Assembly: GCA_021734785.1 (NCBI GenBank)
Contig: JAIPIF010000002.1
Coordinates: forward strand, 124,001-188,000
Direction: 5' to 3'
Origin: Candidatus Altimarinota bacterium
GTDB lineage: Bacteria > Patescibacteriota > Gracilibacteria > UBA4473
DNA length: 64,000 nt
How positions within the stretch are numbered: position 1 is the first letter of the stretch; each line of letters opens with the position of its first letter. This document shows, in pieces, positions 1 through 64,000 of the stretch. The translations under genes were made by a program, and so were the position numbers. Below the pieces are notes generated by a model. The model worked only from the letters and a program-made list of their open reading frames with translations, searched no databases and was not told the origin of the DNA.

Positions 1-1
1 G

Positions 2-64
2 GAAAAAGACTTCGTCGCCGCCGCGCGGGAGGAGATGCAGAAATTGTGGGAGCTGCAGCAGTGA
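2..64 (+). CDS. C-terminal end of an unidentified protein (partial)
   Basis: An open frame enters from the left edge and stops at TGA 62-64. The last 20 residues read EKDFVAAAREEMQKLWELQQ, an amphipathic charged helix. This is too little to name a family. It lies on the opposite strand to the next gene, so the two genes converge. Confidence 0.5.
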   Translation, partial: EKDFVAAAREEMQKLWELQQ

Positions 65-109
65 GTTTGTTTTAGCATTCCAACGGACGTGAAAACCTCA
101 AACTTTTTT

Positions 110-136
110 GTCATTCCAGCGAATATTGGAATTCAG
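110..136. repeat. 27-bp palindromic intergenic element, copy 1
   Basis: GTCATTCCAGCGAATATTGG and its continuation match the element at 515-541 at most positions, in the same orientation. The core is an inverted repeat around ATTCCA/TGGAAT. A third, partial copy (CATTCCAACGGACGTG) starts near 76. Confidence 0.65.
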
Positions 137-143
137 AATCTTC

Positions 144-449
144 CTAAAGCCCTGGATTTTTAATGAGACCAAAATACAGATCCTTCCAGGTAGGATTTTC
201 TTTTTCAATCAGTTCTAATTTCCACTTTCGTTTCCAGGGCTTGAGTTGTTTTTCTCGCTCAATGGTTTCTCTCGCGCTGTCGTACATTTCGTAGTGCACG
301 AGTGTTTTGATGCCATATTTCTTGGTAAATCCGGCAATTTCTCCGTTTTTATGCTGACAAATTCGAGTGACCAAGTCTCCGGTCACGCCAATGTAGAGTG
401 TTCCATTTCGCTTGTTTGCCAGGATGTACACGCAAAACTGCCGATCCAT
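144..449 (-). CDS. GIY-YIG domain endonuclease-like protein
   Basis: About 101 aa from MDRQFCVYILANK. The GIY-YIG core is visible: VYIL near the N-terminus, then LYIGVTGDL with the catalytic-type R in TRICQHKNG, and a downstream E in the ETIEREKQLK helix. Single-domain proteins of this size (UhpA/UPF0213-like) are common in Patescibacteria and usually uncharacterised. A longer frame to 482 runs into the palindromic repeat, so I chose the start at 449. The gene is bracketed by the 27-bp palindromes at 110-136 and 515-541, which suggests it moves with, or acts on, them. It is last in line after alaS on the same strand. Confidence 0.85.
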   Translation of the reverse strand: MDRQFCVYILANKRNGTLYIGVTGDLVTRICQHKNGEIAGFTKKYGIKTLVHYEMYDSARETIEREKQLKPWKRKWKLELIEKENPTWKDLYFGLIKNPGL

Positions 450-472
450 TTTTCTGGATTGTAGAATTTCTC

Positions 473-500
473 TGGATCCCAAATCAAGTTTGGGATGACC
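473..500. repeat. 28-bp palindromic element shared with 26229-26256
   Basis: The segment starting TGGATCCCAAATCAAGTTTG is identical over 28 bp to 26229-26256. CCCAAA and TTTGGG form the arms. It lies just upstream of the GIY-YIG start. Confidence 0.7.
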
Positions 501-514
501 AGGATTCTTTTTCT

Positions 515-541
515 GTCATTCCAACGAACGTTGGAATCCAG
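515..541. repeat. 27-bp palindromic intergenic element, copy 2
   Basis: The core ATTCCAACG-AA-CGTTGGAAT is a perfect inverted repeat with a 2-nt centre. It lies directly after the alaS stop, in the gap before the GIY-YIG gene. Confidence 0.7.
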
Positions 542-546
542 TTTTT

Positions 547-2421
547 TTATTCCAGCACCGCCTTAATCCTCCGCACGCCGCGAGAGGAGGATTCTTCTTT
601 CTTGATTTGAAACGTCCCCAGGTCGCCCGTGCGCTTCCAGTGCGGGCCGCCACAGAGCTCGCGGGACCAGGCTTTTCCCGTTTTGTCCCGAAAGGTAAAA
701 ATTTTCACGGTGTCGGGGTATTTTTCCCAGAAGGCCCCGACGATGGTGGGGTCTTTTTCCGCGTCGGCTTTTGGCACTTCCTCCAGCGTCTGCTCGGCAT
801 CGGCAGCGATGGCGTCATTCACATATTTTTCCACCGCGGCTTTTTGCTCCTCCGTCATTTTTTCCTCGTGACTGAAATCAAATCGCAGCCGCTCAGGAGT
901 GATGTTTGAGCCACGCTGCTCGACGTGCTCGCCCAGGACCTTTCGCAGTCCCGCCACCATCAGATGGGCAGCGGTGTGCAGTTTCACGGTCGCCTCAGTG
1001 GTGTCCCCGAGGCCCCCCTTAAATTTTTTCTCCGAATTAGCACGAGATAGCTCCTGATGTTTTTGGAATTCTTTGTTGAATTCTTTTTCATGAACAAAAA
1101 GATTGTATTCTTCGAGTTCTTCGTTAATCATTTCCAAAGGGAATCCGTAAGTTTGATAAAGATCAAAGGCGTCTTTCGCACTGATACAATTAATAATTTT
1201 TTCAGATGGGAGTCGAGATTCATCACTTTTAGGATTTAAACCTTCAATAGATAATCCACGAGCCCTCAATCCATATTTTTTGATAAGCTTTCGGAATTCT
1301 TTTAACCCTTTTTTTAACGTTTTTCGAAATAATTCTTCCTCTCGCCCCAGCTCATCCAGAATAAATTCCTGATTTTTGACCAGCTCCGGATAATTCTTTC
1401 CGAGTTTCTCGATCACGACTTCCGCCAGCGGGAGGGTGAGATTTTCTTCCACGCCGAGCTTCATTCCGTGTCGGATCGCCCGGCGGATGAGTCGTCGAAG
1501 GATGTATCCCTGATCGGTGTTTGACGGCTGGATCCGATCGCCCAGAAGGATCGTGGAGGTGCGGATGTGATCGGCCAGGATGCGGGCAGAGCGATTGATC
1601 TCCGTTTCCGCGGTGGGATTTTGCGCAATATCGAGATGTCCCGACAGCTCTGCAATTTTCTCCAAAATTTCTGCAAATGCGTCGGTCTCGTACACGGAGG
1701 ATTTTCCGTTGAGCACGGCCACAGTGCGCTCCAGTCCCATACCCGTGTCGACATTTTTTTGCGGGAGTTTTTCGAGGATCCCGTCTGCTTTTCGGTTGAA
1801 GGTCATAAATACATCATTCCAGATCTCGACCCAGCGAGGATCATCGTGCGTTTTTTCAAAATTTTCCGGTGCGGAATTTTTTCCTGTCCAAAAAAACATC
1901 TCGGTGTCTGGGCCACAGGGGCCGGATTCACCTTTGGACCACCAGTTGTCCGATTTTCCCAGAAAGGCAATTCGTTCTTCGGGAATTCCCGCCTGTTTCC
2001 ACATTCCTGCGGACTCCTCATCTCGGGGGGCATCATCGTCCCCGGAAAATACAGAGACCGCGAGTTTTTCCACGGGTAACTCTAGGGTTTGAGTTAAAAA
2101 TTCAAAACTCCAGGCGATCTGTTCTTGTTTGAAATAATCTCCGAGCGACCAGTTGCCCAGCATCTCAAAAAACGTCAGATGTACGCCGTCACCGACTTCG
2201 TCGATGTCACCGGTGCGGATACATTTCTGGAAATTTGCCAGCCGGACACCCGAAGGGTGAGACTCTCCCATGAGATACGGCACCAGCGGGTGCATGCCAG
2301 CATTGTGAAAGAGGGCCGTGGGGTCGTTTTCTGGAATCACGCCGGCCGAGGGCACGATGGCGTGGTCATTTTGTTTCCAAAAATCAAGCCATTTCTGCCG
2401 CAAGTCATCAGTGGTTATCAT
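547..2421 (-). CDS. alaS: Alanyl-tRNA synthetase (short form without C-Ala domain)
   Basis: Charges tRNA-Ala with alanine in the cytoplasm. The class II catalytic core begins MITTDDLRQKWLDFW and includes FFEMLGNWSLGDYF. The editing domain carries HTAAH at about 482-486 and CGGPH at about 590-594, matching the HxxxH and CGGTH zinc/editing motifs except for P in place of T. The protein ends about 30 residues later with GVRRIKAVLE. It therefore has 624 aa instead of about 875, and the C-terminal oligomerisation/tRNA-binding domain is missing with no sign of a frameshift. GAGGTG lies about 5 nt before ATG, a rare clear Shine-Dalgarno here. Confidence 0.97.
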   Translation of the reverse strand: MITTDDLRQKWLDFWKQNDHAIVPSAGVIPENDPTALFHNAGMHPLVPYLMGESHPSGVRLANFQKCIRTGDIDEVGDGVHLTFFEMLGNWSLGDYFKQEQIAWSFEFLTQTLELPVEKLAVSVFSGDDDAPRDEESAGMWKQAGIPEERIAFLGKSDNWWSKGESGPCGPDTEMFFWTGKNSAPENFEKTHDDPRWVEIWNDVFMTFNRKADGILEKLPQKNVDTGMGLERTVAVLNGKSSVYETDAFAEILEKIAELSGHLDIAQNPTAETEINRSARILADHIRTSTILLGDRIQPSNTDQGYILRRLIRRAIRHGMKLGVEENLTLPLAEVVIEKLGKNYPELVKNQEFILDELGREEELFRKTLKKGLKEFRKLIKKYGLRARGLSIEGLNPKSDESRLPSEKIINCISAKDAFDLYQTYGFPLEMINEELEEYNLFVHEKEFNKEFQKHQELSRANSEKKFKGGLGDTTEATVKLHTAAHLMVAGLRKVLGEHVEQRGSNITPERLRFDFSHEEKMTEEQKAAVEKYVNDAIAADAEQTLEEVPKADAEKDPTIVGAFWEKYPDTVKIFTFRDKTGKAWSRELCGGPHWKRTGDLGTFQIKKEESSSRGVRRIKAVLE

Positions 2422-2474
2422 TTTTTCACCTCAAAAAATCAGCCCGCAGAAAATACCGGAGTTTGGGCTGTGGG

Positions 2475-2648
2475 TCAATCTTTGTCCTGTTCGGGACAGG
2501 TTTTGAGCGCGTGATCAAGTCGCTGATCTTTCTCAAGGGCTTCTCTTAATTTTGGATTTATATCTGGACTCGTCGCGAGTTTGTACCCCGGAGAATTGTG
2601 TAAATCTTGGATATCAGAAAAATCTTTTGGATGAATTTTTTTATTCAT
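2475..2648 (-). CDS. Small hypothetical protein, 57 aa
   Basis: Starts MNKKIHPKDFSDIQDLHNSP and ends CPEQDKD; highly charged, no membrane segment, no family recognised. It lies between jag and alaS on the same strand with short gaps, so it is probably co-transcribed. An in-frame upstream ATG at 2699 would overlap jag and is less likely. Only length and position support it. Confidence 0.45.
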   Translation of the reverse strand: MNKKIHPKDFSDIQDLHNSPGYKLATSPDINPKLREALEKDQRLDHALKTCPEQDKD

Positions 2649-2655
2649 TTTACAA

Positions 2656-3105
2656 CTATTTATAAAACACTTTGATCGCGCGGCCAGAGCCTTCTCCAAT
2701 TGAGTCAGTGGTGAGATCGGGAAAATTCTCGGCCACCCAGAGATGGACGAGGCGGCGGTAGTACGGACTCATGGGATTCAATTTGATCTCTGAGAGATTG
2801 CGCTCTTTCATCAGATCAATCGTGCGTTCGACTTTCTCGAGCACTTTGTCTTCCTGATCCTTGCGATAATTGTCGACATCGACCGTGACAAACACCTTTT
2901 CTTCGTTTTGCGCCCAGAGAATACTCTTCAAAAGAATCTGAATGGCCTGCAGTGTCTGACCGCCACGACCGATGAGACGGGAAGCATTTGGAGCTTCAAT
3001 ATTGGCTCGATAGTGGCTATTTTCTTCGCTGACAGTGATGACATCGTATTCTGCTCCAAACTCGTCGAGGAGGAGTTTCAGCGTTTTGTGAATGATCGTT
3101 TCCAT
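2656..3105 (-). CDS. jag: Jag/KhpB-type KH-R3H RNA-binding protein
   Basis: Small cytoplasmic RNA-binding protein of the SpoIIIJ-associated family. A KH domain shows RLIGRGGQTLQAIQILL (GxxG loop), followed by an R3H domain with YYRRLVHLWVAE near the C-terminus. About 149 aa from METIIHKTLKLLL; the N-terminal Jag domain of longer homologues is absent. In other bacteria it lies beside yidC and rnpA, which are not seen here; its neighbour is a VirB2-like gene on the same strand. KhpB partners KhpA in RNA binding and cell-elongation control; here that role is inferred from the family. Confidence 0.9.
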   Translation of the reverse strand: METIIHKTLKLLLDEFGAEYDVITVSEENSHYRANIEAPNASRLIGRGGQTLQAIQILLKSILWAQNEEKVFVTVDVDNYRKDQEDKVLEKVERTIDLMKERNLSEIKLNPMSPYYRRLVHLWVAENFPDLTTDSIGEGSGRAIKVFYK

Positions 3106-3154
3106 TTCGGACGGAATAGTACAAATTTTAAAACCAAGGTCAAGCATTTCCCTC

Positions 3155-3577
3155 CTAGCCGCCGCCGAGCATCTGATATTTAATCAAGTACACGATCAGC
3201 CACGCCAAAAAGGTCACCGCCAATCCAGTCAGGGCATATCGAATGGTAGTTTTTGCCTTTTCTTTGTCGTCAGAGACCCCGCTAATCATCAGCTGAAATC
3301 CGCCATACAGCAGGAAAATCACCGCAATTGATCCGGCGATCTTTGCCCCCAGATCGATCAGTTTCACAATAAAAATGAACACATCGTCCAGATGGAGATC
3401 ACCCGTTTGGATTTTTTCTGCGAGGGCTGGGTTGGTGTCTTCACTCGGCAGGACCCCATCAAAATCTTCACTCCGTTCAAATCGGGCGGGATTGTTGTTT
3501 GGTGCTTGTGCTCTCACGGGGCTCCATCCGAGTCCGAGGATCAGGAGGAGAAATGCCACTGCAAAAGATTTTTTCAT
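3155..3577 (-). CDS. VirB2/TrbC-like small membrane protein
   Basis: About 140 aa from [20 protein letters not shown], a signal peptide probably cut after VRA. A short polar stretch follows, then two hydrophobic segments ([20 protein letters not shown] and [18 protein letters not shown]) joined by a charged loop, [10 protein letters not shown]. This signal-plus-two-helix layout is that of VirB2/TrbC pilins and the pilin-like proteins common in Patescibacteria. Two more are at 43554 and 44338. Divergent from fusA. No other type IV secretion gene lies nearby, so function is open. Confidence 0.75.
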
Positions 3578-3626
3578 AGGTTCGTGGGAAATTTTCCGAG
3601 AAACCCGTCCAAAAGTCAAACTCCAG

Positions 3627-3654
3627 TTGACTTTTGCTTTCGGATTTTTACAAT
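3627..3654 (+). promoter_or_regulatory. fusA promoter
   Basis: TTGACT at 3627-3632, a 16-nt spacer and TACAAT at 3649-3654, 29 nt before the fusA ATG. Confidence 0.7.
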
Positions 3655-3683
3655 CCCGGCGAGTTTTTTTACCCGTCCTTTTC

Positions 3684-5768
3684 ATGGCCCAAAAACAACC
3701 CGTCCCTCTCAGACAAGTCCGAAACATCGGCATCATCGCGCACATTGACGCGGGCAAAACAACCGTCACCGAACGGGTTCTCTTTTATACCGGTCGCACA
3801 CACAAGATTGGTGAAGTTCACGAAGGCGAGGCGACCATGGACTGGATGGAGCAAGAGCAGGAACGAGGGATCACGATTACCTCAGCCGCGACGACCTGTT
3901 TTTGGAAAGACTGTCACATCAATATCATTGACACCCCCGGACACGTGGATTTCACGGTCGAAGTCGAGCGCTCGCTGCGTGTACTGGATGGAGCGGTGAC
4001 CGTTTTTGACGGAGTAGCCGGAGTGGAACCGCAGTCCGAGACTGTCTGGCGTCAGGCCGATAAATACAAAGTGCCGCGTATGTGTTTCATCAACAAGTTG
4101 GATCGTACCGGTGCTTCTTTTTGGGGATCCTATGACTCGATCACAGAGCGACTGACCAAAAATGCATTTCCGATCCAGATTCCGATCGGGACCGAATCAG
4201 ATTTCCGCGGGATCATCGATCTGATCACGATGAAAGCATCACTCTACTACGATGATCTGGGCAAGGACGTCCGTGTGGAGGATGTTCCAGAAGAATTTAA
4301 AGCAGAAGCCGAAAAGTGGCGGGAAAAAATGCTGGAAAAAGTCGCCGAGTCAGACGAAGAATTGATGGAAAAATATTTGGCGGGCGAAGCATTGTCCGAA
4401 GAAGAGATTCTCACCGGCATGCGCCGGGCGGTGGTGGCCAACCACTTTGTCCCCGTGCTCACCGGGACAGCCCTCAAAAATAAGGGCGTTCAGCCCCTGC
4501 TCGATAAAGTCTGTGAGCTCCTTCCCTCACCACTGGAGGTTCCCGCAGCAGAGGGAGAGGATGTGGACGATCCTGAGAAAAAGATTCTCTGCCCACCCGA
4601 TAAAGAAGACATTCTGGCTGCGCTGGCCTTCAAAATTGCCACCGATCCGTACGTGGGACGCCTTTCTTTTGTTCGAGTGTATTCCGGAAAACTGGAATCC
4701 GGATCATACGTATACAATGCCTCTTCTGGAAAGAAAGAGCGCATTGGACGGCTCCTCCTCATGCATGCCAATCACCGCGAGGAGGTCCCTGAAATTCGTG
4801 CCGGGCACATCGGGGCCATCGTGGGACTCAAGGCAACAAAAACAGGGGACACACTGTGTGATGAAAAGCACCCATTGCTCCTCGAAAATATTGAATTTCC
4901 AGAGCCCGTGATCTCGATCTCCATCGAACCCAAAACGAAAGCAGATCAGGAAAAAATGGGATTGGCGCTCCAAAAACTCGCCGAAGAAGATCCCACCTTT
5001 CGTGTCGAAACCGACGAAGAAACCAATCAGACGATTATTTCCGGAATGGGCGAGCTTCATCTGGACATCATCGTTGATCGCCTCAAACGGGAATTTAAAG
5101 TTGAAGCAAACATCGGACAGCCACAGGTCGCGTACCGCGAAACGATTCAGACGGAGGTGGATTCTGAGTACGTCCACAAAAAACAGACGGGAGGACGCGG
5201 GCAGTTTGCGCATGTCATCTGCAAGGTTCGCCCGGGAGAGCCCGGCAGTGGATTTGTGTTTACCAACTCCATCAAGGGTGCCTCGATCCCCAACGAATAC
5301 ATCCCTGGTTGTGAAAAAGGATTTCGCGAAGCCATCACCCACGGCGTACTCGCTGCATATCCTGTGGTCGACGTGGAGGTCGAGCTGATCGACGGAAATT
5401 ACCACGATGTGGATTCGTCTGAAATGGCGTTTAAGATTGCTTCCAACCAGGCATTCAAAGACGGAGCCAAACGGGCCAAACCGGCGCTCTTGGAGCCGGT
5501 GATGAAGGTCGAGGTTGTTACTCCCGAGGATTACATGGGAGACGTCATGGGCAATATTTCCTCCAAACGTGGCGTGATTCAAGAACAGGGAAACCGAGGA
5601 CTCAACAAGTTTATTCGCTCACGGATTCCGCTGGGAGAAATGTTTGGATACGCGACAGAGCTGCGCTCAATGACCCAGGGACGGGCGAGCTATACCATGG
5701 AATTTGCCGACTATCAAAAAGTCCCCACCAACGTCGCCGAAAAACTGATCGCCGACCGAAAGGGGTAG
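3684..5768 (+). CDS. fusA: Elongation factor G
   Basis: Ribosomal translocase GTPase, 694 aa from [21 protein letters not shown]1 is AHIDAGKTT at about 19-27, followed by [11 protein letters not shown] (switch I), DTPGHVDF and NKLD. Domain IV and the C-terminal fold are complete through [13 protein letters not shown]. The frame stays open upstream, but only the ATG at 3684 fits the family start, and it follows a good promoter. No Shine-Dalgarno is visible; the leader is T-rich. Monocistronic, with a terminator at 5824. Confidence 0.98.
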
Positions 5769-5769
5769 T

Positions 5770-5803
5770 CAATTACAAATTACGAATTAAAAATTACAGA
5801 TTC
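5770..5803. repeat. ATTACAA-type heptad repeat
   Basis: Short intergenic run of AATTACAAATTACGAATTA-type units between the fusA stop and its terminator. Related runs lie at 26130, 45087, 46440 and 54090. Confidence 0.6.
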
Positions 5804-5823
5804 AAAAGTTGAATCAAAAAAAA

Positions 5824-5850
5824 GCACCTCGAAGATCGGGGTGTTTTTTT
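5824..5850 (+). terminator. Rho-independent terminator of fusA
   Basis: CACCTCG / CGGGGTG stem (one G-U pair) with a short AAGAT loop, followed by a run of seven T. Confidence 0.75.
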
Positions 5851-5885
5851 GACATTTTCCCTAAAATCTGCAAAAAGTATTTTTG

Positions 5886-6266
5886 ATGGAAAAATCTTTT
5901 GAAGAAAAAACAGCGTCCAAAGACGCGCTTCGCCAGTTGCTTTTTCAAAATTCGGGAGAAAAACAGCAAGCAATCCATTTCAATGATACCCTCCTCGTGG
6001 GAGTCAATCACTTGCCGATCATTTTGGAGCAGCTGTCCAATCGTCCGCTGGGCAATCTTTTGGTGCTGGGCCCAGTTTCTCAGGAACTTTTTCAAAACAT
6101 CTGTCTCGAAGAAGTGAGCAACTGCATTCGAAAAAAAATAGTTTTCCTTTCTCAAAACGGCAGCATTCCTCCAGAAAAAATCCTCAAAACACTTGGTGCG
6201 ACGGCACTGTCTGTGGATGCATTTTTGGCAGAAGATTCTCCCGAATGGCAGGGTATTCAATTCTGA
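5886..6266 (+). CDS. Hypothetical protein, 126 aa
   Basis: From MEKSFEEKTASKDALRQLLF. Alternating amphipathic helices and hydrophobic strands (HFNDTLLVGVNHLPIILEQL, NLLVLGPVSQELF, KIVFLSQNG) suggest a small soluble alpha/beta domain. No family recognised. It stops one base before the convergent phosphomannomutase stop, so the intergenic distance is zero. Confidence 0.6.
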   Translation: MEKSFEEKTASKDALRQLLFQNSGEKQQAIHFNDTLLVGVNHLPIILEQLSNRPLGNLLVLGPVSQELFQNICLEEVSNCIRKKIVFLSQNGSIPPEKILKTLGATALSVDAFLAEDSPEWQGIQF

Positions 6267-7646
6267 TCACGACAGTTTTTTCAGTAGCTGGGTGAGGAGT
6301 TCTTTTTTCTTTCCCAAACTTTCCTCATCCCGCGCCTCGATCCGGATGGCAATTTTTGGACTGGTGTTTGAGCACCGCACGATCCACCATTCACCATTTT
6401 CTCCGTCCCAGCGGACGCCATCGGTGGTGTCGAGTGTTTCAAAATTCTTCCTGAGTTCGGTTTTCATCTGCTCGAGGATTTCAAATTTCTGTTCGTCTGG
6501 GACTTCAAATTTTTCACTGAATTCCACCAGATCGGGCCAGCGGACGGTCACCTCGTTTCGCAGCTGGGGAAAGTGCTCCATCGCGGCCAAAAATCGAAAA
6601 CTTGCCAAACACGCGTCGTCGTGCCCATAAAAACTTTCTCCCAGCATAAAATGCCCTGACTGCTCGCCCCCGAGCTTCGCCCCGTGTTTTTTCATCGCTG
6701 TTTCAATAAAAGAGTGGCCCGTTTTACTTCGGACAACCTTGCCGCCAATCTCCCGAATTTTCTCCGCCAAAGTTGCTGAGCTCATCGCATCCACGACGAT
6801 GGTTTCGCCCGGATTTCTATTCAAAAAGTCGGCCGAGAGCACAAAGAGAATTTTATCCGCATTCAAAATTTCTCCCGTGTTGAGCACGACGCCGAGCCGA
6901 TCCCCGTCGCCATCGTACGCAAAGCCAAAGTCGGCTTGGTTTTCTGTCACGGCTTGAATCAAGTCCTGCAGATTTTCCTCTCGCTCTGGGTCGGGCTGAT
7001 GGTGAGGAAAACGGGTCTGCAGATCGCAAAAAAGCTCGACGACCTTGTGCCCGGCGTTTTGCAGTACTTCTGGAAAAAAAGGTCCAGCCACGCCATTTCC
7101 GGCGTCGACGACGATTTTTTTGGGCTGCTGCTTGGGGGTGATTTGTTGGAGTTTTTGCTGGTATTTCCCAAAAAAATCAACCACCTCACAGCGCTCTTTG
7201 CATTCGCCCAAATGCGTGTCTGACGGGCAGTCCAGACACTCGGAGCGTTGTTGGATTTTCTGAATTTCTTCGCCGCAGACCGCCCCATTTCGATCGGTGA
7301 GCTTGAGGCCATTGTCATCGGCGGGATTGTGGCTGGCACTGATCTGGACTGCTGCATCGAAATCTCCCTCGTGCAGCGCAAAATAGTTGACGGGGGTGGG
7401 GAGGAGGCCGCCCCACGTTACTTCCGCTCCAGAGGCCTCCAGTCCTGCCACGACGGCGGGCCAGAGCTCGGGCATGGACTGTCGTCCATCCCCCGAGACA
7501 AAGACTTTTGGATTCGAGAGCGAAAACTTCTCTGCCACGTATTCGCCAAACGCACGATTTACCACAAAAAATCCATCCTCATCAAAATCTTCAAACGCTC
7601 TGCCGCGGATGTCGTATGCCCGAAATATTTTTGATTTCAAGATCAT
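6267..7646 (-). CDS. manB: Phosphomannomutase/phosphoglucomutase
   Basis: Interconverts hexose 1- and 6-phosphates to supply sugar nucleotides for surface glycans. The alpha-D-phosphohexomutase signatures are in order: catalytic serine loop ISASHNPADDNG (Ser near 105), metal loop DGDGDRLG, sugar-binding GGEQSGH, and C-terminal phosphate loop RCSNTSPKIAIR. 459 aa, normal length. The start MILKSKIFRAYDIRG puts ATG 8 nt from a TACAAT box, pointing to a leaderless mRNA. Mannose or glucose specificity cannot be read from sequence; the gene symbol is by family. Confidence 0.93.
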   Translation of the reverse strand: MILKSKIFRAYDIRGRAFEDFDEDGFFVVNRAFGEYVAEKFSLSNPKVFVSGDGRQSMPELWPAVVAGLEASGAEVTWGGLLPTPVNYFALHEGDFDAAVQISASHNPADDNGLKLTDRNGAVCGEEIQKIQQRSECLDCPSDTHLGECKERCEVVDFFGKYQQKLQQITPKQQPKKIVVDAGNGVAGPFFPEVLQNAGHKVVELFCDLQTRFPHHQPDPEREENLQDLIQAVTENQADFGFAYDGDGDRLGVVLNTGEILNADKILFVLSADFLNRNPGETIVVDAMSSATLAEKIREIGGKVVRSKTGHSFIETAMKKHGAKLGGEQSGHFMLGESFYGHDDACLASFRFLAAMEHFPQLRNEVTVRWPDLVEFSEKFEVPDEQKFEILEQMKTELRKNFETLDTTDGVRWDGENGEWWIVRCSNTSPKIAIRIEARDEESLGKKKELLTQLLKKLS

Positions 7647-7654
7647 CGGAATCC

Positions 7655-7660
7655 ATTGTA
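7655..7660 (-). promoter_or_regulatory. -10 box of manB, leaderless type
   Basis: TACAAT on the minus strand with 8 nt to the start codon; transcription would begin at or next to the ATG. Confidence 0.55.
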
Positions 7661-7691
7661 GCGGAGGCATCCCGAAAACAAGAAAAAATTT

Positions 7692-7719
7692 TTGACACGA
7701 TTTGACTTCTTTGTAAAAT
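7692..7719 (+). promoter_or_regulatory. Promoter of secreted protein gene
   Basis: TTGACA at 7692, 16-nt spacer, TAAAAT at 7714-7719, 48 nt before the ATG. Confidence 0.7.
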
Positions 7720-7767
7720 CACCGCGCAATTGAATCTTATTTTTCCATATTTTTTACCCCCTGTATT

Positions 7768-8235
7768 ATGAAAAAATTCCTTCTGATTTCTGCTCTGATC
7801 GCGATGCCGATCCTTGGCGTCTCGGCCACACTGGACTCGCTCCAGGAGGCACGCATCCTTCGCAATGAAGGCGCGTTCCAAAACTTCTACAAAGGTCGCA
7901 GCGGTGACAGCGGTATTCGTGCCCGTGATCTGGAACCGTACTACTACCGCAACACCAACCTCACCAACAAACTGTACAAACGGAATGTCGGACACCGCGT
8001 GGATTACGAAGAGGTGGAAGTAGGAGACTTTCTTCACTGGAAACAGGCTCGTCGTGCCGCGTACTGGGATTCTCAGGGTGACAACAAAATTTATAAAGAA
8101 GCGTTTGGCTACATCCTTCGTCGACCGGAACAGTTCCAGCCACCGCACCAGCTGATCATCGAACAAGAAAAAAGCGACCTCGATGGACAGTTGTCCGGTC
8201 GTCAAAAACTGATGCGCCTGCAAAGTCTCCGCTAA
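7768..8235 (+). CDS. Secreted hypothetical protein, 155 aa
   Basis: Signal peptide MKKFLLISALIAMPILGVSA (residues 1-20), then a soluble basic domain rich in Arg, Tyr and Asn (EPYYYRNTNLTNKLYKRN). No cysteines, no anchor and no recognised domain. Own promoter and terminator, so monocistronic and probably well expressed. It could be a surface or periplasmic structural protein; this is a guess from composition. Confidence 0.75.
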   Translation: MKKFLLISALIAMPILGVSATLDSLQEARILRNEGAFQNFYKGRSGDSGIRARDLEPYYYRNTNLTNKLYKRNVGHRVDYEEVEVGDFLHWKQARRAAYWDSQGDNKIYKEAFGYILRRPEQFQPPHQLIIEQEKSDLDGQLSGRQKLMRLQSLR

Positions 8236-8250
8236 TTTTTTTCGCGCATT

Positions 8251-8287
8251 CAAAAAGCTCTTTTCTTTCCAGAAAAGGGCTTTTTTG
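8251..8287 (+). terminator. Rho-independent terminator
   Basis: AAAAGC-CTTTTC and GAAAAG-GCTTTT arms with a TTTCC loop and a T run, 15 nt after the secreted-protein stop. Confidence 0.8.
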
Positions 8288-8333
8288 TTGGTTGCATTTT
8301 CCGGGAGAATCCGGCACCATCGCGCCCGCAAAA

Positions 8334-9716
8334 ATGAAGTCGTATCAGATCAAGACCTTCGGCTGTCAGATGAATTACTCCGATTCGGAGCGCGTCTCAA
8401 GCGTGCTGGATCGGTGTGGCCTGCGGAAGGCTTCGGCGGACGAAACCCCGGACCTGCTGATTTTCAACACCTGCTCGGTGCGCCAAAAATCAGAAGACAA
8501 AGCCATCGGGGCGATGCACGAGTTTCGGAAAAAAGCCCCCGATTCTCTGATCGGCGTGACGGGCTGCATGGTGCGAGAGACCGGGCACAAAGACATTTCT
8601 CGTGATGGACTGTTGCAGCATGATTTCGTGGATTTTGTGTTTCGCATCGAGGATGCAGCGCGGCTGCCAAAAATCCTCTCCCAATTTTCCGGATTGGAGT
8701 TTGTGCTCGAGGAATTTGAAAACTTCTTCGGCACGGGGGAAATCGAAAATTATTTTCGCATTGCCCCACAGGTATCCTCCCAGACGCAGGTGTTTGTCCC
8801 GATCATGCAGGGATGTGATAAATTTTGCACCTACTGCATCGTCCCCTACACCCGCGGACGCGAAGTCTCCCGGCCGATGACGGAGATTTTGGATGAGTGT
8901 GAGCACCACGCCAAAAATGGAGCGAAAGAAATTACGCTGCTGGGGCAAAACGTAAACTCGTACACCTCTGAAGGCGAAAAATCATTTCCCGACCTGCTGC
9001 GCGGCGTGGATCGACTTCATTCTCTCGGACTCTCGCGCGTGCGCTTTACTTCCCCGCATCCGCAGGACTTTACCGAAGAAGTGATCGATGTGTTGGCCCA
9101 CATGAAAACAGCCTGTCCGTACGTGCACCTGCCGGCACAGCATGGATCCGATCGCATGCTGCGGGCGATGAATCGTAATTACACGGTGGCCGAATACGAG
9201 GAGATTGTTGACTCCCTCCGCAAACGAATCCCTGGGGTCTCCATTGCCACCGACATCATCGTGGGGTTTCCGGGGGAGACAGAAGAGGATTTTTGGCAGC
9301 TCTCGGAGTTTGCGCGTCGCATGAAATTTGATTTCTCGTACACAGCCATTTTTTCCCCACGAAAAAATACGCCCGCCGCGCGGATGAAAAAAGAATTTGT
9401 GCCGCCTGCTGAGCAAAAAGAACGCTTTCACGCTTTCGACAACATCATCAAAAGTACGGCCTTTGTCCGACGACAGGAGTGTGTCGGCAAGATGGTTGAG
9501 GTTTTGGTGGAGAGTTCTGAGCCGCAGTTGGGAGGGACGTTTCTCAATGGCGGACGCAGTCGGGAATTTTTCGAAACCTACTTTCTCTCCGATCAGCCAC
9601 TTTTGGGTCAGGAAATTTCTGTGCAGATCACCGAACGAAAAGGGTACGTGCTGCATGGGGACTTCCTCGAGACAAAGAAGAAAAAGACACCGTCTCTGCG
9701 GGTCGTTTCGGCGTGA
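8334..9716 (+). CDS. miaB: tRNA-2-methylthio-N6-dimethylallyladenosine synthase MiaB
   Basis: Radical SAM methylthiotransferase that modifies A37 in tRNAs reading UNN codons. The N-terminal UPF0004 domain has the three cluster cysteines at about 11 (TFGCQMN), 47 (FNTCSVR) and 78 (TGCM). The radical SAM motif CDKFCTYC is near 161-168. A C-terminal TRAM domain follows (ECVGKMVEVLVE...GQEISVQI). 460 aa, full length. Depends on SAM, whose synthase metK is at 40430. No Shine-Dalgarno; the ATG at 8334 gives the normal MiaB start. Confidence 0.96.
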   Translation: MKSYQIKTFGCQMNYSDSERVSSVLDRCGLRKASADETPDLLIFNTCSVRQKSEDKAIGAMHEFRKKAPDSLIGVTGCMVRETGHKDISRDGLLQHDFVDFVFRIEDAARLPKILSQFSGLEFVLEEFENFFGTGEIENYFRIAPQVSSQTQVFVPIMQGCDKFCTYCIVPYTRGREVSRPMTEILDECEHHAKNGAKEITLLGQNVNSYTSEGEKSFPDLLRGVDRLHSLGLSRVRFTSPHPQDFTEEVIDVLAHMKTACPYVHLPAQHGSDRMLRAMNRNYTVAEYEEIVDSLRKRIPGVSIATDIIVGFPGETEEDFWQLSEFARRMKFDFSYTAIFSPRKNTPAARMKKEFVPPAEQKERFHAFDNIIKSTAFVRRQECVGKMVEVLVESSEPQLGGTFLNGGRSREFFETYFLSDQPLLGQEISVQITERKGYVLHGDFLETKKKKTPSLRVVSA

Positions 9717-9752
9717 GTGTCCTTTTTTATGCCAGAAAACAAAGAAAAGCCC

Positions 9753-9781
9753 TTGTCTTTTTTGTGAAATCTTGCTACAAT
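9753..9781 (+). promoter_or_regulatory. Promoter of acidic-repeat protein gene
   Basis: TTGTCT, 17-nt spacer, extended TGC-TACAAT at 9774-9781; 24-nt leader to the ATG at 9806. It overlaps the space after miaB. Confidence 0.65.
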
Positions 9782-9805
9782 GTCCCGATTTCTTCAAAAA
9801 AAATC

Positions 9806-10987
9806 ATGAAATTGCTCCGTTCCAGCTCCGGTGTGTCTGCGGACACAAAATATATTTCTTTTGCTTCGGTCATTGGCGATGAAGTGATGAATGCCCAAGT
9901 GGATGCATCTGCCGAGTGGGCCAAAGAAATGAAAAATGCCAAGATCTGGAGTCGTGAGGCTCAGAATGATTTAGCTGGAAAACTCAAAACGAAGATGGAA
10001 CTGGAAAAAGCGAAGAAAGAATCTCTCGTGCGCCAAGTGCAGCGAGGAGACACCGTGGGGGCGATTGCCAAAGGGTTCCGTGACTCGGAGTTGCTCCAGA
10101 GTTCCAGTCTGTACAGCACGCAGGTGCGATACGAAAAAGGACTTGTCACAGGTGCACAAATCGAAAGATGGAACGAAACTCATCCGAAATATCCCATTTC
10201 TGACGCCGCTGCCGAGAGCATGGTCAATGGAACCGGATCTTTTGACCTCAGTCAGGCCAACTTCTTGCTTCCCGGGTGGTATGCACACGTAGAAGACAAT
10301 GTGCTGGTGCTGAGTGCGGAAAAACAAGAGACGGTGGTGGAAAAAGAGGAAGAGAACATAGAAGAAGACAAAGAGGACGACCGAGAAGATGATCCCGCAC
10401 GACAGGACAACAGTTTGGATGAAGAAGAGGACGAAGGCGAAGATGATAAAGAAGACAAAGAGGATGACCGAGAAGATGATCCTGCCCGACAGGATAATAG
10501 CTTGGATGATAATGAAGAGGACAAGGGAGAGGACTTGGACAACAAAGACGAAGATGATAAAGAAGATGACCGAGAGGGTGATCCTGCACGACAGGACAAC
10601 AGCTTGGATGAAGACAAAGAGGACAGCGGAGAGGACGTGGACAAAGGGGAAGAGAATGAAGGAATTACTGAAGCTCTCAGGAAAGAATGGAATCGTCTCG
10701 CTGAAGCGTTTCGACTGGCACAGGAAAATATTCCAGAACTCAAAGAAGATCATTCAAACCTGGGTGATTTCGAAGAAAAAATTCATTTGGCACAACGAGC
10801 AAAACGCGCTCTGAATGAGTTCAACACAGAGCATGCGGGTGAAAATAGTATTGCGGAGGGAGTAGCACAGGACAAACTGGAAAAAGCAGAAGAAGAGCTG
10901 GAGGAAGCAAAAGCAAAAATTTCTTCCAAGCAAAAATGGAGCTGGAGATGGAATGCAATTCGCCGCTCACTGTTTCCCTGGACATAA
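9806..10987 (+). CDS. Acidic tandem-repeat protein with a LysM-like segment
   Basis: 393 aa from MKLLRSSSGVSADTKYISFA. Residues about 70-140 contain VQRGDTVGAIAKGFRDS, which resembles the start of a LysM peptidoglycan-binding repeat but is incomplete. The middle (about 185-290) has three copies of an acidic unit built on DKEDDRE(D/G)DPARQDNSLD. The C-terminal third is coiled coil (KLEKAEEELEEAKAKI), ending in a Trp-rich basic tail. No clear signal peptide. A calcium- or cation-binding surface linker is possible but unproven. Confidence 0.7.
   Translation: MKLLRSSSGVSADTKYISFASVIGDEVMNAQVDASAEWAKEMKNAKIWSREAQNDLAGKLKTKMELEKAKKESLVRQVQRGDTVGAIAKGFRDSELLQSSSLYSTQVRYEKGLVTGAQIERWNETHPKYPISDAAAESMVNGTGSFDLSQANFLLPGWYAHVEDNVLVLSAEKQETVVEKEEENIEEDKEDDREDDPARQDNSLDEEEDEGEDDKEDKEDDREDDPARQDNSLDDNEEDKGEDLDNKDEDDKEDDREGDPARQDNSLDEDKEDSGEDVDKGEENEGITEALRKEWNRLAEAFRLAQENIPELKEDHSNLGDFEEKIHLAQRAKRALNEFNTEHAGENSIAEGVAQDKLEKAEEELEEAKAKISSKQKWSWRWNAIRRSLFPWT
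10366..10612 (+). repeat. Three tandem acidic coding repeats
   Basis: In-frame repeats of about 80-90 nt, each encoding D-rich sequence with the invariant core DPARQDNSLD; spacer lengths differ among units. Confidence 0.8.
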
Positions 10988-11002
10988 AAAATTCAGACAT
11001 GA

Positions 11003-11036
11003 AAAAAAGGCCGCTCGCAATGAGTGGCCTTTTAAA
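11003..11036. terminator. Bidirectional terminator between convergent genes
   Basis: AAAGGCC-CTC / GAG-GGCCTTT stem with a GCAA-type loop, A-rich on the left and T-rich on the right, so it can serve both the gene ending at 10987 and the one ending at 11057. Confidence 0.8.
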
Positions 11037-11056
11037 ATAAATACTGTTTGAATTTT

Positions 11057-12061
11057 CTACTTATCGCAGCTCACCATCCAGACGCCATCGGCGTTTGTTT
11101 GTGGGAGAGGGAAAACTCCCCTCGCGACACAATCGCCGACTTTTCGGTCTACGACAATCAAACTCCGGCTTGGCCAGAGTGTTATGTCTGTGATTTTGGT
11201 GGTGACCATTTCCCCTTCTTCTTCGACGAAGAAGTACCACGTCCCCCCTTTCTCGCGGGAAACGATCAATGAATTTTTAATCGCATCCTTGGTGAAATCC
11301 GAGGAGCGAAAAGAGTTGGCATATTCAGCACCGCCGAGTTTTTGCCAATCCAAGGATTGCAGGGATGCCACCTGGGATTCCAGTTCGTTGATCGTGGAAC
11401 CCTGTTCGTCAATAGTATCGTTCAGGGCAGCGATTGTCCTTTCGGTTGCAATGTTCTCGTTCAGCTCTGCAGTCCAGAGGAACCAGCCCACTGCGGCAGC
11501 AAGAAGACAGGTGATAAGAGGAAGGATATATCCCCAGCGAATTTTGATGGTGATTTTGTCTGCGGTTTTCTCCGGGACAAAAAGAGCATCAAATACTTCC
11601 GGATTTTTCTCCGGATTCTTCCCGACTTTCTTGATATCAAATATATCAAGGGGTTCCCATTGTCCACCGATTAACACTCTTTTATTCGTAGGATCAAAGG
11701 GAAGTCGCGAGACTTCTTTCTCTGAATTCCTGTGATAATACTCCCCCTTATATTTGCAGAGGATTATTTTTTCATCCAGATTTACGATGATCGCTTTGTC
11801 ACGATCAATTTCGACCCCATTCTCAAATTTGTAGAATCCGCCCACATTTGCGGATCCGGAGATGGTGCATTCTTCATCCAGGTGGGGGACACCACCCTTC
11901 AGAAAAATAATGTAGAAAATGTCTACTTCATCTTCCTCTTTTATTATTCCATTGGGGAAGCGAAAATAGCAGCTTCCTGTTCCTTCTTTTCTTACAACTT
12001 GGGTGCATTCTTCATCTTGGAAGAATGTTCCATTTTTTGAATAAATCTTAGTTTTTGCCAT
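11057..12061 (-). CDS. Hypothetical single-pass membrane protein with coiled coil
   Basis: 334 aa. The N-terminal half (residues 1-175) is strand-rich with repeated Cys/Glu motifs (QDEECTQVV, LDEECTISG). One membrane helix, ILPLITCLLAAAVGWFLW, follows near 180-200, then a short coiled coil (TIAALNDTIDEQGSTINELESQV) and a C-terminal domain of about 100 aa. No signal peptide, so the N-terminal half is probably cytoplasmic and the coiled coil outside. No family recognised. Starts MAKTKIYSKNG. Confidence 0.7.
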   Translation of the reverse strand: MAKTKIYSKNGTFFQDEECTQVVRKEGTGSCYFRFPNGIIKEEDEVDIFYIIFLKGGVPHLDEECTISGSANVGGFYKFENGVEIDRDKAIIVNLDEKIILCKYKGEYYHRNSEKEVSRLPFDPTNKRVLIGGQWEPLDIFDIKKVGKNPEKNPEVFDALFVPEKTADKITIKIRWGYILPLITCLLAAAVGWFLWTAELNENIATERTIAALNDTIDEQGSTINELESQVASLQSLDWQKLGGAEYANSFRSSDFTKDAIKNSLIVSREKGGTWYFFVEEEGEMVTTKITDITLWPSRSLIVVDRKVGDCVARGVFPLPQTNADGVWMVSCDK

Positions 12062-12104
12062 GACATATCGAATTTAAATTAAACATAAAATGAATTATCT
12101 TTCA

Positions 12105-12126
12105 TTTCACCTGACATCAGGTGAAA
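12105..12126. promoter_or_regulatory. 22-bp palindrome upstream of membrane protein gene
   Basis: TTTCACCTGA-CA-TCAGGTGAAA is a perfect 10-bp inverted repeat, 44 bp upstream of the start at 12061. It looks like an operator. TTTCACC recurs at 12161, followed by a second inverted repeat ATGTCC-AGACC-GGACAT (12170-12186). The rest of 12062-12349 shows no gene. Confidence 0.5.
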
Positions 12127-12349
12127 AATCCTGCGCGCGGAGCAAGACACGCACAAAAGATTTCACCCGATGTCCAGACCGGACATGTGGTGTGAGACTG
12201 CGGATTGTCAAAGAACCTCAAACAGAAATATCTGCCCTCCGAGACAGCTCGTCTGATGAGTCGCTGTCTACAAAAAGCAGGTGAGTCTGTTCGACTTCAA
12301 AGAACTGTATACAAAATACAGGAATTTGTTAAAAATGTCAAGTAGTTTC

Positions 12350-14164
12350 TCACTCAAACTCCACTACCGCGCGGAAATTTTGATCCACCAGATCGACCGG
12401 GCGACCGATGTTGTAGGTTTCGGCTTTAAACGTGCCTTCGACCGGCGAAATCGTCGTGAGGAGTTCGGTTTTTTCTCGCCCAGGAGTGCCGACCAGCTGC
12501 AGATTGTACGGACGCCAGTTGCGACTTCCTCTTTGTACCCGTGTGTCGTATGTCAGCTCGATTTCCAGTCGTTCTCCCGGGAGCACATTCATCGGGATTT
12601 CAAAAATTTTCCATTCCTCCTGCTCGCCAATCTCGATCGTCCCCGACGGGGAATCAAACTCCCGCAGCTCCGCGCCCCGTGGCACCCAGAGCCGGAGGAC
12701 GGTACGGTTTTGGCCGTACCCCAGTTTCCACCAGAGTTCTTGGGTCAGCAGCGCTCTCCGCTCCTCCGGCCAGCGGGATTCCTGCAGGAGTTGGGAGAGT
12801 TCGCCGTACCGCAGGGCGTGATTGCGTACAATTTTGACCGTGTTTTGCACCCAGCCATCGGCTTGAATTTTGCTGTCATGCCGGAGTTTGGTCCACACAA
12901 ATTTTTCCGACTTGTTTGCCCCGATCGACACGAAATCAAACAGCAAAAAGTTGTCCGCTTCCCGCTGCAGCTCCACACGACCCGCGAGCCCCCATTTTTC
13001 AAAAAGCCGCTGCAGCTCTCGACTCTCCGAAAACGCCAGCAGATTTTTTTGAGCGATAAACTGCTCCAGATCAAATTTTTGCACGTGCGGATCCTGGGTC
13101 AGCACCATTTCCGCGATCCGCCGGACTCGCTCCGGGGCCAGCAGGGCCTGGGCAAAATACATCACCGGATCCTTCACATTCATCCGCCCGGCAATCTTGG
13201 ACTCCACGAGAAACTGCAGCATCACATCGAAATTTTGTGCATCGAGCGTTAGATTCCACTGGGGCATTTCGATGGGGCCGGTGAGTTTCAGAATCTCCTC
13301 AGCTACATTGAGATTCACCGCCAGCACGGTGCCCGGCCGGCGTTGCCCCGCCGCCTGAAAGAAGTTTTGGACCGTGGTCGCGCTCCGGGGGAAATCCGGC
13401 CAGAAATTGGCATCGCGCAGGGAGATGGTTTGTGACAATCCATGAAAAAACCCGGGAGAGGGGATCTGCTCTCGCACGTCGATCAGTCGATCGATGGCGT
13501 AGATATCTTCAAAATCCCACGAAAACGTCCCATCTTCTGCAAAATCGACCACCACCAAACTCCCCAGAAATCCGCCGGTGGAGCGGGGTTCGTTTTGGTT
13601 TTGCAAGAGGATCACCACGCGTTCCTCCTCCCGAGCAAATTTTTGCAGAATTCCTTCAAATCGGCGAATGTCCTGCAGGGATTTTTTTGCAAACCGTACG
13701 AGCTCGAGGAGCTTTTGTCGTTCAAGTTTTTCCTCCTCCTCTAGCAAAAATCCAGGAATTATCTGTAGGTTTCGCTCGATTTTTTCCAGGGAATTTTCAA
13801 TCGACTCAAGACGCTCAAAAAAAGCAAAGGTCACAATTTTTTGTGGCTCGGGCGTCCCGGGGGTGATACGGATTTTTGTCTCGGCGTGCAGCGGAAATTG
13901 CTCCTTGAGCTGCTCGACTTCCGCCAGAATGTTTTGGACCTCCACGACAGAGCTTTTGACGGCCGATACCGGAAAAACACTGGGCAAGCGCTCGGCCTTC
14001 GCCGTGACGGCGTCCCATTTCTCAGGATTTGTTCCTGCCTCGCGGGCTTCAGCGGTCACTTCCAGGATGAGGGCTTTCATCTCTGGGAGTTGCTGCTGCA
14101 CGACAATCCCGCCGGTGACCAGTGCCACCAGCAGCATCCCCACCAGCACAAAAAAGGTTCGCAT
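12350..14164 (-). CDS. DUF4012 domain membrane-anchored protein
   Basis: 604 aa with an N-terminal membrane anchor (FFVLVGMLLVALVTGGIVV), a helical coiled-coil part to about residue 190, then the DUF4012 core with EPRSTGGFLGSLVVVDF and IYAIDRLIDVR. The C-terminal part is strand-rich and extracytoplasmic. DUF4012 proteins are widespread in Patescibacteria and Gram-positives, often beside polysaccharide genes; molecular function is unknown. Here it follows an O-antigen-ligase-type gene on the same strand with a 90-bp gap. Confidence 0.88.
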   Translation of the reverse strand: MRTFFVLVGMLLVALVTGGIVVQQQLPEMKALILEVTAEAREAGTNPEKWDAVTAKAERLPSVFPVSAVKSSVVEVQNILAEVEQLKEQFPLHAETKIRITPGTPEPQKIVTFAFFERLESIENSLEKIERNLQIIPGFLLEEEEKLERQKLLELVRFAKKSLQDIRRFEGILQKFAREEERVVILLQNQNEPRSTGGFLGSLVVVDFAEDGTFSWDFEDIYAIDRLIDVREQIPSPGFFHGLSQTISLRDANFWPDFPRSATTVQNFFQAAGQRRPGTVLAVNLNVAEEILKLTGPIEMPQWNLTLDAQNFDVMLQFLVESKIAGRMNVKDPVMYFAQALLAPERVRRIAEMVLTQDPHVQKFDLEQFIAQKNLLAFSESRELQRLFEKWGLAGRVELQREADNFLLFDFVSIGANKSEKFVWTKLRHDSKIQADGWVQNTVKIVRNHALRYGELSQLLQESRWPEERRALLTQELWWKLGYGQNRTVLRLWVPRGAELREFDSPSGTIEIGEQEEWKIFEIPMNVLPGERLEIELTYDTRVQRGSRNWRPYNLQLVGTPGREKTELLTTISPVEGTFKAETYNIGRPVDLVDQNFRAVVEFE

Positions 14165-14173
14165 GCGCGAGAA

Positions 14174-14280
14174 AATTAGCGGGTTTCTCGAGAATTTTCA
14201 AGCGGTCGGGAGTGATTGCTTCTCCCGACAGGTCGGGATCGCAAAAAACAGGTTCATCTGTTTTCTCGAGAATTCTCAAG
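14174..14280. repeat. Direct repeats and palindrome between ligase and DUF4012 genes
   Basis: TTTCTCGAGAATTTTCAAGC near 14174 recurs as TTTCTCGAGAATTCTCAAGC near 14261, the second inside the 3' end of the ligase gene. Between them is the palindrome TCCCGAC-AG-GTCGGGA (14222-14237). Possibly a processing or termination signal between the two genes. Confidence 0.5.
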
Positions 14281-15462
14281 CACTCCTGCCATGGCCATCA
14301 CCGGTACGAAGAGAAGTGGGAAAAACAGCGAATTGACAAAACAGGCGTGGACGACCAGGGCCAGCAGTCCCGCCGCAAACCCCAGCGACACCGGATTTCT
14401 CTGCTGTCTCCAGGGTTGCCAGCCCTGCCACCAGAGCTTCCCGAGGAAAAAAAGATACACCAAAAACCCCAGAACTCCGCTTGTCACAAGGGTGGTGAGG
14501 TGTGTGCTGTCCGCGCCGCCGGCGGAATAATAATTTTCATCGACAATGCCCTCCTCCGCTGCCGCCCAGCGGTACGTGCCGTACCCCGTTCCGACGATGG
14601 GCGATTTCTCCCAGAGAGTCAGCGATTTTTTCCAATTCATCAGCCGCAGAGAAGCGGTCGGATCGATTTCATCGGTGTCTCGCAGAATGATGGATCGGGC
14701 GGTCCCGGCCAGCTCTCCAATCCGTTTTTGGGCGCGCGGACTGGCTGCGATCCCCAGTGCCGCGACGAGGACGGCAATCAGAATAATTTTCCAGTCTTTC
14801 CAGGCGAAGAAAAAGAGGAGTCCCACGCCTGCAGCGAGGAGCCCGCTTCTGGAAAAGGTGAGAAAGAGGGCCACCATCGTCGCCGCTACCAGCAGCAGGA
14901 GCCACCATTTTCGCTCGCGGTACCAGCTGCCGATCACCAGCGGAAGGAGAAACCCGAGAAAGCCTGCAAAATAATTTGGATCCAGCCATGTCCCCAGTAG
15001 GCGTCCGATATGCGGGTCGAGTCCGCCTTCGGTCGAAAAATGGGAAATGTCTGGCACCAGCACAAATTGTACAAATCCGAGCAGAATCACGACCGCAGAA
15101 ATTGTAAAAAACTTTGTCAGCAATTTCTCCTCTCGAGAAAAAAGATCCGTCGCCGCCCAGCCAAAGATGAGAAATTCCACGATTCGTATCAGATATGCCG
15201 CAGAAAGGAGTTTTCCCTCTGTGCTCAGATCTCCAGCGCCCAGCAGCCAGGTGGCAAATAAAATACCCACCAGCAAAAACCCGGATCCCACCCAGCGATT
15301 TCGAGGAAAGCTTCGGTCGATGATGATTTTCTTTGCCAGCCAAATCACGGAAAAAACGAGCAGTACGATGTCCATCGCCAAAATCCCAGCGCCTCCAGCG
15401 TCAATGCGTGCGAGCATGCCGGGGATCAGGAGCAGGAGGCAGAGCCAGAAAAAAAGACGCAT
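14254..15462 (-). CDS. O-antigen ligase / Wzy-type polytopic membrane protein
   Basis: 402 aa with about ten hydrophobic helices. The Wzy_C-type region is visible: LTFSRSGLLAAGVGLLFF, then a large loop with WEKSPIVGTGYGTYRW and later ADSTHLTTLVTSGVLGFLVYLF. This layout is that of the O-antigen ligase/polymerase family acting on lipid-linked glycans at the outer face of the membrane. Without an LPS pathway in view, attaching sugars to a surface polymer or protein is equally possible. ATG lies 7 nt from a TACAAC box (15470-15475), so it is probably leaderless. Confidence 0.85.
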   Translation of the reverse strand: MRLFFWLCLLLLIPGMLARIDAGGAGILAMDIVLLVFSVIWLAKKIIIDRSFPRNRWVGSGFLLVGILFATWLLGAGDLSTEGKLLSAAYLIRIVEFLIFGWAATDLFSREEKLLTKFFTISAVVILLGFVQFVLVPDISHFSTEGGLDPHIGRLLGTWLDPNYFAGFLGFLLPLVIGSWYRERKWWLLLLVAATMVALFLTFSRSGLLAAGVGLLFFFAWKDWKIILIAVLVAALGIAASPRAQKRIGELAGTARSIILRDTDEIDPTASLRLMNWKKSLTLWEKSPIVGTGYGTYRWAAAEEGIVDENYYSAGGADSTHLTTLVTSGVLGFLVYLFFLGKLWWQGWQPWRQQRNPVSLGFAAGLLALVVHACFVNSLFFPLLFVPVMAMAGVLENSRENR

Positions 15463-15469
15463 CGGGGGA

Positions 15470-15475
15470 GTTGTA
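15470..15475 (-). promoter_or_regulatory. -10 box of the O-antigen ligase gene, leaderless type
   Basis: CTACAAC on the minus strand, 7 nt from the start codon. Confidence 0.5.
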
Positions 15476-15517
15476 GCGGAAAAGACGTGGGTTGAAAAGT
15501 CGAAAATTTTCCACGCA

Positions 15518-15547
15518 AAAAAGAAGGTAACAGGGGCTACCTTCTGA
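15518..15547 (-). terminator. Terminator of the NhaD gene
   Basis: On the minus strand AGAAGGTA and TACCTTCT form an 8-bp stem with a C-rich loop, followed by a T run. Confidence 0.8.
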
Positions 15548-15575
15548 GATAATATGTCTTACAACAGTTTCGAGT

Positions 15576-16991
15576 TTAGCCTATAATCTGCATTTGCAAA
15601 TAATAGGCTCCAGCTCCTGCTAGATATCCGACCAATGCAAGCCAAGAAATTTTCTTGGCGTACCAGATGAAATCAATTTTTTCCATCCCCATGGCGGCGA
15701 CTCCGGCCGCCGATCCGATGATCAGGATGCTGCCACCGGTCCCGGCACAATACGCCAGGAATTGCCAAAACCGTCCATCGACTACAAAGTTTGCCGCATA
15801 ACCCACCGCACCTGGTTCTGCTATTTCATACATTCCCATGGCTCCGGCGACGAGTGGTACATTGTCTACAATGGCTGATAAAATACCAATGATCAGGTTG
15901 ATGGCATAAATATTCCCAAGATTCTCATCAAGGTATTTTGCCAGCACCCCCAAGTGACCAGCGGATTGTAGACTCGCTACGGCCATCAGAATGCCCATGA
16001 AAAAAAATACGGTGGGAACATCTACCTTTCTCAACACGCCGACAATGGTAAATTTTTTCCTGTCTTCTTCGCACTTTTTTTGGTGTATGAGCTCTGTTAC
16101 GACCCAGATTACCCCCAAGCTCAAGAGCATCCCCATAAAGGGAGGCAAATGGGTATAGGTTTTGAAAATAGGCACAAACAGAAGCCCCGCTACTCCTAAT
16201 ACGAGAAAGATCCATCGTTCACTTGGAGTGGTGAGGTTTTCTCCATTTGCGATATCTGCTGAAGGTCTTTCCACCTCCCCTTTCATGGTAAAAGAAAGCA
16301 GGATCAGTGGGATGACCATGGTAACCAAACTTGGAAAAATAACATAGCTAATGATATTTGCCGTTGTGACCTGTCCGCCAATCCACAGCATGATCGTCGT
16401 GACATCGCCGATAGGAGACCATGCTCCGCCAGCATTTGCCGCGAGAACCACCATGGAGAGAAAAAACCAGCGGCTTTTTTGGTCCGCAATTAGTTTTCTC
16501 AGTAACGCCACCATGACAATGGTGGTCGTGAGATTGTCCAGTGTCGCCGACATAAAAAATGTCAAAAAACTCAGGATCCACAGCAGTTTAATTTTGCTGA
16601 GGGTTTTTATTTTATCTGTGATGATCTTAAATCCCTGGTGCTGGTCGACCGTTTCCACGATCGTCATCGCACCAAGTAGAAAAAATAGAATGGTGGAGAT
16701 CTCCGCCAGATGATGCATCACTTCGTGATGGGTAATAAAACCCAGCATGTCTCCCGCTGTTGGATTGCTAATCTGATTTTCGTGCAGGTATTCTGCCCAC
16801 CACTGGCTCAGATACTGTCCACTGTCATTTACCAGGCTGAGTATGTCCACCCGGCCAAAAACATAAATGATCCACAGGACCATTCCAAGCAACAGTGCGG
16901 TTGCCGCCTTGTCTACTTTGATGGGGTGTTCCAGCGCGATCAGCGCGTAGCCGATGATAAACACCACCAGCATTGTAATAAATTCTGTCAT
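15576..16991 (-). CDS. nhaD: NhaD-type Na+/H+ antiporter
   Basis: Polytopic member of the ion transporter superfamily, 471 aa, about 12 membrane segments. Family-typical stretches include FFMSATLDNLTTTIVMVALL, NAGGAWSPIGDVTTIMLW, and IVDNVPLVAGAMGMY with a conserved Asp, plus GTGGSILIIGSAAG near the end. Exchanges internal Na+ or Li+ for protons. A clear AGGAGA lies about 10 nt before ATG, unlike most neighbours. The leader (17049-17177) has two strong hairpins. Isolated between opposite-strand genes, with its own terminator. Confidence 0.93.
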   Translation of the reverse strand: MTEFITMLVVFIIGYALIALEHPIKVDKAATALLLGMVLWIIYVFGRVDILSLVNDSGQYLSQWWAEYLHENQISNPTAGDMLGFITHHEVMHHLAEISTILFFLLGAMTIVETVDQHQGFKIITDKIKTLSKIKLLWILSFLTFFMSATLDNLTTTIVMVALLRKLIADQKSRWFFLSMVVLAANAGGAWSPIGDVTTIMLWIGGQVTTANIISYVIFPSLVTMVIPLILLSFTMKGEVERPSADIANGENLTTPSERWIFLVLGVAGLLFVPIFKTYTHLPPFMGMLLSLGVIWVVTELIHQKKCEEDRKKFTIVGVLRKVDVPTVFFFMGILMAVASLQSAGHLGVLAKYLDENLGNIYAINLIIGILSAIVDNVPLVAGAMGMYEIAEPGAVGYAANFVVDGRFWQFLAYCAGTGGSILIIGSAAGVAAMGMEKIDFIWYAKKISWLALVGYLAGAGAYYLQMQIIG

Positions 16992-17048
16992 AAATTTGAT
17001 TCTCCTTTTTTCGTTAGACTTATTTTTATTTACTGATTTTCATTGTTT

Positions 17049-17177
17049 CTGATCGATACTGACCGACCAGAGATAGGGCACAGGACGCGTGCACTTTCTC
17101 CGATCGATCAGCGTCTTTTTTCTCGAACTGTCAAAGAACGAATTCTGTTTTTCGATCTGGTGGTGAAATCAGAATTC
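17049..17177 (-). promoter_or_regulatory. Structured leader candidate upstream of nhaD
   Basis: The 343-bp gap 16992-17334 holds two long inverted repeats. CTGATCGAT (17049-17057) pairs with ATCGATCAG (17103-17111) and encloses a smaller GCAC/GTGC hairpin (17078-17092). GAATTCTG (17140-17147) pairs with CAGAATTC (17170-17177). TTGACA sits on the minus strand at 17134-17129, between the two hairpins. An ion-sensing leader is possible; I cannot match it to a known riboswitch. Confidence 0.4.
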
Positions 17178-17334
17178 CCACCCAATCAGCAAAAACAGGA
17201 GGACATTGATAATTTATTCAGCAAAAAAGTCAAGTGAATTGAATCGTTTTCCTCATCGTGTTAGGAAAAATCCAGAAAAGAATTGACTTCTCGAGAAAGT
17301 TTTGAAAAATAGCTTCAATTCTTTTTCTGCCTCT

Positions 17335-17676
17335 ATGACGACTGTTGGAACGGTTTCAGAACAAGTCAAAGCACGAGACTCCGTGTGTCAGAATGTAAAT
17401 GGCGTTTTGCCGGGGGAGCTTTTGAACACCAAGATCATGGCTGAAAATCGAGAAGAGCTTCTTCAAAAAATAGAAGAAATCCGCCAGGAACTTCTGAGAA
17501 AATTAGAGGAAATTTGGAACGAAGAAACGGCTGGAGAAACGCTTCATCAGGCGATCGGGCGCCCGGAGGAATTTCGAAAACTTGGCGGAGAAGTTTTACA
17601 GCAGCTCTGCAAAGTCCGGCATTTAAATATTCTTCAGACAGATATTTCGAATTTGGACCGAAAAAATTTAAGTTGA
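17335..17676 (+). CDS. Small coiled-coil hypothetical protein, 113 aa
   Basis: From MTTVGTVSEQVKARDSVCQN. The centre is a strong coiled coil (NREELLQKIEEIRQELLRKLEEIWNEE); the ends are polar. TTGACT at 17283 with a weak -10 is the likely promoter. It lies 31 bp before mutS on the same strand and may be its operon partner, but no family is recognised. Confidence 0.5.
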   Translation: MTTVGTVSEQVKARDSVCQNVNGVLPGELLNTKIMAENREELLQKIEEIRQELLRKLEEIWNEETAGETLHQAIGRPEEFRKLGGEVLQQLCKVRHLNILQTDISNLDRKNLS

Positions 17677-17707
17677 AAAATCCCCAGAAACCAGTACGTT
17701 TCCCCCG

Positions 17708-20269
17708 ATGTCCACGCCGGTACAGCGTCAATTTCACGAGCTCAAAAAGCAAAATCCTGATGCGATTTTATTTTTCCGGCTGGGCGATTTTTATGAAATG
17801 TTTTTTGAAGATGCGCAGCTGTGCTCTCGCGTTTTGGGCATTACCCTCACTGCCAGGCACCGCGGCACGGACAATGAAATGCCAATGTGTGGAGTGCCGT
17901 ACCATTCGTATGAAGAATATTTGGAGACGCTCGTTTCTCAAGGATACCGAGTGGCGATCGCCGAGCAATTTGAGTCCGACGACGGAGCAATCACCCGCCG
18001 GATTGCTCGCGTTGTTACCCCCGGGACATCGATGGAATCCGGGGTTTTGGATGCGGATAAAAATAGCTTTCTTGTGGCCATCGGTCGAGACAAAAAACAC
18101 TTTGCGCTTGCTGTCGCCGACCTTTCGACGGGGGACTTTCGCACCGCAGAATTTGACACAGAGCTTTCTTTTCTCGATGAGCTCTGGAAACTCGATCCTC
18201 GGGAGATTCTGATTCCGAGCGATCTCTTTGCCGACGAAAAATTCTGCAAAAAACTCCCGCCGGCGCTGCACACACCGCGGAAAGTTTTGAAATCCGCTGC
18301 TGCGACAGATCTTTTGAAATCGCATTTTGGCGTTGCAGATTTGGGGACGTTTGGCATTGAAAAATTGTCACTCTTGATCGCGGTTTCTGCTCTCGCGCTC
18401 GAATACTTGCAAGAAACACAAAAAACGAAACTGGGGCACATTCAAAATCTGGTGCGGTACTCGACCCGTGAAATTCTCCCGCTTGATGCGCAGACATTGC
18501 GGCATCTTGAAATCTTTGAACCCCTGATTCGCACAGAAGAAGGTGCGACACTGTGGTCGGTATTTGAGCCCAGCGCCACAGCGATGGGAGGACGAATGCT
18601 GCGCTCATGGATGGCCAATCCGTTGCTTGACGCGGCCAAAATTGCTGCGAGACATGAAGCGACAGAGGCACTGGTGTGTGATACGGAAACCACCAAAAAT
18701 ATTCGAAAGTCTCTGCACTCTGTCTGTGACATCTCGCGGGTACTGGCCCGCATTTCCGTGGGACGTGGTAATGCCCGAGATTTGGTATTTCTCCGTGAAT
18801 CACTGCGCGTTTTGCCGGAGCTTTCTCGGCAGCTGGAATCCTTTGATACGCCACTTTTGTCGGCAAAGATGCTTTTGGAAAATTCGTTTGCCCCTCTCGT
18901 GGAGGCACTGGATGACCTGGTAGATACGCCGCCGCTGGAGATCACCGAGGGGGGAATGTTTCGTGACGAGACTTGTCCTGAGCTGGACGAAGTCCGCCGT
19001 CTCAAAAAAAATGCCGATCAGTGGCTCGAAAACTTTTTGCAGCAACAAAAAAAAGAAACCGGACTGAGCACTCTTCGGATCAAGTTCTCCAAAAATTTTG
19101 GCTTCTGTCTGGAGGTTTCCAAGGCCGCCGCAAACAAGGTTCCCGCCACCTGGACACGGCGGCAGACCCTGGTCAATGCCGAGCGCTTCACCACCCCCGA
19201 ACTTTCGGAGCACGAAGAAAAGGTTCTCACCGCTGAAACCCGAGCCTTTGCGCTCGAGCATGAACTTTTTCTTGCTCGCCGTGAAACAGTCGTTTGCCAC
19301 ACCCCCGAACTCCAAAAAGTCGCGGAATCCCTGGCACGGATTGATGCGCTCTCCACGCTTGCCATCACAGCGGTCAAATGGCGCTGGACGCGCCCACAGG
19401 TTTCTCAGAATTCTGATCGGTTTCACGTGGTGGAAGGACGTCATCCAGTGGTCGAAAAGCTCGCCACCGAACCCTTCATCGCGAATGACCTGCGAATGGA
19501 TTCCGACAGCCGGTTTCACCTGGTGACTGGGCCCAACATGTCTGGAAAATCTACGTTTCTCCGTCAAAACGCCCTGATCATTCTCCTTGCACAGATGGGA
19601 TCGTTTGTCCCAGCACGTGAATGTCGGATGGGAATCTTTGATCGGATTTTTACTCGAGTGGGAGCCTCGGACAATCTGGCAGCAGGCAAATCAACCTTCT
19701 TTGTCGAAATGCTGGAGGCAGCGCACATCCTCAATGCCGCTACCGAAAAAAGCTTCATCATTTTAGACGAGATCGGACGCGGCACGAGTACGTTTGACGG
19801 GATCTCCATCGCGTGGGCGATCACGGAGTTTCTCCACGATCGGATCGGGGCCAAAGTGGTTTTTGCCACGCACTACCACGAGCTGATCGACTGCGTCGAA
19901 AATATATCCGCCGGCCAAAATTTCCATGTCTCTGTGGCGCAAAGCGAAGAAGGGCTTGTGTTTCTGCGCAAAATCGCTCCGGGAGGAATTTCAGATTCCT
20001 TTGGAATTGAGGTAGCGCAGAGTACCGGATTTCCAAAGTCGGTGATCGAAAAAGCCAAAAAGATTCTCTCGAAACTTGAGCAGGAAAATCTCGCCCCCGC
20101 GCAGCCGAGTCTTTTTGGATCGACGCGCGTCCGTGAAAAAATAGTGAAGGTTTCCCAATCGTCTCCCATCGAATCACAGCTGAAAGCCCTGGATCTGGAT
20201 GCACTTTCACCTCGTGAGGCGTGGGACGCTCTTGCCTCTCTTCAAAAAAAGCTCTCGGATTGTGGTTGA
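17708..20269 (+). CDS. mutS: DNA mismatch repair protein MutS
   Basis: Mismatch-binding ATPase, 853 aa. Domain I has FFRLGDFYEMFFEDA, including the Phe-x-Glu mismatch wedge. The ATPase end has Walker A GPNMSGKST (about 607-615), DEIGRGTSTFDG (about 686) and the helix-turn-helix tail GIEVAQSTGFPKSVIEKA. All lever and clamp regions are present. MutS is patchy in reduced Patescibacteria; its partner MutL is not in the window. No Shine-Dalgarno; the leader before ATG is a short C-rich stretch. Confidence 0.97.
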   Translation: MSTPVQRQFHELKKQNPDAILFFRLGDFYEMFFEDAQLCSRVLGITLTARHRGTDNEMPMCGVPYHSYEEYLETLVSQGYRVAIAEQFESDDGAITRRIARVVTPGTSMESGVLDADKNSFLVAIGRDKKHFALAVADLSTGDFRTAEFDTELSFLDELWKLDPREILIPSDLFADEKFCKKLPPALHTPRKVLKSAAATDLLKSHFGVADLGTFGIEKLSLLIAVSALALEYLQETQKTKLGHIQNLVRYSTREILPLDAQTLRHLEIFEPLIRTEEGATLWSVFEPSATAMGGRMLRSWMANPLLDAAKIAARHEATEALVCDTETTKNIRKSLHSVCDISRVLARISVGRGNARDLVFLRESLRVLPELSRQLESFDTPLLSAKMLLENSFAPLVEALDDLVDTPPLEITEGGMFRDETCPELDEVRRLKKNADQWLENFLQQQKKETGLSTLRIKFSKNFGFCLEVSKAAANKVPATWTRRQTLVNAERFTTPELSEHEEKVLTAETRAFALEHELFLARRETVVCHTPELQKVAESLARIDALSTLAITAVKWRWTRPQVSQNSDRFHVVEGRHPVVEKLATEPFIANDLRMDSDSRFHLVTGPNMSGKSTFLRQNALIILLAQMGSFVPARECRMGIFDRIFTRVGASDNLAAGKSTFFVEMLEAAHILNAATEKSFIILDEIGRGTSTFDGISIAWAITEFLHDRIGAKVVFATHYHELIDCVENISAGQNFHVSVAQSEEGLVFLRKIAPGGISDSFGIEVAQSTGFPKSVIEKAKKILSKLEQENLAPAQPSLFGSTRVREKIVKVSQSSPIESQLKALDLDALSPREAWDALASLQKKLSDCG

Positions 20270-20323
20270 TTTTTCACACGGATCCGCTACAAACGGGAGG
20301 ACAAAAATCAGCAGATTTTCCGC

Positions 20324-20494
20324 ATGAAAAAAATGATTGTCTTCTTCTGCCCCGACTGTCGGGGAAAGGTCGAGGTGGAGCCCTCGGACGTGATCGAGGG
20401 CGATCTGTTGGAATGTGATCTGTGTGGAGCGGAGATTTTGGTGGTCAGTGAATCTCCGATGAAATTCAAATTGGTAGAAGAGGACGATTTCTAA
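20324..20494 (+). CDS. LysW-like zinc-ribbon mini-protein, 56 aa
   Basis: Sequence begins MKKMIVFFCPDCRGKVEVEP, with CPDC near residues 9-12 and CDLC near 31-34 forming a four-cysteine zinc ribbon, then a strand-rich acidic tail ending VEEDDF. The fold and spacing resemble LysW, the amino-group carrier of the alpha-aminoadipate lysine/arginine route. The EDWGE-type C-terminus, whose last Glu carries the substrate in true LysW, is absent, and no LysX/LysZ genes are nearby. It may instead be a stand-alone zinc ribbon. Tail-to-tail with murD (4-bp overlap). Confidence 0.7.
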   Translation: MKKMIVFFCPDCRGKVEVEPSDVIEGDLLECDLCGAEILVVSESPMKFKLVEEDDF

Positions 20495-21729
20495 CGGTTT
20501 TTCACCGCCTGTTTCCACGCCTCTCCGCGCTCGCGGAAGTTTTTGTACTGATCATAACTCGGAGCCCCCGGACAGAGGACGACGCTTCCTGTGGGAGCTT
20601 TTTTCCCAATAATTTCGGCTGCCTCCGCCATCGATTTCACTCGGACAAAATTGAGACCTTCGGCCTCACACATCTGCAGGATTCTTGTTTCTGTCTCGGC
20701 CTTGAGCACGATCACCAGCGCGCGAGGGGCAAGCATCCGGAGGGCTTTCCCCAGCGACCCAAAATCCATCCCGCGGTCCTGTCCGCCCAGCACAATGGCC
20801 GCGAGTTTTCCGCTAAAAAATTGCACCGTGGCGATAGCGGATTCTGGGTTGGTGCAGATGGAGTCGTCGTAAAATTTCTGTTTCCCAATTTCTGCAAAAA
20901 ACTCGAGCCGATGGGGCAGGCCCTCAAAAGCAGTTGCGGTTTTTTTTATCGCGGCCTCCGGAAGTTTCAAGATCTGCCGGAGCGACTGGGCTGTTCCAAA
21001 ATTTTGTAAAAAATGCGGTGCGCGAAACACAGAATCTTCTGCAAAAAGACTTGCCTCCAGTGGTTGGGACAGGATCAGCCGTCCGGGAGGATTCATCATC
21101 GAGAGATGCATCCCTACCGGCTCTGGGCTGATCAAAAAATCATCTGGCTTCTGATGCTGCCAGAGATTGGACTTTGCGCGGAAATAATTTTCCGTCGTCC
21201 CGTGGCGGTCGAGGTGATCGGGAAACAGGTTCAAAAAAATGGCGATCCCGGGAGAAGTTTTTAGCCTTTCCAGCTGGTAGCTCGAGAGCTCGGCCACCAC
21301 GAAATTAATTTTTCCCGCCTGAAAATCATCCACAATTTCCAGCAGCGGCACGCCAAAGTTTCCGGCGGCGACGGCTTTTTTCCCGGCATTTTGGAGGAGT
21401 TCAGAAATAAATTTGACGGTGGTGGATTTGCCCTTGGTTCCGGAGACTCCGATCACTTTTTTGCGCTCAGCATTTGAGAGCAATCCAAAAAAGATCTCCG
21501 TTCCCGAGGTTTGATTTTCTGCGGGGATCGTTTCAAAAAATTTCCGGGGAATGCCGGGGGAAATGATCCAAATTCCCGGTTCAAATTTTACTGGAGCGTG
21601 GATCGAATCGACGATTTCGATCGGTGTTTTTGGAAAATGCTTTTTCAAAAAACGTTCACTCGCACGCCCCTCATCCCCGTGTCCGGCGATCCAAAATTTC
21701 TCAGCAGCGGCGAGTTTTTTTGCAATCAT
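20491..21729 (-). CDS. murD: MurD-type UDP-MurNAc-L-Ala:glutamate ligase (probably L-Glu-adding, MurD2-like)
   Basis: Mur ligase of peptidoglycan precursor synthesis, cytoplasmic. Central ATPase loop GVSGTKGKSTT at about 96-104, NLFPDHLDRHGT, and C-terminal LGGQDRGMDF and CPGAPSYDQYKNFRERG, typical of the MurD branch. 412 aa; the N-terminal UDP-binding domain is somewhat short. The start at 21729 overlaps the stop of the upstream 89-aa gene as ATGA, so the two are translationally coupled. Because murL lies just upstream, this ligase probably adds L-Glu rather than D-Glu, as shown for Xanthomonas MurD2. That specificity is inferred from context only. Confidence 0.9.
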   Translation of the reverse strand: MIAKKLAAAEKFWIAGHGDEGRASERFLKKHFPKTPIEIVDSIHAPVKFEPGIWIISPGIPRKFFETIPAENQTSGTEIFFGLLSNAERKKVIGVSGTKGKSTTVKFISELLQNAGKKAVAAGNFGVPLLEIVDDFQAGKINFVVAELSSYQLERLKTSPGIAIFLNLFPDHLDRHGTTENYFRAKSNLWQHQKPDDFLISPEPVGMHLSMMNPPGRLILSQPLEASLFAEDSVFRAPHFLQNFGTAQSLRQILKLPEAAIKKTATAFEGLPHRLEFFAEIGKQKFYDDSICTNPESAIATVQFFSGKLAAIVLGGQDRGMDFGSLGKALRMLAPRALVIVLKAETETRILQMCEAEGLNFVRVKSMAEAAEIIGKKAPTGSVVLCPGAPSYDQYKNFRERGEAWKQAVKNR

Positions 21730-21995
21730 TTTCGATGGAAGGTCTCCCAGATTTTCCGCAGTGGGCGGAGGGAGAGCGTGGACAGCACGTACCCGAGTGC
21801 TGGGACAAACGCGGCCCATCCGGCGTTTGGGGCCTGGATTATTTTGAGAAAAACAAACGCTCCCAGCCAGGTCAAAAAGACAATGGTTCCTCGCCGGAGC
21901 GAAGACGTTTCCCAAGATTTGTCTTTTTCAACGCGCTCATTTCGATGAAGAATTGTTTTGATTTTTTGTTCGAGATCGGTTTCGTGGTCGGTCAT
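21726..21995 (-). CDS. Small two-helix membrane protein, 89 aa
   Basis: From MTDHETDLEQKIKTIL: a charged N-terminal segment, then hydrophobic helices GTIVFLTWLGAFVFLKII and WAAFVPALGYVLSTLSL. It sits between murL and murD and overlaps murD by 4 bp. The fixed place suggests a link to precursor synthesis at the membrane, but it matches no family I know. Confidence 0.65.
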   Translation of the reverse strand: MTDHETDLEQKIKTILHRNERVEKDKSWETSSLRRGTIVFLTWLGAFVFLKIIQAPNAGWAAFVPALGYVLSTLSLRPLRKIWETFHRK

Positions 21996-22021
21996 AAGAG
22001 AGAAGAAGTGAAGAAAAGAAA

Positions 22022-23329
22022 TTAGGAAGAACAAAAAGATAGGAGCAGGGTTTCAAATTTTTTTGGCATCGCGTGGGGGTGCCATTTTTTCCAGTCGAGC
22101 TTCGGTTTCGGTACCCGCTCCGCGAGCGGCTTGAATGCGGAAAACTTTTCTGCCGCCAGGTGTACGGCAGTTTGAGATTCTTCGATTTCTCCCACACATT
22201 CAAATGGTTTGTGATTTTTGAGTCCCAGTAGGGCCTCGAGATCAGCGCGATTTTGTTTCACAAATATTTCCGGATCGCCCCACACACTTTTCCATTTTTC
22301 CGGGGAGAGAAATGCAGCGAAAAGAAGCCCCACAAAGGCACACTTGGCACACTGGCCACACCACCGTTTCTCGCCGAGCTTTGATCCTGCGAGGTGAAAG
22401 TTTCGGTTGCAGGAGCTAAAAACACTTGCCCACTCGTCCCAGCATTTTTCCGCAAAAATCTCTGCGATTCGCAGTTCACTGAGTGGACGCAGGAGTGAAA
22501 AGTATTCCACGTCCGGGGTGATGTTTTCGGCGACAAATGTTTGAAAATCTTGTTCAAATTCGAGCGACTTGGAGTACTGATGATTTATTTTTTGTCCGTG
22601 AAATTCGAGATTTTCACTGTTTGCCGAATGCTCATTCGACAGTACAATCGACTTTTGACCACTCAGCAGCGCGGTCACCACGCTGCCAAACGCGAGGATA
22701 GACGAGATCGGGACGTGGCCATTGAGTGCGCCCGCTTTGTTTAACTCCAAAAGTTCTGGCGCGATTTTGCGTGAGACTTTGAGCCGCGGGGCATCGAGTT
22801 TTTTACAGCATTCGGTTTGCACAAGTGAATCTCCGACCGTCCAGGTGACAAAGGCTTCTTCCCCCGCTCTCAAAATCTCGGCTGAGAGGAGGGAATCTTT
22901 GCCGCCGCCAATGGGAAGCATTGTCCCGTTGAGTTTTTTTACCCGCTCAGGAGCAGATTTCACAGTTTCGTTTACCGGAAAGCGAACCACTCTCCGCGGA
23001 TCAATTTTATTCTGCCAAAAAAATTCCCCCAGTCCCTGCGTCCAGAGTTTCTCAAAAAATTTGGCTTGTGCCTTGTTTACGTCGCCCTCGGCAAACACGA
23101 TGTTTTGCGGCAGGACGGACTTGAAGTACGACACGCCCGCCACGATCCAGAGAAATTTCATCGCTGCGCGCAATGGCTGTTGGTTCTGATTTTTTGCAAA
23201 CTCAAAATCAAATTTCCAGACCTCTTCAAAATTAATTTCTCCATCCAGCGAGTACCGCAAAAAGAGTTTTTTCGCGAGCGGATTCCACTCCCAGGATTCG
23301 AAAATGAATGTGTCAAACTTCCCGTGCAT
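22022..23329 (-). CDS. murL: MurL-type UDP-MurNAc-L-Ala-L-Glu epimerase
   Basis: 435 aa. MurL converts the terminal L-Glu of UDP-MurNAc-L-Ala-L-Glu to D-Glu using ATP. Diagnostic segments: LPIGGGKDS (PP-loop-like, about 139-146), GALNGHVPISSILA, VLSNEHSANSENLEF, INHQYSKSLEFEQDF, YFSLLRPLSEL, RWCGQCAKCAF and HKPFECVGEIEES. These recur throughout the family described with Xanthomonas MurL. Adjacency to a MurD-type ligase strengthens the call. The ATG is 7 nt from a TACAAC box (23337-23342), so probably leaderless. It removes the need for glutamate racemase in this step. Confidence 0.88.
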   Translation of the reverse strand: MHGKFDTFIFESWEWNPLAKKLFLRYSLDGEINFEEVWKFDFEFAKNQNQQPLRAAMKFLWIVAGVSYFKSVLPQNIVFAEGDVNKAQAKFFEKLWTQGLGEFFWQNKIDPRRVVRFPVNETVKSAPERVKKLNGTMLPIGGGKDSLLSAEILRAGEEAFVTWTVGDSLVQTECCKKLDAPRLKVSRKIAPELLELNKAGALNGHVPISSILAFGSVVTALLSGQKSIVLSNEHSANSENLEFHGQKINHQYSKSLEFEQDFQTFVAENITPDVEYFSLLRPLSELRIAEIFAEKCWDEWASVFSSCNRNFHLAGSKLGEKRWCGQCAKCAFVGLLFAAFLSPEKWKSVWGDPEIFVKQNRADLEALLGLKNHKPFECVGEIEESQTAVHLAAEKFSAFKPLAERVPKPKLDWKKWHPHAMPKKFETLLLSFCSS

Positions 23330-23336
23330 CGCTGCG

Positions 23337-23342
23337 GTTGTA
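23337..23342 (-). promoter_or_regulatory. -10 box of murL, leaderless type
   Basis: TACAAC on the minus strand with 7 nt to ATG; probable promoter of the murL-89aa-murD operon. Confidence 0.45.
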
Positions 23343-23371
23343 CCCGATTTTGGTCAAAAAGTACATTCGTT

Positions 23372-24124
23372 TTACTTCAGTTTTTCCCAGAGGAGATCGA
23401 ACATTTTTTTGTGAAAATCAGCAATTTCCTCCGATTCAATCAGGAGCGCCATCTTTTCCCGCCAGGAGGCAATCATGACTTTGTGATCGTACACATTTAC
23501 CTCTGGATTAAACGAAAATTTATCCCGATCAATCAGGCGGATTTCTCGATTTTCCTCGTGGTCGTGGGATTTCCGTTCCAGTGAGACATCATTGTCCGGG
23601 CAGATCGTGTGGATAAAAATCCCCGCAGCTGTCCGGCGACGGTAGTAGTCGGGAAAAAAGTTTGGCAACCCTCGATGCATTTCTTGCACATTCGCATACG
23701 CCCGAATATCCTCCGTCGACGTGAGGGTGTCCTCGTACGCTGCACGGACACCGGCCGCCCCCTCAAAAAACTTTACGCGCGGACGACGGACGTGGGGTTG
23801 CTCGAGGGATTTGAGTTCCGGCAAAATTTGTTCGACGAGCTCTTTTTCTCGCTCGAGTTGCCGCAGGTGCTCCTGCTGCTCTCGTTCCAGATACCGGATG
23901 AGGTTTTCCGGCGCGAGTACCTGAAACGATGTCGTGGCACCGCGCTCGGTTTTACTCGCGAGTCCTTTTTTTATCAGTGATTTAAACACATCATACACGG
24001 TGGGGCGAGAGAGCTCGGTGTGTTTTGCGATCACAGACGCTGGCTGTGAGCCCCACTTCAGGCAGCTGAGGTACACGCGAATTTCTTTGGGGGAGAGGCC
24101 GATTTGACGGAGAATCTTTTCCAT
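23372..24124 (-). CDS. TrmB-family transcriptional regulator
   Basis: 250 aa. N-terminal winged helix (LSPKEIRVYLSCLKWGSQPASVIAKHTELSRPTVYDVFKSL), a coiled-coil linker (EHLRQLEREKELVEQILPEL), and a C-terminal ligand-type domain with ADLQEM-like and DHKVMIASWREKMALLIES motifs. TrmB proteins usually sense sugars or stress in archaea and some bacteria. A perfect inverted repeat at 24142-24160 lies directly upstream, between this gene and the divergent Cys-rich protein unit, suggesting autoregulation and control of that unit. Confidence 0.88.
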   Translation of the reverse strand: MEKILRQIGLSPKEIRVYLSCLKWGSQPASVIAKHTELSRPTVYDVFKSLIKKGLASKTERGATTSFQVLAPENLIRYLEREQQEHLRQLEREKELVEQILPELKSLEQPHVRRPRVKFFEGAAGVRAAYEDTLTSTEDIRAYANVQEMHRGLPNFFPDYYRRRTAAGIFIHTICPDNDVSLERKSHDHEENREIRLIDRDKFSFNPEVNVYDHKVMIASWREKMALLIESEEIADFHKKMFDLLWEKLK

Positions 24125-24141
24125 TGTTTCTCAAAAAGTGT

Positions 24142-24160
24142 TGTCGAAAACATTTCGACA
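24142..24160. promoter_or_regulatory. Probable TrmB operator
   Basis: TGTCGAAA-ACA-TTTCGACA is a perfect 8-bp inverted repeat with a 3-nt centre, 18 bp upstream of the regulator start and about 110 bp from the divergent start at 24269. A TTGACA (24222-24227) reads toward the divergent genes. Confidence 0.6.
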
Positions 24161-24268
24161 TTTGGAGACTATCTTTTTGCTCTGCGCTTTGCAATAGTTT
24201 TTCTTGTCCGTCGACGGAGGATTGACATTTTGAGAAAAAAGAAGAAAATCAGACCGTCTATTTTTCTT

Positions 24269-24466
24269 ATGAACATGGAAAAAGAGCCTTCTGTTTCCAA
24301 TCGTCCTTTCTCTCAGAAAGTCTGGGAGCAGCTTCAAAGAATCTGGGAAAAAGTTCAGTCAGTTTTTCAAGAATCGGCGCCGGTGGTGCACGGAACATTT
24401 ACCGCCCCGTCCGCACGATCCGGAATGGAAAAAAATGTTTCTGATACCCTCTTTCCACAAAAATGA
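24269..24466 (+). CDS. Small hypothetical protein, 65 aa
   Basis: From MNMEKEPSVSNRPFSQKVWE; one amphipathic helix (QKVWEQLQRIWEKVQSVFQE) and a polar tail. Its stop overlaps the next ATG as ATGA (24463-24466), so the two are translationally coupled. Unknown family. It leads the Cys-rich operon, divergent from the TrmB gene. Confidence 0.55.
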   Translation: MNMEKEPSVSNRPFSQKVWEQLQRIWEKVQSVFQESAPVVHGTFTAPSARSGMEKNVSDTLFPQK

Positions 24467-26127
24467 AACAGACCTGTGCCGTCTCCGGAACGGAATTTGA
24501 AATTTCGGATTTCGAGCAATCCTTTTTGCGCGACATCGCCCCGACCTTTGCGGGACAGACCTTCGAAATACCGCTCCCAACGATTTCCCCTCTGGAGCGG
24601 GCTCGTCAGCGGACGGCCCACCGCAACGAGCAGTTTCTCTTTCGCCACAAAAACTTTTTTACCGGCAAACCAATTATTTCGGTGTACCGTCCTGATGCCG
24701 GACTCAAGGTATGCTCGCGCGAAGACTGGTTTGGGGATCAGTGGGACGGCGTGGATTTTGGGCGGGAGTTTGATTTTTCGCGTCCATTTTTTTCCCAATT
24801 TCACGAACTGCAAAAAGACGTCCCGTACGCGGCGACCGTGACCTGTCAGAATGAAAACTCAGAGTACACCACGGGGACCGGGTACTGCAAAAACTGCTAC
24901 CTCATCAATTCCTCCGAGTATTGCCATGACTGTCTGTACGGAAAACTTCTCCAAAAATGCACCAACGTCGTGGACACAGCGTTTGCGTACAATTCAGAGC
25001 TTTTGTACGAGTGCTTCAACGTCGAAAAATGCTACGACTGCAAGTGGACGTACTATTCCCAGGGCTGCCACGACTGCTGGTTTTGTGATGACTGTCGGGG
25101 GTGTCACCACTGTTTTCTCTGTACCAATTTGGTGCAAAAAGAGTACCACTTTCTCAACGAGAAACTTTCCAAATCCGAATACGAAAAACGCGTTTCAGAT
25201 TTCCTCTCCGATCATTGACACATCCAAAAAGCCAAAGAGCTTTTTGACGAACTGCGCACCAAACGCATCTACAAGTACGCCAATATCGTCAACGGTGAAC
25301 ACTGTACGGGGGATTTCATCACGAATGCTAAAAACTGTCAGGAATGCTGGGATGTTACGGATTCCGAAGACTGCCGATTTGTGCAGGTGGGTTTCGAAAC
25401 GAAAAACCTGCTCGACTGCTCCAACATGTACATCAATCCTCAGCTCTCGTACCAGACACTCGGGACACTTGAGACCTTCAACTGTCATTTTTGTCTGTAC
25501 GCATTTCATTCCTCAGATCTCTGGTACTGCGAGCAGTGTTTCAGCTGCAAAAACTGTTTCGGTTGTGTGGGGCTGCGAAATAAACAGTACTGCATCTTCA
25601 ACAAGCAGTTCAAAAAAGAGGAGTACGAAAAAGAGGTGGCAAAAATAATTGCGCACATGCAGAAGACCGGAGAGTGGGGCCAGTTTTTTCCCGTCGAGAT
25701 TTCTCCGTTCCCCTACAACGACACGGTGGCGCACGGATACTTTCCGTTGTCTCCGGAGCAAGTTTCCTCCCGTGGCTGGAAGTGGCAGGAGCGTGAAGCG
25801 CCGTCGGGAAAACCGTCAGATATGTCTTTCCCTGAAAAAATTGCGGACGTGAAGGACGAAATTTTGGACCATATTTTGGCCTGTGAAGAGTGTGGAAAAA
25901 ACTACAAACTCCAGCGAATGGAGCTTGATTTTTACCGAAACATGCATCTCCCCGTTCCTCGTGTGTGCCCGGACTGTCGGTACGATGCACGGATGGAATT
26001 GCGCAATCCGCGACAGCTCCACGATCGTTCGTGTAAAAAATGTAGAGCAGACGTTCGTTCCCCGTTTGCTCCCGATCGACCGGAGACAATTTACTGCGAG
26101 CAGTGTTATCTCGAGGCGGTGAACTAA
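24463..26127 (+). pseudogene. Cys-rich CxxC-repeat protein interrupted by in-frame TGA
   Basis: One reading frame of 554 codons from MKQTCAVSGTEFEISDF, with a single TGA at 25216-25218. Both parts align along their length with the intact paralogue at 26266. It carries over ten CxxC pairs (YCKNC, YCHDC, WFCDDC, KNCFGC), repeated NKQ(F/Y)xxEEY units and a terminal zinc ribbon (CPDC...CKKC...YCEQC). The TGA aligns with a Ser (TCA) in the paralogue, so one C-to-G change explains it. Upstream fragment 24463-25218 (251 aa); downstream part restarts no later than 25381. A sequencing error or readthrough is possible. Function unknown; metal binding is likely from the cysteines. Confidence 0.7.
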
Positions 26128-26166
26128 AAATTACAAATTACGAATGACAAATTACAAATTACAAAT
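26128..26166. repeat. ATTACAA-type heptad repeat
   Basis: Run of AAATTACAAATTACGAATGA-type units between the two Cys-rich genes; same family as 5770, 45087, 46440 and 54090. Confidence 0.65.
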
Positions 26167-26201
26167 GAGGAAAGTTGAAAGGTGAAAAAGAAAACAGTAC
26201 T

Positions 26202-26256
26202 GTCATTCCGGACTTGATCCGGAATCCATGGATCCCAAATCAAGTTTGGGATGACC
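26202..26256. repeat. 55-bp double palindrome element
   Basis: Two adjoining inverted repeats: ATTCCGGACTTGATCCGGAAT (26205-26225) and GGATCCCAAATCAAGTTTGG (26230-26249) plus flanks. Its right half is identical to 473-500 near the GIY-YIG gene. It looks like a REP/small non-autonomous element. Confidence 0.7.
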
Positions 26257-26265
26257 TCTGAAAAA

Positions 26266-27918
26266 ATGAAGCGAACCTGTGCAGTTTCCGGTCAGGAATT
26301 TGAAATCACGGATGCGGATCTGGAGTTTTACCAAAAAATAGAAGTGCCACCGCCAACATTGTGTCCTGATGAGCGGCGACGGCGACGGTTGGCGTGGCGC
26401 AACGAGCATCATCTGTACCGCCGAAAATGTGACGGCACCGGACAGTCGATCGTGTCAGTGTTTCCACCAGGGGTCTCCTTTCCTGTGTTTAAAAACACGT
26501 ACTGGTGGGGCGATGACTGGGATGGATTGGAGTACGGGCGAGATGTCGATTTTTCTCGGGACTTTTTTCCGCAATTTTTTGAATTGTACGCTGTCGTGCC
26601 TCAGATCGCCGCGATGAATGATCACGGGGTCAAAAGTGAAAATTGCGAGTACTGTCAGGATTTTTCCAACGGCAAAAATTGTTACCTCGTTTCTGGATCT
26701 TGGTTTATCCGCGACTCGTTGTACTCCTCAAACTGTAATCATTCCGTCGACCTGGTGGACTGCACATCGGTAAATTTAAAGTGTGAGCTCGTATACGAAT
26801 CAATCAACTGTCAGCATTTGTACGAATGCGCGTTTCTCGAAAACTGCGAACACTGCTCCAATTGTTGGTTTGGTCTGGATCTCAAAGGATGCAAAAATTG
26901 TTTTGGCTGCGTCAATCTTCGTCAAAAAGAATTTCACATTTTCAATGAGCCCCATACCCGAGAGGAATATTTCCAAAAAATAAAACAGTTTGATTCCGGA
27001 TCACACACCCAGCTGGAAAACATGAAAGCGCACTTTGCCGGCTTTGCCCAAAAATTCCCCCGGAAATTTGCCCAACTTCTCCACTGTGACAACTGTTCCG
27101 GTGATCATCAGTTTCACGGCAAAGACTGTTTTGGTTTCGAAAATTTTGACTGCCAGTACTCCCGATTTATCGACCGGATTGATTCAGCCGAATGGAGTTA
27201 TGATGTGATTCAGACGGGAAATCCCCGCTGGTGCTGTGATTGTGTGACGCCAGACAAATCCTGGATGGTGGTGTTTTCCAACTGGTGTTGGAACTGTAAA
27301 CACATGGCATGCTGTGACAACTGTCACGGGTGCGAGCATTGCTTCGGTTGTGTGGGACTGAAGCGAAAAAAATTCTGTATTTTCAACAAACAGTACTCCG
27401 AAGAGGAATATTTTGGCCTCCGAAAAAAATTGGTTGCGCACATGACGGAGACCGGGGAATGGGGAGAGCTCTTTCCCATTACATTTTCTCCCTTTCCGTA
27501 CAACGAGACACAGGCATTTGAACAGTACCCCCTTTCAAAAGAAGCGGCGATTGCTCGTGGCTGGAAATGGCGAGAAGATCCGTCTTCAAACCTCAATCTT
27601 CAGACTTTGAATTTCAAAATCCCAGATCACATTTCTGAGGCTGATGATCGCATTCTTGATCAAGTCCTGGTCTGTGAAGATAGCGGGAAGCAGTACAAAA
27701 TCGAGCCCCAAGAGTTGAAGTTTTACCGCAAAATGAATCTCCCGCTTCCCCGGAAATGTCCACTCGTTCGCATCCAAGAACGACAGCGGCGATGCAATCC
27801 CTGGAAACTTTTTGACCGTACTTGTGACAACTGTTCGGTTCCGATTGAGACAAGTTTCTCCCCAGACCGGTTGGAAAAAGTGTATTGCGAGGACTGTTTT
27901 CTTGGAGTGCTGAACTAA
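26266..27918 (+). CDS. Cys-rich CxxC-repeat zinc-ribbon protein
   Basis: 550 aa from MKRTCAVSGQEFEITDADLE. The N-terminal part has the AVSGxEFEI start shared with the upstream paralogue, then WGDDWDGLEYGRDVDFSRDFF. The middle is an array of CxxC motifs (NCEYCQDFSNGKNCYLV, NCEHCSNCWFGLDLKGCKNC, NCWNCKHMACCDNCHGCEHC) that may form a metal-studded repeat fold. The C-terminal zinc ribbon is CPLVR...CDNC...YCEDC; the first CxxC is lost (CPLV instead of CPDC). No signal or membrane helix. The family is known to me only as an uncharacterised Patescibacteria type. Confidence 0.8.
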   Translation: MKRTCAVSGQEFEITDADLEFYQKIEVPPPTLCPDERRRRRLAWRNEHHLYRRKCDGTGQSIVSVFPPGVSFPVFKNTYWWGDDWDGLEYGRDVDFSRDFFPQFFELYAVVPQIAAMNDHGVKSENCEYCQDFSNGKNCYLVSGSWFIRDSLYSSNCNHSVDLVDCTSVNLKCELVYESINCQHLYECAFLENCEHCSNCWFGLDLKGCKNCFGCVNLRQKEFHIFNEPHTREEYFQKIKQFDSGSHTQLENMKAHFAGFAQKFPRKFAQLLHCDNCSGDHQFHGKDCFGFENFDCQYSRFIDRIDSAEWSYDVIQTGNPRWCCDCVTPDKSWMVVFSNWCWNCKHMACCDNCHGCEHCFGCVGLKRKKFCIFNKQYSEEEYFGLRKKLVAHMTETGEWGELFPITFSPFPYNETQAFEQYPLSKEAAIARGWKWREDPSSNLNLQTLNFKIPDHISEADDRILDQVLVCEDSGKQYKIEPQELKFYRKMNLPLPRKCPLVRIQERQRRCNPWKLFDRTCDNCSVPIETSFSPDRLEKVYCEDCFLGVLN

Positions 27919-27972
27919 AAACAGGGGAGATCCGTTGTCGCGAAGACAGAATTCTGTTATTTTTTCTGCACA

Positions 27973-28962
27973 ATGAAACCCCGAAAAGCTCCAAAATTTG
28001 CTTTAATAGCTCTTGTGCTGGGGCAAAAAATTTGGCGACTTCCCCGAATCCAAAACCTTTCTCTTGCGGTTCGAAATCTCTGGAAACGGCCGGTGCGGTT
28101 GCCTTCAAATGTGCTCGTGACAGCGACCCATGGCAGTGCGCGATTTCCGTTGCACCTCTTTCGCCATCTGACGGTGTACTACCAGACCTCCCCGCGATTG
28201 CTGCTCAATTTTTCCGACTATGGAACCAAGGCGTTGCTCGACACCGTCCCGGATGAGCAAAAAGTTATTCCCCGGTACGGACGAATTGTTGGCGATCCCA
28301 ATCGAGACCTCAAACAAAAAGACCTCATTCGATTTGAGGATTTTGGTGGGAACAAAATCTTTCGAAAAAAATTTGAAAAACGACTCACGACTTCCTTCCT
28401 CCGCTTTATCTGGCGGCGAAAATTTCTCAACTATTCGTATCATCCGTACTATCGGAATGTACAAAAAAAACTCGAACACATTGCCAAAGATCCTGCGAAT
28501 GAAACCAAGCCGATTGTGTTTGTCGATGTCCATGATGTGGGCAATCGCCTGCTGGGGCGTCGGAGCAAAGAAGACAAAGAACGAAAACGAAAAATTCCAA
28601 AAATTGTCATTTCCAATGCGCCAGACGAAGAAGTAGAAGAGGGAGTCTTTGGGACGGCACCGGACTATTTTGTCGAAGCGTTTGCCGACCTTCTTTCTGA
28701 CAATCTGAAAATCGATCGGGAAGAAATCAAACTCAATCACATCTACAAAGGCGGCAACATCATCCGTTATTTCGGTAATCCTCGGAAAAATAGCCGCCTG
28801 CGACGCGCACTCAAGGGACGAAAGATTTTTGCCATCCAGGTGGAATTCAATCGCTCTTGGTATTTGAATGAAAAGAATCAGCGCATCTATCGCCAAAAAA
28901 TGAAATTTGTACGGAGTGGGTTGATGAAAAGTCTCAAACAAACCTCAGAGCTTGAACTGTAA
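27973..28962 (+). CDS. N-formylglutamate amidohydrolase-like protein
   Basis: 329 aa with FGase-family motifs: ATHGSARFP (metal His), YGRIVGDPNRD, NYSYHPYYRNVQKKLE, FVDVHDVGN, YKGGNIIRYFG and AIQVEFNRSWYLNE. The family hydrolyses N-formylglutamate or related acyl amino acids with a metal ion; in Patescibacteria the real substrate is unknown and no histidine-degradation genes are seen here. The Lys/Arg-rich insert (RSKEDKERKRKIPK) is unusual. It follows the Cys-rich gene by 54 bp and may share its transcript. Confidence 0.75.
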   Translation: MKPRKAPKFALIALVLGQKIWRLPRIQNLSLAVRNLWKRPVRLPSNVLVTATHGSARFPLHLFRHLTVYYQTSPRLLLNFSDYGTKALLDTVPDEQKVIPRYGRIVGDPNRDLKQKDLIRFEDFGGNKIFRKKFEKRLTTSFLRFIWRRKFLNYSYHPYYRNVQKKLEHIAKDPANETKPIVFVDVHDVGNRLLGRRSKEDKERKRKIPKIVISNAPDEEVEEGVFGTAPDYFVEAFADLLSDNLKIDREEIKLNHIYKGGNIIRYFGNPRKNSRLRRALKGRKIFAIQVEFNRSWYLNEKNQRIYRQKMKFVRSGLMKSLKQTSELEL

Positions 28963-28967
28963 TCTCC

Positions 28968-29000
28968 CAAAAAGAGCCGGATCGCTCCAGCTCTTTTTGT
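28968..29000. terminator. Bidirectional terminator
   Basis: AAAAGAGC and GCTCTTTT arms, 12-nt loop, T run on the right and A run on the left; sits between convergent genes. Confidence 0.8.
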
Positions 29001-29018
29001 TTTAGAGTTTTCGCTGTC

Positions 29019-30503
29019 TCACTCTGCAAAAAGGTCTTTTGCCAGGGGAACCACGATCTGATTGGGCGTGTAAAAATCCTGTCCTTCGGCTTCAGTTTTT
29101 TCCACGGGAAAGACGAAGGCGGGAACGAAGTATTCTGTTTGCTCCTGTCCATTTTCGTCCCACAGAAGAACCTGTGTCAGCTGAAGTTCTGGCTTGCCGA
29201 GGGTTACTTCTACGGTTCGTTGAGGATTGGTATAGCGCACCCCGTCAGAGCCTCCTTCGCGTGCCATTGAAAGAATGGATTCTTCCTCCAGTGCTGGGTA
29301 GTGGCTGCGAGTTAGATCGAGTGGCGAAAAGTACAGTCCGGCTCCACGTTCTTTTTTTAAACTCACACGCACCTGGAGCCCGACCGGCTCGCCCCACTGG
29401 GTCATCGGGGTCTTGCCTTCGATCTCGTACGGATAGATGATGGTCATGATGTCGGGAGCGTACTCAGGGATGTACTGATCAGGATTTCGCTCCCAGTATT
29501 TTTGGACGATGGGGTCGCCAAACATTTCTGTCGAGACCGAATACTCACGCAGGAAATCCTCTGCCCAACGGATCAGGGTTTTGTCCTCGGGCATGTCGCT
29601 CATGGGGAGCGGTTTGTGGACCTCTGCACACTGTGTTCCGTAGCAGGGAGGAAACCACTGTTGGTGATTTGCATCGATACTGATCGTGCCTCGATTGAGG
29701 TCGAGATTGACCATAAATCCGAGTTTTTCGACATTTTCTTTGAGGCTCAGGTGTTGGATTTCCAGGTTTTTCAGTGTGCGAAGACTGACCGGACCGATCG
29801 TAAGGTTTTTGATTTGGTTCTCCAGCGGCAAGGAAATATCCACGTCCTGTTTCTTTTGGAAGACGCCGACTTTCTCCGGAATCTCTGGGAGAGTCCCCTC
29901 GAAGATGTAATCAATATTTGTCCGTCCCGGACCGGGCATGGGGGGCATGATTCCATACCCGCCACCGCCACCCCCCCGACCTTCGATCATTCTTGAGGCC
30001 GCGGCGCCTTCTGGTTTTTCCAGCATCCCAAAGGCATTGTCTTCGCTGTCTTCAATATTTACCACCGTTGCTTCTTCGTTTTCTACGGGCGAACCGGTTT
30101 CTTCTTGTAGCATAAACATATCACGCCCTTCGGCGGAAAATTGTTTGGGTTGCTCAGCAGTTTTCCCTGTTTGGGGACCAAATACCATCCGCCCTTCCCA
30201 GGGTTTCAAAATCGGGAGGATGGCAAGAGCCGCAAAGGCGGTCCCTCCGACAAACCACCAGAGAGCTTTCCATCCAGACTGATGTGGTGATTTCACTGTT
30301 CCGGTTTCCCGCGTACGCATCCGATCACGGATCTCCGCGAGCAGCGCTTCGCGAAAATGCTCATCGATTGCATCGTTCGGGCGGGATTCCACAAATTTTA
30401 CGATAAATTCGCGCCATTCGGTTTCATTTTTTTTGAGTTCCGGCATGAGCGAAAAAAGATCAGAAAGTAACGAATCGATTTGTTTTTGAGAAAGTTTTTT
30501 CAT
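29019..30503 (-). CDS. Putative anti-sigma factor with large extracytoplasmic domain
   Basis: 494 aa from MKKLSQKQIDSLLSDLFSLM. A cytoplasmic helical segment (1-75), one membrane helix (ALWWFVGGTAFAALAILPIL, about 80-99), and about 390 residues outside, with a Gly run (RGGGGGGYG) then a strand-rich domain. The start overlaps the stop of the ECF sigma gene by ATGA. This coupling and topology are the anti-sigma arrangement, although no HCCC zinc motif is present. The outer domain is unrecognised and may be the stress sensor. Confidence 0.7.
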   Translation of the reverse strand: MKKLSQKQIDSLLSDLFSLMPELKKNETEWREFIVKFVESRPNDAIDEHFREALLAEIRDRMRTRETGTVKSPHQSGWKALWWFVGGTAFAALAILPILKPWEGRMVFGPQTGKTAEQPKQFSAEGRDMFMLQEETGSPVENEEATVVNIEDSEDNAFGMLEKPEGAAASRMIEGRGGGGGGYGIMPPMPGPGRTNIDYIFEGTLPEIPEKVGVFQKKQDVDISLPLENQIKNLTIGPVSLRTLKNLEIQHLSLKENVEKLGFMVNLDLNRGTISIDANHQQWFPPCYGTQCAEVHKPLPMSDMPEDKTLIRWAEDFLREYSVSTEMFGDPIVQKYWERNPDQYIPEYAPDIMTIIYPYEIEGKTPMTQWGEPVGLQVRVSLKKERGAGLYFSPLDLTRSHYPALEEESILSMAREGGSDGVRYTNPQRTVEVTLGKPELQLTQVLLWDENGQEQTEYFVPAFVFPVEKTEAEGQDFYTPNQIVVPLAKDLFAE

Positions 30504-31042
30504 GAGAGAAAAAGAAAAGGAAATAAAAGAAAAAGACAAAAATCCGGTTTCATTTTTTTGACAGCACGCGAGATGATCATCCGCACATTGGCCTCCGACT
30601 TTCCGGTAGCTTCGGCGATTTCCGCATACGACAGGTCTTGCCAAAATCGCATCGTGAGAATTTCCCGTTGCTCGGGTTTCAATTTTTGCATCGAGCGCTG
30701 CAGGGCTTCAAAATTTTTTCCGCGATCGGCTTCTTCGGTCGCATCTTCTCCGCCATCGATGTCCCAGATGTCGTCGATGTCGGCGTGACTTTTTCGCGTC
30801 CGATAAAAATCAATCACGGCATTTCGTGCAATCGAGTACAGCCAGGTCGAGATTTTTGCTTTCTGTGGATTATAGGAATCTGCATGCTGAAGTGCTTTCA
30901 AAAAGGTCTCACTGGTCAGGTCTTCCGCGGTTTCGCGGTGCAGGGTTTTGTGGAAAAGAAACGCATAAATTTTGTCCACGTAGTCGTGGTACAGCGTTTC
31001 AAATTTTTCCGGAGAGCCGAGAGCGACCGATGGTGAAGGCAT
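30500..31042 (-). CDS. ECF-type RNA polymerase sigma factor
   Basis: 180 aa from MPSPSVALGSPEKFETLYHD. Region 2 reads YVDKIYAFLFHKTLHRETAEDLTSETFLKAL...ISTWLYSIARNAVIDFYR; region 4 reads LQRSMQKLKPEQREILTMRFWQDLSYAEIAEATGKSEANVRMIISRAVKKM. Regions 1 and 3 are absent, as in ECF sigmas. Coupled to the anti-sigma gene and divergent from the nucleotidyltransferase. It probably controls envelope genes in this genome; the targets are not visible. Confidence 0.93.
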   Translation of the reverse strand: MPSPSVALGSPEKFETLYHDYVDKIYAFLFHKTLHRETAEDLTSETFLKALQHADSYNPQKAKISTWLYSIARNAVIDFYRTRKSHADIDDIWDIDGGEDATEEADRGKNFEALQRSMQKLKPEQREILTMRFWQDLSYAEIAEATGKSEANVRMIISRAVKKMKPDFCLFLLFPFLFLS

Positions 31043-31122
31043 GTGGATTTTTGTTCTCCAGAATGATGTACGATGGGGGACCAAAAGTGCAACACTTTTT
31101 CTCGAAAATTTTTGAAATCTGG

Positions 31123-31128
31123 TACACT
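31123..31128 (+). promoter_or_regulatory. -10 box of nucleotidyltransferase gene, leaderless type
   Basis: GGTACACT with 8 nt to the ATG at 31137; no clear -35. Confidence 0.5.
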
Positions 31129-31136
31129 GCCCGGCG

Positions 31137-31877
31137 ATGAAAGCGATTGTACTGGCGGCGGGATATGCGACACGACTGTATCCGCTGACGCTGGACACGC
31201 CCAAACCACTTCTCGAAGTGGGGGGGCGGTCGATTTTGGATACGATCCTCGAAAAGCTTGCCCCGCTCTCTGCAGTGGAGGAGATATTTGTGGTGACCAA
31301 TTCCAAATTTTTCTCGCACTTTCAGTCCTGGGAAGCGTCTATTTCTGTTCCCCAAAAAGTAACCATCGTGGATGACCGCACCACGACAAACGAAACCCGC
31401 CGTGGGTCGCTCGGCGACATTCGGTTTGTACTCGACAAATTTCAGATCGATGAAGACTTCTTGGTGGTGGCGGGAGACAATTTATTTGATTTTCCGCTGA
31501 CGGACTTTCTCTCTTTTTCCCAAAAAAAAGAGGCCCCCGCCGTTATCCTCTCGGATGTCGGACAGCGGGTGTTGGCGCGAATGTACGGCGTCGTTTCTCT
31601 CGATGATCAGCAGCAGATCACGGAATTCATCGAAAAGCCGGACGTCCCAAATTCTTCACTCGTCTCAACCGGCATTTATTTTTTCCCAGCCGCGCAGATT
31701 GCAGATCTGCGGATTTTTACCGATGAACATCACGGGGACCGAGCGGGAGATTTTCTTGCCTGGTTGCAGGGGCGGACACCCGTGTTTGGATTTCCGACGG
31801 CCGGCACCTGGTACGATATCGGATCGTTGGAGCAGCTAGAAGCGGCGCGAGATCGTTTTTGTACTGCAGAAAAATAA
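31137..31877 (+). CDS. Sugar-phosphate nucleotidyltransferase
   Basis: 246 aa. N-terminal signature MKAIVLAAGYATRLYPLTLDTPKPLLEVGGRS (NTP-binding loop and PKP), VVAGDNLFDFPL (metal Asp), EFIEKPDVPNSSLVSTGIYFF and GTWYDIGSLEQLEAA. This is the glucose-1-phosphate thymidylyl-/uridylyltransferase fold, giving NDP-sugars for glycans. The base and sugar cannot be read from sequence. Together with the phosphomannomutase at 6267 it supports a surface-glycan route. Confidence 0.88.
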   Translation: MKAIVLAAGYATRLYPLTLDTPKPLLEVGGRSILDTILEKLAPLSAVEEIFVVTNSKFFSHFQSWEASISVPQKVTIVDDRTTTNETRRGSLGDIRFVLDKFQIDEDFLVVAGDNLFDFPLTDFLSFSQKKEAPAVILSDVGQRVLARMYGVVSLDDQQQITEFIEKPDVPNSSLVSTGIYFFPAAQIADLRIFTDEHHGDRAGDFLAWLQGRTPVFGFPTAGTWYDIGSLEQLEAARDRFCTAEK

Positions 31878-32426
31878 CTACTGTCGCTCGATGGGCATGA
31901 CACGTTTTTTCTTGTCGCTTTTGGAGATGAACGACTGAATCGTTTTTGCCAATTCGTGGGGTTTTCGGACAGCTTTTAGCCGAATGCGTTCATTGAGGGT
32001 GGGAGCATACAGAATAATATTTCCAAATCCAAAAAGGAGTCCCCAGAGATTCCGATGGACTTTTACCGATTCTACATTTTCTGTGGCAAATGTGTTTTGA
32101 CGCACCAAGAAAATGCCTTTGGCGATGGTGATGGTTTTTTGGCCAATAATGTAGCGGACGCTGCTCCAGCGGAGTGTGAGATAAATAACGAGTAAAATTT
32201 CCAGAACATGCAAGATCAAGAAAGTGAGACCACGCCCATCAAACCAATCTGCAAGACTGGCGTTGGCCTGGAGAGGACTCGAGAGATTTTGTACCAAAAA
32301 GTAGGAGAGCATCAGGACCAGTTCCAACAAAAGCAATTGACCAATCAGAATCCAGAGGGACATGAAAAATGTCCGCTCTTCGATTTGTTCTGTATCACGG
32401 GGAAGGGGGGTGCGGGGGCCTGGCAT
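31878..32426 (-). CDS. Bacterial PH-domain membrane protein
   Basis: 182 aa with two membrane helices (SLWILIGQLLLLELVLMLSYFL and LTFLILHVLEILLVIYLTLRW), followed by a bPH2-type domain: IGQKTITIAKGIFLVRQNTFATENVESVKVHRNLWGLLFGFGNIILYAP. This resembles YdbT/DUF304-like proteins of unknown function. Last gene of a three-gene minus-strand group with the YdaT-like and ferritin-like genes. Its end touches the convergent nucleotidyltransferase gene. Confidence 0.82.
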   Translation of the reverse strand: MPGPRTPLPRDTEQIEERTFFMSLWILIGQLLLLELVLMLSYFLVQNLSSPLQANASLADWFDGRGLTFLILHVLEILLVIYLTLRWSSVRYIIGQKTITIAKGIFLVRQNTFATENVESVKVHRNLWGLLFGFGNIILYAPTLNERIRLKAVRKPHELAKTIQSFISKSDKKKRVMPIERQ

Positions 32427-32437
32427 TGTTTGAACAT

Positions 32438-32608
32438 TTAGGAAAGTGCCTGTTTTGCCTTTTTGATCCCGGTGGCAATGGCCTGCCCCTCAGAGAGATC
32501 ACTGTCTTTGTCTTCGAGAATGGAATTGATAATTTCAATCGCCTTGTTTCTCGTCTTGGGATCGAGGTTTTTGAGCGAGTCTGGATAGTTGTTTTGAGAG
32601 TACGGCAT
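32438..32608 (-). CDS. YdaT-like small protein, 56 aa
   Basis: Starts MPYSQNNYPDSLKNLDPKTR and ends with ATGIKKAKQALS. The pattern NYPDSLKNL...KAIEIINSIL...GQAIATGIKKA is that of the short YdaT-type proteins found widely in bacteria, function unknown. It lies 55 bp after the ferritin-like gene and 11 bp before the PH-domain gene, probably one operon. Confidence 0.7.
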   Translation of the reverse strand: MPYSQNNYPDSLKNLDPKTRNKAIEIINSILEDKDSDLSEGQAIATGIKKAKQALS

Positions 32609-32663
32609 CACTTTTACCCTACTGCCTTCAGGGCTTTCGTCAAGAGTGAGTTGGTATTTCTCC

Positions 32664-33161
32664 TCAGGATTTTTTTCGCAGAAGCTCAAAATCTTCCAGC
32701 AGACTCTGAAGATCTTCTTCGTGTTCGAGCTCGTCTTCAAAGATTTCCAGAATGATTCGGTACGTGACGGGATCGCCCTCTTTGGTCAGGGTGAGGAGTT
32801 TTTTGTACACGTCGATGGCACACTGTTCTGCTTTGATATTTTGCCCCAGGATCGCCGCGACAAAATCATCCGAAGGAACTTCGTATCCACATTCCGTGTG
32901 ATCATACCAGTCTTTTGGTTCCAAGAGTGGCGTCCCTCCTAGCTGCAGAATACGCTCAGCAAGCATATCCGCGTGTCGGAGCTCTTCGGTGGCGTGTTCG
33001 AGCAATTCGCCAATCACCGCTTCTTTCATGGGGCCTTTGACGACTTTGGCACCAATCCAGTACTGATAATAGGCAAGCCATTCATCGGCGAAGGCTTTGT
33101 TTAAAAGTTCCAGAAGTTTATCGACATCCATGTCGAGGGTTTCGATGGCTTTGGTTCCCAT
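32664..33161 (-). CDS. Ferritin-like / Dps-like protein
   Basis: 165 aa four-helix bundle with di-iron ligands in order: FADEWLAYYQYW, ELLEHATEELRHADML, GQNIKAEQCAIDVY and EIFEDELEHEEDL. It stores iron or protects DNA by using peroxide to oxidise iron. Cysteines in TECGYE and EQCAID recall the cysteine pair of Dps-like thioferritins, so I prefer that group over bacterioferritin; no haem-ligand Met is identified. First gene of a short operon. Confidence 0.85.
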   Translation of the reverse strand: MGTKAIETLDMDVDKLLELLNKAFADEWLAYYQYWIGAKVVKGPMKEAVIGELLEHATEELRHADMLAERILQLGGTPLLEPKDWYDHTECGYEVPSDDFVAAILGQNIKAEQCAIDVYKKLLTLTKEGDPVTYRIILEIFEDELEHEEDLQSLLEDFELLRKKS

Positions 33162-33237
33162 GAGAAATGAGGGTTAAGAAGAGAGCGTTTTTACCCTAGA
33201 TTTCCCGTGTGGAAAATCAAGAGAATTTTGAGCGTTT

Positions 33238-34923
33238 TTAGACTTCTCTCGCCACAGACTGCAGTGTCTGAATAAAATTTCCTCCCGGATCGATCCGTGG
33301 AACTTTGTTTTGCCCGCCCTCTTTTCCCAGGCGTTTCATTGTTTGGGTAAAAACACCCGAGGGAACGAGCTGAATTTCTGGCATCCCCAGCGCATTTACC
33401 CGTCGGTTGTCGCCGTATTTTGAATTCACTTCTCCGAGAATTTCATCGTACTGGCGTGTGAGGGCTTCCCGGTTTTCTGAAGCGGTTTTTTCCACTTCCA
33501 GCACAAGAAGGTGTCGAGGAGAATTATTTTCTCCTTTTTCCGCGTACGTGATGCAGTACTCACCAGTGAGAACGGGGAATTTTTGTTTCAACGCAGCAAT
33601 GGCCTGATCCATGTCGCCCTCGCGGAGTTGTTCATCGGCAGCACTCAGCTCATGATTGACACGTCCAGTGATCGAAAACGTCAGCCTGTCCGAATCATGA
33701 ATTTGTATCACATCGCCCACCACACAGCGGGGAAATGCAGGAGCGGTAGTGACCAACACATACTCTTGATCCGCTTCCGCGTCCCAGCAGGGGCGAATGC
33801 TTTCTTTCAAACAACGCTCGTCGCCCGAGGCCTGAAATTGGCGAAAATCTTTCACCGGAATGAGCTCATGCAGGATGCCGTGCTGCGTGAAAAGTTGCAT
33901 TTCCCCCTGGCCCACGTCGGCGCCAAAGTATCCCTCAGACGCGGTGTAGGTCTCACGAAAATCGGCGTCGGGAAACCATTCCTCAAACAGCTCTCGGTAC
34001 GGTCCAAATGGCGTGCCGCCATGAAAAAAGACTTTCAAATTTGGCCAGATCTCGCGCGGAGTTTTTCCCGGCTCCTGTCGCAGGATTCGTTTGACAAGCT
34101 CGGCGTGCCATTTGGGGATCCCCGCCAGCCCGGTGATATTTTTGTTTTTTGTCTTTTCTGCGATTTGATCGAGCTTTTTTTGCGGGTCTGATTCACCCAA
34201 AATTTCCATTTTGAGTGGTACCATTTGGGCAGCGAGAGGAGAAGCAGAAAGCGTCAGGTGCGAGATGTCCCCGAGCGTTCGGATGCCGCCCGGGAGTTCT
34301 TTTTTTGTCCCCCCAAAAGCAAGATGTGCTCCGTCCAGCGCGGAGGGGCCTTTTTGTGCCACGAAATGTCGGAGCGTTGTCGCCGCAGCGTGATGATGAT
34401 TTTTTATCGCTTCATCGGGGACGGGAATTATTTTTTTCCCTCCGGTGGTGCCAGCGGTTTGGGCCCAGTGTTTGATGGGATGGTTCCATAAAATGCTCTC
34501 TTTTGGATGGTCAAAGGTTTTTTGAATTTCTTTTGAAAGCGTGTGAGGGTAGTCTGGAGCGAGTTTTTCATCGTACAAAAACACGGGTATTTTTTCTCGC
34601 CATTTTTCATAACAAAGCGTTGAATCCCGGAGATCATGTTTTTCGGCAAAAGCCGTGCCCGCAAATCCCTGGCCAAGGGTTTTGAGTTGTTTGTCCTGTG
34701 CGCACTCAATGTTTTCTCTTCCCTGTGGCAATCGCTCGTAGCTGGCGGTGGAGATCTTTGCTTCGCCCCAGGCCAGGAGTTGAAACAGCTTTCTCACACC
34801 ATCTTCTTGGCCTTCTTTTTTATCAGGATTACGAACCGCCAGACGACAGAGTTTTTCTGAGAAAAAGGATTTCATCGACTCGGATTTTTGCGGAGAGAAG
34901 TTTTGTTGCGGAGAGTCTGACAT
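33238..34923 (-). CDS. GH3-family acyl-adenylating enzyme
   Basis: 561 aa. GH3 motifs: QTAGTTGGKKIIPV (P-loop-like), ITGLAGIPKWHAELVKRIL, VFFHGGTPFGPYRELFEEWFP, ETYTASEGYFGADVG and FSITGRVNHELSAADEQL. The superfamily activates a carboxylate with ATP and joins it to an amino acid or thiol. Plant GH3s conjugate hormones; bacterial substrates are mostly unknown. Full length for bacterial members. Monocistronic and divergent from typA. Two Met codons near the N-terminus leave the start uncertain by 16 residues. Confidence 0.88.
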   Translation of the reverse strand: MSDSPQQNFSPQKSESMKSFFSEKLCRLAVRNPDKKEGQEDGVRKLFQLLAWGEAKISTASYERLPQGRENIECAQDKQLKTLGQGFAGTAFAEKHDLRDSTLCYEKWREKIPVFLYDEKLAPDYPHTLSKEIQKTFDHPKESILWNHPIKHWAQTAGTTGGKKIIPVPDEAIKNHHHAAATTLRHFVAQKGPSALDGAHLAFGGTKKELPGGIRTLGDISHLTLSASPLAAQMVPLKMEILGESDPQKKLDQIAEKTKNKNITGLAGIPKWHAELVKRILRQEPGKTPREIWPNLKVFFHGGTPFGPYRELFEEWFPDADFRETYTASEGYFGADVGQGEMQLFTQHGILHELIPVKDFRQFQASGDERCLKESIRPCWDAEADQEYVLVTTAPAFPRCVVGDVIQIHDSDRLTFSITGRVNHELSAADEQLREGDMDQAIAALKQKFPVLTGEYCITYAEKGENNSPRHLLVLEVEKTASENREALTRQYDEILGEVNSKYGDNRRVNALGMPEIQLVPSGVFTQTMKRLGKEGGQNKVPRIDPGGNFIQTLQSVAREV

Positions 34924-35035
34924 GTCCGATAGGATGAGTCTACGGAATTACAGGAAATATTTACCATAAAAGAAGAGAAAGTCAAAAGCTGGTGCTGATT
35001 TGTCCGTTTCTGCGGATCATTCTTCTTTTTTCTTT

Positions 35036-35063
35036 TTGACTTCCGCCGCCAACCGACTACAAC
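35036..35063 (+). promoter_or_regulatory. typA promoter
   Basis: TTGACT at 35036, 16-nt spacer, TACAAC at 35058-35063; 23-nt leader to the ATG. Confidence 0.65.
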
Positions 35064-35086
35064 TGCGTGGATTTTTTCTCTCCAAA

Positions 35087-36874
35087 ATGCAGATTCGAAA
35101 TATTGCGATTATCGCGCACGTTGATCACGGAAAAACAACCCTGATGGATGCCCTACTCAAGGCGGGTGGTGCCTTTGCCGCGCATGAAAAAATCGAAACC
35201 TGTGTGATGGACTCCAATGATCAGGAGCGAGAGCGTGGCATTACGATTTATGCAAAGAATGCCGCCATCGAATACAAAAATACGAAAATTAATTTAGTCG
35301 ATACGCCTGGACATGCGGACTTTGGATCAGAAGTAGAACGGGTGCTCAAGACGGTCGACGTGACGGTTTTGGTGGTGGATGCCCACGAAGGGCCGATGCC
35401 ACAGACAAAATTTGTCCTCAAAAAATCACTGGAACAAAAGAAAAAGGTTTTGGTGGTGATCAATAAAATCGACAAGCCGGCCGCCCGTCCAGAGTGGGTC
35501 GTCGACCAGGTATTTGATCTCTTTGTAAAACTCGGGGCCACGGATGAGCAACTTGATTTTCCCTACCTGTACACAGTGGCTCGGGAGGGGATAGCGATTC
35601 GAAATCTGAACGATGAGCACAAAGATATCACACCGCTGCTTGATTTTTTTCTCGAACACGTCCCCCCAGCAGCACAAAAAACAGAAGCGCCCTTTCGCAT
35701 GCAACCGGCGACCCTAGCGTACGATAATTTTTTGGGACGGGTGGCGGTGGGGCGAGTGCACGAAGGCACGATAAAAGTAAACCAGTCGGTTTGTGTTTTG
35801 ACAGCAGAGGGCAAAAAACGTTCGGGAAAAATTTCGAAACTTTTTACCTTTCAGGGACTCCGTCGTGTCGAAGTGTCAGAAGTTTTTGCTGGCGATCTGG
35901 TGGCGGTAGCCGGGATTTTGGATATTTTTGTTGGGGAAACAATTGCCGCTTCCCCCGATGTCAAACCCCTGCCGGCGATTGAGGTCGATCCGCCATCGTT
36001 GGCGATGTATTTTTTGGTCAACGACTCACCATTTGCAGGGCGCGAGGGAAAGTTTGTCACCGGTCGACAGATCCGTGATCGGCTGGAAAAAGAACTCGAA
36101 ACGAATGTCGGTTTGCGCATCGAATTTGGAGACGATCGGATGAAGGTTTTGGGCCGCGGAGAAATGCATTTGGCAGTCCTGATCGAGACCATGCGCCGCG
36201 AGGGATTTGAGCTCCAGGTTTCACAGCCAGAAGTTTTGGTGCGGGATATTGACGGAGTCGTACATGAGCCCATGGAAAATGTAGTGATCACGGTTCCAGA
36301 AGGAATTTCAGGAAAGATTGTGGAAATGTTTTCCCGTCGAAAAGGAGACATGACAAACCTGGTGACCGAAAACGGGATGACGCTGCTGGAATTTACAATT
36401 CCGGCACGAGGACTGCTGGGAATTCGCTCTTCTTTCATTATTTTGACAAAGGGCGAAGGGACACTGTACAGCTCGTTTTCGCACATGGGACCACATGTGG
36501 GTCCGATCGAAAAACGACAGGTGGGGTCTTTGATTTCTGGCGAAACGGGAGAAACGACCGCCTATTCTCTTTGGAAATTGCAGGAGCGAGGTCCCCTTTT
36601 TGTCGGCCCTGCTGTCAAAATTTATGAAGGCATGATCATCGGTGAACACAATCAGGGGAGCGATTTGACCGTGAACCCGATAAAAGGAAAGCAGCTGACA
36701 AATGTCCGCTCCTCTGGCGCAGACGATGCGATCAACCTCGTCCCTCCGATCCAGATGACGCTGGAAAAAGCAATCGAATACATCAAGCAAGATGAATACG
36801 TCGAGGTGACTCCCCAAAACATACGACTGCGAAAAAAACAGCTCAAAGAGCTCGAGAGAAAACGAAATCGATAG
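35087..36874 (+). CDS. typA: GTP-binding protein TypA/BipA
   Basis: Ribosome-associated translational GTPase, 595 aa from [18 protein letters not shown] (G1 at about 10-18). Then [32 protein letters not shown] and [11 protein letters not shown]. The EF-G-like domains III and V and the BipA-specific C-terminal domain ([23 protein letters not shown]...[12 protein letters not shown]) are complete. Needed for ribosome assembly under stress. The frame extends upstream without an ATG that fits; 35087 follows the promoter by 23 nt. Confidence 0.97.
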
Positions 36875-36909
36875 GAAGTTGAAACAGTAGAACTTCCCAG
36901 GTATTTCGC

Positions 36910-36915
36910 TACACT
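36910..36915 (+). promoter_or_regulatory. -10 box of Pif1-like helicase gene, leaderless type
   Basis: CTACACT with 7 nt to the ATG at 36923, 35 nt after the typA stop. Confidence 0.5.
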
Positions 36916-36922
36916 GCGCAGG

Positions 36923-38245
36923 ATGTCCTTTGCATTTTCTCCCGAAGCCCAGCGCGTGATTGAGCGGATCAAAAATCCAGACAAGCATTTTTTTATCACG
37001 GGAAAAGCCGGGACCGGAAAATCGACACTCCTGGAACACATACGAAAAAATGCCAACAAAAAAATGGTGGTGCTCGCTCCCACCGGCGTAGCGGCGATCA
37101 ATGTGCACGGAGAGACGATTCATTCTTTTTTCAAACTCAAACCGGGGTTTGAGCTGGAGGAAGCGAAAAATATGCGACTGGACGAAAAAAAACGAAAAAA
37201 ATATCACAGCCTGAAAACGATTTTGATCGATGAAATCTCAATGGTTCGGGCGGATATTTTGGACGCGGTGGATGTGTTTCTCCGGCGGGCTCGTCAGAGT
37301 GATGAGCCTTTTGGAGGGGTGCAGATGATTTTTTTTGGAGACCTGTTTCAGTTGCCGCCAGTAGTCCGAGCGACGGATCGGGCCAAATTTTATTCAGAGT
37401 ATGCTTCGCCGTATTTTTTCTCTGCGAATGTTTTTCAGGTGCGGAATCTGCTGACGGAGCCGTTCCAAATCGAGCGAATCGAGCTGAACGAAATGTACCG
37501 GCAGACCGATGCGCAATTTATTGAGGTTCTCAATGCCGTCCGAGAAAATACCATGACCGAAGAACATTTGGATATTTTAAACGCGCGTGTGGACGAAAAT
37601 TTCATCCCACCTGAGGATGAATCCTTTATTCATCTGGTGACGACAAACGCCATGGCGCATCAGATTAATATAAAAAAACTGGAGCAGATCCCCAAACCAG
37701 AAATTGAATTTGAAGCGACTACCACGGGAAAAATTGCTCAAAATCTGCATCCAAATGATCCAAAAATTACCGTAAAAGTAGGAGCACAGGTGATGTTTCT
37801 CCAAAACGATGCCCAGCGTCGCTGGGTCAATGGAACCATCGGAGTGGTACAGGGCTGTGTCAATCGTCAAAACAAAGATACGGACAAAATGGAAACGGTT
37901 CTCCTGGTACAGATTCACGACGGCGATCTCGTCGAAGTCACAGAACATACCTGGGAAATCTCAAAATACGAATTCAATGGCGGAGTCTTTGAACGAAAAC
38001 AAATCGGATCGTTTCGCCAAATGCCTCTAAAACTCGCGTGGGCAGTGACCATTCACAAAAGTCAGGGCAAGTCTTTTGATCGGGTTGTCATCGATCTCGG
38101 GTGGGGGAGTTTTGCGCATGGCCAAACCTATGTCGCCCTGAGCCGCTGTACGTCGCTGGAAGGAGTCGTCCTCAAAAAAACACTCAAGCCTTCAGACGTC
38201 ATTGTGGATGCTTGTGTCTGGCAGTTTGCCAATGGCGAAATCTAG
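36923..38245 (+). CDS. Pif1/RecD-like superfamily 1B helicase
   Basis: 440 aa, 5'-3' DNA helicase type. Walker A FITGKAGTGKST at about 24-35, PTGVAAINVHGETIHSFF, DEISMVRADIL (Walker B), FFGDLFQLPPV, and C-terminal WAVTIHKSQGKSFDRVVIDL and YVALSRCTSLEGVVL. This is the compact Pif1-like form common in small bacterial genomes, without extra domains. Follows typA on the same strand but with its own -10 box. It converges with the DEAD-box gene, separated by 3 bp. Confidence 0.92.
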   Translation: MSFAFSPEAQRVIERIKNPDKHFFITGKAGTGKSTLLEHIRKNANKKMVVLAPTGVAAINVHGETIHSFFKLKPGFELEEAKNMRLDEKKRKKYHSLKTILIDEISMVRADILDAVDVFLRRARQSDEPFGGVQMIFFGDLFQLPPVVRATDRAKFYSEYASPYFFSANVFQVRNLLTEPFQIERIELNEMYRQTDAQFIEVLNAVRENTMTEEHLDILNARVDENFIPPEDESFIHLVTTNAMAHQINIKKLEQIPKPEIEFEATTTGKIAQNLHPNDPKITVKVGAQVMFLQNDAQRRWVNGTIGVVQGCVNRQNKDTDKMETVLLVQIHDGDLVEVTEHTWEISKYEFNGGVFERKQIGSFRQMPLKLAWAVTIHKSQGKSFDRVVIDLGWGSFAHGQTYVALSRCTSLEGVVLKKTLKPSDVIVDACVWQFANGEI

Positions 38246-38248
38246 AGA

Positions 38249-39478
38249 CTATCCTTTTCGCCGGTGCCAAATTTGCTTTTTCTGGGGTCTTCGTGCCCGA
38301 TCCTGATTTCCCGACTTCTTTTTTTCCACTGCATCGAAGGGGGAGATGGAAAAAGGATGTCGGCGTTCGACAGGGATCTCTTTTTTGAGAAGTTTGTGAA
38401 TATTTTTTACGTGCTTTTTTTCGTCCTGATCACAAAAAGAGAGTGCAATGCCTGTTTTTTCTGCTCGTCCGGTACGACCGATGCGATGCACATAGGCTTC
38501 TGGTTCATTTGGAATTTCAAAATTGATGACGTGAGAGAGTTCATCGATATCGATTCCTCGGGCAGCGATATCTGTGGCTACGAGGACTTTTGTTGATTTA
38601 TTTTTGAAATTTTTCAGGGCCATCTGGCGGGCATTTTGCGATTTATTTCCATGGATGGCTTCGGCGTGAATGCCAGCATTTTTTATAAACCGAGCCACCT
38701 TGTCCGCACCATATTTTGTTCGAGTAAAGACCAACGCAGAGGGGATGTTTTCATTCTTGAGCATGTGGGTGAGCAGGGATTTTTTGTTAGCTTTGGCGAC
38801 GTGGTACATTTTTTGCTCCACCGTTTCGGCAGCCGAAGAGACTGGCGAGACTTCGACGCGGACGGGGTTGGTCAAAAGAGAATTGGCCAGTGTCGTGATA
38901 TCCGGTGGCATGGTAGCCGAAAAGAAAAGAGATTGTCGGCGGGGAGGCAGCTTGGCGACAATCTTTTTGATGTCATGAATAAATCCCATGTCCAGCATTC
39001 GATCCGCTTCGTCGAGGACAAAAAATTTCAGATGTCGGAGGTCGACAATTCCCTGGTTCATCAGGTCGAGCAGCCGTCCGGGGGTGGCCACAAGGATATC
39101 AACCCCAGCCCGTATTTTTCGGACCTGTGCGTGCTGTTTGACACCCCCAAAAACAACCGTATGACGGAGGCGAGATCCCTCACCGTAGGCCCCAAAACTC
39201 TCATCGATCTGGATGGCGAGTTCTCGTGTGGGAGTAATGACAAGTGTCTTGATCCCTGGGGGCCAGTTTCCAAGGGTTTGCTTTTCGTGCAAAATCTGCA
39301 AAATCGGAATGGCAAATGCGGCGGTTTTTCCCGTTCCGGTTTGAGCACATCCGAGCAGGTCTTTTCCCTGTAAAATCACGGGAATAGCTTTTTGCTGGAT
39401 GGGAGTGGGGGCGGTATAGCCCTTGTTTTTGAGTGTCCGGAGAATCGGAGCGATGAGGTTGAGATCTTCAAATTTCAT
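38249..39478 (-). CDS. DEAD-box RNA helicase, RhlE-like
   Basis: 409 aa from MKFEDLNLIAPILRTLKNKG. Q motif TPIQQKAIPVI, AQTGTGKT (about 45-52), PTRELAIQI, GG, TPGRLLDLM, DEAD, SAT, then ALVFTRTKYGADKVARFI, ATDIAARGIDI and HRIGRTGRAEKTG. The short basic C-terminus (RRPQKKQIWHRRKG) is the RhlE type. Helps RNA remodelling and ribosome assembly. A longer frame to 39547 has no family support. tRNA-Trp lies upstream on the same strand, separated by terminators. Confidence 0.95.
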   Translation of the reverse strand: MKFEDLNLIAPILRTLKNKGYTAPTPIQQKAIPVILQGKDLLGCAQTGTGKTAAFAIPILQILHEKQTLGNWPPGIKTLVITPTRELAIQIDESFGAYGEGSRLRHTVVFGGVKQHAQVRKIRAGVDILVATPGRLLDLMNQGIVDLRHLKFFVLDEADRMLDMGFIHDIKKIVAKLPPRRQSLFFSATMPPDITTLANSLLTNPVRVEVSPVSSAAETVEQKMYHVAKANKKSLLTHMLKNENIPSALVFTRTKYGADKVARFIKNAGIHAEAIHGNKSQNARQMALKNFKNKSTKVLVATDIAARGIDIDELSHVINFEIPNEPEAYVHRIGRTGRAEKTGIALSFCDQDEKKHVKNIHKLLKKEIPVERRHPFSISPFDAVEKKKSGNQDRARRPQKKQIWHRRKG

Positions 39479-39599
39479 AAGCGGGTCGATTGGCGCTGGA
39501 GAGTAGCGGGAGATTCCAAAAAAAGCGAATTCTTTTTTCCATTTCAAAAATCAAAAAATATACGGGCAGGAGGTGCCGGATGGGTCTCTTCTGTTTTCA

Positions 39600-39745
39600 A
39601 AAGAAAAGAAAAGAAACCCGACAGAGCCAGGGGTTTTCTTTGTGAGTGGCAGGCGCGGAAGGAATACTTCGGGCTTCGCCCTTCGTGACGTCGTCGCACA
39701 AAAAGAAAATGCCCTTCGGCAGGCTCAGGGCGCTTTCTTTTTTTA
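39600..39745. terminator. Two terminator-like hairpins in the 360-bp gap after DEAD-box gene start
   Basis: AAAGAAACCC and GGGTTTTCTTT (about 39609-39641), and AAAGAAA-TGCCCT with AGGGCGC-TTTCTTT (about 39701-39744), each with T runs. The second can end the tRNA-Trp transcript on the minus strand. The 39479-39837 gap holds no gene; it also has a 19-bp copy of the tRNA-Trp 3' end near 39648. Confidence 0.6.
39648..39667 (-). repeat. Fragment duplicating the 3' end of tRNA-Trp
   Basis: TGGCAGGCGCGGAAGGAAT here repeats 39838-39856, the CCA end and acceptor/T-stem part of tRNA-Trp. A further T-arm-like piece, TCGAACCCGGGTTCAATCCC, lies near 39758. Possible integration scar or repeat spread. Confidence 0.6.
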
Positions 39746-39837
39746 GTTCCTCGTATCGAACCCGGGTTCAATCCCTCCAAGTGCTTCGCACAATGTAAAA
39801 AAACGACTATGCCCGGTGGGCACACTCGCTTTTTTAC

Positions 39838-39911
39838 TGGCAGGCGCGGAAGGAATCGAACCCTCGTCCTCGGTTTTGGAGACCGATGTTCTGCCACTGA
39901 ACTACGCGCCT
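39838..39911 (-). tRNA. trnW: tRNA-Trp (CCA anticodon)
   Basis: Minus-strand cloverleaf: acceptor AGGCGCG / CGCGCCT with G73 and an encoded CCA, D-arm with AGTTCAGTGGCAGA, anticodon loop CTCCAAA (CCA, Trp), T-loop GGTTCGATTCC. The only Trp tRNA seen; TGA is a stop here, so no UCA anticodon is expected. The likely promoter is 126 nt upstream (40037-40064). Confidence 0.95.
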
Positions 39912-39979
39912 GCGTCGGCGTTAGCCGGTGCACACTCCGCTCCGATTTATCGGAGCTTCGTTGTTGGCTACGCTTCCTT

Positions 39980-40015
39980 TTCCTCCTCCCGCCAAGGCGG
40001 GACTCGGAGTGGTTT
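39980..40015. repeat. CCCGCC-AA-GGCGGG palindrome upstream of tRNA-Trp
   Basis: CTCCCGCCAAGGCGGGACTC lies between the tRNA-Trp gene and its probable promoter. The same type of palindrome occurs twice upstream of tRNA-Ile (near 46745 and 46865). Confidence 0.6.
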
Positions 40016-40036
40016 TTTGGGCAAAGAACACGCCGG

Positions 40037-40064
40037 ATTGTAGGTGTTTTGTGCGGGAAATCAA
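40037..40064 (-). promoter_or_regulatory. Probable tRNA-Trp promoter
   Basis: On the minus strand TTGATT, 16-nt spacer, TACAAT, reading toward tRNA-Trp. It overlaps the start of the metK promoter region, making a divergent pair. Confidence 0.55.
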
Positions 40065-40065
40065 G

Positions 40066-40093
40066 TTGCAAAATTTTTTCTGGCTTGTAGACT
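40066..40093 (+). promoter_or_regulatory. Promoter of metK riboswitch transcript
   Basis: TTGCAA at 40066-40071, 16-nt spacer, TAGACT at 40088-40093; transcription would start near 40100, just before the riboswitch P1 stem. Confidence 0.6.
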
Positions 40094-40103
40094 GCTCCTG
40101 CAA

Positions 40104-40196
40104 TTTTCATCGAGAGGTGGCGAGAGGTACAACTTTTTGACCCACCAGCAACCGCCCATCAGACAGGGAATGGTGCTCCACTTGTACGGGATGAAG
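40104..40196 (+). promoter_or_regulatory. SAM riboswitch (SAM-I/SAM-IV-like) of metK
   Basis: P1 forms between TTTTCATC (40104-40111) and GATGAAG (40190-40196). P2 pairs GGTGG (40116-40120) with CCACC (40142-40146). Then come the S-box hallmarks GCAACC (40148-40153) and GGTGCT (40172-40177), with P3 pairing ACC/GGT and CCC/GGG around an 8-nt loop, and a short P4. Upstream of metK, the expected target, and followed by a terminator, so SAM should switch transcription off. The P2 side is shorter than classic SAM-I, so I leave the subclass open. Confidence 0.8.
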
Positions 40197-40204
40197 TTCG
40201 ATCG

Positions 40205-40228
40205 AAAGTTGCATCAGCAACTTTTTTT
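40205..40228 (+). terminator. Attenuator hairpin of metK leader
   Basis: AAAGTTGC-ATCA-GCAACTTT perfect 8-bp stem followed by T's. A competing hairpin (GATG 40190-40193 with CATC 40212-40215, and TTCG with CGAA between) overlaps both the riboswitch P1 strand and the terminator, as expected of an antiterminator. Confidence 0.8.
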
Positions 40229-40237
40229 CTTCACACC

Positions 40238-40411
40238 ATGCAGACCTTTTTTTCCTCAGAATCAGTGACCGAAGGGCATCCGTCGTTGTCAATGACTTCA
40301 TTACTTCGTTCCGCGGTGCGGAACTGCGCTTATTGCGTCATCTCCTCCTCTCCCCAAAAAATCTTCGATTTTCCGGGGGCCCCAGTCTTATCTGGATTTA
40401 TTGCTTTCTAA
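40238..40411 (+). pseudogene. 5' remnant of a second metK, or leader ORF
   Basis: ATG right after the attenuator starts [15 protein letters not shown], matching 14 of the first 15 residues of MetK ([15 protein letters not shown]). The DNA differs at 7 of 45 positions, 6 of them synonymous. After codon 15 the match ends and unrelated sequence follows, including a TTCCGC-GGT-GCGGAA hairpin and a repeat-like GGGGGCCCC segment. The frame stays open to TAA at 40409-40411, 18 nt before the real metK ATG. It could be a truncated older metK or a translated leader peptide of 57 aa. Confidence 0.75.
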
Positions 40412-40429
40412 ACATTTAACTTTTACAAA

Positions 40430-41539
40430 ATGAAGACCTTTTTTTCGTCAGAGTCTGTAACCGAAGGACATCCAGATAAGGTGGCCGATCAGATTTCTGA
40501 CGCGATTCTCGATGCCATTCTTGCCCAGGATCCAAAGGCCCGCGTGGCCTGTGAAGTGCTGGTGCACACGGGACTGATTTTTATCACGGGAGAGATCACG
40601 ACGGACTGCTACGCGGATTTCAAAAAAATCGCCCGTGAAAAAGTGCTCGACATCGGGTACGATTCGGCGGATGTGTGCTTTGACGGTCGGACGTGCTCGG
40701 TGGTTTCTGCCATCGAGGAGCAGTCGCCCGACATTGCCCAGGGGGTGGACACCGGCGGTGCCGGAGATCAGGGACTCATGTTTGGGTATGCGTGCGAGGA
40801 GACTGATTCTCTCATGCCGCTGCCGATCACGCTTGCACACCAGCTGACCGATCGACTGACGGTTGTTCGAAAATCGGGAACACTGCCCTGGCTCCGTCCA
40901 GATGGAAAATCACAGGTGACGGTCGAATACTGTGGGGATCAGCCCAAACGTCTGGAGGCGGTGGTGCTCTCTGCGCAGCACGATCCCAACATTGCACTTA
41001 CCGATCTCAAAAAAGAACTCACCCAGCACGTGATCAAGCCGGTCTGCGGCAAATGGCTGGACGACAAGACGATCCTCCACATCAACCCCACCGGACGGTT
41101 TGTCATCGGCGGGCCGCAGGGAGACTGCGGGATGACCGGACGCAAAATCATCGTCGACACGTACGGCGGCTGGGGACGGCACGGGGGCGGTGCTTTCTCT
41201 GGCAAAGATCCCAGCAAAACCGACCGATCCGGGGCGTACGCGGCGCGTTGGGTTGCCAAGAGTTTGGTGGCGTCTGGTCTCGCCAAAAAATGCGAGGTAC
41301 AGCTGGCGTACGCCATCGGTGTGGCGGAGCCGGTGAGTGTGCACGTGGATAGTTTTGGCACCTCGAAACTTTCTCCATCGGAGCTCGAAAAACTTGTCCG
41401 CCAAAACTTTGATCTCACGCCAAGCGGCATCATCTCGGCACTCGACTTGCGTCGTCCCATTTACGCCGCGACGGCAGTGGGAGGGCATTTTGGACGGGAG
41501 GGATTTCCGTGGGAGCAGGTGCGGAAGATCGAAACTTGA
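40430..41539 (+). CDS. metK: S-adenosylmethionine synthase
   Basis: Makes SAM from methionine and ATP, cytoplasmic. 369 aa from [20 protein letters not shown]; then [43 protein letters not shown] (signature hexapeptide GAGDQG), [21 protein letters not shown], and the P-loop-like [23 protein letters not shown]. All three domains are complete. Transcribed behind the SAM riboswitch and metK remnant; no promoter or Shine-Dalgarno of its own is evident in TTTAACTTTTACAAA. Confidence 0.97.
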
Positions 41540-41689
41540 CATTTTCCGTGAAATCATCTAAAAATACCCCGTGCCGAGCGGCCTCCGTTTCGGAGCCTCT
41601 CTGCCGTTCTTTTGCATCACGAGTCTCGCATTTTTGTGAGTCCGATTCTCCGGTTTGTCACAGCAGACCCGAGGCGCGGATTCACAAAA
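41536..41689 (+). promoter_or_regulatory. Promoter and structured 5' leader
   Basis: TTGACA (41536-41541), 17-nt spacer and TAAAAA (41559) overlap the metK stop. The following 150-nt leader contains GGCCTCCG-TTT-CGGAGCC (about 41579) and a long stem, TTTTGTGAGTCCG (41632-41644) with CGGATTCACAAAA (41677-41689), 13 bp with one G-U pair. Could be a structured leader or a small RNA. Confidence 0.5.
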
Positions 41690-41721
41690 TATTTTTTAAA
41701 CTAAAAAAGAAAGGAATAAAA

Positions 41722-42060
41722 ATGAAAGAGAAACATTTAGCAATTGAAGAAAAGATTTTTATCATTGTACTTTTTTTGCTCTCGGCAATATTCATCATCG
41801 CACCAATTTTTTTCGTGCGACCGGAATTCACTTTGTTCGAAGAGCTCGGGCAGATTGACACTCTGGACGTCTGGAGTTATTCAGCCGTTTCAGTCATCAA
41901 ACATGCTGAAACGAAAAAATTTGAACTTCGGTGGGGAGAACAGGGGAGAAACTTTTTTTACGAAAAAAAGCAGAAAAACGGCGAAGGGAAAAAGGAAAAA
42001 ATGACACCAGAGGAAGTCAGAGTGTTAAAAAAACTTCCCAAAAAACAAAGGTACAAATGA
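41722..42060 (+). CDS. Hypothetical single-pass membrane protein, 112 aa
   Basis: From MKEKHLAIEEKIFIIVLFLL, with one helix (IFIIVLFLLSAIFIIAPIFF) and a basic, lysine-rich C-terminal domain (FYEKKQKNGEGKKEKMTPEE). GGAATAAAA lies before ATG. Unrecognised. Own promoter, long structured leader and terminator. Confidence 0.65.
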   Translation: MKEKHLAIEEKIFIIVLFLLSAIFIIAPIFFVRPEFTLFEELGQIDTLDVWSYSAVSVIKHAETKKFELRWGEQGRNFFYEKKQKNGEGKKEKMTPEEVRVLKKLPKKQRYK

Positions 42061-42082
42061 GACTCAATTTCATGCAAAAGAA

Positions 42083-42113
42083 AAGGCGGATGCAACAGCG
42101 TCCGCCTTTTTGA
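42083..42113 (+). terminator. Rho-independent terminator
   Basis: AAAGGCGGA and TCCGCCTTT stem with a 10-nt loop, then T's. Confidence 0.85.
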
Positions 42114-42134
42114 TTTGTTTTCTCACACAAAAAA

Positions 42135-42162
42135 TTGACCTTCGGTTCAAAAAACCTAAAAT
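42135..42162 (+). promoter_or_regulatory. LCP gene promoter, leaderless type
   Basis: TTGACC, 16-nt spacer, TAAAAT at 42157-42162 and then only 7 nt to ATG. Confidence 0.7.
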
Positions 42163-42169
42163 CCGCGCG

Positions 42170-43492
42170 ATGAACTTCCGAGTGAAACCCATCGGAGAGC
42201 GAAAACCCTCTTTTTGGAAACGTCTCCGCAAAAAACTCACGTCCCGACGCGCGCAGATTTTGTTTCTTGTGGTGCTTTTGGGCGGCGTGTTTTGGCTGGG
42301 GAGTGCAGTGCTGCAGTCGGGGATGTTTGGCGAAAAAATCGAGCGAGTGTTTTCCTTCAATCCACTTCTCACGGACGAGCACGGACACACAAATATTGTT
42401 CTGCTGGGTGTGGCGGGTGAGGCCGAAGAAGGAGGCAATCTGTCGGACTCAATCATGGTGGTATCGATCAATCCAAAAGTCCCCAGCATCTCGATGCTGA
42501 GTCTGCCGCGGGACCTTTTTATCTCCTCCAAAATCGGGGACCGAAAAATCAATGAAATTTATGCCGCGGCGCGGTACAAACACGGGGATCGAAAAGGCCT
42601 GGAAATTGTCGAAGATGCCATCTCTCGTTTCACGGGCATCGAGATCCACTACTCGGCCGCGGTGAGTTTTGAAATCTTCTCCAGCGGCATCGATCTGCTG
42701 GGAGGGGTGGACATCTTTGTTCCTGAGGACATCGTGGACCCATTTTACCCCGACGGAAACTATGGATACCAGACCTTTGTCGTGCGGAAGGGATTGCAGC
42801 ACTTCGATGGAGCGACGGCGCTCAAATATGCCCGCAGCCGCAAGACCTCCTCTGATTACGACCGTGCACAGCGACAACAGGCACTGGCACTGGCCATTCG
42901 CCAAAAAATAGAATCCAATGGCTGGGCAGAAAACGTCGAAAAAATTCGCGAATTTTATGATCTCTTCAGCCGCACGGTCAATACCGACCTCTCCCTCAAA
43001 GAAATTATTGCGCTGGCGAGAATTGGCATGAGCATGGATTTTGGAAATGTGGTTTCCTCTGTCCTCAATGATGACCCCACGCAGGCAGGAGGCTTTCTCT
43101 ATACGCCGGCACAGGAGTTTTATGGTGGGCAATTTGTCCTTTTGCCTGAGAGCCTAGCCGACACACAGACCTTTATGGAGCTGGTATTGATTCGACCGGA
43201 GATTCTCCTCGAAAATGCCCAGATTTCCGTGCTCAACGGCACGAATCTTCCCGGAAAAGCCGGAGACATGGCGGCGCGATTGCGGCGGCTGGGGTTTCAT
43301 GTGATTGACGTGTCCAACTACGAGGGAAGCCCCGTGGCGCGAACTTTTTTGCGGCAGTTGACCCCTTCGGTGGATCGGACGGCGACATTTTTCAAAAACT
43401 TCCTTCGAGCGGACCGCATCGAGACCGTGGATCCGGCGACAATTGATGCCGACAACTTGATCGATCTCGAGATTATTTTGGGGGCTGACTGA
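42170..43492 (+). CDS. LytR-CpsA-Psr (LCP) family glycopolymer transferase
   Basis: 440 aa. Cytoplasmic basic tail, one membrane helix (AQILFLVVLLGGVFWLGSAV, about 28-47), LCP catalytic domain with DSIMVVSINP, LSLPRDLF (Arg about 114), INEIYAAARY and KYARSRKTSSDYDRAQRQQ, and a C-terminal LytR_C domain (ENAQISVLNGTNLPGKAGDMAARLRRLGF). LCP enzymes attach lipid-linked glycans to peptidoglycan or proteins outside the membrane. Fits the O-antigen-ligase, DUF4012 and sugar-nucleotide genes elsewhere in the window. Confidence 0.93.
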   Translation: MNFRVKPIGERKPSFWKRLRKKLTSRRAQILFLVVLLGGVFWLGSAVLQSGMFGEKIERVFSFNPLLTDEHGHTNIVLLGVAGEAEEGGNLSDSIMVVSINPKVPSISMLSLPRDLFISSKIGDRKINEIYAAARYKHGDRKGLEIVEDAISRFTGIEIHYSAAVSFEIFSSGIDLLGGVDIFVPEDIVDPFYPDGNYGYQTFVVRKGLQHFDGATALKYARSRKTSSDYDRAQRQQALALAIRQKIESNGWAENVEKIREFYDLFSRTVNTDLSLKEIIALARIGMSMDFGNVVSSVLNDDPTQAGGFLYTPAQEFYGGQFVLLPESLADTQTFMELVLIRPEILLENAQISVLNGTNLPGKAGDMAARLRRLGFHVIDVSNYEGSPVARTFLRQLTPSVDRTATFFKNFLRADRIETVDPATIDADNLIDLEIILGAD

Positions 43493-43518
43493 TTTCTCTC
43501 TGAAATCACGCAGCGGTC

Positions 43519-43547
43519 TTGCTTTCCGCCGCATTTTTTGGTATACT
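43519..43547 (+). promoter_or_regulatory. Promoter of VirB2-like pair, leaderless type
   Basis: TTGCTT at 43519, 17-nt spacer, TATACT at 43542-43547, then 6 nt to ATG. Confidence 0.65.
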
Positions 43548-43553
43548 CGATGG

Positions 43554-44336
43554 ATGAATTTTCGCTGGAAATCACTTTTGTTTGCTCTCTTGCTCCTGAT
43601 TCCTGTGTGGGGGGGGAGTGTTTTTGCGCAAGAAGAGCCTGCAGCGAAGGTTACGTGTCATTTTTTTGGAAATATTCACGAACAGCATATTTGCTATTTT
43701 GACGGGGAACGAGAGAATCAATGTGCTGTTCCTGGAAAAACGCAGTGCTCCTTTCCGCTTTCTCAAAAGCCTTCAGACCAGAAAATGCTTCGCGCCAAGA
43801 CAGCGGTGGGAAATAAAGAATGTTTTATTATTGAAAAGGGGAAACGAACTAAGAATGAAAATTACCCGATAGATCAAGGAAGTTTTGTGGGAGAAAATCC
43901 CGCAATAGCAGAATTTTCTTTTTGGTGTCCAGATCCCTGTGACACGGGCGGGGAGTTTGACGCAGAGTGTCTGTTTCCCACATGGTCGACCCAGCGAACG
44001 GACACGCCGTTTTCCGACAGAAAGGGCGATCCCGTTCCCGGAATCATCGGAAAAAATGCGGATGCCGGTCTGCAGGGAGAGGGGGAAAATCAATTTTATG
44101 CCGATCGACTGCTGATGTTTTTTCTCCCGACGCTTATCCAGCTCTCACTCAAAGTCGTCGCGCCGATCATCGCCGTGATGCTCGTATTTGTGGGGTTGCG
44201 GTTTCTCTACGCGGGAGGGGACGAGGAGGAGCGCTCCAAATCAAAAATGTATTTTCTCTACGTGGTGCTGGGGACGATCTTTATCGTGCTGAGCTACACC
44301 ATCGCCAAATCCTTGTACCATATTTTGTCTGTCTGA
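43554..44336 (+). CDS. VirB2-like membrane protein with Cys-rich outer domain
   Basis: 260 aa. Signal peptide WKSLLFALLLLIPVWGGSVFA, about 150 residues outside with at least nine Cys (TCHFF, HICYF, NQCAVPGKTQCSF, FWCPDPCD), then two hydrophobic helices (SLKVVAPIIAVMLVFVGLRFLY and MYFLYVVLGTIFIVLSYTI) joined by a charged loop GGDEEERSKSK. The last third is the VirB2/TrbC-like layout; the Cys-rich part is probably disulfide-bonded. Next gene starts 1 nt after its stop, so co-transcribed. Confidence 0.72.
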   Translation: MNFRWKSLLFALLLLIPVWGGSVFAQEEPAAKVTCHFFGNIHEQHICYFDGERENQCAVPGKTQCSFPLSQKPSDQKMLRAKTAVGNKECFIIEKGKRTKNENYPIDQGSFVGENPAIAEFSFWCPDPCDTGGEFDAECLFPTWSTQRTDTPFSDRKGDPVPGIIGKNADAGLQGEGENQFYADRLLMFFLPTLIQLSLKVVAPIIAVMLVFVGLRFLYAGGDEEERSKSKMYFLYVVLGTIFIVLSYTIAKSLYHILSV

Positions 44337-44337
44337 G

Positions 44338-45039
44338 ATGAAAAAATTTCTCTTCCTGCTGACATTTCTCGCCCTCGCGGTCCCCCAGATCGTGGGTGCC
44401 GCGACCGTGCAGGGGACAGTGACGGATGCAAAAAGTGGAGACACTCTCCCCGGAGCCACAATTCGGATTTGTCTTTCTTCAGGAGAAAAGATTGAAAACT
44501 GCGGCGTTGGAACAATAACTGATCCAGATGGAAATTATGAAAAAGAAGTTACAGATGGAAACTATGTTTTGACAGTGACTTCTATAGGATATGAAAAACA
44601 GCAAGAAAAAAGTGTTTCTCTTTCGGGCTCAGAGCCCATTGTAAAGGATTTTTCAATGGAACCAACTGTTAAGCAGTTAGCAGAAGTAGGAGTTACGGCC
44701 AGTAAAGAAAATGTCGTGTCCTGGGGGACAGGACTCAGCGCGGAAGATCTGCCGAAGTATCTCGTCGGCACAAACCGCGGGACCAAGACCCTCAAAGGCG
44801 ATGCGACAGATGTGACCTTTTGGCTGCAGCGGTTTATCCGCAAGTTTGCGAGCTTCGTCGCGGCACTGGCGGTGCTCTTCATCGTGTGGAATGGATTTGG
44901 GATCGTGATGGCGTCCGGCAACGCCGATGAAATCTCCAAAGCCAAAAAAGCCATCATGTGGGTGGTGGTGGCGCTCTTGCTGACGATTTTTGCGTACGTT
45001 CTGGTCAAAACCGTTATCTCGCTGGTGTACTTGGCGTGA
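44338..45039 (+). CDS. Carboxypeptidase-regulatory-like domain fused to VirB2-like helices
   Basis: 233 aa. Signal peptide MKKFLFLLTFLALAVPQIVG; then a beta-sandwich of the CarboxypepD_reg type (VQGTVTDAKSGDTLPGATI...TDPDGNYEKEVTDGNYVLTVTSIGYEK), familiar as the N-terminal domain of TonB-dependent receptors and in surface proteins; a linker; then two helices (FVAALAVLFIVWNGFGIVMAS and AIMWVVVALLLTIFAYVLVKTVISL) with the NADEISKAKKA charged loop. The membrane part is that of the other VirB2-like proteins here. The domain mix is unusual for a pilin-like protein. Confidence 0.78.
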   Translation: MKKFLFLLTFLALAVPQIVGAATVQGTVTDAKSGDTLPGATIRICLSSGEKIENCGVGTITDPDGNYEKEVTDGNYVLTVTSIGYEKQQEKSVSLSGSEPIVKDFSMEPTVKQLAEVGVTASKENVVSWGTGLSAEDLPKYLVGTNRGTKTLKGDATDVTFWLQRFIRKFASFVAALAVLFIVWNGFGIVMASGNADEISKAKKAIMWVVVALLLTIFAYVLVKTVISLVYLA

Positions 45040-45049
45040 GGAAAGGGGA

Positions 45050-45301
45050 AAAGCTGAGAAGTTGAGAAGCAGGGAAGGAGGGAAAATAAAAATTACAAAT
45101 TACAGATTACAAATTACAAATGGGGAAAACCCCCCATCCCCCTTTGAAAAAGGGGGTGAAAAAGTTGAAAAGTGAGGAAGAAAAGAAGTTTTGAAGAAAA
45201 AAGAAGGAATTGGAGGGGCAAGGGATATCTTGCCCGTACAGAAAAACATTTTGACTCATAAAAAAGACGGCAGGATTGCTTCGTTCCTCGCAATGACAAG
45301 A
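45050..45301. repeat. Composite interspersed repeat, copy 1
   Basis: Order: AAGCTGAGAAGTTGAGAAGC, an A-rich part, ATTACAA heptads (about 45087-45120), then a hairpin CCCCCATCCCCCTTTGAAAA..GGGGG (45131-45156). Separately at 45216-45301 are GGGCAAGGGATATCTTGCCC (palindrome) and ATTGCTTCGTTCCTCGCAAT. Same order appears at 46403-46509 (first part) and 54089-54340 (both parts). The gap 45040-45318 holds no gene. Confidence 0.8.
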
Positions 45302-45318
45302 ATCTTTTGGCACCCTGT

Positions 45319-45741
45319 TCAGAGTCCCATTTTTTTCTTGAGCTCCTCGGCGGCGGCGGCGTCTTCGTCGGCTTCGCCTTTTTCTTCCTCTTTTATTTTT
45401 TCCATTTCAAATTCTTTTTCGCGCTCCTTTTTGAGCCGGGCGACATCGTCAGAAAATTCTTTTTCGAGCTCTGAAAATTTGTCTTTTTCCTCTTCAAAAA
45501 TTTTAATCAACTCATTGATCTGTTCGATCGAGAGCCGCGGAATGGCATCGATGACCCGTTTTTTTTCCTCGAGCGTGAGGGAGATCGATCCCTCGAGCAG
45601 TGTCAAAAAGTTTGCCTCATCAAACTGCGTGTTTGGATGCGGCGGAATCGTGAAGTGATGCCCCTTTTTTGCGGCATCATCCCCGCCAGATTGAGCCGGA
45701 TCTTGTGTGGGGTCTGTGGGCGGGGTGGCGTCGTCTGCCAT
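45319..45741 (-). CDS. Acidic coiled-coil hypothetical protein, 140 aa
   Basis: Pro/Asp-rich N-terminus (MADDATPPTDPTQDPAQSGG), a middle helical domain (FLTLLEGSISLTLEEKKRVIDAIPRLS), and a long charged coiled coil rich in Glu/Lys. No signal or anchor. Downstream of rplU on the same strand (25-bp gap), the place rpmA takes in many bacteria, but it is not L27. Unrecognised. Confidence 0.65.
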   Translation of the reverse strand: MADDATPPTDPTQDPAQSGGDDAAKKGHHFTIPPHPNTQFDEANFLTLLEGSISLTLEEKKRVIDAIPRLSIEQINELIKIFEEEKDKFSELEKEFSDDVARLKKEREKEFEMEKIKEEEKGEADEDAAAAEELKKKMGL

Positions 45742-45766
45742 GAGAAAAAGTTATTTCACGCGAACA

Positions 45767-46252
45767 CTAGGACTTTTTGGCGGTCTTTTCAACTTTTTTT
45801 GCGGTCGTCTTTTTGGCTGCGGGTTTCTTGGCAGTTGTTTTTTTGGGAGTCGTCTTTTTTGGACTCGCAGTTTTTGGCTTTGCAGCCGTTTTTTTCGCCG
45901 GGGTCTTTGTTTCTGCTTTTTTGTCGGCCGGCTTTTGCCTTGTTTTTATATCGGTGATTTCGATCACTGTGAAGTCCTGCCGATGCCCCAGGGTGCGTCG
46001 GTACCGTTTGCGCGGTTTCATTTTGTACACGCGGACTTTGTCACCGCGACCGTGTTCGAGAATTTTTGCTTCCACGACGACATCGTTCAAAATCGGCTCG
46101 CCGACTTTGAAATTTGTGCCGTCTTCTTCACTGACGAGGAGCGTTTCAAACTGGACGGTTTTGCCCTCTTCTTCAGATAATTTGTCCACTTCCAAGGTTT
46201 CGCCTTTGGAGACAAGGCACTGGTGTCCGCCGATTTTTGCAACTGCAATCAT
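45767..46252 (-). CDS. rplU: Ribosomal protein L21 with lysine-rich tail
   Basis: 161 aa. Residues 1-103 are L21 (MIAVAKIGGHQCLVSKGETL...VGEPILNDVVVEAKILEHGRGDKVRVYKMKPRKRYRRTLGHRQDFTVIEITDI). The next 58 residues are a histone-H1-like tail of Lys, Ala, Thr and Pro repeats (KKTTPKKTTAKKPAAKKTT). The core motif has GGHQ where GGKQ is usual. Downstream is not rpmA but the 140-aa coiled-coil gene. The tail is probably an unstructured RNA-binding extension. Confidence 0.93.
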   Translation of the reverse strand: MIAVAKIGGHQCLVSKGETLEVDKLSEEEGKTVQFETLLVSEEDGTNFKVGEPILNDVVVEAKILEHGRGDKVRVYKMKPRKRYRRTLGHRQDFTVIEITDIKTRQKPADKKAETKTPAKKTAAKPKTASPKKTTPKKTTAKKPAAKKTTAKKVEKTAKKS

Positions 46253-46636
46253 GTTTGAGATGGGTTATCGTCTGGCAGGTACGAGGTTGGTTTGAGACCT
46301 GCAGACAGAAAATGCGGGGGCGATTGTCGGTAAAAAGCGGGAAAAGTCAAATGTTTTTGGAGAGGAGAAAAGCTCAAAAGTTAAAAATATGAAAAGCGCA
46401 AAGGCTGAGAAGTTGAGAAGCAAGGAAGGAGGGAAAATAAAAATTACAAATTACAGATTACAAATTACAAATGGGCAAATCCCCCCATCCCCCTTTGAAA
46501 AAGGGGGAGAAAGTTGAGAAACCCTGAAGAAAGAAGGGGACGCAGATCTGCGTCTTATGCAAAAGTCAAAAAGCTCAAAAGCTTCGGAGGGCATTCTTCT
46601 TTCTTCAAGAGAATCCGTAATTTCTGTGGAAAAGAA
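46253..46636. other. Gene-free stretch: rplU leader and composite repeat copy 2
   Basis: 46253-46340 is the rplU upstream region. 46403-46509 is the second copy of the composite repeat (GGCTGAGAAGTTGAGAAGC, ATTACAA heptads, CCCCCATCCCCCTTTGAAAA hairpin). The rest is purine-rich with no open frame I can support. Confidence 0.7.
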
Positions 46637-46713
46637 TGGTGGGCAATCGAGGACTTGAACCTCGGACCTCGTCCTTATCAGAGACGCGCTCTAACCAGCT
46701 GAGCTAATTGCCC
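46637..46713 (-). tRNA. trnI: tRNA-Ile (GAT anticodon)
   Basis: Minus-strand cloverleaf: acceptor GGGCAAT / ATTGCCC, A73, encoded CCA; D-loop AGCTCAGCTGGTTAGA; anticodon loop CTGATAA (GAT, Ile); T-loop GGTTCAAGTCC. Probable promoter lies about 220 nt upstream at 46936-46963. Confidence 0.96.
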
Positions 46714-46739
46714 TCGTCGCTGGGTGATTTCATCCGTGG

Positions 46740-46885
46740 CTCTCCCGCCAAGGCGGGATCGCACTGGATTTCATCACCGCTCCTCTTTCCTCGCGAAGCA
46801 CCCGCTTCGCTCGGAGTTTCGCGGGGGCCCTAAAGGTTTCAGGTTGATTCCTTTCCCTCGTCCCGCCAGGGCGGGACTCCGCTCA
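46740..46885. repeat. CCCGCC/GGCGGG palindromes upstream of tRNA-Ile
   Basis: TCCCGCCAAGGCGGGATCG near 46744 and TCCCGCCAGGGCGGGACT near 46862, with a GCGAAGCACCCGCTTCGC hairpin between. The gap 46714-46959 has no gene. Confidence 0.6.
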
Positions 46886-46935
46886 GAGTTTCGTGGAAAC
46901 CCAAAACGCCAGGACCACCTCAAAAGAGCGCGGGA

Positions 46936-46963
46936 ATTGTAGAAAAAATGTCGGGAGTGTCAA
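46936..46963 (-). promoter_or_regulatory. Probable tRNA-Ile promoter
   Basis: Minus strand TTGACA (46963-46958), 16-nt spacer, TACAAT (46941-46936). It overlaps the pcrA stop codon. Confidence 0.65.
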
Positions 46964-49164
46964 ATTTTTTCCACCGGGGCGACCGAGGCGACGATCTTTT
47001 TTACCCCCTGTCCTGCAAACGCCACTGTCAGCACATCGCCGTCGATTTGGATCACGGTGCCTTCGCCAAACGCTCGGTGTCGAATGCGATCAGAGATCTG
47101 AAATTCGGTTTCATTTTCTTTCCTCCCCCAGAGTGCCTCTTCGCGAGAGCCAGCGGTCTGAAATTTTGCGGTTGGAGCTTCGTATTCATCGGAAAACGGC
47201 TCCAGTCGTTCGCGCGTTTTTCGGGGACGTTCTTTTGCCTGCTGTCCTCCGGCACGTTCGTGTGAATCGGGACAGAGTTCATCGAAAAATTTGGAAGGGG
47301 GTGCTTCTTGTGTCCGCCCAAACAGCATCCGCTGCCGTGCGTGCAAAAGGGTACACGTCTGCTGTGCGCGTGTGATAGCGACATACCCCAGGCGCCGCTC
47401 TTCTTCCAGGTCTTCTCGCGAAAACTGGGCTGAATGTCCCGGGAAAATTCCGTCTTCCCAGCCGGGCAAAAACACGTGCGGAAATTCCAATCCCTTGCTC
47501 GCATGAATCGTCATCAGCGTGACGGAATCACTGTTTTCCATCTGATCGAGATCAGAGATCAGGGCGACCCCTTCCAAAAAGGCTGCCAGGGAATGCTCCG
47601 CCGCGTCGTACCGTCCGGCCACCGAAAAAAGCTCTTTCACATTTTCCTGTCGCGACTCACCCTCGCTCGTGCCATCATCCAGCCAGGCGAGAAAATTGGT
47701 TTGCTCTACCACCCGATCGAGCAGGATCGAGATGGGTTCGGTTTCGGCGATTTTTCTGAGTTTCAAAATGAGTTTGTAAAAATTCCGAAGCACTTCCTTT
47801 TTTGGCTCGGAGAGCGCGTCAATTTCATCGACCCACTTCAGGCTTTCAAACAGCGAGAGACTCCGTTCCACCGCAAAATCTTTGACAGTTTCCAGGGTGG
47901 CGGTGCCGATCTTTCGACTGGGTACATTTCCCACCCGGAGAAAAGAGAGATCATCCCGCGGATTAAAAATCAGCCGCAGGTACGCAATGACATCTTTAAT
48001 CTCTCGTCGATCAAAAAATCGTGTCCCGCCCACAATTTGATAGGGAATCTGCGCGCGCATCAGGGCTTCTTCGATCGCACGGGACTGCGCGTTCATCCGG
48101 TACAGGATGGCACAGTCTCGAAAGGAACCCCCTTGATCGTGACGTTCTTGGATTTTTTGTGCGATGGTGTTGCCCTCTTCGCGTTCGTTCCACACAGAGA
48201 GTACTTGCACCTTTTCCCCCGCATCATTCTCCGTCCAGAGCTTCTTTGGCCGCCCCGTCTCGTTGTACCCGATCAGGGCATTTGCATTTCGGAGAATGTG
48301 GCTGGTGCTGCGGTAGTTTTGCTCGAGTAAAATAATGTTTGCTCCCGGGAAATCCTTTTCAAAATTCAGAATATTTTGATAGTCCGCTCCGCGAAATCGG
48401 TAAATGGACTGGTGGTCGTCGCCGATCACACACAAATTTTTGTGCGCATCTGACAGCAGTCGCACCAGTCGGTACTGAGCGAAATTGGTATCCTGGTACT
48501 CGTCGACGAGCAGATGCTTCCACCGATCGCGGTATTTTTCCAGCACGTGGGGTTTTTCCTCAAACAGTTCCACCGTTTTTTGCAGGAGATCATCGAAATC
48601 CAGAGCGTTGTGTTCCACCAGCCGTTTCTGGTACTCGGGAAATACCGCTCGAACCGCTTCTGTAAACCGGGTCTTCTCACACGCCTCTGCGTACTGCTGC
48701 GGGGTGAGGAGTTGATTTTTTGCGCTCGAGATGTGGGCGGCGACGGCTTTGTGTTTGACCTGCTGCTCGTCGTACCCCCGATCTTTCAAAATCATTTTCA
48801 CGAGCCGTTTGGCATCATCGGCGTCGAAGATCACAAAATTTCGCGTCAGGCCTGTTTCCAATTTTTCAATATCTTCTCTGAGAATCCGAACACAGGTGGC
48901 GTGAAAGGTCCCCACGTGTGGCTGGGCCGTTTGCCCGAGGAGAAATTCAATCCGAGATTTCATCTCGTTGGCGGCTTTATTGGTAAACGTCACGGCGAGA
49001 ATTTGTTCTGCCGGAGTGCCCGCTGCGATCAGGTGCGCGATGCGGTGGGTGAGCGTTTTGGTTTTTCCACTGCCCGCGCCAGCCAAGATTAAAACAGGCC
49101 CCGAGAGGACCTCGACGGCTTTTTTCTGTGCGGGATTGAGTGTGGCAAAGATTTTTTCAGTCAT
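46960..49164 (-). CDS. pcrA: ATP-dependent DNA helicase PcrA/UvrD
   Basis: SF1A 3'-5' helicase of repair and replication, 734 aa from MTEKIFATLNPAQKKAVEVL. Motifs: LAGAGSGKTKTL (about 28-39), VTFTNKAANEMKSRI, VDEYQDTNFAQYRLV, GDDHQSIYRFRGADY, LEQNYRSTSHIL, VTLMTIHASKGLEFPHVFLPG and AITRAQQTC. The C-terminus ends in a Tudor-like strand region (DRIRHRAFGEGTVIQIDGDVLTVAF). ATG is 11 nt from a TACACT box, leaving almost no leader. Confidence 0.97.
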   Translation of the reverse strand: MTEKIFATLNPAQKKAVEVLSGPVLILAGAGSGKTKTLTHRIAHLIAAGTPAEQILAVTFTNKAANEMKSRIEFLLGQTAQPHVGTFHATCVRILREDIEKLETGLTRNFVIFDADDAKRLVKMILKDRGYDEQQVKHKAVAAHISSAKNQLLTPQQYAEACEKTRFTEAVRAVFPEYQKRLVEHNALDFDDLLQKTVELFEEKPHVLEKYRDRWKHLLVDEYQDTNFAQYRLVRLLSDAHKNLCVIGDDHQSIYRFRGADYQNILNFEKDFPGANIILLEQNYRSTSHILRNANALIGYNETGRPKKLWTENDAGEKVQVLSVWNEREEGNTIAQKIQERHDQGGSFRDCAILYRMNAQSRAIEEALMRAQIPYQIVGGTRFFDRREIKDVIAYLRLIFNPRDDLSFLRVGNVPSRKIGTATLETVKDFAVERSLSLFESLKWVDEIDALSEPKKEVLRNFYKLILKLRKIAETEPISILLDRVVEQTNFLAWLDDGTSEGESRQENVKELFSVAGRYDAAEHSLAAFLEGVALISDLDQMENSDSVTLMTIHASKGLEFPHVFLPGWEDGIFPGHSAQFSREDLEEERRLGYVAITRAQQTCTLLHARQRMLFGRTQEAPPSKFFDELCPDSHERAGGQQAKERPRKTRERLEPFSDEYEAPTAKFQTAGSREEALWGRKENETEFQISDRIRHRAFGEGTVIQIDGDVLTVAFAGQGVKKIVASVAPVEKI

Positions 49165-49403
49165 CTGCGGCGCGCAGTGTACTGGAGTTTGAGAGAGAGA
49201 AAAAGAGAAAAAGTTTGAAAGCTGAAAAGCGGAGAGGCTCAAAAGGGAACTCCGCCCACCAGCCCTCTCTTCGTCTCAGAGGGGGAGCGCTCCGACGTGT
49301 CGGGACGAGAGGGGAAACACTTCAAAAAAAGAACAGAAAATTTTCTGCCACAGGTTTGCAAATCGTCCCACAAAAAAAGTCCAGAAAAAGTCTCCAAAAA
49401 AAG
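49165..49403. other. Gene-free stretch between pcrA and infA
   Basis: Purine-rich sequence with the inverted repeat CCCTCT...AGAGGG (about 49264-49282) and GTCGGGACGAGAGGGG; no supported gene. Confidence 0.5.
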
Positions 49404-49431
49404 TTGACAAATGGATGATGAACACTAAAAT
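49404..49431 (+). promoter_or_regulatory. Promoter of the ribosomal protein operon
   Basis: TTGACA (49404-49409), 16-nt spacer, TAAAAT (49426-49431); 33-nt leader to infA. Confidence 0.75.
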
Positions 49432-49464
49432 CCGACGGCTTTTTTGCAACTTTGATCTGCCTGC

Positions 49465-49698
49465 ATGGCCAAAGAAGATGACAAAATCGAACTCGAAGGC
49501 GTCATCGAGGTGACGTATCCTGGAAGCCAGTTTCTGGTGAAACTGACGACGGAAGGGTTCGAAGACCATGAAGTACGGGCACGTCTGTCGGGCAAGATGC
49601 GGATGCACTACATCCGAATTGTTCCGGGGGATCGGGTCAAATTGCAGGTCTCGCCGTACAATCTCGACGAAGGCCTTATCACCTATAGACAACGTTAA
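49465..49698 (+). CDS. infA: Translation initiation factor IF-1
   Basis: 77 aa OB-fold: MAKEDDKIELEGVIEVTYPG...FLVKLTTEG...VRARLSGKMRMHYIRIVPGDRVKLQVSPYNLDEGLITYRQR. Binds the ribosomal A site during initiation. First gene of the operon infA-rpmJ-rpsM-rpsK-rpsD-rpoA-rplQ-rplM-rpsI. No Shine-Dalgarno. Confidence 0.97.
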   Translation: MAKEDDKIELEGVIEVTYPGSQFLVKLTTEGFEDHEVRARLSGKMRMHYIRIVPGDRVKLQVSPYNLDEGLITYRQR

Positions 49699-49707
49699 TT
49701 CTTCCTC

Positions 49708-49833
49708 ATGAAAGTCGGAGCCTCTGTCAAAAAGATCTGTAAGCACTGTCGCGTCGTTCGCCGCAAAGGTGTCGTGCGTGTCATCTGCCAGAATCCGGCC
49801 ACCCGGGGAAAACACAAACAACGACAGGGCTAA
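49708..49833 (+). CDS. rpmJ: Ribosomal protein L36
   Basis: 41 aa: [20 protein letters not shown]... with the CKHC...C...H zinc-ribbon pattern, the C+ form. Ten-bp gap after infA and 19 bp before rpsM. No Shine-Dalgarno (TTCTTCCTCATG). Confidence 0.96.
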
Positions 49834-49852
49834 TTTTTCAACTCACTTTCTC

Positions 49853-50233
49853 ATGCGCATTGCTAGTGCCTCCATTCCTCCCGAAAAACGACTTGTGATC
49901 TCGCTCACGTACATCTATGGCGTGGGACCGACTCGTGCCAAACAGGTGTGCGAGAAGGCCAAACTCAGTGAGGACAAGCGGGTCAAAGATCTCACCAACG
50001 ACGAAGAGGAAAAGCTCCGAAAAGCACTGGCAAGCTTCGGGTACGAGCTCGAAGCCGATCTGCGTCGAACCGTCTCACAGAATATCAAACGATTGCAGGA
50101 TATCGGTTCGTACCGAGGATTTCGACACCGCAAACGCCTCCCGGTTCGCGGGCAAAGAACAAAAACCAACTCCCGTACCCGGAAGGGAAAAAAGGGTCTG
50201 GCTGTCGCCGGAAAGAAAATGGTGGCAAAATAA
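49853..50233 (+). CDS. rpsM: Ribosomal protein S13
   Basis: 126 aa from [34 protein letters not shown] helix-hairpin, [43 protein letters not shown], with a basic tail reaching the tRNA sites. Preceded by TTTCTCATG, no Shine-Dalgarno. Confidence 0.97.
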
Positions 50234-50245
50234 ATCTGATTTTTT

Positions 50246-50623
50246 ATGGCTAAAGCAAAAAAACGCGTCCGAAAAAATGTGGAACATGGCAAGGTGCATA
50301 TCCACGCTGACTGGAATAACACCATCGTCACGCTCACCGATCCCGAGGGAACGGTGCTGGGATGGAGCAGTCCCGGACGCAATGGATTTAAAGGTGCTCG
50401 CCAATCCACACCGTACGCGGGACAGGTTTCCGCCGAAAACGTGGCCGAACAGGCCCAACTGTTTGGCATGAAGACGGTGGATGTCTATGTCAAAGGAATG
50501 GGGCCCGCACGAGACCAATCTATTCGGGGACTCATGAATGGAGGACTGTCTGTGCAGTCCATTGCGAGCGTGTCTCGCTTGCCGCACGGCGGATGCCGCC
50601 CTAAAAAAGTTCGTAAAGTTTAA
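50246..50623 (+). CDS. rpsK: Ribosomal protein S11
   Basis: 125 aa: VHIHADWNNTIVTLTDPEGTVLGWSS, NGFKGARQSTPYAGQVSAENVA, VYVKGMGPARDQSIRGL, RLPHGGCRPKKVRKV. Platform protein of the small subunit. Spacer TCTGATTTTTTATG, no Shine-Dalgarno. Confidence 0.97.
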   Translation: MAKAKKRVRKNVEHGKVHIHADWNNTIVTLTDPEGTVLGWSSPGRNGFKGARQSTPYAGQVSAENVAEQAQLFGMKTVDVYVKGMGPARDQSIRGLMNGGLSVQSIASVSRLPHGGCRPKKVRKV

Positions 50624-50631
50624 TTTTTTTC

Positions 50632-51246
50632 ATGCGTTATACAGGACCAAAAGTTCGACAATGCCGGCGGGAAGGAATCAACCTGTTTGGATCTCCCAAA
50701 TACCAAAAAATTCTGGCGCGTCGTCCGGGGATCCCCGGGATGCACGGAGGAAAACGAATGGGAAAACTTACCGAGTATGCCAAACAATTGCGGGAAAAAC
50801 AGAAAGCCAAACGTATGTTTTGTCTCTCAGAAAAACAATTTCACCGAACCTTTGAAAAAGCTGCCAGTATGCACGGTGTTACCGGGGATAATATGCTTCA
50901 GCTTCTCGAACGCCGACTGGACAATGTTCTTTTCCGTTCAGGACTCGCGCTGACACGGATGCAGGCACGACAGTTTGTCAGCCATGGACTTTTCCTCCTC
51001 AATGGTCGTCGAGTCGATGTGCCCTCGATTCAGGTAAATATCGGGGATGAGATTGAAGCTCGCCCACGCTCCCGAACGTCTTCTGTGTTTGAAAAAAATA
51101 TCGAAGAAACCGGCGCACTGGATGCGCCCAGTTGGCTCAACGTAGACCGAAAAAAACGGGCGATCAAAATTACCGAACTTCCGACAGACCTCCATTTTGA
51201 AAAAGCCGTCGATCCGCAGATGATCGTCGAGTACTACTCCCGCTAA
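50632..51246 (+). CDS. rpsD: Ribosomal protein S4
   Basis: 204 aa. MRYTGPKVRQCRREGINLFG start, S4 core LERRLDNVLFRSGLALTRMQARQFVSHGLFLLNGRRVDVPSIQV and C-terminal ELPTDLHFEKAVDPQMIVEYYSR. The zinc-finger cysteines of C+ S4 are absent. 8 bp after rpsK. Confidence 0.97.
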   Translation: MRYTGPKVRQCRREGINLFGSPKYQKILARRPGIPGMHGGKRMGKLTEYAKQLREKQKAKRMFCLSEKQFHRTFEKAASMHGVTGDNMLQLLERRLDNVLFRSGLALTRMQARQFVSHGLFLLNGRRVDVPSIQVNIGDEIEARPRSRTSSVFEKNIEETGALDAPSWLNVDRKKRAIKITELPTDLHFEKAVDPQMIVEYYSR

Positions 51247-51277
51247 TGTTCCCCCCTTTTCTTCATCCCTTTTCCTG

Positions 51278-52297
51278 ATGCATATCCTTCACGACGAGAT
51301 CGGTCCTCCTCAGCTCAAGATTGAGAAGGAAAGCAATACCGCTGCGACGCTCACCGTCAATCCATTGCCATCGGGGTATGGGGTGACACTGGGAAATGCG
51401 TTGCGTCGAGTCTTGCTCTCCAGTTTGCCAGGGACGGCTGTGACCGCGATGAAAATTCCAGGGATTTCGCATGAGTACACCACCATTGACGGCGTCAAGG
51501 AAACGGTATTTGACATTACCCTCAACCTGCGCCAACTCCGCCTCAAAAAACACTCCAAAGAGCCCGAAGTGGTAAAAGTGCCTTTTCTCAAAAAAGGAAA
51601 AGTGACCGCCAAGGACCTCAAAGTTTCCTCCGACATCGAAATTCTGGATCCCTCGCAAGAAATCATGACTTGCGACGGAGCCAACAGCAAAAAATCGCTC
51701 GAAATTCGTGTGGAAAAAGGCGTGGGATACCGACTGGTCACCAATGAGGATTCGGCCAAAGAAGAAGATGCAGAAATGATTTTGATTGACGCCAACTTTT
51801 CTCCGGTTTCTCTTGTAAAATATGACGTCCAGCCCTCTCGTGTGGGAGAGCAAATCAACCTGGACAAGCTGGTCTTGCAGCTCGAGACAGATGGCTCTCT
51901 GGCGGCAGACGGAGCCATCAAGTTAGCGGCCGGCATTGTCGAGAGCTATTTTGCCCTCTTCAACAAAGACGACGCCTACACGGACGAGGATTACACCACT
52001 TCGTTTGACCTTCTCAAAAAACAGAAAGAATCCAAAGAGAAAGCTGCAGAACAAGCACAGGAAACGTCGTTTACGCCCATCGATATTTTGGGGCTTTCTC
52101 AGCGCACACTCAATGCCCTGGTCAATGGCGGCATTACCTCTGTGGAACAACTGCTTTCTACACCGATGAGTCAGCTGACTCAACTGCGTGGATTTGGACA
52201 AAAAGCCAAATCCGAACTCGACCAAGTCTTGGCCGAACGGGGCTACACCGTGGCTCCCGAATCGTCTAAGCCTGCTTCTGACGACTCTGCACAATGA
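51278..52297 (+). CDS. rpoA: RNA polymerase alpha subunit
   Basis: 339 aa. N-terminal dimerisation domain (NPLPSGYGVTLGNALRRVLLSSLPGTAVTAMKI; KLVLQLETDGSLAADGAIKLAA), a charged linker (KKQKESKEKAAEQAQE) and C-terminal domain (LGLSQRTLNALVNGGITSVEQLL...GFGQKAKSELDQVLAERG) that contacts UP elements and activators. Overlaps rplQ as ATGA. No Shine-Dalgarno (TTTTCCTGATG). Confidence 0.98.
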   Translation: MHILHDEIGPPQLKIEKESNTAATLTVNPLPSGYGVTLGNALRRVLLSSLPGTAVTAMKIPGISHEYTTIDGVKETVFDITLNLRQLRLKKHSKEPEVVKVPFLKKGKVTAKDLKVSSDIEILDPSQEIMTCDGANSKKSLEIRVEKGVGYRLVTNEDSAKEEDAEMILIDANFSPVSLVKYDVQPSRVGEQINLDKLVLQLETDGSLAADGAIKLAAGIVESYFALFNKDDAYTDEDYTTSFDLLKKQKESKEKAAEQAQETSFTPIDILGLSQRTLNALVNGGITSVEQLLSTPMSQLTQLRGFGQKAKSELDQVLAERGYTVAPESSKPASDDSAQ

Positions 52298-52665
52298 GAC
52301 ACCGAAACACGAAAGCCATTCTCAATCGACCAGCCGATCAGCGGCGAGCCCTGATGCGAAACCAGATGACCTCTTTGTTTCTCTCTGGAGCGATCAAAAC
52401 CACGGATGCCAAAGCAAAAGCGCTTCGGAGCGAGGTGGAAAAATTGATTACGCGGGTCAAATCCCGCCTGGCAAAAAAAGAGGAAGCCAGTGCGATCCGA
52501 GAGCTCAAAAAAGTCCTCTACACCGAGGCCTCTCAACGAAAAGCGCTTGCTTTTATTCGGGAAACGAAACAAACCTCCGGGTATACCCGATTGGTGCGGG
52601 TGGATTACCGAGCGGGTGATGCCGCGCTCGAAATACAGGTACAACTTCTCTCTGACAAAGAATGA
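52294..52665 (+). CDS. rplQ: Ribosomal protein L17
   Basis: 123 aa: MRHRNTKAILNRPADQRRAL start, LRSEVEKLITRVKSRLAKK, SGYTRLVRVDYRAGDAALEIQVQL. Translationally coupled to rpoA on its left and rplM on its right, both by ATGA overlaps. Confidence 0.97.
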   Translation: MRHRNTKAILNRPADQRRALMRNQMTSLFLSGAIKTTDAKAKALRSEVEKLITRVKSRLAKKEEASAIRELKKVLYTEASQRKALAFIRETKQTSGYTRLVRVDYRAGDAALEIQVQLLSDKE

Positions 52666-53093
52666 ATACAACGCTCCGACAAAACGTTCAGCAAAAAGAC
52701 CGTGTGTGGTACATCGTAGATGCTCAGGGCAAACGCCTGGGGACACTCGCGACAGCTATCGCAGACACGCTTCGTGGCAAAAAACGAGTCGACTTTACGC
52801 CGCATGTGGACGGAGGGGATCATGTGATCGTCTTGAATGCCGAAAAAGTTTTGGTCTCTGGACAAAAAGAAACCGACAAGCAGTATTATCGAAGCTCAGG
52901 CTATATCGGGCACCTCAAATCAATAAATCTTGCCGAGCTGCGGAAAAAAAATCCGTCTCGTATTTTGCAGCATGCCGTCAGTGGGATGCTCCCGAAGACA
53001 AAACACCGGAAACAGCAACTCCTGCGTCTGCATCTGGTGATCGGGGACAAAAATCCACACGAAGCGCAGCAACCCAAACCCCTCGAACTCTAA
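52662..53093 (+). CDS. rplM: Ribosomal protein L13
   Basis: 143 aa: VWYIVDAQGKRLGTLATAIADTLRGKKRVDFTPHVDGGDHVIVLNAEKV, YRSSGYIGHLKSINLAEL, AVSGMLPKTKHRKQQLLRLHLV. One of the first proteins of 50S assembly. ATGA overlap with rplQ. Confidence 0.97.
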   Translation: MNTTLRQNVQQKDRVWYIVDAQGKRLGTLATAIADTLRGKKRVDFTPHVDGGDHVIVLNAEKVLVSGQKETDKQYYRSSGYIGHLKSINLAELRKKNPSRILQHAVSGMLPKTKHRKQQLLRLHLVIGDKNPHEAQQPKPLEL

Positions 53094-53105
53094 AAACATT
53101 TTCTG

Positions 53106-53513
53106 ATGGTCAAAACCAGCAATCGTGCTTACTTCTCTGCCCTCGGACGTCGCAAAACGTCTCGAGCGACGGTAAAACTCTTTCCCGAAGGATCCGGAGA
53201 GATTGAGATTAACGGAAAAACCCTTCGAGAATGGTCTGACAGCGAAGAAATGATGCTGAATGTTTTGAAACCCTTTCATCTGCTGAGTGTGACCAAAGAC
53301 TTCGATGCCGTCATTCGCACCTCTGGCGGGGGCAAAGAAGCGCAGTCAGACGCAATTCGTTTGGGATTGGCACGTGCACTCCAAAAGAAAAATCCTGACT
53401 TTCGTACCCAGCTCAAAGAAGAAGAGCTGCTCACGGTGGATTCCCGCAAAAAAGAACGAAAAAAACCGGGACTCAAACGAGCTCGCCGTGCGCCACAGTT
53501 TTCCAAACGTTAG
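53106..53513 (+). CDS. rpsI: Ribosomal protein S9
   Basis: 135 aa: YFSALGRRKTSRATVKLFPEGSGEIEINGKTL, VRTSGGGKEAQSDAIRLGLARAL, C-terminal KKERKKPGLKRARRAPQFSKR reaching the P-site tRNA. Ends the operon; overlaps the convergent ftsB-like gene by 4 bp. Confidence 0.97.
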   Translation: MVKTSNRAYFSALGRRKTSRATVKLFPEGSGEIEINGKTLREWSDSEEMMLNVLKPFHLLSVTKDFDAVIRTSGGGKEAQSDAIRLGLARALQKKNPDFRTQLKEEELLTVDSRKKERKKPGLKRARRAPQFSKR

Positions 53514-54064
53514 GCCGAGGGATCACTTCCCGTCTCTGTCTCTTCTCCGTCTGTCTCGAGGGGGTTGGTTTCTTCCTGTCCATTTTTAGGCACAAGGGAG
53601 TCGGTTGATTCTTCGAGATTTTCCGGTTGTTTCTGCAGCACTTTTTGCCGAAAGAACACATTGCGTGGACCAAAGAAAAGAAGGTTCCATTTTTCAAAGG
53701 CCGGCACCGTGGAGCTGGTCACCAGGTCTTCAAACTGCTGCACAGAGAGTTCGGAGGGAAGCATCGGGAGCAGGGGATCTTCCAAAAACACCAGGACATT
53801 TTCTCCCTCTTGACGGCGCCCCATCTGAATTTTGGCTTCTTTGTCTACGCGTTGCGGTGTTTCGAGGTATTGAAGCTGCTGCTTTTTCTCTTCGATTATG
53901 GCGAGGGCTTTTTGATTTTCTTCATGGATCGCTTCGATTTCGCGGTTGATTTTTTGGCTCTCGTGCAAAAAACTCGCCAGTGAGTACAGCAGCAAAAAGA
54001 TGAATAAAAAAAGCCCCACCAGCAGGAAAACATTTTTGGACGTGTACACCGAGTCGTGTCGCAT
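53510..54064 (-). CDS. FtsB/DivIC-like septum formation initiator
   Basis: 184 aa. Short N-terminus, one membrane helix (VFLLVGLFLFIFLLLYSLASFL), a coiled coil (EIEAIHEENQKALAIIEEKKQQLQYL), then the conserved QRVDKEAKIQMGRRQEGENVLVF stretch and a Pro/Glu-rich tail. This is the FtsB/DivIC/FtsL-type divisome linker layout. ATG lies 7 nt from a TACAAT box (54072-54077). Confidence 0.85.
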   Translation of the reverse strand: MRHDSVYTSKNVFLLVGLFLFIFLLLYSLASFLHESQKINREIEAIHEENQKALAIIEEKKQQLQYLETPQRVDKEAKIQMGRRQEGENVLVFLEDPLLPMLPSELSVQQFEDLVTSSTVPAFEKWNLLFFGPRNVFFRQKVLQKQPENLEESTDSLVPKNGQEETNPLETDGEETETGSDPSA

Positions 54065-54071
54065 CGAGGAG

Positions 54072-54077
54072 ATTGTA
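54072..54077 (-). promoter_or_regulatory. -10 box of ftsB-like gene, leaderless type
   Basis: CTACAAT on the minus strand, 7 nt to ATG. Confidence 0.5.
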
Positions 54078-54088
54078 GCGAGGAAAAG

Positions 54089-54345
54089 GCAAATTACAAA
54101 TTACCAATTACGAATTACGAATGGGAAAGCTCAAAAGTTGAGAAGAAGGGAAGAAGGAAAAATAAAAATTACAAATTACAGATGGGAAAATCCCCCCGTC
54201 CCCCTTTGAAAAAGGGGGTGGAGTTTTGAAGAAGAAAAAGAAAGAATTGAAGGGACAAGATATATCTTGCCCGTACTCAAAAAGAAAAAGGGGGGAAGAT
54301 TGCTTCGTTTCCCGCTTCGCAGGAATCTTGCAATGACGGAGAAGG
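54089..54345. repeat. Composite interspersed repeat, copy 3
   Basis: ATTACAA heptads (54089-54119), AAAGTTGAGAAGAAGGGAAG, more heptads, CCCCCGTCCCCCTTTGAAAA hairpin (54192-54218), then GACAAGATATATCTTGCCC and ATTGCTTCG...GCAATGACGG (about 54262-54340). Same order as 45050-45301. The 54065-54413 gap holds no gene. Confidence 0.8.
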
Positions 54346-54390
54346 CTTGGAAAAAGGGGGGGAGTTGAGACGCAAGCAAGAAAGGAAGTT

Positions 54391-54419
54391 TTGAAGAAAA
54401 ATCCCCTCCACGGTACAAT
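54391..54419 (+). promoter_or_regulatory. pth promoter, leaderless type
   Basis: TTGAAG at 54391, 17-nt spacer, TACAAT at 54414-54419, then 7 nt to ATG. Confidence 0.65.
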
Positions 54420-54426
54420 CGATGCG

Positions 54427-54963
54427 ATGAAACTAATCGTGGGTCTCGGGAATCCTGGCAAAAAATACGAACGCACGCGTCACAACGTGGGATTTCTTGC
54501 CCTCGAGCGGCTTGCTGCTGGGGGAGGGACCGCGGAATGGAAACCGGAGAAAAAATTTTTCGGACTCGTGGCGACCGGGCAGGTGGGGACCGAAAAAGTC
54601 TTGTTTCTCAAGCCCCAGACGATGATGAATCTGTCCGGAAAATCCGTCGCGGCGGCAGCGCATTTTTACAAACTCTCTCCGCCCGAAGTAGTGGTGTTTT
54701 CCGATGATCTGGATCTGCCGTTTGGCACGGTGCGCTGGCGGGATCGGGGCGCGAGTGGGGGGCACAATGGCTTGAAATCCATCACCCAGTCTTTGGGCAG
54801 TGACAACTTCCCCCGACTCAAGTTTGGAATTTCGACTCCGGACCGAGAACAGATGCCGGCCGAAGCGTTTGTCCTCCAGAAATTTTCTCCCGACGAGTGG
54901 AAGGATCTCCCTGAAATTATAGACACGGGACTCGAAAAGTTTTTTGCCCACGTACCATGCTGA
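54427..54963 (+). CDS. pth: Peptidyl-tRNA hydrolase
   Basis: 178 aa. Frees tRNA from dropped-off peptidyl-tRNA. MKLIVGLGNPGKKYERTRHN holds Asn9 and catalytic His19; KPQTMMNLSGKSV, VFSDDLDLPFGTVRWRDRGASGGHNGLKSI complete the site. Overlaps the next gene by 7 bp. Confidence 0.96.
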   Translation: MKLIVGLGNPGKKYERTRHNVGFLALERLAAGGGTAEWKPEKKFFGLVATGQVGTEKVLFLKPQTMMNLSGKSVAAAAHFYKLSPPEVVVFSDDLDLPFGTVRWRDRGASGGHNGLKSITQSLGSDNFPRLKFGISTPDREQMPAEAFVLQKFSPDEWKDLPEIIDTGLEKFFAHVPC

Positions 54964-55532
54964 CGAGCTTTCGCGATGCCCGAAAAACCTGGATTGTTTC
55001 AGATGGAGAGCATGCGATGCCATTGGGACGACTGACCGATACCGTGGTCAACCCCGACACGGGCGCGATTGAGGCGTTTTGGGTGCGGACTCCAGAGGGA
55101 CTGCGCCTTCTGCTTCCAGACGACATCACTCGTTGGCGGGGGGAAATTATCCTCGAACATCCAGAGGACCTCGTCACGGCAGAGGAGTTTCCCCGACTCG
55201 AGCAGCTGCTCGACCGCGAAGTTTCCATCATCGGAGCACCGGTATTTCAAGAGGATCCTCGTGGACAGATCAAAATTGGCCGGGTGCAAAATTTTACTTT
55301 TGACACCCTCTCACCAAAACTTCTCGCACTAGAAGTGGCGCGGGGATTTTGGATGTTTCGGCAGTACGCACTCATCCCGCGGTCTCGTCTTTTGCGCATC
55401 ACAGAGGAGGGGATTTTTGTGGCGCCAAACATCCTCAAACTCTCTGACGAAGAAAAGCCAGCTCTTGCGCGGCCGAGCAAGATTCTCCCCGAACCCGAGC
55501 AGACACAGGTTTTCCACGAGCCAAAAGCGTGA
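54957..55532 (+). CDS. PRC-barrel domain protein
   Basis: 191 aa. Two beta-barrel-like parts: MPLGRLTDTVVNPDTGAIEAFWVRTPEGLRLLLPDDI and GRVQNFTFDTLSPKLLALEVARGFWMFRQYALIPRSRLLRI. This is the PRC-barrel arrangement seen in photosystem H subunit, RimM and small uncharacterised proteins. The hydrophilic C-terminal tail has no domain. Coupled to pth; possibly RNA-related, but no direct evidence. Confidence 0.75.
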   Translation: MLTSFRDARKTWIVSDGEHAMPLGRLTDTVVNPDTGAIEAFWVRTPEGLRLLLPDDITRWRGEIILEHPEDLVTAEEFPRLEQLLDREVSIIGAPVFQEDPRGQIKIGRVQNFTFDTLSPKLLALEVARGFWMFRQYALIPRSRLLRITEEGIFVAPNILKLSDEEKPALARPSKILPEPEQTQVFHEPKA

Positions 55533-55562
55533 TACACTCCGAGTGTTTTCTTCCCGTTTCCC

Positions 55563-56486
55563 ATGAACTCTCAAGCGATCAATCATTTTCTCCGCCAAAA
55601 GAATGTTTCTCCAGAAGTACGCTCGCTGCTGTACCACATCGCGCGCAGTGTCAAATACATCAACTTTTCTCTCCGCGCGGGAAACACTGGCATCAGTGGC
55701 ACGCAGAATTTCTCCGGCGAATCGCAGCTGAAATTGGACGTGCTCGCCGATCAGATCATCTCGCACGAGCTGGAAAATTCCGACCTGGTTTCTATCCTCG
55801 CGAGCGAAGAAAAAGACATGCTGGAAGAATTTCCTTCTTCCCGCGCCAAGTTTGTGGTGGCGTACGACCCGCTGGATGGGAGCTCGCTGGTGGATGCCAA
55901 TCTCGCGATTGGCTCGATTTTTGGCATCTGGAGTGGTGAAAAATTGGAAGGCAAAAAAGGAACCGACATGGAAGCCGCCGCGTACGCGGTGTATGGGCCG
56001 CGAGTGACGCTGACGGTTGCGCTCCGGGATCGGGGAGTGCACGAGTTTGAGCTCAACGACGTGGGCGAATTTCTCCTCACGCGCGAAAACATTCGGATCG
56101 AAAAGAAATCCAAATACTTCGCCCCGGGCAATCTGCGGGCTTGTGAGGTTTTGCCGGCGTACAAAAAGTTGGTTGACACCTGGGTCGCGGAGAAACGAAC
56201 GCTTCGCTATTCGGGCGGCATGGTGCCCGATCTGCACCACATGCTGTCCAAGGGACAGGGCATTTTTTGCTATCCGGGCTGTGCCAAACATCCAGATGGG
56301 AAATTACGGTTGGCGTTTGAATGTGCGCCGTTTGCCTTTCTCTTTACCGAGGCTGGCGGTTTGGCGCTGGACCAGAAGGGCACGAATATTCTCAAACTCC
56401 CGATCAAAGAACCCCACCAGCGGACAACCATTTTCATCGGCTCTGAAGACGAGGTCAAACACGCGGTGAATTTCCTCAAAAAATGA
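55563..56486 (+). CDS. fbp: Fructose-1,6-bisphosphatase, class I
   Basis: 307 aa. Removes the 1-phosphate from fructose 1,6-bisphosphate in gluconeogenesis. YDPLDGSSLVDANLAIGSIFGIW (metal and substrate), YALYGP-like YAVYGPRVTLTVAL, RYSGGMVPDLHHMLSKGQGIFCYP, and FECAPFAFLFTEAGG. TACACT at 55533 precedes it by 24 nt. Overlaps xer by ATGA. Confidence 0.95.
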   Translation: MNSQAINHFLRQKNVSPEVRSLLYHIARSVKYINFSLRAGNTGISGTQNFSGESQLKLDVLADQIISHELENSDLVSILASEEKDMLEEFPSSRAKFVVAYDPLDGSSLVDANLAIGSIFGIWSGEKLEGKKGTDMEAAAYAVYGPRVTLTVALRDRGVHEFELNDVGEFLLTRENIRIEKKSKYFAPGNLRACEVLPAYKKLVDTWVAEKRTLRYSGGMVPDLHHMLSKGQGIFCYPGCAKHPDGKLRLAFECAPFAFLFTEAGGLALDQKGTNILKLPIKEPHQRTTIFIGSEDEVKHAVNFLKK

Positions 56487-57409
56487 ATCTCTCCGACGCC
56501 GTCGAGCGGTACCTGCGGCATCTGCACAATGTCCAGAACGCCTCGCCGTACACGCTGCGCAATTATTCTCGCAGTCTCAATTTGTTTCTCGAAACAATGG
56601 GGGAGGACTGTCAGCTTTCTGCGCTGTCTCTCGACAAAATTGATGATTTTCGTGATCGGATTTTCTCCCTCAAATCGCAGCGAGGCGGGCGGATTTCCCG
56701 CTCCACCCAAAATCTGTATCTGGTGCCGGTGCGGGCGTTTCTCAAGTTTTGTCACCGACGGGGACTGGAAGAGCGGTTGATCGCTCCCGACAAAATTGAG
56801 CTCGTCAAACCCGATCCCCGAGATGTGGCTGGACTGACACTGGACGAGCTCAATCGATTGCGACACACGCCTCCTTCTCAAAACGAAATGATTGCGCTGC
56901 GGGATCAGGCGATCATCGAAATGCTTTTTTCCACAGGGCTGCGCATCTCCGAGCTGTGTCGTTTGGATCGTGAAAATGTCCATTTAAAAACGCGGGAGTT
57001 TGCGGTGCTGGGAAAGGGCAAAAAAGTCCGGACGGTGTTTGTCACCGAGCGGGCGGCGGAGGCACTCGAGAAATATCTCTCCCTCCGCACCGATAACTTT
57101 CCACCGCTCTTTCTCAATGCGCGACCCCGGAAAGACGAATTTGAAACCAAAGGCGAATCACGGCGGCTGACGCGCACGGCCATCGAAGTCATGATCCGCA
57201 AACGCGGGCGGATGGCCGGCATCACCAAACCCGTCACGCCGCATGTGCTGCGGCATACCTTTGCGACCACCCTGCTGCGGGAGGGGGCCGATCTGCGTTC
57301 GGTGCAGGAGTTTCTCGGGCACGCGAATATTTCCACCACGCAGATTTATACCCATTTCGTCAACGCCGACCTCAAAAAAACACACCGGAAATTTTTGGAA
57401 GGAAAATAA
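56483..57409 (+). CDS. xerC: Tyrosine recombinase XerC/XerD-like
   Basis: 308 aa. N-terminal SAM-like core-binding domain (AVERYLRHLHNVQNASPYTLRNYSRSL) and catalytic domain with Arg154 (TGLRISEL), His254/Arg257 (HVLRHTF), His280 (LGH) and nucleophile Tyr289 (TQIYTHF). Full length for the Xer chromosome-dimer resolution family; XerC or XerD cannot be told apart. Linked to fbp by ATGA. No phage genes nearby, so housekeeping rather than integrase. Confidence 0.92.
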   Translation: MNLSDAVERYLRHLHNVQNASPYTLRNYSRSLNLFLETMGEDCQLSALSLDKIDDFRDRIFSLKSQRGGRISRSTQNLYLVPVRAFLKFCHRRGLEERLIAPDKIELVKPDPRDVAGLTLDELNRLRHTPPSQNEMIALRDQAIIEMLFSTGLRISELCRLDRENVHLKTREFAVLGKGKKVRTVFVTERAAEALEKYLSLRTDNFPPLFLNARPRKDEFETKGESRRLTRTAIEVMIRKRGRMAGITKPVTPHVLRHTFATTLLREGADLRSVQEFLGHANISTTQIYTHFVNADLKKTHRKFLEGK

Positions 57410-57410
57410 G

Positions 57411-57438
57411 TTGACAGGTTTTTGGTTTTTGTTAAAAA
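57411..57438 (+). promoter_or_regulatory. Promoter of 83-aa protein gene, leaderless type
   Basis: TTGACA at 57411, 16-nt spacer, TAAAAA at 57433-57438, then 7 nt to ATG. Confidence 0.6.
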
Positions 57439-57445
57439 AACAGCG

Positions 57446-57697
57446 ATGAAAAAAGAAGGAACCGATTTCGAATTAGTTTTGGGGCTTGCTCAGCAGGTGT
57501 CCGGGACTGATTTGCCAGAAGTTACCCGAGAAGCACTTGAGAAACATCAGAAAAGAATCGAGAAAGTACAAAAAGAGCTTGGGGCGGTGACCCAAGAAAC
57601 GAAAAAATCAATTGATTGGATCGTTGAAGCGGCAATCATGTCGGATTTTGACATTCCGGATTCTTTGCTGAAAGAGTGGGAGGAAAGAGGAGAATAA
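57446..57697 (+). CDS. Small helical hypothetical protein, 83 aa
   Basis: From MKKEGTDFELVLGLAQQVSG; mostly amphipathic helix (REALEKHQKRIEKVQKELGAV), no membrane segment. Unrecognised. Followed after 5 bp by a 47-aa membrane protein on the same strand. Confidence 0.55.
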   Translation: MKKEGTDFELVLGLAQQVSGTDLPEVTREALEKHQKRIEKVQKELGAVTQETKKSIDWIVEAAIMSDFDIPDSLLKEWEERGE

Positions 57698-57702
57698 TTT
57701 TC

Positions 57703-57846
57703 ATGAAAAACCCCGAGCGTCGCAGCCTCACAAAAGGAATCCTCCAGGTCGGGATCGGGGTGGTGCTGATCGCGGCGGGTGTAGAGCTTTTTTCTGGACA
57801 GGTCGAAAGTGTTCTGGCGGGAGCAGACGCCGTTTCCGCTGGATAA
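57703..57846 (+). CDS. Small single-pass membrane protein, 47 aa
   Basis: MKNPERRSLTKGILQVGIGV... : basic N-terminus then one helix (GILQVGIGVVLIAAGVELF) and a short outer tail. Same strand as the 83-aa gene and close to it. Its stop is 2 bp from the convergent porB stop. Unrecognised. Confidence 0.5.
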   Translation: MKNPERRSLTKGILQVGIGVVLIAAGVELFSGQVESVLAGADAVSAG

Positions 57847-57848
57847 AA

Positions 57849-58853
57849 TTATTTCCCCGGTTTGAGCGGAAACGCGGTTTCCATTTTTTCCAAAAACGCC
57901 CAATCCTCGGCGATGGACTTCTTCAGCGCATCGAGCGTGTCTTTGTTTTCGGGAGCAAGCAGATGTTTGGTCCGGCCCTGCATCGAGAGAAACTCTTCCA
58001 GAGCAGGATTTTCTTCGGCGTACTTTTTGGAATCTTTTGGTCGGTAGCTGATTTTCCAGCGGCCGTGATCCACCTCAAAGAGCGGCCACAGACCCGACTC
58101 TGTCGCCAGCTGTGAGATCACCATGCCTTTTTGGGGATCGGATTTCCAGTTGGTGGGGCAGACAGAGAACGCATTGAGAAACGCCGGCCCGCTCACTTCA
58201 AACGCCCGGTGGGCTTTTTTCATCAGGTCGCCGTAGTTGGATGGATTGCACTGCGCGGCGTACGGCAGATCGTGTGCGGCGATGATTTTGGTCAGGTTTT
58301 TGCGCTGTTGGGGTTTGCCACTCAATTTTTCCCCCCGGGGACTGGTGTGGGTGTGAAATCCCAGCGGCGTGCTGCCGGATCGTTGGTATCCCGTGTTCAT
58401 GTAGCCTTCGTTGTCGAAACAGATGTACACAAAATCGTGTCCGCGCTCAATCGCGCCACTGAGCCACTGAAAGCCGATGTCGTACGTGGCCCCGTCCCCG
58501 CCGACCGCGAGAAATTTGGTTTTTTTCTGCGTGTCGGAGAGCTTCCCCTTTCTTCCAAGCGCTTTCCACGCGGCCTCCACGCCGGAGATCACGCTGGCGG
58601 AGTTTTCAAACAAACTGTGAATCCACGGGGAGCGAAAACTCGTGTACGGATACGCTCCAAAGCAGATCTCGCTGCAGCCGGTGGCGTTGGCGGTTATGAT
58701 GGGATTATCAATCGTGGTGAGGGCCTGTTTCAAAATAACACTGATCCCGCAGCCGGGGCACAGCCGGTGCCCGGAGGCCAGGCGCTGTGGGTTTTGGCTG
58801 ACGACTTTGAGATTGGGGATAAACTGCGATGCGGGGAGTGTTTTTTGTGCCAT
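57849..58853 (-). CDS. porB: Pyruvate/2-oxoacid:ferredoxin oxidoreductase beta subunit
   Basis: 334 aa. TPP-binding subunit: SGHRLCPGCGISVILKQAL (Cys for a cluster), ANATGCSEICFGAYPYTSFRSPWIHSLFENSASVISGVEAA, GDGATYDIGFQWLSGAIERGHDFVYICFDNEGYMNTGYQRSGSTPLG (the GDG...N metal/TPP motif), CPTNWKS. Normally works with alpha and gamma/delta subunits; none is next to it. ATG lies 8 nt from a TACGAT box (58862-58867). A single-gene unit. Confidence 0.92.
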   Translation of the reverse strand: MAQKTLPASQFIPNLKVVSQNPQRLASGHRLCPGCGISVILKQALTTIDNPIITANATGCSEICFGAYPYTSFRSPWIHSLFENSASVISGVEAAWKALGRKGKLSDTQKKTKFLAVGGDGATYDIGFQWLSGAIERGHDFVYICFDNEGYMNTGYQRSGSTPLGFHTHTSPRGEKLSGKPQQRKNLTKIIAAHDLPYAAQCNPSNYGDLMKKAHRAFEVSGPAFLNAFSVCPTNWKSDPQKGMVISQLATESGLWPLFEVDHGRWKISYRPKDSKKYAEENPALEEFLSMQGRTKHLLAPENKDTLDALKKSIAEDWAFLEKMETAFPLKPGK

Positions 58854-58900
58854 GTGGGGCAATCGTACAGATTTTTTTGCGCTTGAAAAGAGGAGCTGGA

Positions 58901-58928
58901 TTGACAGGGGAGCAGATTTTTTTACAAT
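58901..58928 (+). promoter_or_regulatory. tRNA-Thr promoter
   Basis: TTGACA (58901), 16-nt spacer, TACAAT (58923-58928), 10 nt before the tRNA 5' end. Confidence 0.8.
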
Positions 58929-58937
58929 TCGCCCCGC

Positions 58938-59014
58938 GCCACCTTAGCTCAGCTGGCTAGAGCAGCTGTCTTGTAAACAGCAGGTCTCCGGTTCGAATCC
59001 GGAAGGTGGCTCCA
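58938..59014 (+). tRNA. trnT: tRNA-Thr (TGT anticodon)
   Basis: Cloverleaf: acceptor GCCACCT / AGGTGGC, T73, encoded CCA; D-arm AGCTCAGCTGGCTAGA; anticodon loop CTTGTAA (TGT, Thr); T-loop GGTTCGAATCC. Confidence 0.97.
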
Positions 59015-59017
59015 CGT

Positions 59018-59046
59018 CGGAACTCGGCTGCACGAGTTCCGTTTTT
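59018..59046 (+). terminator. Terminator of tRNA-Thr
   Basis: CGGAACTCG and CGAGTTCCG stem, loop GCTGCA region, T run; a second weaker hairpin TTTTTTGC-TTC-GCAAAAAA follows. Confidence 0.85.
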
Positions 59047-59174
59047 TGCTTCGCAAAAAAACTCCACAAGCTTGCTGGTTCCTCCTCTCTCCGCACAAAA
59101 CCTTCGGTTTTGTTTGGGGATTTTGCAGAATAAAAACTTGACATTTTTAATTAAAAGTTTTATGGATTTCCTTG

Positions 59175-59921
59175 ATGACACTCGAACAACCGATTTCGGG
59201 GATTGAGCAGGAAGAAGCAAAGGGAGTTGGTTCTGAAGAAGAAGTAGAATTGGCAGTAAAAAAAGTAATGAAGGAAACGGGAATAAAAAGAGAGGAAAAA
59301 GCACCTTCTGTCTCACGCACTCCCAAAAAAGGGATTTTGAATCTGATAAAAACGATTTCTGCGGCGGTGGCAATTGCTTTTTCGAGTCCTGCATTTTCGC
59401 AGACACAGGAACAAGATTTTGACGCGCAGGTAAAGGAAGCGACGGAATATTTTCTCAAACGGTTTAAGGCTTTTCCGGATTCGGCAGATATCGTGACGGC
59501 GGATGGAGAATTTGACAGTCCGTTTTTCCGAGAAATTGAAAAAGCGATGCGCTGGGACGAAATGGTAGCTTTTAGTGGGGCGGTATCAGCAGACACAGAA
59601 TTTGCTGAGCAGAGAGCGGCAGCAGCAAAGAAGAAAGAGGCGGAGGCAAAGAAGCGAGAGGAGGAGGCAAAGAAGCGAGAGGAGGAGGCAAAGAAGCGAG
59701 AGGAGGAGGCAAAGAAGAAAGAGGATTGGATGATGAAAGCGTCTGTGGCGGCGACGTCGATCGGAGATGTGATCGAACAGAAAAACTATCCCAGTCAGGC
59801 TGCGATTGAAGAATTGGTCAAAAAATCAATCGCTCGCTTGCCAAACAATCCGTACATCCGACAGCAGATGAAGGTCGTGCTGGAAACGTACGGGTACGAC
59901 ACCGATTTTTTGAAAGACTGA
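59175..59921 (+). CDS. Secreted/anchored hypothetical protein, paralogue A
   Basis: 248 aa from MTLEQPISGIEQEEAKGVGS. A cytoplasmic N-terminus of about 50 residues precedes the hydrophobic segment ILNLIKTISAAVAIAFSSPAF, then an outer helical domain and a charged repeat of three AKKREEE units (DNA 59642-59714). The N-terminal part (MTLEQPxSGIEQ, SVSRTPxKGILN, AFSQ) is shared with the next gene. Stop overlaps the next ATG as TGATG. Unrecognised. Confidence 0.65.
   Translation: MTLEQPISGIEQEEAKGVGSEEEVELAVKKVMKETGIKREEKAPSVSRTPKKGILNLIKTISAAVAIAFSSPAFSQTQEQDFDAQVKEATEYFLKRFKAFPDSADIVTADGEFDSPFFREIEKAMRWDEMVAFSGAVSADTEFAEQRAAAAKKKEAEAKKREEEAKKREEEAKKREEEAKKKEDWMMKASVAATSIGDVIEQKNYPSQAAIEELVKKSIARLPNNPYIRQQMKVVLETYGYDTDFLKD
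59642..59714 (+). repeat. 21-bp tandem coding repeat
   Basis: Unit GGAGGCAAAGAAGCGAGAGG repeated about three and a half times in frame, encoding EAKKREE. Confidence 0.8.
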
Positions 59922-60445
59922 TGACACTCGAACAACCGGTTTCGGGGATTGAGCAGAAAGAAACGAGAACGGATTCTGTCTCACGCACTCCCCAAAAAGG
60001 GATTTTGAACTGGATGAAGGCAGTGGGTCTTTCGGTTTCTCTCTTGTTAGCAGGAAATGCTTTTTCTCAGGAAAAAGGAAGCTATGACCAGCAAATAACA
60101 AAAGCCCTCACGGAACTTCCCAAGATATTCAAATCGCATCCGGATTCGCTTTGTCTTTTGGCGGAAATGACGGATTTGGAGCATCCCCGTCTCAAAAGTT
60201 TGGATAAAGAACTGGGAGTGGAGGAGGGAGTTTCGTACGGAGTGACCTGGATTTTGTGCAATGATATCCAACGGGCAAAGGAATATAAGGAGGACTTTCA
60301 AAAAATGGCGCAGAGGGTTTTGGATGTGTGGACAGAAGCACGACGACGACTTGATAAATCTCACGGAGAAGGCAATTGGACATCCGATGATTTTGATGCT
60401 CTTTCCAGAAAATTGTTTGATGAAGAGTGGGGTTCAAAAGATTAA
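59921..60445 (+). CDS. Secreted/anchored hypothetical protein, paralogue B
   Basis: 174 aa from MTLEQPVSGIEQKETRTDSV. Same N-terminal layout as paralogue A: SVSRTPQKGILNWMKAVGLSVSLLLAGNAFSQ, then a helical outer domain (KALTELPKIFKSHPDSLCLLAEM). Lacks the AKKREEE repeat. TGATG-coupled to A. Converges with the 642-aa gene, overlapping it by 4 bp. Confidence 0.65.
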   Translation: MTLEQPVSGIEQKETRTDSVSRTPQKGILNWMKAVGLSVSLLLAGNAFSQEKGSYDQQITKALTELPKIFKSHPDSLCLLAEMTDLEHPRLKSLDKELGVEEGVSYGVTWILCNDIQRAKEYKEDFQKMAQRVLDVWTEARRRLDKSHGEGNWTSDDFDALSRKLFDEEWGSKD

Positions 60446-62370
60446 TCTTTTTCCGATGGAAGCTTTTTCGTGCGCCAGAATTCTTCCCAGTTTTTTCCGT
60501 TCGGCTCGCCAGTGTTTGTGATGACTCCTTCCAGCTTAAGTTGATCTTTTTTATAAGATCCTTCTTCGTGGTTTGAAGGATTTTTGTAAAGAAACTCTAG
60601 TTCACCATTTAACTGACGAATGCGTGTGTTGGATAAAATTTCTCCAGTATCTTTGACATTCAGCCAGTCGAGAATTTTTGCACTGCGGGAGAGTTGGTAC
60701 GGCTCAAGCACCTTATTTGAATGAAATTCTCCGAGAAAAACCATATCCAATTTATGTTTTTTGAGTTCTCGAGCGAGCAGGAGACAATTAAACGTCCGAC
60801 GAGTGGTTTGGGGGTCAAACAGGTACCGAGTGGGCGCGAGGACCTGCCAGTCCTCCAGAGAGATTTGAAGATGCGAGCCCTCCCGCGAGACTTCTGTACC
60901 GCGGACAGAGATTTTTTTAAAATTTGGTTCGGTTTTTTCTTCAATTTCGGCCGACTGGGTTTCGAGCGTTTGTTTCTGCTTTTTGAGCGCGGCAAATTGC
61001 TTGGTTATTTCTTCGCGATCCTTTGGGGAAGCAGTGGCCCATTCGGCTTCTAGTGCCAAAATCTGATCGTCGATGTCTTGGAGTGTGGCATCAATTTTTC
61101 GTTTTTGTTTTTCGGCCTTTTGGGCGAGGCGATCTTTCTTTTTGGCCGCAGAGATGGCATCCGACGCGGTGACAATTTTTGGTGGTTTGAACGCGGGAAA
61201 AGACTGCAGGATTTCGGTCTTGGCATCGGTCGAGACATCCGGGGATTCCCAGATCTGGGACAGAGTGCGGTCGAAGCTCCCAGCAGAATTGAGGTTTGCA
61301 GCATTTACAATTTTTTCCACTGCGGTACGGTCGTCTTGCTCGGGTAGTTTCGCGGTGACCGAGAGCAGTGTTTGGAAGTTTTTGAAATCCGCTTCATTCA
61401 TGCCTTCTCGGAACTTGAAGTACTCGTTTCGCTTTTCAGGATCGAGACTTTGGAGTCGCACAAAAAAGTCGATATTTTTTTCACCGGATCGTCTTTCGAA
61501 AAGTTGAGCACTCTCCTCGCTTCGCTCGACACTCTCCTCGCTTCGCTCGACACTCTCCTCGCTTCGCTCGACACTCTCCTCGCTTCGCTCGACATTTTCC
61601 TTGCTGGTCTTTTCGACTCGTTGTGCCCGGATTTCGGCGGCTTCTTCTTTGAGCAGTTTTTCGGTGAGGTCGGGATTTTTGGCGTACAGTTTTTCAAACT
61701 TCTTAGAGATTTGTTTTTTTGTTTCCTCGGAGATTTGTGTCGAGGAAAAGATGCGGTCGACCACGGTGTCAAAATTTTCCCCGCTTCCCAGTGCATCGCC
61801 CACAAATCGCTCCACCACGCCCCGCTCGCGAGAATCGGGGATAAGATCGGGGGAGAGGAGGGCTTGGAATTTTTTCCAGTTTGCCAGCCGCTCGGGTGGG
61901 ACACGAGATCCAAATTGTTCGATAAGTTGATTCAAACGACTTGAAACACTCATCCCAGATTTTTTGTTTTTCTGATCAAAATTTTGATAGGCCTCAATTT
62001 TAAATCTTTCAAGAACTTCATTTTTTAATTCTTTGCTCTTTCGTTCTCCAGAATTTGTTTTTTCTAATTTTACTCGGATAAAATTATCAATTTGTTTTTT
62101 TGAAAATCCCAATTTTGTGAGTTCAACGATTTGTGGATATTCCCAGAGTTTTTTTATTTTTTCGTCAGGAGGGGTTTCCATTTCGGCAATAGCCTTTTCG
62201 GGATCGAATTCCGGCTCGCTTTGGATCACCCGCTGTTCATATTGCCGGATGGTTTGGATATTTTTCCGCTGTTTCTCAAAAGAATTCTCTGTTTCAAGCG
62301 AGTTTTGATCGAAGTTTGTCTCCGAATTTTCAAAGGAACCAAAAACGTCCCGAGCTTCAGGATTACCCAT
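60442..62370 (-). CDS. Large hypothetical protein with tandem ERSEESV repeats
   Basis: 642 aa from MGNPEARDVFGSFENSETNF. Mostly charged helix and coiled coil (KKKDRLAQKAEKQKRKIDATLQDIDDQILALEAEW). Four exact 7-residue repeats ERSEESV (DNA 61509-61592) sit in the middle. A C-terminal folded part (VSREGSHLQISLEDWQVLAPTRYLFDP) may be the functional domain. No signal, no membrane helix. No family recognised. Confidence 0.65.
   Translation of the reverse strand: MGNPEARDVFGSFENSETNFDQNSLETENSFEKQRKNIQTIRQYEQRVIQSEPEFDPEKAIAEMETPPDEKIKKLWEYPQIVELTKLGFSKKQIDNFIRVKLEKTNSGERKSKELKNEVLERFKIEAYQNFDQKNKKSGMSVSSRLNQLIEQFGSRVPPERLANWKKFQALLSPDLIPDSRERGVVERFVGDALGSGENFDTVVDRIFSSTQISEETKKQISKKFEKLYAKNPDLTEKLLKEEAAEIRAQRVEKTSKENVERSEESVERSEESVERSEESVERSEESAQLFERRSGEKNIDFFVRLQSLDPEKRNEYFKFREGMNEADFKNFQTLLSVTAKLPEQDDRTAVEKIVNAANLNSAGSFDRTLSQIWESPDVSTDAKTEILQSFPAFKPPKIVTASDAISAAKKKDRLAQKAEKQKRKIDATLQDIDDQILALEAEWATASPKDREEITKQFAALKKQKQTLETQSAEIEEKTEPNFKKISVRGTEVSREGSHLQISLEDWQVLAPTRYLFDPQTTRRTFNCLLLARELKKHKLDMVFLGEFHSNKVLEPYQLSRSAKILDWLNVKDTGEILSNTRIRQLNGELEFLYKNPSNHEEGSYKKDQLKLEGVITNTGEPNGKNWEEFWRTKKLPSEKD
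61509..61592 (-). repeat. Four exact 21-bp tandem repeats
   Basis: Unit CACTCTCCTCGCTTCGCTCG plus A on the plus strand, four copies without differences, in frame as ERSEESV. Exactness suggests recent slippage. Confidence 0.9.
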
Positions 62371-62419
62371 TTTTCTAAAACATCTTTTTATTTTAACAAA
62401 AAACTCTTATTTTCGCAAA

Positions 62420-63148
62420 TCAGTTTCCTCCCCCAAATTCACGCTGATCATATTCATCTCCATATTTTTTCGTTTCTGTGTCATTAAAAAATTCTTCAGC
62501 AAAGAGATAGGCTTTTTTTGAAGAAAAAGAAAAACCGTTGTCGTTGTAGTATTTAGCGATACTTCTCACGTTTTTCATGTCATCGTAGGTTGCATATTTT
62601 GCAAAATAAGCACGAAGATACGCTTCAGTGGGATCGTGTCGTTGTTTGAGCTCCTCTTTGATTTTTTCTAGGTGAAATTCTTCAAACTTGCTTCGGTATT
62701 GCAGGTATTCTTGCTTGAGAGTTTCCCATTTTTCTTTATCACCAGCTTTTTTGGCAGTATTTCCCTCGGCAATAAGTTGTTTTAGTGTGGGATTTTGGTC
62801 GCAAAACTTACTCCAAAAACTCAGCGGGCTGAGTCCATGCTCAGAATTCTTGAGCTCGTACCGCCACTGACACATATCATGCACGGAAATGCCCAAAAAA
62901 TCGCCTTCGATTGGTTTTTCGCCGTTGCTGGAGCCCTCTAGCGATGGACTAGACTCAAACGGATCGGCGCATCCTTCAAAGGAATTTTGCGGAGCATTCA
63001 TTTTTGCCAGATCTTCATCCGTGAGCTGGTACACATCTGCAGCGGTGGCAGACTGAGCCTGCTCGACCTGCGTTGTGATTTCAATGCCGGCTGTGCGATG
63101 TGCAGCTGCCTCATTGGCTTTGATTGCGTCGGGGGAGAAGTCAACCAT
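62420..63148 (-). CDS. Hypothetical protein, MVDxSPD family, copy 1
   Basis: 242 aa from MVDFSPDAIKANEAAAHRTA. Acidic N-terminal part with QLTDEDLAKM, then a helical domain (LAEGNTAKKAGDKEKWETLKQEYLQYRSKF). It shares the MVD(F/V)SPD start, the QLTDE motif and a nearly identical 45-bp leader with the gene at 63341. No membrane segment from this start. Unrecognised. Confidence 0.6.
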   Translation of the reverse strand: MVDFSPDAIKANEAAAHRTAGIEITTQVEQAQSATAADVYQLTDEDLAKMNAPQNSFEGCADPFESSPSLEGSSNGEKPIEGDFLGISVHDMCQWRYELKNSEHGLSPLSFWSKFCDQNPTLKQLIAEGNTAKKAGDKEKWETLKQEYLQYRSKFEEFHLEKIKEELKQRHDPTEAYLRAYFAKYATYDDMKNVRSIAKYYNDNGFSFSSKKAYLFAEEFFNDTETKKYGDEYDQREFGGGN

Positions 63149-63184
63149 GAAACTTGACACACAAAAAAGAGTATCGAAAGGATA
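63140..63184 (-). promoter_or_regulatory. Conserved 45-bp leader element, copy 1
   Basis: Differs at 1 of 45 bases from 63956-64000. On the minus strand it has GTATC-CTTTC-GATAC (inverted repeat), then TTTTTTGTGTGTCAA and ATG. TTGAGA lies 17 nt before GATACT, a plausible promoter. Confidence 0.65.
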
Positions 63185-63340
63185 CTGCACACTCTCAATA
63201 AATTATTTTTAAAGAAAAGTCAAATTATTCTCCGAAACCTCGGGTACATCAATATTCTGGGAGTGTGATTCAATTCCCATGGTCTGAAACTCTTTCTTTG
63301 TACCAGGAAAACAATTTTAGATCAAAATCAATCAGTGCTT

Positions 63341-63964
63341 CTATTTATTTTGAATTTCAGTTCTTGCCGCTTCACGAATGAATTGTTGAGCAAAATAAAT
63401 ATTCTTTTCTCTTTCCACATCTTCTTTGAGTTCCGCAACAAACGCCTCCCAGCCCTCGAATTCGATGATGAGCTCTCCTTCTCCTTGGCGATTGTCCCAC
63501 GCGGTGGCTCGTTTTTTATTTTTTGGGTTGGCCAAAAACTTATCGACATCCCAATCGTATTTTCCCAGTTCGTACAGTGAAAAGCACCAGACGTTGAATT
63601 CATTTTTTAAGATTTCGATCTCCTCTTTCACGTAGGTGAAATACCAAAATTCAACCTCCTGATTTTCTTTCGTGGTCCAGGAAGGGATAGGCTTTCCAGT
63701 TTTTTGTGCCACATATTTTTTGACGGCCCAAGCATCTTTCAAAAAAAGGACATCGTTGACGTGGACTTTTCCAAATAACAGGTACGGACTGTCACCGCCC
63801 TCGAGTCCGGCATCAGATTTTTGGTCGAGTACTCCGGCGACGCCTGTTTGAAATGCTTCTTTCCACTGCTCGTCGGTCAGCTGAAGCGTGTTCATTTCTT
63901 GCCCCGCTTGCGCATTTTCTGTGGCGAGGCGGTGATTTTCGATGTCGGGAGAAACGTCAACCAT
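63341..63964 (-). CDS. Hypothetical protein, MVDxSPD family, copy 2
   Basis: 207 aa from MVDVSPDIENHRLATENAQA. LQLTDEQWKEAFQTG near residue 30, a Trp/Tyr-rich middle (EVEFWYFTYVKEEIEILKNEF), and a charged C-terminal helix. Upstream leader as in copy 1. Unrecognised; both genes look like members of a duplicated, co-regulated set that may continue beyond the right edge. Confidence 0.6.
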   Translation of the reverse strand: MVDVSPDIENHRLATENAQAGQEMNTLQLTDEQWKEAFQTGVAGVLDQKSDAGLEGGDSPYLLFGKVHVNDVLFLKDAWAVKKYVAQKTGKPIPSWTTKENQEVEFWYFTYVKEEIEILKNEFNVWCFSLYELGKYDWDVDKFLANPKNKKRATAWDNRQGEGELIIEFEGWEAFVAELKEDVEREKNIYFAQQFIREAARTEIQNK

Positions 63965-64000
63965 GAAATTTGACACACAAAAAAGAGTATCGAAAGGATA
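63956..64000 (-). promoter_or_regulatory. Conserved 45-bp leader element, copy 2 (reaches window edge)
   Basis: Same element as 63140-63184 with one C/T difference; it runs off the right edge, so its promoter part is not seen. Confidence 0.65.

Follow-up and report, generated by a model that had tools for sequence, protein, structure and literature searches.

Two metK starts separated by a dispersed CGTC-headed repeat behind a predicted SAM riboswitch in a Candidatus Altimarinota genome

How did metK come to have two starts behind one riboswitch, the first broken off at codon 15 and the second intact? This question is raised by a locus of Candidatus Altimarinota bacterium, and we present here a computational analysis of the locus and of its counterparts in related genomes. 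The window, meaning the whole stretch of DNA analyzed, is 64,000 nt long and corresponds to G000:C6:124001-188000, where G000 is a draft genome of 1.06 Mb in 9 contigs with a completeness of 76.82. The initial annotation of this DNA described a SAM riboswitch with an attenuator, a truncated metK copy that breaks off into unrelated sequence, and the true metK, and it proposed either that an older riboswitch-controlled metK had been replaced or that a translated leader peptide had evolved from it. Riboswitch, attenuator, and truncated copy are borne out below; replacement of metK is not. Instead, a dispersed repeat, here called element A, probably entered metK at codon 15 with duplication of its target, behind an ordinary terminating SAM riboswitch. 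The features are listed in Table 1.

Table 1. Features of the metK locus and of the tRNA-end copies of element A in the window
Feature	Position	Strand	Basis or detail
SAM (S-box, SAM-I) riboswitch aptamer, predicted	40104..40197	+	RF00162, 44.1 bits (E 6.5e-9), all 108 model positions (1-108) matched
Intrinsic terminator of riboswitch, predicted	40204..40225	+	Stem of 9 pairs with a 4-nt loop and a T run
Left direct repeat, putative original metK start region, terminator T run to codon 15	40219..40281	+	63 nt, 78% identical to 40411-40473
Truncated metK start	40238..40281	+	44 nt, 14/15 residues as in metK
Upstream ORF, 57 codons, truncated metK start plus repeat	40238..40411	+	Stop ends 18 nt before metK ATG
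Element A (CGTC-headed two-hairpin dispersed repeat) at metK	40281..40383	+	Model R1, 69.9 bits, G000:C6:164284-164383 (window 40284-40383)
Tail of putative inserted unit, 27 nt	40384..40410	+	Alike by eye in G012 and G018; bounded by right repeat
Right direct repeat, putative second copy of start region, serving intact metK	40411..40473	+	Sequence comparison
Intact, native metK, 369 aa	40430..41539	+	PF00438 match, E 3e-43; tree
Element A copy 1 nt from 5′ end of tRNA-Trp (39838-39911, - strand)	39913..40009	+	Model match
Element A copy 1 nt from 5′ end of tRNA-Ile (46637-46713, - strand)	46715..46816	+	Model match
Element A copy directly past CCA of tRNA-Thr (58938-59014, + strand)	59015..59118	+	Model match

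The riboswitch before metK of G000 is predicted to be of the SAM-I (S-box, RF00162) type and appears ordinary and native. A covariance-model search against Rfam matched RF00162 over its full length at a score 0.3 bit short of the curated gathering score (44.4), and positions 40104 to 40197 are therefore absent from a scan at gathering scores. Apart from this small deficit, the region shares with known SAM-I riboswitches the GCAACC and GGTGC motifs, a terminator, and its place before metK; it differs in that the intact metK start lies 192 nt downstream of the riboswitch-adjacent start. The terminator scan gave 2 terminator-like sites in 581 bases versus 0.8 in shuffles, and the competing fold predicted for positions 40188 to 40215, a candidate antiterminator, is weak (-2.2 kcal/mol). 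RF00162 was found before metK in 12 of the 14 family relatives having enough upstream DNA (45.9 to 59.2 bits in 11, and 43.7 bits in G008) and was not found there in the other two, G004 and G014. In the first comparison, it was present upstream of metK in 13 of 15 relatives' loci; the two without it are L018, which has 70 nt of upstream DNA, and L015, which lies outside the family. In S-box riboswitches, high SAM lets the aptamer form and the terminator end transcription, while at low SAM the polymerase continues. At the G000 locus, read-through at low SAM would yield a transcript bearing both metK starts, and the enzyme would be made from the second, downstream one.

The two starts are versions of one sequence. 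The direct repeats are identical at 49 of 63 positions with a spacing of 192, and the upstream match to the metK start scores 59, while shuffled upstream DNA scores at most 23 (30 shuffles); hence, the second start is not due to chance. Both the truncated copy and the 57-codon open frame ahead of metK were correctly recognized at the outset. Over codons 1 to 14, copy and gene differ at six positions, five of them synonymous, and the six of seven reported initially is obtained when the third base of codon 15, at the junction, is counted. The intact gene has the sole PF00438 match found in G000. In a 30-row MetK tree that includes 13 family members, the G000 protein groups with that of same-genus genome G001 (100/99) within a family clade (100/100). 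Each copy also shares peculiarities with its own gene (FFSSES in G000, MRTFF in G012, and MKTYF in G018). These shared peculiarities, the native riboswitch, and the tree together argue for local duplication. The metK genes of some class relatives of G000 contain several in-frame TGA codons, a trait pointing to the Gracilibacteria/Peregrinibacteria branch of the Patescibacteria. G012 and G018 bear one genus label, but their MetK proteins are unpaired in the tree.

The sequence after the truncated start, at first taken for unrelated, consists largely of a hairpin repeat dispersed through the genome. When the insert was compared with G000 by BLAST, further copies of its hairpin part were found. 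Element A is about 103 nt long plus a tail and has CGTC at its head, as do 24 of the 25 copies examined in the frame test described below. MAFFT was used to align 17 copies, 15 of them from G000, one from G012, and one from G018. RNAalifold placed 11 pairs on this alignment, 10 with a change on both sides in at least one sequence; the consensus is weak, as the stems are not all in register in the MAFFT alignment and the second hairpin is missing from it. Model R1 of the repeat has 107 positions, and single folds contain two hairpins. With 150 of 427 candidates scored, at least 29 R1 matches were found in G000 at an E value of ≤0.1, some of them tandem or overlapping.

Most of these copies sit at tRNA gene ends. 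At least 18 of the G000 matches begin within 4 nt of the end of a tRNA match, on the CGTC side: 8 follow a tRNA 3′ end, seven of them with a gap of 0 and one with a gap of 1 when the CCA is counted, and 10 lie next to the 5′ ends of opposite-strand tRNAs. Element A thereby marks at least 18 of the 47 tRNAs of G000, where chance would give about 0.0005 per copy. The same placement is seen for 8 of the 13 listed matches in G001, G010, G012, and G021 (within 4 nt of a tRNA) and for 9 of the 13 matches away from metK that were inspected in G015, G016, G017, and G018. Copies were counted in 20 family genomes at an E value of ≤1e-4, and no more than 150 candidates were scored in each, so the counts are lower bounds: at least 26 in G000, 9 in G015, 8 in G012, 5 in G017, 4 in G018, 2 in G001, and 1 each in G010 and G016, with none among the matches listed in the other 12.

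Two kinds of enzyme were considered as movers of element A and rejected. No R1 match was found at nine loci around Y1 transposase domains, four of them in G000, or at four loci around paired or single tyrosine recombinase genes. Several other elements were seen near such genes and near tRNAs. At window positions 39638 to 39830 and in L064, L048, L058, L070, and L075, degenerate tRNA copies directly follow intact tRNA-Trp, -Ser, -Leu, and -Tyr genes; in these, 16 to 19 nt of the tRNA 3′ part recur after a block that often has a hairpin and a T-arm-like palindrome. A Y1 transposase gene at L212:932-1552 (G000:C6:400-3000) is flanked on both sides by AACCCGGGTTCTAGAACCCGGGTT, which is close to this T-arm palindrome, and the gene is a possible mover of the degenerate tRNA copies. 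The tRNA-Trp of G012 (L083) and tRNA-Gln of G000 (L055) have copies in which, by eye, arms are swapped for GC hairpins. Near tRNA-Ile, window positions 45042 to 45161 and 46393 to 46512 form a 120-nt direct repeat of another family (94% identical). At L209:1691-3483 (G000:C6), two tail-to-tail tyrosine recombinase genes soon after a tRNA gene, with a gene that looks RadC-like by eye beside them, likely belong to an integrated element; similar recombinase pairs occur at G000:C6:44524-45646 and in G008.

The metK arrangement, called a scar below, recurs in related genomes. MetK matches were present in 70 of 99 genomes, and 49 metK loci, the window included, were tested for a second start upstream; L018 was left out, its upstream DNA being too short. 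Truncated starts were found in four loci, those of G000, G012, G017, and G018, the last with two tandem units. The break falls after nt 44 in G000, G012, and G018 and after nt 27 in G017. At metK, R1 scores 73.9 bits in G012 and 70.6 and 68.9 bits in the two G018 units; the G017 insert has a partial R1 match (21.6 bits; E value, 0.003 with four loci searched) and is a similar, diverged case. The direct repeat of G000 (63 nt) has counterparts with 47 nt matched in G012 and 73 nt matched in G018; the upstream edge of element A is poorly defined in G012. A weak hit in L202, which looks like a riboswitch piece, and two weak hits in L003 were not counted as truncated starts. The nucleotide test is blind to decayed copies and did not report an older 13-nt start in G012. 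In that leader (L004:1149-1290), read by eye, ATGAGAACATATT, the first 13 nt of the metK start, is followed by another hairpin and probably marks an earlier scar of this type. The G017 leader (L009:1105-1233) has an extra insert with inverted ends, TAGAACCTTT...AAAGGTTCTA, between the riboswitch and the truncated metK start. The metK leader seems to be a hot spot for small inserts.

Scarred leaders are long. In eight family members without a scar, riboswitch and metK matches are 33 to 107 nt apart or, in G001, overlap by 7 nt, compared with 232, 403, 427, and 439 nt in the four scarred genomes. G008 is an exception, with its riboswitch 418 nt upstream of metK and neither a second metK start nor a repeat copy found in the spacer; distance by itself is therefore no sign of a scar. 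One frame is open over most of the G008 spacer (L190) and, judged by eye, would encode a small membrane protein.

The same anatomy occurs at two tRNA genes. In G017, a truncated tRNA-Met copy, the repeat, and the full gene follow one another with a 62-nt direct repeat, and in G015, the full tRNA-Phe gene is preceded by a tandem of two truncated copies, with the repeat after each of them, and the 108 nt matched there are partly the tail of the preceding unit. G015 has the repeat and no metK scar. At the plain tRNA ends examined, no target-type direct repeat was found around element A copies; other direct-repeat hits there reflect similarity among neighboring tRNA genes or spacers. In the MetK tree, each scarred genome pairs with a scar-free one (G001, G002, G003, and G011), so that the scar is absent from the nearest genomes. 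In G011, which pairs with G017, there is one strong tRNA-Met match with rearranged surroundings. Among 15 family genomes tested, the scar is present in four of the five with at least four repeat copies versus none of the other 10 (P = 0.004), a threshold picked after the data were seen; with the cut at one copy, the figures are four of seven versus none of eight (P = 0.026). The zero counts for G002, G003, G013, and G014 rest on 150 of 204 to 448 candidates scored.

Several other histories could have produced two starts. An assembly artifact joining two strains would suit an incomplete draft in nine contigs, but four separate genomes have a truncated metK start and two tRNA genes show the same anatomy, which makes it exceedingly improbable. 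The replacement proposed initially, in which an old riboswitch-controlled metK gave way to the metK of another organism, would explain why the two starts differ mainly by synonymous changes, the pattern expected of genes that had both been functional. It is very unlikely nonetheless, being contradicted by the MetK tree, by lineage-specific residues common to copy and gene, and by a riboswitch that is common in relatives, most of which lack the copy. The order of events might also have been reversed, with tandem duplication of the metK start region coming first and the redundant first copy then being eroded by the repeat or by an adjacent deletion. Such a course would leave nearly identical anatomy; tandem arrays do exist (the metK units of G018 and the tRNA-Phe units of G015), and degenerate tRNA copies adjoin intact tRNAs. 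We consider it possible although not favored, as unrelated targets have direct repeats of similar length (at metK, 63 and 73 nt; at tRNA-Met, 62 nt) and the genomes with a scar tend to be those that carry the repeat.

A further proposal concerns function and is compatible with insertion. The truncated start may be a functional leader ORF, retained because translation begins at its native initiation region, with ribosomes finishing there restarting on metK, which would add a translational layer to the riboswitch; this corresponds to the leader peptide first suggested, and it is a tentative reading, less likely than not. Across the codons shared by five copies and their genes, 15 of 16 differences are synonymous. 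The stop codon of the upstream frame overlaps the following ATG (as ATGA) in G012 and in each unit of G018; it ends 18 nt before that ATG in G000 but 69 nt before it in G017. The synonymous bias would have a P value of 0.005 to 0.008 if an unconstrained copy had taken half of the changes and of 0.09 to 0.11 if its share had been 30%. Recent duplication or gene conversion would help to explain the bias as well, and the pair of copies in G018 does not count as two independent cases. Past codon 15 the frame is not conserved as protein, changes being mostly nonsynonymous (4 synonymous and 24 not between G018 copy 1 and G012), and 45 of the 49 metK loci have no such start. The open frame is itself weak proof of coding: of 24 repeat copies located elsewhere, 20 are likewise open in this phase. 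Those 24 were drawn from the 29 matches by leaving out the metK copy, three tandem or overlapping copies, and one not headed by CGTC.

Insertion with target duplication would have proceeded as follows. A noncoding, REP/MITE-like, CGTC-headed double-hairpin unit (about 103 nt plus the 27-nt tail) would have inserted at codon 15 of metK and duplicated about 63 nt of its target, comprising the terminator tail, the 5′ leader, and the first 15 codons. The original start would have been left next to the riboswitch as the truncated copy, on the CGTC side, and the duplicated start downstream of the element would drive the intact gene. We infer from the comparisons above that the repeat moves and that the duplication came together with the insertion. 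Because no target-type repeat was found around the plain tRNA-end copies examined, insertion would not always duplicate its target. The common break at nt 44 in G000, G012, and G018 may reflect shared descent with losses, that is, one old event and not repeated insertion. More speculatively, and with considerable doubt, element A could be a small, structured mobile element of a new class, found in this family of bacteria with small genomes. It would target gene starts as well as tRNA ends and duplicate some 60 to 70 nt at the site of insertion, which would let essential genes survive a hit, and the start left behind the riboswitch would now be a leader ORF whose translation hands ribosomes on to metK. 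If insertion is correct, a noncoding repeat has entered an essential riboswitch-controlled gene without killing it, by supplying a second start. The locus would then offer a recurring, concrete example of the origin of leader ORFs and of riboswitches set far from their genes, and it points to a repeat family strictly placed at tRNA ends.

We recognized no report of the metK arrangement among abstracts, judged by their openings, that dealt with duplicated metK, with long target duplications, with RAYTs in relation to tRNAs, or with repeats at the tRNA genes of such bacteria. Several known systems resemble parts of it. Gene-restoring integrative elements, such as SXT in prfC and islands in tRNA genes, leave a truncated gene fragment on one side and the complete gene on the other. 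The metK locus shares this outcome, but its unit is about 190 nt long, noncoding, and without an integrase inside it, and its intact start is copied from the locus itself, not brought in from elsewhere. Mobile GC hairpins are known in mitochondria. These and the Rickettsia palindromic elements (RPEs), which are named in PMC3733652, are likewise short hairpins entering genes; RPEs, however, are described as inserts within one ORF, whereas at metK the gene start is present twice, with the first copy cut off. In RAYT-type systems, the repeat flanks a Y1 transposase gene; among the nine Y1 loci, none was flanked by element A, and one Y1 gene bears another palindrome. Another likeness is to the CGTC-tagged REPs of Di Nocera et al. 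2013 (PMC3733652). In the main text of that paper, the string "duplicat" is absent, and "tRNA" is mentioned in connection with tRNA-enzyme genes. As described there, CGTC-tagged REPs are dispersed and have CGTC at one end of a hairpin, as element A does at one end of its palindrome, and no dedicated transposase was found for them, just as none is linked to element A. They are 20 to 40 bp long, with a stem of 8 to 9 bp that starts with A-T pairs and a CCA tail; element A is about 103 nt long, with two hairpins and no such stem. Unlike the REPs described in that text, element A lies at tRNA gene ends and is flanked by long direct repeats when inside a gene.
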